DNA of 21,529 bases from a virus. Below are positions 1 through 21,529 of the stretch, one piece after another (positions within the stretch are counted from its first letter, which is position 1; each line of letters begins with the position of its first letter). The DNA lies in IMG/VR virus record IMGVR_UViG_3300042914_000290, positions 1-21,529 of that record; one strand, 5' to 3'. The notes beneath the pieces are model-generated. The model saw only the letters and a list, made by a program, of their open reading frames with translations. It made no database searches and had not been told where the DNA came from. Both the position numbers and the translations under genes were made by a program.

Positions 1-138
1 ATCGTCTGCACTTCCAGTATCTCTTTTACCGCTAATGACCACAACCAAATCAGTATATGTCTGTGGAATGCCACTGAAGGTGACAGAGGATTGTGCGCTA
101 GAAAGAGTAACGCTTGCTATTGGTGTATAGGTACTCAC
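1..138 (-). CDS. Tail or receptor-binding protein, 3' end cut by the window
   Basis: Only the first 46 codons are inside the window; the 3' part runs off the left edge. The start is a GTG at 136-138 that overlaps the TGA stop of the upstream gene (GTGA junction), with a Shine-Dalgarno-like GGGGTGA seven bases before it. The peptide begins MSTYTPIASVTLSS and continues with a pattern (TFSGIPQTYTDLVVVI) that matches a segment of the next gene upstream (EFTNIPNTYTHLQLRSI). The two therefore look like tandem paralogues. From memory, this beta-rich pattern is common in small proteins at the tail-fibre end of phage structural operons, where they are thought to form fibre tips or receptor-binding heads. 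The receptor cannot be read from the sequence. Confidence 0.75.
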   Translation of the reverse strand, partial: MSTYTPIASVTLSSAQSSVTFSGIPQTYTDLVVVISGKRDTGSADD

Positions 139-746
139 GCTGTTTTCACCCCGTATAATGCAAATTGGCTGTACTGTGCAAAATTTCCTGACTCGCAAAC
201 TAATTTCAAAGATGTAATAGCATTAGTGTTTCGCCAATGACCAGACCTGAACAAGATGTAACCACTTCCATTTGCATCGTAACCAGCCAAGGTTCTTGTA
301 GTTTTATACTTATTAGTATTTGTGTAATCTAAAATATCCATAATTCCGCCGCCAAAAACTGAAGCAGTAGCGTTATTTGCTGGTGAATATAAATAGTAAA
401 TAAAATTACTATTTATTTCTCCATCTGCTGTAACTGCTGCTCCAGTTCCATAAACTTGATGACTAGCATAATTAGCACCCGTATCTGAATTGAATGTTGT
501 TCTAGTTTCAATAGCAGATGAAGCATTTGTGCTGCGAATAATACTTCTTAGTTGTAAATGCGTATAAGTATTTGGAATGTTAGTAAATTCAATACTAGAA
601 GCAGCGGCACCAACAGTGATGACCTGCAATGGGAACATTGCGCCAGCGTCAGGTTCTGTCCAACTGGCGTTACCAGCCAGCATACTTCCATAAAGCATCC
701 TGCCATTCTTTACGGAACTAGAGGATAATTTATATACAGGAGCCAC
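135..746 (-). CDS. Putative receptor-binding or fibre-tip protein, 203 aa
   Basis: The start is GTG at 744-746, sharing one base with the TAG stop of the upstream gene (TAGTG); GGAG lies eight bases upstream of it. Residues 1-40 are a short linker. From about residue 41 the protein is dense in Thr, Ser, Asn and aromatic residues with alternating hydrophobic positions, as in a beta-sandwich. Recognisable pieces are the segment around residues 53-63 (EFTNIPNTYTH), an ILDYTNTNKYKT stretch in the middle and a C-terminal FALYGVK. From memory, this set of motifs recurs in many small phage proteins next to tail fibres. No signal peptide, membrane helix or catalytic motif is visible. The role in host recognition is inferred from fold type and position. 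The partial gene that follows is a likely paralogue. Confidence 0.8.
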   Translation of the reverse strand: MAPVYKLSSSSVKNGRMLYGSMLAGNASWTEPDAGAMFPLQVITVGAAASSIEFTNIPNTYTHLQLRSIIRSTNASSAIETRTTFNSDTGANYASHQVYGTGAAVTADGEINSNFIYYLYSPANNATASVFGGGIMDILDYTNTNKYKTTRTLAGYDANGSGYILFRSGHWRNTNAITSLKLVCESGNFAQYSQFALYGVKTA

Positions 747-1060
747 TAGTTAATCTCCACTCCAGAAATGTGAAAGTTAACAGCAGTAGTAGAAGCACTA
801 CCAGCAATAGTAGCAGCAGGGTTAGTTGGGGGAATAACCTGCTTCATATCAATTACAGTTGTGTCATTAGCCGCAACACTAACGCTTGTAGCAGCAGTAG
901 TACCAGCAATAGTTAAACTAAAATTAGCCGTGCTGCTAGTTGTGTTAGTTACCAACACATTGGTGATAATAGTTGTAGTACTAGTATTTGGTTGTGTGTA
1001 TAGGGTTGTTGATGTAGTCGCTGCTGCTGTACGGGCAAGGACCTTAGTTGTTGTAGCCAT
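746..1060 (-). CDS. Small beta-rich tail-associated protein, 104 aa
   Basis: ATG start at 1058-1060, preceded by an AAAGGTAG ribosome-binding site that lies in the 16-base gap after the fibre gene. The protein is almost entirely Thr, Ala, Ser, Val and Asn with alternating hydrophobics, and contains a central VSVAANDTTVIDMKQVI segment and a C-terminal FHISGVEIN. From memory, this resembles small phage proteins of about 100 residues found beside tail fibres, probably a single beta-sandwich domain decorating the fibre or tail. No enzymatic residues are apparent. Its stop codon overlaps the GTG of the next gene, so the two are probably translated together. The tail-related role is inferred from context and composition only. 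Confidence 0.75.
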   Translation of the reverse strand: MATTTKVLARTAAATTSTTLYTQPNTSTTTIITNVLVTNTTSSTANFSLTIAGTTAATSVSVAANDTTVIDMKQVIPPTNPAATIAGSASTTAVNFHISGVEIN

Positions 1061-1076
1061 TAATTACTACCTTTCT

Positions 1077-3077
1077 TTACCAAGCGCCCATTATATTCAT
1101 AATGGCGATGTCTATTTCGTTTGAACTGGAATTTTTTACCATAAAAGCATCTGATGTTACTTTAGTCAGTCCTACAATAGTTGTTACTGTAGTGCCTGAT
1201 GTTATTACTGTTGTACCTAAAGTTGGGGCAAGGTATCCAGCAGGTGCTGCTTGCCATTCAAGCCCTGTTGCAGTAGCACTATTAACTGCCAATAAATAAC
1301 CATTAGTAGATGCAACTGTCAGAATTGCCGAACTATCGGCACCTGTTCCAACAATTAAATCACCCTTGGCATTGGTATCAAGTCCTAGGGTTACGCTGCC
1401 AGATGAACCTCCACCTTGGAGTCCGTTGCCAGCAACGACTGCAGTAATATCTCCAGTAGAAGTAAAGACTACCCAAGCAGTACCTGAGTAGACATACATA
1501 TTCCCATCGCCTGTATTGTAATATATTACACCTGCTGTCAAGGGATTTCCGTCGTTATCAACAGTTGGTGGGGTTGCTTTAGGTCCTAGGTATCTATCAT
1601 CAAATGAATCCCAAGCCGCTTCTGCTTGAGTTGCGCTAGATGCTGCAGCAGTAGCCGATGTGGCTGCTGAAGATGCCGAAGTAGCCGCTGCCGTAGCAGA
1701 TGCAGCAGCACTAGTAGCAGAAGTTGCTGCAGCACTAGCAGAAGTTGCAGATGCAGTAGCAGATGCGTCTGCTGAAGTAGCAGAAGTTGCAGCCGTTGTT
1801 GCTGAACTTGCAGCAGAATTAGCAGAAGTTAAGGCATTAGACGCTGATGTTGCTGCATTAGATGCTGAAGTAGCAGCGGCAGTAGCAGAAGCAGCAGCAC
1901 TAGTTGCGCTAGTAGCAGCAGCCGTAGCACTTGCTGCAGCAGAGGCTGCAGATGTCTGAGCAGCAGATACGCTGGCTGCCATTGTTGAGGCATAAGTAAA
2001 TGCTGATGATGCAGATGTGCTGGCTGAGTTAGCGCTGGTTAAAGCAGATGAGGCAGAAGTTGCTGCTGAGGTAGCCGATGTAGCAGCAGCGGCAGCAGAG
2101 TTAGAAGCCGTGGTAGCAGAGGCAGCAGCGCTTGTGGCACTAGTAGCCGCTGCAGTCGCAGAAGCCGCTGCAGAGGTTGCAGAGGTGGCTGCTGCTGTGG
2201 CTGAGGTAGATGCACTGTTAGCGCTAGTAAGGGCGCTAGAAGCGCTTGTAGAGGCGCTAGAGGCACTTGTAGCGGCAGAGGCAGCACTGGTAGCAGCCGA
2301 TGCTGCTGAGGTTGCTGCAGCCGTTGCTGAGCCTAGAATGCTATCTACATAATCTTTAGGGGTAGCAGAGGATGAAATCATTCCTGCGCTGGATAGACCA
2401 GTTATGACTGGACTGCCCGAGATAGTAGGGCTGGTCAGAGTCTTGTTGGTTAGGGTCTGGGTTGCATCTACGATAACCACTGTGCCCGTTGTGTTAGGCA
2501 AAGTAATCGTATTATCTTGAGTTGGGTCTACAACTGTCAGAGTAGTTTCGTATGCGTCTGCAGTAGCGCCTTCAAAGACAATGCTTGCTTCAGCAGATGG
2601 TGTACCCGTGAGGGTAGGGTTAGAAATTGTAGGGCTAGTTAAAGTTTTATTTGTCAGTGTCTGGGTTTTGGCTGTACCTACTACATCACCTTCACCAGTA
2701 GCAATGCCGTGCATAGTGTGGTTATTACCGCCACCATCAGTATAAGCAGCCGTTGATTCAGCGTGTAGGTTGGCATCTCGGTAATCTCTACCGATTGCCA
2801 TATGCCGTACTACGGCACCAGCAGAATGGTCTTGTGCTGAAGAACCGTCAATAGCACGTGTGATTGTAAAGGTGTTGGTAGATACCGCTGTAGCATCTAC
2901 GATTTCTTCAAGCGCAGTATCAACATCAATTACTAATGTAAAGGTACGACCAGCAGGGATGGTTACACCACCCAGTAGCGCTGTACCTGATACTACTGTC
3001 ATTGACGTAGCGCCTGATGTAATAGCACCAGTCAGCGTAGTTTGCTGAGAGCGGGATGAGTATTGCCGTGTCGTCAT
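1077..3077 (-). CDS. Tail fibre protein with alanine-heptad shaft, 666 aa
   Basis: ATG at 3075-3077 with AGGA seven bases upstream; this AGGA overlaps the TAG stop of the preceding gene. Residues 1-100 form an N-terminal Thr/Val-rich domain, probably the particle-attachment part, ending near GRDYRDANLHAE. Two copies of QTLTNKTLTSPTIS follow (about residues 138-152 and 206-220), a repeat typical of phage fibres. Residues 250-487 are 34 uninterrupted seven-residue repeats of the type SATSAAT, with alanines spaced 3 and 4 apart as in an alanine-core coiled coil. The C-terminal part starts with AWDSFDDRYLGPKA and contains VDNDGNPLTAGVIYYNTGDG, a module I recognise from the distal ends of many phage fibres, followed by a beta-rich tip. 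It probably forms trimeric fibres that contact the host surface. The oligomeric state is inferred. Confidence 0.88.
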   Translation of the reverse strand: MTTRQYSSRSQQTTLTGAITSGATSMTVVSGTALLGGVTIPAGRTFTLVIDVDTALEEIVDATAVSTNTFTITRAIDGSSAQDHSAGAVVRHMAIGRDYRDANLHAESTAAYTDGGGNNHTMHGIATGEGDVVGTAKTQTLTNKTLTSPTISNPTLTGTPSAEASIVFEGATADAYETTLTVVDPTQDNTITLPNTTGTVVIVDATQTLTNKTLTSPTISGSPVITGLSSAGMISSSATPKDYVDSILGSATAAATSAASAATSAASAATSASSASTSASSALTSANSASTSATAAATSATSAAASATAAATSATSAAASATTASNSAAAAATSATSAATSASSALTSANSASTSASSAFTYASTMAASVSAAQTSAASAAASATAAATSATSAAASATAAATSASNAATSASNALTSANSAASSATTAATSATSADASATASATSASAAATSATSAAASATAAATSASSAATSATAAASSATQAEAAWDSFDDRYLGPKATPPTVDNDGNPLTAGVIYYNTGDGNMYVYSGTAWVVFTSTGDITAVVAGNGLQGGGSSGSVTLGLDTNAKGDLIVGTGADSSAILTVASTNGYLLAVNSATATGLEWQAAPAGYLAPTLGTTVITSGTTVTTIVGLTKVTSDAFMVKNSSSNEIDIAIMNIMGAW
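1617..2330 (-). repeat. 34 tandem 21-base (heptad) repeats in the tail fibre
   Basis: Degenerate 21-base units encode the seven-residue pattern S-A-x-S/A-A-x-T, 34 times without insertion or deletion (residues 250-487 of the fibre). DNA divergence between units is considerable while the alanine positions are kept, so selection appears to act on the protein register. Some runs of units recur (for example SASSALT followed by SANSAST occurs twice), which points to past duplication inside the array. Confidence 0.9.
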
Positions 3078-3085
3078 TTATATTC

Positions 3086-4009
3086 CTATCGGGCGCTGTA
3101 GTGAAGTCGTGGGGGATATTGGTTTTGTTGCTTAGCGCGTTCTTCGTTAAGACGCTGGGTGTAAAGAGCAAAGAGTTGTCGGACTGCTGTATTGCTTGCA
3201 CCGAATGGACGCTTAGCGTCAATTTCATCAGCCTGTGGGCTGTATTGAGCAGCACGGGCTGGGTCAAGATATTGTAGTAATCGGTATGCAGCACCAAGAA
3301 TAACTACATCTTTAGTAGATTCTGGTAGTCCAGTCTGTGTGGCATAGTCTTGATTGCTAGCGGTAAATACCGATGGGCTAGTTGCATACATAACTTTAAC
3401 CGTTCTACCAGCAATAACTACATCCCCGATAGTTACTGTCTGAGTGTTATTACCCCAAGTATCTACATCTGCATATGGGTCAAAGTCCCAACGCTTAATG
3501 CGTATCCACTCTTTAGTCGGTCCAATATCCTGCCAAGACATAGCAAGAATATTTTCAATACCTAAACCGCTAAATGAATAGGTTGTAATTGCTGCATTGT
3601 AAGTAAATGTAGTTTGTTTAGTTGCATAGATAGCACCACCAACTGCGTGGATAGTATCGTTAATAGCCTTCTTAATACTTTCCTTAGGAAAAATTGGGCT
3701 AACAGTTACCTTTGCATCTACAGCGTGAGTAGTAGCAGTAGTACCAAGATAGCCACGACCATATGGGGAAATGGTAGCGGTGTTAGCAACACGGTCTACG
3801 CTGTCTACCCATAGCAATTCTTCATCAATCTCAACAATACCTTTGCCAAGGTCTGAAGCAGAACCTAGGCTAAGAATGGTTGGCGAAGAACTAGGAGAAG
3901 TTGTTGTAGTGACAGCAGATACCAGATAGGTAGAGCGGTCTTGCTGATAGGTATAGCCAGATAGATTTATCTGGACTTCATCCATCATCTGAGCCAAGGT
4001 ATATGTCAT
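3086..4009 (-). CDS. Putative head-tail connector or tail adaptor protein, 307 aa
   Basis: ATG at 4007-4009 overlaps the TGA stop of the preceding gene (ATGA), with AAGGAG about ten bases upstream. The N-terminus (MTYTLAQMMDEVQINLSGY) is helical. It is followed by a beta-rich part with VEIDEELLWVDSVD and a glycine-rich YGRGYLGTTATTHA segment (roughly residues 60-98), then KESIKKAINDTIHAVGGAI. The C-terminal 80 residues are helical and charged (GAAYRLLQYLDPARAAQYS, then a Gln/Arg-rich end). This helix-beta-helix layout and the position between capsid genes and tail fibre fit a head-completion or adaptor protein that docks under the portal. I do not recognise a specific named family, so the assignment rests mainly on gene order. 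An alternative is a tail-tube or fibre-attachment protein. Confidence 0.6.
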   Translation of the reverse strand: MTYTLAQMMDEVQINLSGYTYQQDRSTYLVSAVTTTTSPSSSPTILSLGSASDLGKGIVEIDEELLWVDSVDRVANTATISPYGRGYLGTTATTHAVDAKVTVSPIFPKESIKKAINDTIHAVGGAIYATKQTTFTYNAAITTYSFSGLGIENILAMSWQDIGPTKEWIRIKRWDFDPYADVDTWGNNTQTVTIGDVVIAGRTVKVMYATSPSVFTASNQDYATQTGLPESTKDVVILGAAYRLLQYLDPARAAQYSPQADEIDAKRPFGASNTAVRQLFALYTQRLNEERAKQQNQYPPRLHYSAR

Positions 4010-4281
4010 AGGTTTATGCTCCTTAAAGCATCAGTCGGTGAAAGGTCAGTAGTCCCAGCAAGTTCATTACAGACTGCACCTAAACCTTTATAGTCATCAG
4101 GTTGTCTATTGGCATCAGCCTTCTTATTAAGTGCACCAAGCAAAGCAAGTCCTGTTGTATTGGCATAGTCATTAGCAGCAGCAACTGGTGCCTGATATGC
4201 CGTTAGTGCTGGATATGTCCCACCATTAGCCAACCTATTAAGTTCGCTTGTAAATGAACTACCTGCTGTGCCTGTTGCCAT
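4006..4281 (-). CDS. Small phage structural-region protein, 91 aa, function unknown
   Basis: ATG at 4279-4281 shares one base with the TAA stop of the preceding 53-residue gene (TAATG). The N-terminal part has the pattern FTSELNRLANGGTYP, followed by an alanine-rich helix (APVAAANDYANTTGLALLGA) and a C-terminal LGAVCNELAGTTDLSPTDAL. From memory, proteins with this ELNRLANGGTYP...LSP.DALR layout are frequent in phages of freshwater and soil actinobacteria, always near the connector genes. No catalytic, binding or membrane features are visible. A role in head completion or as a minor virion component is possible from position only. Confidence 0.75.
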   Translation of the reverse strand: MATGTAGSSFTSELNRLANGGTYPALTAYQAPVAAANDYANTTGLALLGALNKKADANRQPDDYKGLGAVCNELAGTTDLSPTDALRSINL

Positions 4282-4442
4282 TACTTGCCTTTCTTCTTTA
4301 GTACCGCAGCATTATCTACTAAATTTGGATACGGTCTACCCGCAGCCTTTGCACGTTTTTTGGCAGCAGCCTTCTGTGCAGGAGTTAGTTTTGTAGATTT
4401 CTTCTTTGGATTTTTCTTGTCCCAAAATTGTTTCTTCACCAT
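4281..4442 (-). CDS. Lysine-rich mini-protein, 53 aa
   Basis: This short gene starts at ATG 4440-4442 with a good AAGGTG ribosome-binding site immediately upstream, overlaps the end of the preceding gene by seven bases, and ends in TAA whose first base is shared with the next ATG (TAATG). The peptide starts MVKKQFWDKKNPKKKSTK, has an alanine/lysine helix in the middle, then AAGRPYPNLVDNAAVLKK and a basic tail. Its lysine content is very high. From memory, the GRPYPNLVDN motif occurs in other small phage proteins. It belongs to a run of tiny basic proteins after the capsid gene; binding to DNA or to acidic virion surfaces is a guess from charge. Confidence 0.75.
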   Translation of the reverse strand: MVKKQFWDKKNPKKKSTKLTPAQKAAAKKRAKAAGRPYPNLVDNAAVLKKKGK

Positions 4443-4735
4443 TTCACCTTGTCAGCCCAGTAAGCAGCAGACATTTTTCCCTTGGCAATGTTCTTGCTAT
4501 GGCGTGCTTTAAAAGATGCACGCTTCTTCTTCATTCTGTCAGACTCTCCAGCCTTTGGTTTGCCAGCAGTCTTAGCACCCTGTTCACCAAAACGAATAGT
4601 CTTTACTTGGTCGCCAGATTTAGCAACTACAACGTGGCTTTTAGTTGGGTGGTTAGGTGTTCTCTTAGGTTTATTAAACCCAGATACCCCAGCCCTCTTA
4701 AGCCTTGGGTCCGCTTTGCTTGCCATATTCCCCAT
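4436..4735 (-). CDS. Basic phage protein resembling the DUF5872 type, 99 aa
   Basis: Two in-frame starts are possible: ATG at 4733-4735 with AGGA four bases upstream, or ATG at 4724-4726 with GGGGA close upstream. The first is used here. The gene overlaps the end of the preceding 49-residue gene by 38 bases. The protein carries the ordered motifs PRLKRAGVSGFNKPKRTPNH, KSHVVVAKSGDQVKTIRFG, TAGKPKAGESD and a C-terminal FKARHSKNIAKGKMSAAYWA. This arrangement is one I recognise as a widely conserved phage protein found in cyanophages and many others; I associate it with DUF5872 but could not verify the number. It is strongly basic, and its conservation suggests a specific virion or DNA-binding role, which remains unknown. 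Confidence 0.85.
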   Translation of the reverse strand: MGNMASKADPRLKRAGVSGFNKPKRTPNHPTKSHVVVAKSGDQVKTIRFGEQGAKTAGKPKAGESDRMKKKRASFKARHSKNIAKGKMSAAYWADKVKW

Positions 4736-4847
4736 ACTTTCCTAGCACTGCTCTTACTGTGCCATTCTTGTTTAACCGCACCACTAAACCATTCTTAATC
4801 TGAACAGAATTAAATCCGCGGTGCGGTTTATATTTACCTGATGACAT
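4698..4847 (-). CDS. Basic mini-protein, 49 aa
   Basis: ATG at 4845-4847 shares one base with the TAA stop of the preceding gene (TAATG), and the TAA stop at 4698-4700 lies 38 bases inside the next gene. The peptide reads MSSGKYKPHRGFNSVQIKN, then GLVVRLNKNGTVRAVLG and ends KQSGPKA. The middle section alternates hydrophobic and charged residues around an NKNGT turn, which suggests a small beta-hairpin, flanked by basic glycine-containing tails. No family is recognised. Support comes from the coupled start, the preserved reading frame and the composition it shares with neighbouring small basic genes. It has no clear Shine-Dalgarno sequence and probably depends on coupling to the upstream gene. 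Confidence 0.65.
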   Translation of the reverse strand: MSSGKYKPHRGFNSVQIKNGLVVRLNKNGTVRAVLGKYGEYGKQSGPKA

Positions 4848-5125
4848 TACTTTAAATTATCCAAGAAACCGCCACCACCAGCACCACCGCGGGCTAATGG
4901 TCCAATACGGGTTTTCCCTGGTTTATTTTTTTGTTGTAATTTACTCCACTCGTTATCACTCATAACCGCTTCAATACGACCTAAATTTTCTGCGCGTCCT
5001 TTTGCGGTCATTGAGTTTATAGCAGCACGAGTTCTTGACATTCCTGGAACTGGACTTGTATTTCTAGAACCTGCTTTATATCCAGGCTTACCAACACCAC
5101 GTGTATTTTCTGGAAGTTTAGCCAT
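4847..5125 (-). CDS. Basic Gly-rich protein, 92 aa, function unknown
   Basis: ATG at 5123-5125 overlaps the preceding stop by one base (TAATG); an AAGAAGGG stretch upstream may serve as ribosome-binding site. The peptide begins MAKLPENTRGVGKPGYKAGS, with a central ARAAINSMTAKGRAENLGRI helix and VMSDNEWSKLQQKNKPGK, and ends in a glycine-rich GGAGGGGFLDNLK. Net charge is positive. The pattern of a flexible basic N-terminus, one amphipathic helix and a glycine-rich tail resembles other small virion-region proteins, but I do not recognise a family. It sits in the middle of the lysine-rich mini-gene run between the capsid and connector genes. Confidence 0.7.
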   Translation of the reverse strand: MAKLPENTRGVGKPGYKAGSRNTSPVPGMSRTRAAINSMTAKGRAENLGRIEAVMSDNEWSKLQQKNKPGKTRIGPLARGGAGGGGFLDNLK

Positions 5126-5310
5126 TACTTCTTACCCTTCTTCATAGCACCCTTAACCTTCTTAAGGTTTGGGTTCTTCTTCTTGGCTGCTGCTGAGGCT
5201 TTCCGAGCACCAGCCGCAAGGATTGCTCCTGCACGTTCCTTGGAGATACCCTGCTTTTTGGCAATTTGTGATTGGGCTGCTTTGAAGCCCATTCCTTTTT
5301 TTGCTTTCAT
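5125..5310 (-). CDS. Lysine/alanine-rich mini-protein, 61 aa
   Basis: ATG at 5308-5310 overlaps the preceding TAA by one base (TAATG), with AAAAGGAG about nine bases upstream. The sequence begins MKAKKGMGFKAAQSQIAKK, continues GISKERAGAILAAGARKAS, then a lysine tail with NPNLKKVKGAMKKGKK. From memory, the ordered pattern KGMGFKAAQ - IAKKQG - AGAILAAGARKAS - NPNLKKVKG is found repeatedly as an unannotated small protein in phages of very different hosts, which implies selection. The middle could fold as a helix-turn-helix-like pair of short helices, and the tail is suited to bind nucleic acid. Function is not known; a packaged DNA-condensing protein is one possibility. Confidence 0.75.
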   Translation of the reverse strand: MKAKKGMGFKAAQSQIAKKQGISKERAGAILAAGARKASAAAKKKNPNLKKVKGAMKKGKK

Positions 5311-5528
5311 TACTTGGTACTCCTTTTAACTGCTTTCTTACTTTCTGCTAACATTTTGTTAGCATTTTTATTAGCAGCCTTTGCTCTTAGATAACTTTGA
5401 TTAGGCTCTGTTCTGACACGAAGGGCATAGTATTCTTCATATGGCATATAGTTTTCTGCCGTTGAATACGGAGACTGTAGCCATTCTGAACGATACGTAT
5501 GAGGAACCTTCATATTTTCCATCGGCAT
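5310..5528 (-). CDS. Small Tyr/Lys-rich protein, 72 aa
   Basis: ATG at 5526-5528 lies two bases after the stop of the preceding mini-gene, with a purine-rich AAGAAGAAG upstream. A second in-frame ATG follows two codons later and cannot be excluded. The N-terminal half is rich in Tyr, Glu and Pro (YRSEWLQSPYSTAENYMPYE, then EYYALRV). The C-terminal half is a basic, alanine/asparagine-containing helix ending KKAVKRSTK. No family is recognised. The split into an acidic aromatic half and a basic half suggests an adaptor between two surfaces, but that is speculation. It ends in TAATG with the next gene, as others in this run do. Confidence 0.7.
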   Translation of the reverse strand: MPMENMKVPHTYRSEWLQSPYSTAENYMPYEEYYALRVRTEPNQSYLRAKAANKNANKMLAESKKAVKRSTK

Positions 5529-5530
5529 AA

Positions 5531-5680
5531 TTACTTCTTCTTTTTCTTAGCAGCCATTTTCTTCTTTGCTGCTTTCATCATCATTGCCTTTTCTTCCATC
5601 TTCTCAGCCTTGGCATACATCTTTGCTGCCTTCTTGCCCTTGGCTGTGTATGGGAATTTCTTTCCGCTTACCTTTGGCAT
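5531..5680 (-). CDS. Extremely lysine-rich mini-protein, 49 aa
   Basis: ATG at 5678-5680 is preceded by AGGAG seven bases upstream, and this site overlaps the TAG stop of the preceding gene. The product begins MPKVSGKKFPYTAKGKKAAK and ends in a run of five lysines; Lys, Ala and Met make up most of the protein. It would form one continuous basic helix from about residue 15. From memory, the MPKVSGKKFPYT...KGKK.A beginning is common to tiny phage proteins near capsid genes. No enzymatic function is possible at this size. DNA neutralisation inside the head, or coating of the acidic capsid interior, would fit its charge but is unproven. Confidence 0.8.
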   Translation of the reverse strand: MPKVSGKKFPYTAKGKKAAKMYAKAEKMEEKAMMMKAAKKKMAAKKKKK

Positions 5681-5682
5681 AT

Positions 5683-5994
5683 CTATACTCCTAGTTCTTT
5701 CATTACTGCTGCTGATTTTTCGTTGATTGTTCTGGCTGGTGGCATTTTATTGCCGTCATAGGGTCTACCCATAACTTCACTAGCCTTTACTGCCTCTTGA
5801 ATCTTCGTCATAGAAGTTCCATTTGGCTGGATACCTTGTGCTCTTGCTGCTTTATAGGCATCCAATTCTTTGTTAAATGCTTTAGTAGGCATACTACGTT
5901 TACTATCAGCATCTCCTGCGTTCATTTGAACGCTCATCCCCTTGCATCCAAAGCAGCCGTCTACATACTCAGGATGGTATTCCCAGTGTTTCAT
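5683..5994 (-). CDS. Small CFGCK-motif phage protein, 103 aa
   Basis: ATG at 5992-5994 overlaps the TGA stop of the upstream gene (ATGA). The N-terminus MKHWEYHPEYVDGCFGCKGM has a Cys-x-x-Cys pair with a nearby histidine, which could bind a metal ion, although only one such pair is present. A lysine/alanine helix follows (FNKELDAYKAARAQGIQPNG), then KIQEAVKASEVMGRPYDG and a helical end. From memory, proteins with EYVDGCFGCK near the N-terminus and a GIQP.GT segment in the middle are widespread in actinophages and marine or freshwater phages close to the capsid gene, without known function. Its stop codon forms part of the ribosome-binding site for the next mini-gene. Confidence 0.8.
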   Translation of the reverse strand: MKHWEYHPEYVDGCFGCKGMSVQMNAGDADSKRSMPTKAFNKELDAYKAARAQGIQPNGTSMTKIQEAVKASEVMGRPYDGNKMPPARTINEKSAAVMKELGV

Positions 5995-6263
5995 AGAGCA
6001 GTAAAGTTACTTTCTGTGACACCAACATCACCAGCAATGAGTGCTGCTTTAGTAGCATCATCTACTGTGTAGTTGTAGCCACCTCGGTATACAACAGGAT
6101 AGTTTAATAAATCAGAATCCTGTGGGTATCTAATCTGAATATAGTCCCCATCTGTGTCCCTAACGATAGTAATGCCACGGTCTATTTTGTAAAAGTAAAA
6201 TAAACGGGCACCACCTGCAGGACCTTCTTGCACTGTAGGTGTTTTAAATAGCCATTCAGTCAT
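5991..6263 (-). CDS. Small protein following the capsid gene, 90 aa
   Basis: ATG at 6261-6263 has a strong AAGGAGG four bases upstream, the first gene after the hairpins that follow the capsid gene. The N-terminus is MTEWLFKTPTVQEGPAGGAR, followed by LFYFYKIDRGITIVRDTDG, YIQIRYPQDSDLLNYPVVYR and a YTVDDATKAALIAGDVGVTE segment. It is beta-rich in the first half and helical at the end. From memory, the combination RGI.IV - IRYP - Y.GG..Y.V...E.AAL..AG..VTE.NF is found in small phage proteins immediately after the capsid gene. It may be a head-completion or decoration protein. The role is inferred from position. Confidence 0.78.
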   Translation of the reverse strand: MTEWLFKTPTVQEGPAGGARLFYFYKIDRGITIVRDTDGDYIQIRYPQDSDLLNYPVVYRGGYNYTVDDATKAALIAGDVGVTESNFTAL

Positions 6264-6280
6264 AAGTCCTCCTTAGTGAA

Positions 6281-6320
6281 CTCACCCCGAAGGGCAGACT
6301 TTTCAAATATGTCTGCCCCC
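6281..6320 (-). promoter_or_regulatory. Two mutually exclusive hairpins after the capsid gene
   Basis: Read on the minus strand, GGGCAGAC (6311-6318 complement) pairs perfectly with GTCTGCCC (6292-6299 complement) across an 11-base loop: eight base pairs. The last CCC of that stem can instead pair with the following GGG to give a CCC-TTCG-GGG hairpin with the very stable UUCG tetraloop (about 6284-6294). Both cannot form together. No T-run follows, so this is not a standard intrinsic terminator. It could protect the capsid mRNA end, be a processing site, or lower read-through to the downstream genes. Confidence 0.55.
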
Positions 6321-6332
6321 AGAGTCAATCAA

Positions 6333-7535
6333 CTAGAGAGCAGCGATTGATGAACCAGTTTCAATACGATACAACGCTTCGTCACGATAGATGGCAAAGC
6401 CGAGTACGCCGTACCAGCCCATTGGGCGGAAGCGCATCAACTTGTCAGTTACGTTACCGATAACAATGTGTGGTTCTTCTGCAACAGCCTCAGCAAGTGC
6501 TTGCTGTCCGCAGACGATTGTGTCAAAGACACGGGTTACTGGAGTTACAGTAACAGTTGTGGTTGCAGTAACTGCACCAGTGTTTGCTGTATCTACAGTA
6601 AAGGTTGTGGTTGAGCCAGAGGTGCTGATTGCAGTAATCTTTGCACCTGAAGCAATACCAGTTCCAGCAATCTTGTCGCCAACTTCAGCACGAGTTGCAA
6701 TAACAGCAGAAGAAGCAACACCGAAGGTGAAGCCTGCTGATGTACCAGCAACAGTTACAGCGGTTGTAGCGAGAGCGGTCTGGTCTGCACCTGACTTAGA
6801 GTTAGCAAGACGTGAAGACTCAACGAAGAATGCACCTTCGTAATCTCCGATTTCGCCTGCCCAAATCTTGTCAACAGATGGTGAAGTATTAGCGTGAACG
6901 AAGTTCCAGCCCATATTTCCAGTTTCTGCACGAAGGTCGTGTGAAACTTCTGGGTGAATACCTGTCCAGTACAAGGAACCACGGCGAGCCTTAGCCTTGT
7001 TTGAACGCAACTTAGCAACTGCCTTGCGGATGTTTGCAGAGTCAATTGTGTCAGAAGCGGTGAGAGTTGCTGTAGATGTACGAGCACCTCCGTATAGAAC
7101 GTTTGAACCTGCGCCGAGTGTATTCATTGCTACGACGTCAATAGAATCAGCAAGGTTGTATGCAATGATGTTTGCAATTGCTGGGTCTACGTCTGCCAAT
7201 GAGAACAACTCAAGAGCACGGGTTACGAGTACTGCATTACCATACTCGTTAAGAGTAATGGTTACAGTTGTAGGTGTTGTGAGAGAAACTGCATCTGGGT
7301 CAGTTGTCTCGGTAAGAGTAGATGTTGCTTGGTCAAGGTCAACGTACTTCTGTAGAACTACGGTTGAACCTGGGAAAGCCTGCTTAGCAGGGCGCTTGTC
7401 TGCGACTGAACGAATAAGTGGTTCAGAACGTAGCGCAAACTCTAGAAGACGGTCATACGCCTTCTGTACTAGACCAGCACCACCAACGGAACCGCCGAGT
7501 GATGTACTCGCGGTTGACGTATATTGGTTGGACAT
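6333..7535 (-). CDS. Major capsid protein, N4 gp56-like, 400 aa
   Basis: The protein forms the icosahedral shell. ATG at 7533-7535 carries the strongest ribosome-binding site in the window. Residues 1-60 contain GGAGLVQKAYDRLLEFALRS followed by KRPAKQAFPGSTVVL. Residues 72-115 have the TLTETTDPDAVSLTTPTTVT and LNEYGNAVLVTRALELFSL segments that I recognise from the N4 gp56 family of HK97-fold capsid proteins. A WTGIHPEVSHDLRAETGNMG segment (190-209) and the C-terminal FRPMGWYGVLGFAIYRDEAL (369-388) complete the pattern. Residues about 247-333 are an unusual Thr/Ala/Ser/Gly-rich beta stretch that looks like an inserted surface domain. The gene follows the scaffold gene by 32 bases, as usual for this pair. 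Confidence 0.93.
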   Translation of the reverse strand: MSNQYTSTASTSLGGSVGGAGLVQKAYDRLLEFALRSEPLIRSVADKRPAKQAFPGSTVVLQKYVDLDQATSTLTETTDPDAVSLTTPTTVTITLNEYGNAVLVTRALELFSLADVDPAIANIIAYNLADSIDVVAMNTLGAGSNVLYGGARTSTATLTASDTIDSANIRKAVAKLRSNKAKARRGSLYWTGIHPEVSHDLRAETGNMGWNFVHANTSPSVDKIWAGEIGDYEGAFFVESSRLANSKSGADQTALATTAVTVAGTSAGFTFGVASSAVIATRAEVGDKIAGTGIASGAKITAISTSGSTTTFTVDTANTGAVTATTTVTVTPVTRVFDTIVCGQQALAEAVAEEPHIVIGNVTDKLMRFRPMGWYGVLGFAIYRDEALYRIETGSSIAAL

Positions 7536-7544
7536 TGTGTTGCG

Positions 7545-7552
7545 TCACCTCC
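7545..7552 (-). promoter_or_regulatory. Strong ribosome-binding site of the capsid gene
   Basis: GGAGGTGA on the minus strand is a near-complete anti-16S complement, nine bases before the capsid ATG. It is the longest Shine-Dalgarno match seen at any start in this window, consistent with the need for hundreds of capsid copies. Confidence 0.75.
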
Positions 7553-7567
7553 AGTGACTATGAACGA

Positions 7568-8038
7568 TTAGGAATTTCGCAATAGATTGATGAGTTCATC
7601 CATTGACTCCGCACTATTCATACGGGCTTCAATGTCTATTGCATTGCTTGGAGTAAGACCGCCTTGGGTTAAAACATCTTGCTGACGTAGTGTCGCAAGA
7701 TTGTTCTGCACTTCTTCTTGTTGAGCCTGTGGGGTATAGCCAATCAAATCTCCGTTATCACGGAGCCAAGAGTCAATAGACTCCTCAGTGGCATCCTCTA
7801 CATCTTTCAAGATAAGGCGTGCAGCCTTAGCGTTTACTCCCTTTTTTGCTAGGACGTCTTTGACGGTGGTTTCTTTCTTTTCCTTGAGGAATCCTTCAAG
7901 TTGTTCAGAAAGTTCCTTAATGCGCTTCTCATCAGCACGCTTGGCTTTTCTTAGTTTCTTAACTAAGTCATCGCCAGTTAGTTGATGGTCAGGCGTATCT
8001 TGTTCGTCTTCTTCTTCATCCCAGTAGTTGTTGCTCAT
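7568..8038 (-). CDS. Putative scaffolding protein, 156 aa
   Basis: A GTG start is possible at 8047, but the ATG at 8036-8038 has AAAGGG eight bases upstream, whereas the same site abuts the GTG; the ATG is chosen. The N-terminus is acidic (YWDEEEDEQDTPDHQLTG). It is followed by a long charged helix (about residues 22-60, with LRKAKRADEKRIKELSEQLE) expected to form a coiled coil, then a helical domain and a Gln-rich region (YTPQAQQEEVQNNLATLRQQ). Small size, high charge, an all-helical prediction and position directly before the capsid gene are the usual marks of a scaffold that guides procapsid assembly and then leaves. No protease signature is present, so scaffold removal must use another route or another gene. 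Confidence 0.8.
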   Translation of the reverse strand: MSNNYWDEEEDEQDTPDHQLTGDDLVKKLRKAKRADEKRIKELSEQLEGFLKEKKETTVKDVLAKKGVNAKAARLILKDVEDATEESIDSWLRDNGDLIGYTPQAQQEEVQNNLATLRQQDVLTQGGLTPSNAIDIEARMNSAESMDELINLLRNS

Positions 8039-8158
8039 AGCAACCACCCTTTCTATTTGTAGTTAGTCGCAAGCCACAGTTCTGCTCAGGGGTTAGCAGG
8101 CTGGCTCTTGCTACCAGTCTTATACGCCGCGTGGGGCTGGTTGGTCCACGTCGGGAAT
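8039..8158 (-). promoter_or_regulatory. Intergenic gap with candidate promoter and hairpin before scaffold
   Basis: This 120-base gap is one of only three breaks in an otherwise continuous gene string. On the minus strand there is a TGGACC (complement of 8143-8148, four of six matches to the -35 consensus), an 18-base spacer, and TATAAG (complement of 8119-8124, five of six to the -10). Just downstream, GGTAGCA and TGCTAACC (8091-8115) can form a seven-pair stem with one bulge. A separate promoter would increase scaffold and capsid expression over the large upstream genes. This is a sequence match only. Confidence 0.4.
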
Positions 8159-9682
8159 CTAGAATGAACCTCTATTAAGGTTTGTTAAAGCGGTACGACC
8201 CAAACCTGCAGAGCCGCTAAATGAACCTAACTCAAGTTCTTTTAACCGCTGACGTGCACGTTTAGCAGAAGCAAGTCCTTTAAATTCTTCTTCTTCTGCT
8301 GTTGTTTGGGTATAGTCAATACCTGCTTGTTTATAAATATCTGCCAAAGTTGTAGTGCGTGGCAAACGTTCTGCAATTGAGCCGTATCCAATACGTGCCC
8401 GTTGCAAATCAACGCCATATTTCTCTAAGTCAGTAACTCTACTAAGGTCTACATTCATACCAAATTGCTCTGCAGCAGAACCAATCTCAGCCCTAGTAAC
8501 TTTAGCCTCTAGTTCTGGTAGTATTTCTTTAGGATTTAACACATAAGCAAGAGCATCTGCATCTGTTATATTATAATACTTACGTAATTGAGCCAAAATT
8601 GCAGGGTCAGAATTTTGAAGTCTTTCAACTCCAAGCACCAATCTTTTACCTAATTCTGTATTAGATATATCATTACCAATAAGATTAGCAAATTGACCAC
8701 GTGTAGCAAGACGCTGTACGCCATACTGACGTAGGGTTTCAGAATAAGCACGTTCCTGTCTTAGGTAATCAGACTCCTCAAGAGCATTAAGACCTCTTGC
8801 TCTACGCTCTTCATTACCAGCAAAACGTGCTTTATACGATGGCAATTGACGCAACTGAAGAACTAACTGATTAGCACCTAGTTTAGGATTTAAAAGTCCT
8901 GCTTGAATATAATCTATAAGTTCTTTTAATTCACTGTCATTAAAACCATACGAACGCATAGTTGCTTCAATAAGAGCAAAGGCATCGCGCCGCTCATTCA
9001 TTGCTGTTTCTTCAGCAATTTTCTGAGCCTGTATCTTGTCAAATTCTTCCTTTGACATAGGTACATCTTCCCACTCACCGTAAGAAAATGCTCCTGTTGC
9101 AGAATTGAAAAACTTAGCACGGCGTTTCTTAAAGTCTTTACTGTATTCGTACTCTACAAATTGTGTTCCGCCGCCACCGCCTGGATTAAAATCAGGGTCT
9201 TTTTCTTCTGGACCTTCATATTCTCCACCCTTGCCATCGGCAAGAATTGGAATACGAAATCCAGCGCGACCTGGTTTATAACGAAGAATAGTTCCTGCTT
9301 TAGGAAAAGTATTGCCGTCGGTTTTGTTTCCGTCAGTTTTATTGCCATCCGTTTTATTTCCATCTGTTTTATTACCATCTGTACTAGGTGGAATAATCGG
9401 CTCAAAAGGAAATTCTGATTGAACACCAGCAGGAATAGGAGCACCCATAGATGCTTCTTCAGCAATACGTACTGCAGAAGGATTAAAAGAGCCAGGAATG
9501 CCAGGAGCATTTCTTAGATTAATATCTGTTGTATACGCAAGAGCATTACGCATACGCTTTTGTTCTTCATCTAAATCTTCAAATGCTGTTGTAGTAGGAA
9601 ACTGCGCTGCCTGAACCATCTGCTGTGCATTACTAATGCGCTTTTGTTCTGCTAAATCATCATCTGTTAAATATCTAGGCAT
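8159..9682 (-). CDS. Putative internal virion protein, 507 aa
   Basis: An upstream GTG (9700) is in frame, but the ATG at 9680-9682 is preceded by GAAGGTAGGA and shares a base with the preceding TAA (TAATG), so it is chosen. Residues 1-95 are helical and charged. A pentapeptide tract TDGNK follows (about residues 101-124), then a glycine-rich linker ending GGGGG near residue 172. The C-terminal 300 residues are helical: ERRDAFALIEATMRSYGFND, then YSETLRQYGVQRLATRGQFA, LIGNDISNTELGKRL, LRKYYNITDADALAYVLNPK, EIGSAAEQFGM, and a C-terminus with FSGSAGLGRTALTNLNRGSF. From memory, this C-terminal block, including the Ser/Gly-rich SGSAGL...GSF ending, occurs in virion proteins of actinobacterial phages. 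It is likely a minor structural or ejected protein; the biochemical role is unknown. Confidence 0.72.
   Translation of the reverse strand: MPRYLTDDDLAEQKRISNAQQMVQAAQFPTTTAFEDLDEEQKRMRNALAYTTDINLRNAPGIPGSFNPSAVRIAEEASMGAPIPAGVQSEFPFEPIIPPSTDGNKTDGNKTDGNKTDGNKTDGNTFPKAGTILRYKPGRAGFRIPILADGKGGEYEGPEEKDPDFNPGGGGGTQFVEYEYSKDFKKRRAKFFNSATGAFSYGEWEDVPMSKEEFDKIQAQKIAEETAMNERRDAFALIEATMRSYGFNDSELKELIDYIQAGLLNPKLGANQLVLQLRQLPSYKARFAGNEERRARGLNALEESDYLRQERAYSETLRQYGVQRLATRGQFANLIGNDISNTELGKRLVLGVERLQNSDPAILAQLRKYYNITDADALAYVLNPKEILPELEAKVTRAEIGSAAEQFGMNVDLSRVTDLEKYGVDLQRARIGYGSIAERLPRTTTLADIYKQAGIDYTQTTAEEEEFKGLASAKRARQRLKELELGSFSGSAGLGRTALTNLNRGSF
9311..9385 (-). repeat. Five tandem 15-base repeats encoding TDGNK
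   Basis: Five consecutive 15-base units encode (TDGNK) four times and a final TDGNT. The units differ at synonymous third positions (for example GTC against ATC and GCC against TTCC forms), so the peptide is kept while the DNA drifts. The tract joins an N-terminal helical domain to a glycine-rich linker and probably acts as a flexible hinge. Copy number may vary between related phages. Confidence 0.9.
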
Positions 9683-11172
9683 TATCCTACCTTCCCCCAC
9701 ATCTTAAGAAGGGTGTCTAAGAATCCAGCAGCGCTTTCATTTGCTTTCTTTGTAAACCGCCAAGCAGGATTAGAACGTACAGCCATAATGTAATCATTAA
9801 TTCCTGGTAGTTTATCCCCACTTAATGCTGCTTGAACATCTGTATCAAATAAATCAATAGCGCCTTCGGCTAGTTCTAATTCATCGGCTTTAAGTTTCAT
9901 AAATTGAGAACCAATGTCTTTGACTTTTAAACCACCTTCAATGTATGGGGCTAAGGCTTTATAGGTTGCACGTGAGGCTAATTGAATAGTTCTTTTCTGC
10001 TCATCTATAGAGCCGCCTGGCAAAGATGCTTCGGCTGCTTTCATCTTTAAATCTTCATCACTAATTCTTACGCCATACTCATAGGCATAACCTTTTAGTT
10101 TGGTATAGTTATCACCTATATCACCGCCAGCATCTTGTAGGTCTATAGGCTTTACATTTCTAATACCAGTACTAATGACCTTATCTTTATCCATAGCGCC
10201 TTTAGTAATAAAACTAATGCGCCATTCTTTAAGCAACTGCTCAGATGGCATCTGAAAACCAGTACTGGTGCTAACCGTTTTACCAGTAATAGGGTCATAA
10301 GTAGAAGTACTTTGACCCATACGCTTCATTTCTTCAGAGCGTACTTTTTCCCAATATGCCTCTGCTAGTTCCTTAACATTGTCTACAAGTTTAGGGTCAC
10401 CAACCTGTATCTGTACTTCACGCATAAAGTCAGCAATAGCATCTGCTTTGAGGGTAAAGTTTCTAGTAGATGTACTGGTGCTTTGGCGACCTGGTAGCGG
10501 GGTTCTGCTTGTAAGCCAAGAATTAATATCATAAAAACCAGAAGAATTTAATTGGTTTCTATTAACATTCTCTGCACCAGCAGAAAAGTTATTGGCGCTA
10601 ATTTCGCCAAGTGCTCTACGTAGCGCAAATACAAACTCTGTATCTTTATCAGTTACTGGACCGCCACGAAGTGAGCGTTGAAATGCATCATCTGATTTAT
10701 AGTAATCTTTTAATTGGCTTTTCCAATAAGTAACATTGCCAGGATTGCGCTGTATATCTTTGATAATTGACTGCAATATTTCTTCACGCGGAACAATAGT
10801 AAAGCCATTACCATCAATAGATGGCAAAACAACTACAGGTGTAGGTGTCTTTTCCCCGTATTCAGGAAGCCTTGCGGTTACATAAGGCGTCTGCCCTACT
10901 TCAGCATCGCCTTCTTGAATATTTAAACTACCATCAGTAAAGATATTCCAGTCAGTTCTTACTTTGCCAGACTGTGTACGAGTAGTTGTTTCTACTGGTT
11001 TAGTCTCTACTACTCCTTGTTGTGTAACTGTAGGAGAAGATGGCGTAGGAGTGCCGATGTTTAACTTATTCCAAAGTTCAGTATCTTTAATAAAGGCTGC
11101 ATCTCCACTGGCACCCTTAGGATAGTCTGCACGTTTTGGTCTAGGACTACCTTTACTTACCTTAGGGGGCAT
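9682..11172 (-). CDS. Putative internal virion protein, 496 aa
   Basis: ATG at 11170-11172, two bases after the stop of the giant gene. The N-terminal 120 residues are low-complexity, rich in Pro, Thr, Lys (MPPKVSKGSPRPKRADYPKG, PTPSSPTVTQQG) and probably disordered. From about residue 120 the protein is helical with EEILQSIIKDIQRNPGNVTY and FVFALRRALGEISANN. Two Ser/Thr runs (GRQSTSTSTRNF, MGQSTSTYDPITG) interrupt it. The last 100 residues contain ATYKALAPYIEGGLKVKDIG, LELAEGAIDLFDTDVQAALS and NPAWRFTKKANESAAGF. From memory, this order (a Y..LAP.I..GL.V.DI helix, a LEL...DL segment, and a P.WR.T..A end) recurs as the C-terminal domain of structural proteins in actinophages. It probably acts with the neighbouring 507- and 1851-residue proteins inside the particle or in DNA delivery. 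Confidence 0.72.
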   Translation of the reverse strand: MPPKVSKGSPRPKRADYPKGASGDAAFIKDTELWNKLNIGTPTPSSPTVTQQGVVETKPVETTTRTQSGKVRTDWNIFTDGSLNIQEGDAEVGQTPYVTARLPEYGEKTPTPVVVLPSIDGNGFTIVPREEILQSIIKDIQRNPGNVTYWKSQLKDYYKSDDAFQRSLRGGPVTDKDTEFVFALRRALGEISANNFSAGAENVNRNQLNSSGFYDINSWLTSRTPLPGRQSTSTSTRNFTLKADAIADFMREVQIQVGDPKLVDNVKELAEAYWEKVRSEEMKRMGQSTSTYDPITGKTVSTSTGFQMPSEQLLKEWRISFITKGAMDKDKVISTGIRNVKPIDLQDAGGDIGDNYTKLKGYAYEYGVRISDEDLKMKAAEASLPGGSIDEQKRTIQLASRATYKALAPYIEGGLKVKDIGSQFMKLKADELELAEGAIDLFDTDVQAALSGDKLPGINDYIMAVRSNPAWRFTKKANESAAGFLDTLLKMWGKVG

Positions 11173-11174
11173 TA

Positions 11175-14100
11175 CTAATCACCAGGCTTTCTTACGATTG
11201 TTAGTGGAGTGTTATAAGACTTATCTAGTAATGGACGAATAATCCCAGACCAGGCTTCTGACAAGATAGCATTTGTGCTAGCAAGTTTATTTAATCTTTC
11301 ATAAGCAGCATCAAGTTGTTGCTGCAATACGGTATTGCCCATATACTGATTATCAACAGTATTGCTTTGTGTAGCAATAAGCAATTCATTGGATGCTCTG
11401 ACCATTGTTTCCAGCAACTTCTTATTAGTCTCTGAAAAACCAGCAGGGTATTCTTTCTTATTAACTATGTTTTTTAACTCTGCAAACTGGTCACGCAGAC
11501 CTTCAACAGTCACAAATCCACGTGTACCAAACACACTTCTAAGTAAAGGATTGGTATTAAGTAGGCGTTCTTTTTCTGCATTAGCCTTATCCCGAACTTC
11601 TTTGCGGTAATCAACAAAGTTTCTATTAGGATTATTAGGGTCATTAAGTAGTACATCTACATTCTTGTCATACTGATAGTACTCAGACATTAACTTTGCA
11701 ACCGCAGTACGCTCTATATATTCCTTTAGAGCCTTGTTATTCCAGTCAAATGGATTCTCATTTGGTGGCAACAAGTCTGCTGCTTGCATATAAGTAATGA
11801 CCTTAGGGTCATACTCACCAATATTAGGAGCAAAAGCCCAGGCTGCAGTGGGGTATTTTTCAATAAACTTCTTGTTAGTAATAGCCCAATCTAAAGTCTC
11901 TTTGCTGTAGTTAATAGCAACCTTAGACTCGTTAAGTCCTTTAGATACCTGGAATATCAATTTGCCTGGTCTATATTGTGCGTGTAGTGACACAGCCACT
12001 GAATACGGGTCTTCAATAACAAACCCATTCTCTTGATTAAACTGTAGTAACCCTCTGAGAATATCTCCGTATTCTTTAGTAAGAGTAACTACTTGGTTCT
12101 TACGCAGATACCCAGGTATTCCTGGTTGACCTGGTTGCAACGGCGCACCAAAGATTGTATTAAAAGCAGCCTTCTGGGCTAGTACGTTTGCAGTCTGTAT
12201 ACGCCATTCATCTAAAAATTCTTGAGCCTTAGATGGGTCGTATTCACCTTTATCATTTAAAAAGTCTGCAGGAGTCTTGGCTGTTTCAGGGTTATACTGC
12301 ATATAACTAATAGCCTGATACGCAGCAATTACTCCTTGATTGTCTTTATACTCTCCTACAAAGGCTTTGTAGTAGTTAGCCAGTGCTGGCGGAATAGTTG
12401 CTCGGAATAGGTTTGTATTATCACTAACCTCACCAAGTAGAATATTATCTATAGATAAACCAAAGTTATAAATCTCTTTAGACTGTAGTTTAGTTCCAAG
12501 ACCTACAAGCAAATCACGGATACCAGTAACAGGTATAGCAATATTAGGACCAGTAAATGTATATAAACCAGCGCCTTCTGAATATGAAGGGTTAAGTAAA
12601 GATACCTTCATCGTGTATTGATTCCACTCAGCCTGCTTAAAGAAACCCCAATTGCCATCTTTAATACCCTTATATGCTCCAATTGCTGCATATGGTGGGT
12701 TAGCCAACATAACAATTGCTGGTGCTACATCCTGCCAAAAGACACCATCGTTAGGAATAACAACATACTTGTTACCATCCTGGTCATCATAGGTAATACC
12801 ACTACCATCAGTAGCGTGGCTAAGATGACCTAATCTCCAAGGTATAGAAACTGGATGACGTGCTACCCAACGTATTGCTCTCTTAGCAAAGTCTTCTGTA
12901 GCACGGATAAATCGCCCTACTACACGCATATTGAATGCTAGTTGTGAACGAACCTGTGGGTTATCAACATACTTTAAAATTGTATTAGAAGAATTGTGGC
13001 GTGCTTGGTTAGCCATAATACCTGCTGCTTGAATAGCAGCAATATCAGCATCTGAACCATTTTCAATCAATGTCTTTGTTAACATTTCTTGGTCTGGTTT
13101 AAGTTTAGCCCGTTCATCTAAAACCTTAAGACGGTAAATATCTGAACGAATAACATCATTAACTTGACGGTCCATAAACTCATAACCTTTAACCATCATA
13201 CGGTCAACAAAACCTTGTTCAGGAACTACTCCTAGGTCATCAAAGTTAATATCTGTTTGTATCTGACCTTTAATTGGGTAGTTTGCTGTAGCCTTTTCAA
13301 ATTCTTCAAAGGTTATATTGCCAATCTGAGTAGAAGGCTGTACTTGTTTTCTTTCCCATTCACGTCTACGTTTAAGTTCAGCAGAAGAAACTGTGGTTGT
13401 AGCGCCACCAGCGCGTTCGCGCTCAAGCATCTTCTTTTCTTCGTAGTAAGAAGCCTTGCCTACCTTTTCTTTAGCAGTCCAAAGTTTATCTTGGATTAAT
13501 TTTAGTAGGTCTTCGTTAAATGCAGTGCCACTTCCGTGAAATACATAACGCATTTCTTTTGCAGCATTAACAATAAGCGCTTCGCTAATATCCCGTTCAG
13601 ACATACCCATTGCTCTAAGGGTAGAAACTTGACCAAATCGGTCATTAAACATCTGCGCTATATCAGGCTTTGGATTATCTACATTCCATCCAACCCGACT
13701 CATACCGTACTTAACAAAATTATCTACATCTTTAGCGGTGCGTAGTGCATTATTCTGAACAAATAGGTCACCAAAATTAATACCATATTTTTCATTCTTT
13801 GCAAACAGTAAATAAAAGTATCTATAGTGAGCAAGAGTTCTTTCGGCTGTTTTAAGTTTATTAAACTTATCCCATACTGGCTTGCCAAGGATTTCCAGAC
13901 CCTTTGCTTCAATAGCCAAAGTTAGTGGGCTTGCGCCATACACCTGTCTTGCTAGATTAGCCTCAGTTACTGCCTCACCAAAAGTGGCACCAATGATAGA
14001 ACCAACCATTGCATCGGCAGCATTGCCATTTAGCATATAGTCTTCTACTAACCATTCAACTTCTTGGTCATTAAGTTTACTACCATATTTAGCAATTGCT

Positions 14101-16730
14101 GCTCGTACTAAATATTCTTCAGGACTCATACCAAAAAACTCATCAGCAGTAATAAGTTCTGTCTGTCTAACAACACGACCAGTATCAGGGTCTACAAACT
14201 CAGTCTGCACTTCTTTCATAGCACGGTCTGCTTGCCGTTGCTGTGCACTTCTAAACTTTGCTGGATTTCTACCAATTACATCAAGGAATTTTTCTTTAAT
14301 AAAACCTTGACTTATGTTAGTACCGCTATATGCTGCGTGGATATTGCTTAACTGCCGTCCCTTGCCGTATAGCAAATCAAATAACATTGCTGGAGTAGTA
14401 ACGTTAGCAAGAACTGTTGCTTCATCAAAGGCTGCTTTAATACCTAACTTAGGAAATAGTAGCCCAAAAGAAAAACCTCGGTTAATAGCCCTAGAAACAG
14501 AGTTGTTGGTTGACCAACCATAACCCATATACCCAAGTTTTTTAATTAAATCTTTGTATACAGGAGTCTTACCATACTTAAATTTAGTAGCACCAACAGC
14601 ACCACCAATTCTGTCATAAATATCTTTAATGACAGTATCAAAAGGTAGTAGTGTTATACCTTCTGTGGTATGAAATAAAGCAGAAGGTCCTGGTGGAATA
14701 GGATTTACGTCATCATAGGCTTTAAAAACATCAGAAGTTTCTACAGTGTAGTCAACTATGCTGGCAGTTTTCTCTGGCATATATCTACCCTGCAATACAG
14801 AGTTGCGATAAGCCAAACCTTCGGCTGTAAAAGCAGCCCCAATAGAGTCAAGATAGATTTTATCCAAGTTAAACATAATATTAATTCTGTCAGTAACAGA
14901 ACTTTTCTTATATAACTGGGCAAGAAACTCAGCACGCATTTTGTCACCCGTAACTAACCGAGCATAGTCACGGAAAAATGGTAAACCTTTATCAACTAAA
15001 GCATCTGACCAAAAAATTTGAGCGCCTTGAGAAGGCATACGTGCCAATAATTCACCAAAAGCGCGGTTTAATTCTTTTGCTTGGTACTTTTTAGGCTTAG
15101 TTAAAGACTGTAATAAAGTTTCATTACGTTCTATCTCGGCTAATATCTCTGGAGTTACAGCCTCATCTGGCGCAATGGTAGGACGCTTAAGAATTTCTTG
15201 CTCTATATCTGTCCAATTTTTAACAGTCTGCTCATCCAGTTGTTTTTTACCAATTACTACATCTCTGTCTAGTCCCTGGAAAATTTTTGTAGCAGTACTA
15301 CGCATACCATTGACCATACGGCGTTGACGATTTTGAAGCGCAACGCTTTCTTCACGCATAGTAAGTAGATTATTTACTTTACCATTGATGATATAGTTGG
15401 TATATTCACCAGTTTCAAGAAAAGATTTATAAGTATCTAGGTCAGTAACTAGTACTTCTTCGCCTTCTTTTTTAACGGTAGCCTTGGTTAAAATACCAAG
15501 CAATACATCATCATCATATTCAGGATGGTCTAAAGAAATCTTTAACCGAGCATTTGCTGCAGCAATTGTTTCTTTATTATCTAAAGCATCACGATAAACG
15601 TTAACGTCTTGAATAAAAGATTCATTCTTTGCAACCCACTGTGGTTCCTTAAATAAATCATCTAGTCGTGCTACCTTTGTCTGCAAGTCCACAGCATTGG
15701 CTAATTCTTCTGCAGTTCTTGCAGCCTTCATAGCATTAAGGCTACGGCTGCCACCCATAGTCATATAGGTCAATGGGTCAATATAAAACGTAGCAGCAAT
15801 ATCTAATCCTGTAGAAGGGTCACCATATCCCTGACCAAACAACTTTTCAGTCTCAAACTCACCAGTTTTTTCATTACGTTTAACACCACGCATACCACCA
15901 ATAGATAAAACCGCAGATGCTAAAGTATCTTTAATAGTGTCTTGAGTTGTTGGATTTTCTTTAAAAGGAGCAAATCCATTAGCCCAGTCTGTAATAAGAG
16001 TACCTAGATTAATTTTCTTACTACGGTATCTATCTATTACTTCTTGAAATTCTGGAGTTCCAACTTTAAAGAAAGCATTAGCCATATCATCATCAATGGC
16101 TCCGTACTCTTTAAAAATTTCATAATAACTTTTACCGTCTATAATACCACGGGCTAATACACCAGTAGCGTTATTATATTCTTCATCTAATTTTTCAATA
16201 CCTGGTTGGTTCCATTTATTGTAACCATTCCAGCCATCTTTCCAAAAGTCTTTACTTGTTATTTGTTCTAGAGCAGACGGTTCTCCCATTGCTGCTCTGA
16301 CAACTTCACGTTGCTTATCTGCAACGTTCATAAGATTAAGGGCAGTATTTTCAACAGCACCAATCCAAGCACTACCAACTTTATTCAAAGTACGTAGTGG
16401 GTCAGATATTAATTGAAGCAGATAATTATTTTCTTTAGAAAATACTTTTTGTAAGAAACTCTTATCAGGTTTTGCATACTCAGCCTCTGGGTTAATATCC
16501 AATAAACCTCTTTGAATTACTGGACTAAGGCGTGCAAAACTATCCCGTGCTGCCCGAAGGTCTGGGTCAGAAGATAAAAATGAATTTAAGTTCATTAGTT
16601 TTTCTAATGAGTTTAAAGTAGCACTTTCTTCTGGCGTCCAGTTGCCAGCGGTACGAACCTGAATAAGTTCGGGAGAATTTTGTAATGTCTCCACATTAAT
16701 AGTAACGGGAACAAAGTCTCTAATTGACAT
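11175..16730 (-). CDS. Giant virion protein, probable internal or ejected protein, 1851 aa
   Basis: ATG at 16728-16730, three bases after the preceding stop; no clear Shine-Dalgarno is present, so coupling to the upstream gene is likely. The product is the largest here and is mostly helical and soluble-looking. Seen in order: KENNYLLQLISDPLRTLNKV near 100; an alanine-rich pair of helices with SAVLSIGGMRGVKRNE near 270-290; a long charged helical middle; PGPSALFHTTEGITLLPFD near 680; MRYVFHGSGTAFNEDLLKLI near 1060; RVVGRFIRATEDFAKRAIRW near 1280, followed by GSGITYDDQDGNKYVVIPND; and LYTFTGPNIAIPVTGIRDLL near 1400. The weakly hydrophobic stretches could be membrane-interacting. No polymerase, lysozyme or protease motif was recognised. 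Length and place among virion genes fit a protein packaged in the head and ejected with DNA, like T7 gp16 or N4 virion RNA polymerase in size only. The role is inferred. Confidence 0.7.
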   Translation of the reverse strand: MSIRDFVPVTINVETLQNSPELIQVRTAGNWTPEESATLNSLEKLMNLNSFLSSDPDLRAARDSFARLSPVIQRGLLDINPEAEYAKPDKSFLQKVFSKENNYLLQLISDPLRTLNKVGSAWIGAVENTALNLMNVADKQREVVRAAMGEPSALEQITSKDFWKDGWNGYNKWNQPGIEKLDEEYNNATGVLARGIIDGKSYYEIFKEYGAIDDDMANAFFKVGTPEFQEVIDRYRSKKINLGTLITDWANGFAPFKENPTTQDTIKDTLASAVLSIGGMRGVKRNEKTGEFETEKLFGQGYGDPSTGLDIAATFYIDPLTYMTMGGSRSLNAMKAARTAEELANAVDLQTKVARLDDLFKEPQWVAKNESFIQDVNVYRDALDNKETIAAANARLKISLDHPEYDDDVLLGILTKATVKKEGEEVLVTDLDTYKSFLETGEYTNYIINGKVNNLLTMREESVALQNRQRRMVNGMRSTATKIFQGLDRDVVIGKKQLDEQTVKNWTDIEQEILKRPTIAPDEAVTPEILAEIERNETLLQSLTKPKKYQAKELNRAFGELLARMPSQGAQIFWSDALVDKGLPFFRDYARLVTGDKMRAEFLAQLYKKSSVTDRINIMFNLDKIYLDSIGAAFTAEGLAYRNSVLQGRYMPEKTASIVDYTVETSDVFKAYDDVNPIPPGPSALFHTTEGITLLPFDTVIKDIYDRIGGAVGATKFKYGKTPVYKDLIKKLGYMGYGWSTNNSVSRAINRGFSFGLLFPKLGIKAAFDEATVLANVTTPAMLFDLLYGKGRQLSNIHAAYSGTNISQGFIKEKFLDVIGRNPAKFRSAQQRQADRAMKEVQTEFVDPDTGRVVRQTELITADEFFGMSPEEYLVRAAIAKYGSKLNDQEVEWLVEDYMLNGNAADAMVGSIIGATFGEAVTEANLARQVYGASPLTLAIEAKGLEILGKPVWDKFNKLKTAERTLAHYRYFYLLFAKNEKYGINFGDLFVQNNALRTAKDVDNFVKYGMSRVGWNVDNPKPDIAQMFNDRFGQVSTLRAMGMSERDISEALIVNAAKEMRYVFHGSGTAFNEDLLKLIQDKLWTAKEKVGKASYYEEKKMLERERAGGATTTVSSAELKRRREWERKQVQPSTQIGNITFEEFEKATANYPIKGQIQTDINFDDLGVVPEQGFVDRMMVKGYEFMDRQVNDVIRSDIYRLKVLDERAKLKPDQEMLTKTLIENGSDADIAAIQAAGIMANQARHNSSNTILKYVDNPQVRSQLAFNMRVVGRFIRATEDFAKRAIRWVARHPVSIPWRLGHLSHATDGSGITYDDQDGNKYVVIPNDGVFWQDVAPAIVMLANPPYAAIGAYKGIKDGNWGFFKQAEWNQYTMKVSLLNPSYSEGAGLYTFTGPNIAIPVTGIRDLLVGLGTKLQSKEIYNFGLSIDNILLGEVSDNTNLFRATIPPALANYYKAFVGEYKDNQGVIAAYQAISYMQYNPETAKTPADFLNDKGEYDPSKAQEFLDEWRIQTANVLAQKAAFNTIFGAPLQPGQPGIPGYLRKNQVVTLTKEYGDILRGLLQFNQENGFVIEDPYSVAVSLHAQYRPGKLIFQVSKGLNESKVAINYSKETLDWAITNKKFIEKYPTAAWAFAPNIGEYDPKVITYMQAADLLPPNENPFDWNNKALKEYIERTAVAKLMSEYYQYDKNVDVLLNDPNNPNRNFVDYRKEVRDKANAEKERLLNTNPLLRSVFGTRGFVTVEGLRDQFAELKNIVNKKEYPAGFSETNKKLLETMVRASNELLIATQSNTVDNQYMGNTVLQQQLDAAYERLNKLASTNAILSEAWSGIIRPLLDKSYNTPLTIVRKPGD

Positions 16731-16733
16731 AGG

Positions 16734-17132
16734 TTATTTATTCAACTTATTGTATAGAAATTCCATTACACCACTATTGTCATACTGCATTGCTTTTTCT
16801 ACAGTCTGCAATAAAGATGGAGCCTGTGAAACTACACTACTAAGACCAGGACCAGCACCCCAATCAGCACCAAAAGAAATTGGTTCGTCTTTAAATTGAG
16901 TTGGTTCATTTAATCCAACAATAGGTTTAAGAGGACGTTGTGGTACTTCTGTTACCTCAGCCATAGGCGCTGCGGTTTGTTGATTGTATGTTGCTTCACC
17001 TTGTCCATATGGCAATCCTGAAATATATGTAGCAGGTTGCGAAGGTGAACCATCAGTACGTTTGCTTAGTGAACCAGGACCAGATACAACTGCTGGATTA
17101 GTAGGTGCTTGATAACCGCCAACTCCTGCCAT
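16734..17132 (-). CDS. Pro/Gly-rich small protein, 132 aa, function unknown
   Basis: ATG at 17130-17132 shares one base with the preceding TAA (TAATG). The first 100 residues are low-complexity and probably disordered: MAGVGGYQAPTNPAVVSGPG, then SGLPYGQGEATYNQQTAAPM and PQRPLKPIVGLNEPTQFKDE. The last 35 residues are helical (LLQTVEKAMQYDNSGVMEFL, then YNKLNK). From memory, small phage proteins near the portal with a MAGVGGYQ or similar glycine-rich start and a helical C-terminus are fairly common in actinophages. A flexible linker between portal-proximal components is possible. No catalytic features are present. Confidence 0.7.
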   Translation of the reverse strand: MAGVGGYQAPTNPAVVSGPGSLSKRTDGSPSQPATYISGLPYGQGEATYNQQTAAPMAEVTEVPQRPLKPIVGLNEPTQFKDEPISFGADWGAGPGLSSVVSQAPSLLQTVEKAMQYDNSGVMEFLYNKLNK

Positions 17133-17392
17133 TAATCGTCATCCTCCTCAAAATCATCTAACGGATTTTTAATTGGGTCTTTAGGGTCTACTATCCAATC
17201 AGGATAACTTGACCTATCCATAGCAAATGCCATTGCAGTTCCTTCATCAAATCCTGCCCGAACACAAGCATCATAAACTTCTTTTGCAGCAATAGCCCAA
17301 AAATCAATCTTTACTAGTACAGGCTCTTTAGTCGTTCTTTTGCGCTTTGGTTGTGGCTTAGCCTTTTTGCTTACTCTCTTACGCGATGGCAT
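17132..17392 (-). CDS. Small charged protein after portal, 86 aa
   Basis: ATG at 17390-17392 with a perfect GGAGGT at 17397-17402 formed by the last codons of the portal gene, four bases before the start. The N-terminal 25 residues are strongly basic (MPSRKRVSKKAKPQPKRKRT). A central helical part contains FWAIAAKEVYDACVRAGFDE and GTAMAFAMDRSSYPDWIVDP, and the end is strongly acidic (DDFEEDDD). From memory, the helix-loop pattern Y.A..RAGF.E..A.A...DR.SYPDW is shared by small proteins found just after the portal in actinophages. The basic and acidic ends might bind DNA and a basic partner, respectively, but this is only inference. Confidence 0.78.
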   Translation of the reverse strand: MPSRKRVSKKAKPQPKRKRTTKEPVLVKIDFWAIAAKEVYDACVRAGFDEGTAMAFAMDRSSYPDWIVDPKDPIKNPLDDFEEDDD

Positions 17393-17394
17393 TA

Positions 17395-19146
17395 CTACCT
17401 CCGAGTTACAGTTCGTGCACTAGCGCTAGCCTGACCACCTAATGTTAAGTTAGATAATAAACTTTGTAGAGATGGCGCTGCTTCTGGTGCTGCCCCTTGA
17501 GGAGCGCCTCCCACTGGCGCAGCGGGAGCAGGGGACGGTTGCTCAACCTGTGGAGCGCCAGCAGGAGGTAATTCTGGTGCAAATACTTCTTCAACTGCGT
17601 CTTCAATAGCCACGCCTTTCTGGCGTGCTTTAATAACGTCAGCCACCTTTTTGATTACCATAGATGGGTCCCCACCCTGCACAGCCATTTGTGGGATGGC
17701 TTGTGTATAGGCTTGTAGAGATTGCACTAGCGACTTACGCATATTCTCAATCTCAATCTTTTCTTGTTCCTGCGTTACGTTAATACCAAAGGGTAGTTCA
17801 CGCATAGCCAAATCTGTAGAAATTAAACCGCCACCAAGTGCTTGTAGCATAAAGATAAGACCCTGTGCAGGATTAAGTCCTGCAAGCATTCCGTAGCGAA
17901 CATCAGCAGAATAATCTTTCTTAATATCTTTTGCTGGCTTATATGTAATCTGGTACGGGCTACCAGCATCTACACCACGGATAGTCTTTTCATAATCAAA
18001 AAACTTCTCATCAACTTCAAAGCAGACAGAGATAACATCTCGTAGCGCTGAAGCAAAGATAGCCTGAGCAGACTTGACCTGTGTGTCAAAGCCTCCCATA
18101 AGTGCCTGCACACCTTGTCCCGTGATAATGCTGGCATCAATGTTTCCAGTACGTCCCTCTGGATAACGTGTACCTGTTCTAAGTTCTTGTTGAAGTAACT
18201 GTTGTTCAGTGAATGCTCCAGGTGGAATGTTAAGGTCTACACGGCGTACACCTGCTGGGTTAGCGGTGCGAATAATCGCATCTCCACCCATCTCCATTTC
18301 GTTAACATCTTGCGGTAGAACAATTGGTGCTTGTACGGATTTTTCCGCTGCTTCCATCGCAAGTAATGCGAACCTGTTGCGAAGCAACTGAATACCGAGC
18401 ACGTCATCAAACTGTCCACGCATCTCGCCGTCAATAGAAGGACGGCGTGCTACAACTACCATCATCTTGCCAATTGGGTTCTTGGCTTGTGATAGGACTA
18501 GGTTGTTGCGTTCTGGCACATACAAGATAGATTGCTGTTCATCATAATAACGAACAACTTCTAACTGGTAATTCATATCGCCCTTGTACATTTCTTTGCC
18601 AAGGAGGATATGTGCATACTCAGGGAACTGTGATGCTAGTTCTCCTGCTGCCATATAGTAGCGTTTTGCAAAGGCAATGCAGCGTCCATAGCGGTCAAAC
18701 TCTGGGTAAGCGCCCACTGGGTTTTCTATACGGATACGCGGCAGCCCTGCTTCTTCGTCCAACTCTATAACGAATGGAACGAAACCGAATGTGATGTAGA
18801 GGTCTGCGCCTGTGTACATCTGGACTTGTAAGTCCGAATGAGCAAAATAGTTAGTAGCAATGCGAGTACGTGTATCAGCAAATTTGCGAGCGCGGTCATT
18901 AGCCTGATTCGCCGCGGAACAGTTGACTGACGGCAAAGGCGCCATAACTTCTGATAAGTCTCTTGCAACAATATCAATAAAATTTGCAACGACATTAGCA
19001 TCTACACCTTCAGGAAAGAAATCTGGATAGACAGTTGCAATCTGTCCTTTACGGACAGCAAGAACGTCTTGTTGGCGTGAGTCACGCTCAGCAGCACGTT
19101 CACGTAGATTTTCTACACGTGCCGAGATTTGTTCTATTGACAGCAT
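17395..19146 (-). CDS. Portal protein, 583 aa
   Basis: The portal forms the dodecameric ring at one capsid vertex through which the terminase pumps DNA and to which the tail attaches. The frame is open to an ATG at 19194, but that start has no ribosome-binding site and overlaps the terminase gene by 41 bases. The ATG at 19144-19146 has AGGA six bases upstream, overlapping the terminase stop TAG, and is chosen. The N-terminus is helical (IEQISARVENLRERAAERDS), followed by a mixed region (IDIVARDLSEVMAPLPSVNC) and AGADLYITFGFVPFVIELDE-type beta segments. Near residues 310-370 lie PAGVRRVDLNIPPGAFTEQQ, RTGTRYPEGRTGNIDASIIT and QALMGGFDTQVKSAQAIF, the part I use to recognise the portal. The last 75 residues are Pro/Ala/Gly-rich and probably disordered. 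The gene directly follows the terminase, the usual portal position. Confidence 0.88.
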   Translation of the reverse strand: MLSIEQISARVENLRERAAERDSRQQDVLAVRKGQIATVYPDFFPEGVDANVVANFIDIVARDLSEVMAPLPSVNCSAANQANDRARKFADTRTRIATNYFAHSDLQVQMYTGADLYITFGFVPFVIELDEEAGLPRIRIENPVGAYPEFDRYGRCIAFAKRYYMAAGELASQFPEYAHILLGKEMYKGDMNYQLEVVRYYDEQQSILYVPERNNLVLSQAKNPIGKMMVVVARRPSIDGEMRGQFDDVLGIQLLRNRFALLAMEAAEKSVQAPIVLPQDVNEMEMGGDAIIRTANPAGVRRVDLNIPPGAFTEQQLLQQELRTGTRYPEGRTGNIDASIITGQGVQALMGGFDTQVKSAQAIFASALRDVISVCFEVDEKFFDYEKTIRGVDAGSPYQITYKPAKDIKKDYSADVRYGMLAGLNPAQGLIFMLQALGGGLISTDLAMRELPFGINVTQEQEKIEIENMRKSLVQSLQAYTQAIPQMAVQGGDPSMVIKKVADVIKARQKGVAIEDAVEEVFAPELPPAGAPQVEQPSPAPAAPVGGAPQGAAPEAAPSLQSLLSNLTLGGQASASARTVTRR

Positions 19147-19151
19147 CTGTT

Positions 19152-19155
19152 TCCT
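19152..19155 (-). promoter_or_regulatory. Ribosome-binding site that sets the portal start
   Basis: AGGA on the minus strand overlaps the terminase TAG stop and lies six to seven bases before the ATG at 19146, giving a stop-restart junction. The longer alternative start at 19194 has no such site. The same TAGGA overlap of stop and ribosome-binding site is seen before the genes at 5680 and 3077. Confidence 0.65.
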
Positions 19156-21037
19156 ATCCGTATGTCTGTTGCCATTGCTCTGCAAAGGCTTCATCTAGAT
19201 TAATACTTATACGTCGTTCTTTCTGCGCTCTTGTTGCCCAGCGGTTGTTAGCCCACCTTTGCACGTTAGAGTTTTGCTGCATAAATTCACGACAGCGAAT
19301 AACACCAAACCATAACGCCATCACACAGTCAGTCTTACCTCTGGTATCAGGCTTCCAGGTTATAAGTTGTTGAACTAAAGCCTTAAGCCCCTCAGAAGAT
19401 TCAGTACTTGGGAGTTCAAGGATGTTGTTTTTCTGAAACTTTCCGTCACGAGAAGTTCCGAACAGCGTTGACATTGAGGCAACTCCAAAGTTTGTGTCCC
19501 ATTTGTTTTTGCCTGTGAAGTGAGAATTAAGTCGTACACCGTGAGAAGCAAGCCAGTTTCGTAGGTCGTCGTCAAGGGAGTACGCTTTTTGGTGTGCGTT
19601 GATTTCAACTCGGAACTCTTGCGGTTTATACGCCAACGTAAAATCTTCAATTGCTTGCCTAATCTTTTGTGGTGTTGGTTCTGCCATATTCAAACAGTCC
19701 AGCACATAAATCTTGCCATCGTGTCTGTTATATGTCATAGCAACAAAAGCAGCGTTACCAGACATAGCAGGGTCAAAGCCTATGACGGTGTAACCTTCAA
19801 CAGCGTTAGGATGTCCTGCAGCACCAGGTCTTAGGTTGCCACGCTTACGCATTCCGTTGATAGAACCTTGTACTAACTCAGGCGGGAAGATAGAGTCTTC
19901 TGTGACATCTTCTTGCTGGTAGACTAGTGCCCACGTAGATGGAGTCACCTCTCCTCTACGTCTGGCTAATGTCGGTCCGTCCCATTTCGGGTATAGCCCT
20001 TGCTCGTCAGGTGTTTCATCATCGCCATCCCACGGAGTGTCCGACTTTGCCCAGAGAGTAACCCAGTCTTTCGGCTTCTCCCCATACTCCAGAACAGCAG
20101 GCATACCCATATACGTAAATGGGCTTTTGCCCCCTGACCAATGCTTCGGGTCACGGAGTTCTTTATAAAAGTCTGACGGCGCAATTCTTGTCCCTACTAC
20201 TAGCAATTTACCATTTTTGCCAAGACGGGTAATAACTTCTTTTTGTAGCCAGTTAATCTGCTTCTCATACTCGTGAGCGTTAGCGGTAGTGATGCAGTCG
20301 TCTAGAATGATGAGGTCGGCACGGGCACCGTAGATTTGACCCCCCATACCGAGCGCCTGAATAGTCGGGTCTTTTTCCGATGAATTACGGGCATCGCTTC
20401 CCAAGTAGACGGTATCAACACGCCAGGTATCAGAGTCTTCTTTCCATCCCCCTTCTGGTCCGAATGTTGTCTGCAACTTCAACCAGCGCGGGTGGCTTAA
20501 CCTTTGTTTAATTGCGTACACGAATTCCCGTGCTTTGATAAGCGTCTTAGAAACTACGATGATTCTAACGTTGGGATTAAGTGCGATGCGGTAAGTAGAG
20601 TAGTTCACCGTAATCACGGTGGACTTAGCGTGCTCAGGTGGCACGTTTATGAGTAAGCGGTTTGGGTCGCCTTTTTCATAAATCATATTAGGGTGTAGCC
20701 AAGAAGGCTCCCTATCTTCCAGCAGGTCTACCCAGTCTTGATGGTGGGGAAAGACCCTCTGGTCTAAAAACATTTCAGAGAACTGCGGGAAGGATATATC
20801 CTCACGGGCAATCCCCAAAGCCTTAATAGAACGCTCTTTGGCGTTCTCCTTTGCCTCAGCCAGATTGGCGGCAAATTCTTTATCTCGCATCATCCAGATG
20901 CGAACAGTGTCGGGCTTTTTGCCCAACTGCTCCATAGCCCTGTGTACAGACATACCCTCGGCTACAAGGGCTAGAACTTTAGCCTTGGCTTCAGCCATAG
21001 CCTTTGTCCTAGGATTGTTAGCCTTCTGAAAAGTCAC
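19154..21037 (-). CDS. terL: Terminase large subunit with N-terminal helix-turn-helix domain
   Basis: This is the DNA-packaging motor. The frame starts with GTG at 21037 (GGGA seven bases upstream); an in-frame ATG at 20998 with AGGA eight bases upstream is an equally good or better start and would remove 13 residues. Residues about 15-65 (VLALVAEGMSVHRAMEQLGK, then VRIWMMRDKEFAANLAEAK) look like a helix-turn-helix of the kind found in small terminase subunits. The ATPase has Walker A VPPEHAKST (132-140), Walker B LIILDD (242-247) and the coupling motif VVGTR (280-284). The RNase H-like nuclease has FDPAMSG (D422), VLDCLN (D447), RVEIN (E478) and KTDCVMALWF (D570). Total length of 627 is slightly above the usual 450-600, explained by the extra N-terminal domain. 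No separate small subunit gene is visible in this window. Confidence 0.94.
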   Translation of the reverse strand: MTFQKANNPRTKAMAEAKAKVLALVAEGMSVHRAMEQLGKKPDTVRIWMMRDKEFAANLAEAKENAKERSIKALGIAREDISFPQFSEMFLDQRVFPHHQDWVDLLEDREPSWLHPNMIYEKGDPNRLLINVPPEHAKSTVITVNYSTYRIALNPNVRIIVVSKTLIKAREFVYAIKQRLSHPRWLKLQTTFGPEGGWKEDSDTWRVDTVYLGSDARNSSEKDPTIQALGMGGQIYGARADLIILDDCITTANAHEYEKQINWLQKEVITRLGKNGKLLVVGTRIAPSDFYKELRDPKHWSGGKSPFTYMGMPAVLEYGEKPKDWVTLWAKSDTPWDGDDETPDEQGLYPKWDGPTLARRRGEVTPSTWALVYQQEDVTEDSIFPPELVQGSINGMRKRGNLRPGAAGHPNAVEGYTVIGFDPAMSGNAAFVAMTYNRHDGKIYVLDCLNMAEPTPQKIRQAIEDFTLAYKPQEFRVEINAHQKAYSLDDDLRNWLASHGVRLNSHFTGKNKWDTNFGVASMSTLFGTSRDGKFQKNNILELPSTESSEGLKALVQQLITWKPDTRGKTDCVMALWFGVIRCREFMQQNSNVQRWANNRWATRAQKERRISINLDEAFAEQWQQTYG

Positions 21038-21089
21038 AGAACTGTCCCATCTACAATAGTCAGTACAGTCAGAACAGACAGTTAGAAAC

Positions 21090-21165
21090 AGATAGTAGAT
21101 ACAGTCTGTAACGCAAGCCCTAAAGGCTTGCTACTGTACGGGACTATAAATAGTCCCTACTATCT
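21090..21165. other. Three-way-junction inverted-repeat structure
   Basis: Twenty-eight perfect base pairs arrange as a three-way junction. Outer stem: AGATAGTA (21090-21097) with TACTATCT (21158-21165). Second arm: TACAGT (21100-21105) with ACTGTA (21133-21138), extended after an internal loop by GCAAGCC (21113-21119) with GGCTTGC (21125-21131), loop CTAAA. Third arm: GGGACTA (21140-21146) with TAGTCCC (21151-21157), loop TAAA. Junction strands are two, one and zero bases. The structure is the same in form on either strand, and it would lie in the 5' leader of the terminase message. It is not a tRNA: loop sizes and invariant bases do not fit. Confidence 0.65.
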
Positions 21166-21309
21166 ATTAATCCGTTCAAACAGCCATTCCGAACGCTTTT
21201 TTAGCAAAGTGTTACCTAACTCACAGAATAGGCTATTTAAAATAGGACATAATAGGACAGAGCAGGGGCATAGGGTTTGTACGGGAAAATAGTTTCTGTA
21301 GTTACTCAT

Positions 21310-21318
21310 ACTATAACA
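21310..21318 (-). promoter_or_regulatory. Candidate extended -10 promoter for the structural operon
   Basis: Minus-strand TGTTATAGT contains an extended -10 TG, one base, then TATAGT (five of six to consensus). No good -35 box is present at 15-18 bases. Transcription would begin near 21303, giving a leader of about 265 bases that contains the three-way-junction structure. Sequence match only. Confidence 0.3.
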
Positions 21319-21336
21319 GCACAGATTTAAACAGTC

Positions 21337-21419
21337 TGGGGTCATTCAGACCCCATCCTGTTTGGCTGTCGCCGTACTGCTACAGTCTGGTGGGAGACTG
21401 GTAGGCAGTCTGTCTGCCT
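21337..21419. repeat. Cluster of three hairpins with CAGTCTG arms
   Basis: Hairpin one: TGGGGTC (21337-21343) with GACCCCA (21349-21355), loop ATTCA. Hairpin two: CTA-CAGTCT (21380-21388) with AGACTG-G-TAG (21395-21404), loop GGTGGG, one bulged G. Hairpin three: AGGCAG (21403-21408) with CTGCCT (21414-21419), loop TCTGT; it overlaps hairpin two by two bases, so the two compete. None is followed by a clear T-run on the minus strand, so they are not obvious terminators. Confidence 0.6.
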
Positions 21420-21483
21420 CGCTTATAAACTACAGTTTCTGGCGCTCGGACTATTAATATTAAAATCTAAAAGCCAATGCTAA

Positions 21484-21529
21484 CTGCGCCATCCCCACCG
21501 CGTCGCGGGAGCGCCGCGCCCTCTGGCTG
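21484..21529. other. GC-rich palindromic patch at window end
   Basis: The last 45 bases are strongly GC-rich next to an AT-rich stretch. They contain the inverted repeats CCGCG-T-CGCGG (near 21498-21508) and GCGC-C-GCGC (near 21511-21520). Reading frames are open on both strands but too short to judge. It may be the end of another gene, or part of a cis-acting site that continues past the window. Confidence 0.4.

Follow-up and report, generated by a model that had tools for sequence, protein, structure and literature searches.

The DNA analysed here, referred to as the window, is the whole of a 21,529-nucleotide stretch of the IMG/VR record IMGVR_UViG_3300042914_000290. Its minus strand carries terL (19154-21037), which has a GTG start and encodes a large terminase of 627 amino acids with an HTH-like N-terminus (PHROG 38, E 8e-68; Pfam Terminase_6C and HTH_23). 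terL heads a co-directional late operon, a layout seen in the relatives G004 and G002, and in G004, which is complete, the operon extends for about 28 kb. Complete relatives have a divergent genome, with the early genes running opposite to the late operon, and the element described below is part of the intergenic control region that separates the two. Phages of this group have genomes of about 39 kb and are represented mainly by IMG/VR contigs. In the phage collection the closest records are OX376640 and OX376641, whose TerL proteins are about 64% identical to that of the window; they belong to Planktophila phages E7 and F5, the first phages to be isolated on 'Ca. Nanopelagicales' (PMC10202952). 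Elsewhere on the minus strand of the window are a gene for a protein with about four tandem KTDGN repeats (9154-9700) and one for an 1851-aa virion-region protein (11175-16730) with no PHROG or Pfam match. A tRNA search of the window found none.

Upstream of terL, the 76 bases at 21090-21165 fold on the minus (terminase-sense) strand into a single three-way junction, and the three nested stems of the original prediction were found where it had placed them. The outer stem of 8 bp (AGATAGTA/TACTATCT) pairs 21158-21165 with 21090-21097, and there is an inner stem of seven pairs, one of them G-U (GTACAGT/ACTGTAT, minus strand). The two hairpins, both on the minus strand, are H1 (GGGACTA-TTTA-TAGTCCC, 21140-21157) and H2 (GCAAGCC(U)-UUA-(G)GGCUUGC, 21113-21131). 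The minimum free energy of the 76-mer is -33.2 kcal/mol, compared with -17.2 ± 2.8 kcal/mol for shuffled sequences (z about -5.8), and none of 200 shuffles was as good; the plus strand reaches -30.9 kcal/mol (z -5.8). Comparison with shuffled controls, suggested originally as a check, thus confirms that the folded stretch adjoining the terminase gene is real.

Most of this energy (-20.5 kcal/mol) comes from H1 and H2 alone. When both hairpins were held fixed and shuffling was confined to the linkers, the native fold was equalled by 47 of 2000 sequences (z -2.3), so that the junction is only mildly unusual, although an outer stem of at least 8 pairs is rare, with two of 2000. In addition, the fold varies with the point at which the RNA is cut. 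Once downstream sequence and the terminase start are added, the junction-closing strand is instead paired with the ribosome-binding region, the longer RNA having an energy of -51.8 kcal/mol with this pairing and -48.2 kcal/mol when the outer stem is forced to form.

A promoter-like block upstream of terL

The region was compared among 162 distinct terminase leaders of actinophage relatives, 59 from the window's clade and 103 from a sister clade. The most constant feature is a two-part block on the minus strand. Its upstream half, the -35-like GTTCGG (21189-21194), is near-invariant in all 162 leaders and stands at a fixed distance from a -10-like half (21165-21170), which is TTAATA in the window's clade and TTATCT in the sister clade and would serve with it as a promoter. 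The arrangement GTTCGG-18 bases-TTAATA has the same spacing in the 59 window-clade leaders, and GTTCGG-19 bases-TTATCT is present in most of the 103 sister-clade leaders. A pattern scan of IMG/VR with the sister-clade form gave 108 testable matches, every one of which had terL downstream on the same strand (108/108). Each complete genome examined has a single block, at the site upstream of terL, other one-mismatch matches being at the level of shuffled sequence; the two copies in G011 arise because the ends of that contig overlap.

The window-clade form of the block includes an inverted repeat, CGTTC/GAACG. In 48 of the 103 sister-clade leaders GAAC is changed to CAAC, CTAC or CGAC while GTTC is unchanged, indicating that the block is conserved as sequence and not as an RNA stem, as for a site read in DNA; a bulged stem could still form in leaders of the CAAC type. 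A small ORF that overlaps the block (21160-21345) was rejected as the cause of its conservation: third codon positions are equally invariant, the spacing in the sister clade is off by one base and the ORF has no family match.

The first G of H1 (21157) lies 8 nt past TTAATA, and a gap of 8 nt between a -10-like element and the start is usual for bacterial promoters. The geometry of the block and H1 therefore fits, by analogy, a late promoter from which transcription would start at H1. No consensus sigma-70 promoter coinciding with the block was found. Both isolated relatives, E7 and F5, have a gene for a sigma-70 factor (PMC10202952), and in G004 there is a weak sigma-70-like match (E 0.008) in a protein with no Pfam match.

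That the region is transcribed in the direction of terL is suggested indirectly by tRNA genes in the sister clade, located near the 5' side of terL and on its strand (plus in these contigs). These are for Arg (L249:1518-1591), Ser (L252:324-410) and Trp (L250:2302-2374), and those of L249 and L252 sit inside the leader, between the block and terL. A sub-threshold tRNA-like match is also seen at L275:699-766. Furthermore, in sister-clade stems G-U pairs outnumber A-C combinations by 11 to 2 on the sense strand. Together, the tRNA genes of L249 and L252 and the G-U excess give modest support to the leader region acting as sense RNA.

The block could instead be a double-stranded DNA site, either for packaging (pac- or cos-like) or for a regulator such as the HTH of TerL, in which case H1 and H2 would be incidental or accessory. 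The presence of one block per genome, always beside terL, its inverted repeat in the window's clade and the HTH-like N-terminus of TerL are all compatible with this, as is a clustering of contig ends in the intergenic region. These ends are scattered, however, from about -50 to -700, without piling up at a single homologous position, and the points at which complete contigs circularise are arbitrary; the ends were therefore rejected as evidence for cos, and their analysis gave no evidence of physical genome ends. Since a DNA site also leaves unexplained why H1 pairing is kept through whole-sequence change (see below), this interpretation is considered unlikely. Contig ends are enriched upstream of terL in both clades (for example, six contigs end 365-377 nt upstream), where modules are exchanged in a mosaic fashion, and the enrichment probably reflects assembly breaks in a hypervariable region.

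Other motifs occur around the block. Just upstream of it, in a sister-clade contig (L083:2875-2892, plus, the terL strand), is a terminator-like hairpin (AGCCCTGTGACCAGGGCT followed by TTTATATATA), possibly an attenuator or an insulator of the late operon. Between the hairpin and the block, L083 and several of L205-L284 have GCCCCCC, the sequence complement of GGGGGC near their terL starts. On the minus strand of the window, a hairpin at 21337-21355 (TGGGGTCATTCAGACCCCA) lies beside GACCCCAGACTGTTTAAA, and a similar motif is found in the sister clade too, about 150 bases before the block.

Conservation of the hairpins and of the junction

A stem in the place of H1 (score ≥ 6) is present in 45 of 59 window-clade and 89 of 103 sister-clade leaders, compared with 15 to 18% of shuffles. 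The remaining 14 of the 59 fall below the score limit, so about a quarter of window-clade leaders are without a clear H1. Neither the stem nor the loop of H1 is conserved in sequence. There are 62 distinct stems in the sister clade, where the hairpin begins within about ten bases past the block, and in most leaders the pairing survives wholesale replacement of the sequence. H2 is perfectly paired in 58 of the 59 window-clade leaders across 17 different sequences (406 cells counted, none of them a mismatch), with compensatory changes on both sides at pairs 2, 5, 6 and 7, four of the seven counted pairs. A tree-based covariation test found one significant H2 pair in the window's clade, the rest of the signal being masked by the exchange of H1 as whole blocks. 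Significant covariation is also seen in an AT-rich third hairpin of the sister clade.

The outer and inner stems, which create the junction, behave differently. Of 53 distinct window-clade leaders, eight have an unbroken outer stem and eleven an unbroken inner stem, and compensation is absent. The upstream arm of the outer stem, AGATAGTA (21158-21165, minus), which lies between the -10-like half-block and the putative start, is swapped en bloc in most relatives for CTATATAG, GTATATAG or CAGTATAG, and the downstream arm, TACTATCT (21090-21097, minus), which overlaps the strand complementary to the ribosome site, has no matching change. Alternative closing stems (TACAGTAG/CTATTGTA, GTACAGT/ACTGTAC and GATAGT/ACTATT) were rejected, as each is fully paired in a minority of relatives. 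Many chance pairings are to be expected here because the region is rich in CTGT and ACTAT repeats.

As a conserved unit, therefore, the three-way junction does not stand: in the sequences compared it appears to occur only in close relatives of the window. The original prediction had looked to relatives for compensatory changes in all the stems and had named stems broken in close homologues as evidence against it. Compensation was indeed seen at four pairs of H2, and H1 keeps its pairing through sequence replacement; the outer and inner junction stems are mostly broken and uncompensated. A well-scoring fold of a single sequence can thus be partly real, with two stems kept and the closing junction not.

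The poor conservation of the junction bears directly on the suggestion that it is a packaging RNA or a small packaged RNA like the pRNA of phi29. The isolated 76-mer resembles the phi29 packaging RNA in its three-way-junction shape but differs in that its junction stems are not conserved, the motor is of another kind (TerL being a terminase-type motor) and no pRNA match is found in Rfam 15 up to E 10. This role is strongly disfavoured and must be regarded as extremely improbable. More generally, Rfam searches of the window (at the gathering threshold), its relatives (at E 0.5) and the leader (at E 10) returned no relevant family, and the leader has no DNA similarity to phage records. The papers searched, with partial coverage, hold no earlier description of this leader.

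The free variation of H1 is also pertinent to a role in cis-acting antitermination, in which the hairpins would contact RNA polymerase and enable read-through of the late operon of about 28 kb. The put RNA of HK022 similarly places tandem hairpins close to where transcription of a long phage operon begins; it acts in early operons and contacts polymerase (PMC9378689). The element studied here likewise heads a very long operon, has tandem hairpins near its presumed start and, in the sister clade, follows closely on a terminator-like hairpin upstream of the block. In contrast to put, it belongs to a late operon and varies freely in both loops and stems. A specific contact with polymerase should retain some bases in H1, and the leader was found to have no downstream terminator, making such a function quite improbable.

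Predicted pairing with the terminase ribosome site

Immediately after H2 is a strand, GTTACAGACTGTATCTAC (21095-21112, minus), which is almost invariant in the window's clade and complementary to the ribosome-binding and start region of the terminase, GTAGATGGGACAGTTCTGTGAC (21033-21054, minus), predicted to be occluded. For the window the duplex of these two has a predicted energy of -20.1 kcal/mol, and the minimum free energy fold of the putative transcript consists of H1, H2 and this ribosome-site helix. The start region has a mean unpaired probability of 0.23, the third lowest among 21 genes of the window. Across the window's clade, predicted accessibility of the start region averages 0.21, compared with 0.35 with shuffled leaders, and complementarity is -15.5 kcal/mol, compared with -7.2 kcal/mol for shuffled strands. 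Occlusion was not seen in the sister clade (0.41 versus 0.43), and the two strands of the helix do not covary in the window's clade, 178 of 200 permuted pairings being equal or stronger. Control of terminase translation is therefore proposed at the level of the window's clade and not of the family.

Leaders that occlude ribosome sites are familiar as riboswitch-like elements and as autoregulated leaders of phage and ribosomal-protein genes. The likeness lies in a nearly invariant strand complementary to the ribosome site and start codon; the element differs in having no known ligand or protein, in being confined to the window's clade and in the lack of covariation between its strands.

Since 21095-21112 can pair either upstream, giving the junction and a freer ribosome site, or with the ribosome site, giving an off state, the leader may be a bistable translational switch in which a signal or the kinetics of folding makes the choice. 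The two states of the window are close in energy (-48.2 and -51.8 kcal/mol), and an analogous arrangement, in which B and C are alternative partners for a strand A, occurs in the H2 region of the sister clade in several unrelated modules. There, in L216, L217, L245, L211 and other leaders, the pairing is pseudoknot-like or mutually exclusive, and complementarity counts pick out a strand complementary to the 5' part or the loop of the hairpin (for example, AACGGATTAACC / TCCGTT / GGTTAATCC), an arrangement compatible with either a pseudoknot or a two-state switch. Most window-clade relatives lack the upstream partner, however, and if transcription starts at H1 the upstream arm of the outer stem is outside the RNA; a switch of this kind is accordingly doubtful.

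Taken further, the A-B/A-C pairing of the sister clade and the choice between upstream and start-occluding pairing in the window's clade could be read together. In a large family of freshwater actinophages, a modular RNA switch behind a dedicated late promoter might then govern the late operon, modules being exchanged while the two-state logic is kept. This reading draws on complementarity counts and is offered as a speculation with a small chance of being correct.

The leader as the proposed start of the late message

The reading we favour, held with little better than even confidence, is that the element is the start of the actinophage late transcript, consisting of a promoter-like block, the 5' hairpins H1 and H2 and, in the window, an occluded ribosome site. 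Of the functions first suggested, that of a structured 5' leader for the terminase gene fits best, as the pairing of H1 and H2 is kept and terL follows on the same strand in every testable match of the scan. The comparison of leaders shows that the block is conserved, that H1 and H2 keep their pairing without conservation of sequence and that a strand complementary to the start region is present in the window's clade. Across the family, the conserved unit appears to be a promoter-like site with hairpins after it that have kept their pairing while their sequences changed.

According to this model of a structured late leader, the block at 21165-21194 (minus) would be the promoter of the terminase-first operon, and the first transcribed base would be the G that opens H1 (21157). 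The upstream arm of the junction (21158-21165) would then be absent from the RNA. H1 would form the extreme 5' end, followed by H2 and, in the window's clade, by a third helix, formed between the strand downstream of H2 and the terminase ribosome-binding site with its start codon. The 5' hairpin may protect the long message, and translation of the terminase may be held low until the third helix is opened by translating ribosomes, by co-transcriptional folding or by a factor.

Hairpins at the 5' end stabilise some bacterial and phage mRNAs, as in the leaders of ompA and T7 gene 10. The hairpin described here would resemble them in lying at, or a few bases from, the start of the transcript and in being selected for pairing and not for sequence; it differs in being followed by further hairpins and in having a start deduced from sequence. 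The papers searched describe no 5' stabilising hairpin in these phages.

The bacteria on which the related phages E7 and F5 were isolated, 'Ca. Nanopelagicales', are among the most abundant in freshwater (PMC10202952). The papers searched, which give partial coverage, contained nothing on how phages of this group switch on their late genes. The comparison yields one candidate late promoter per genome together with an RNA leader conserved in structure, and this leader could set both the stability and the translatability of the late message.
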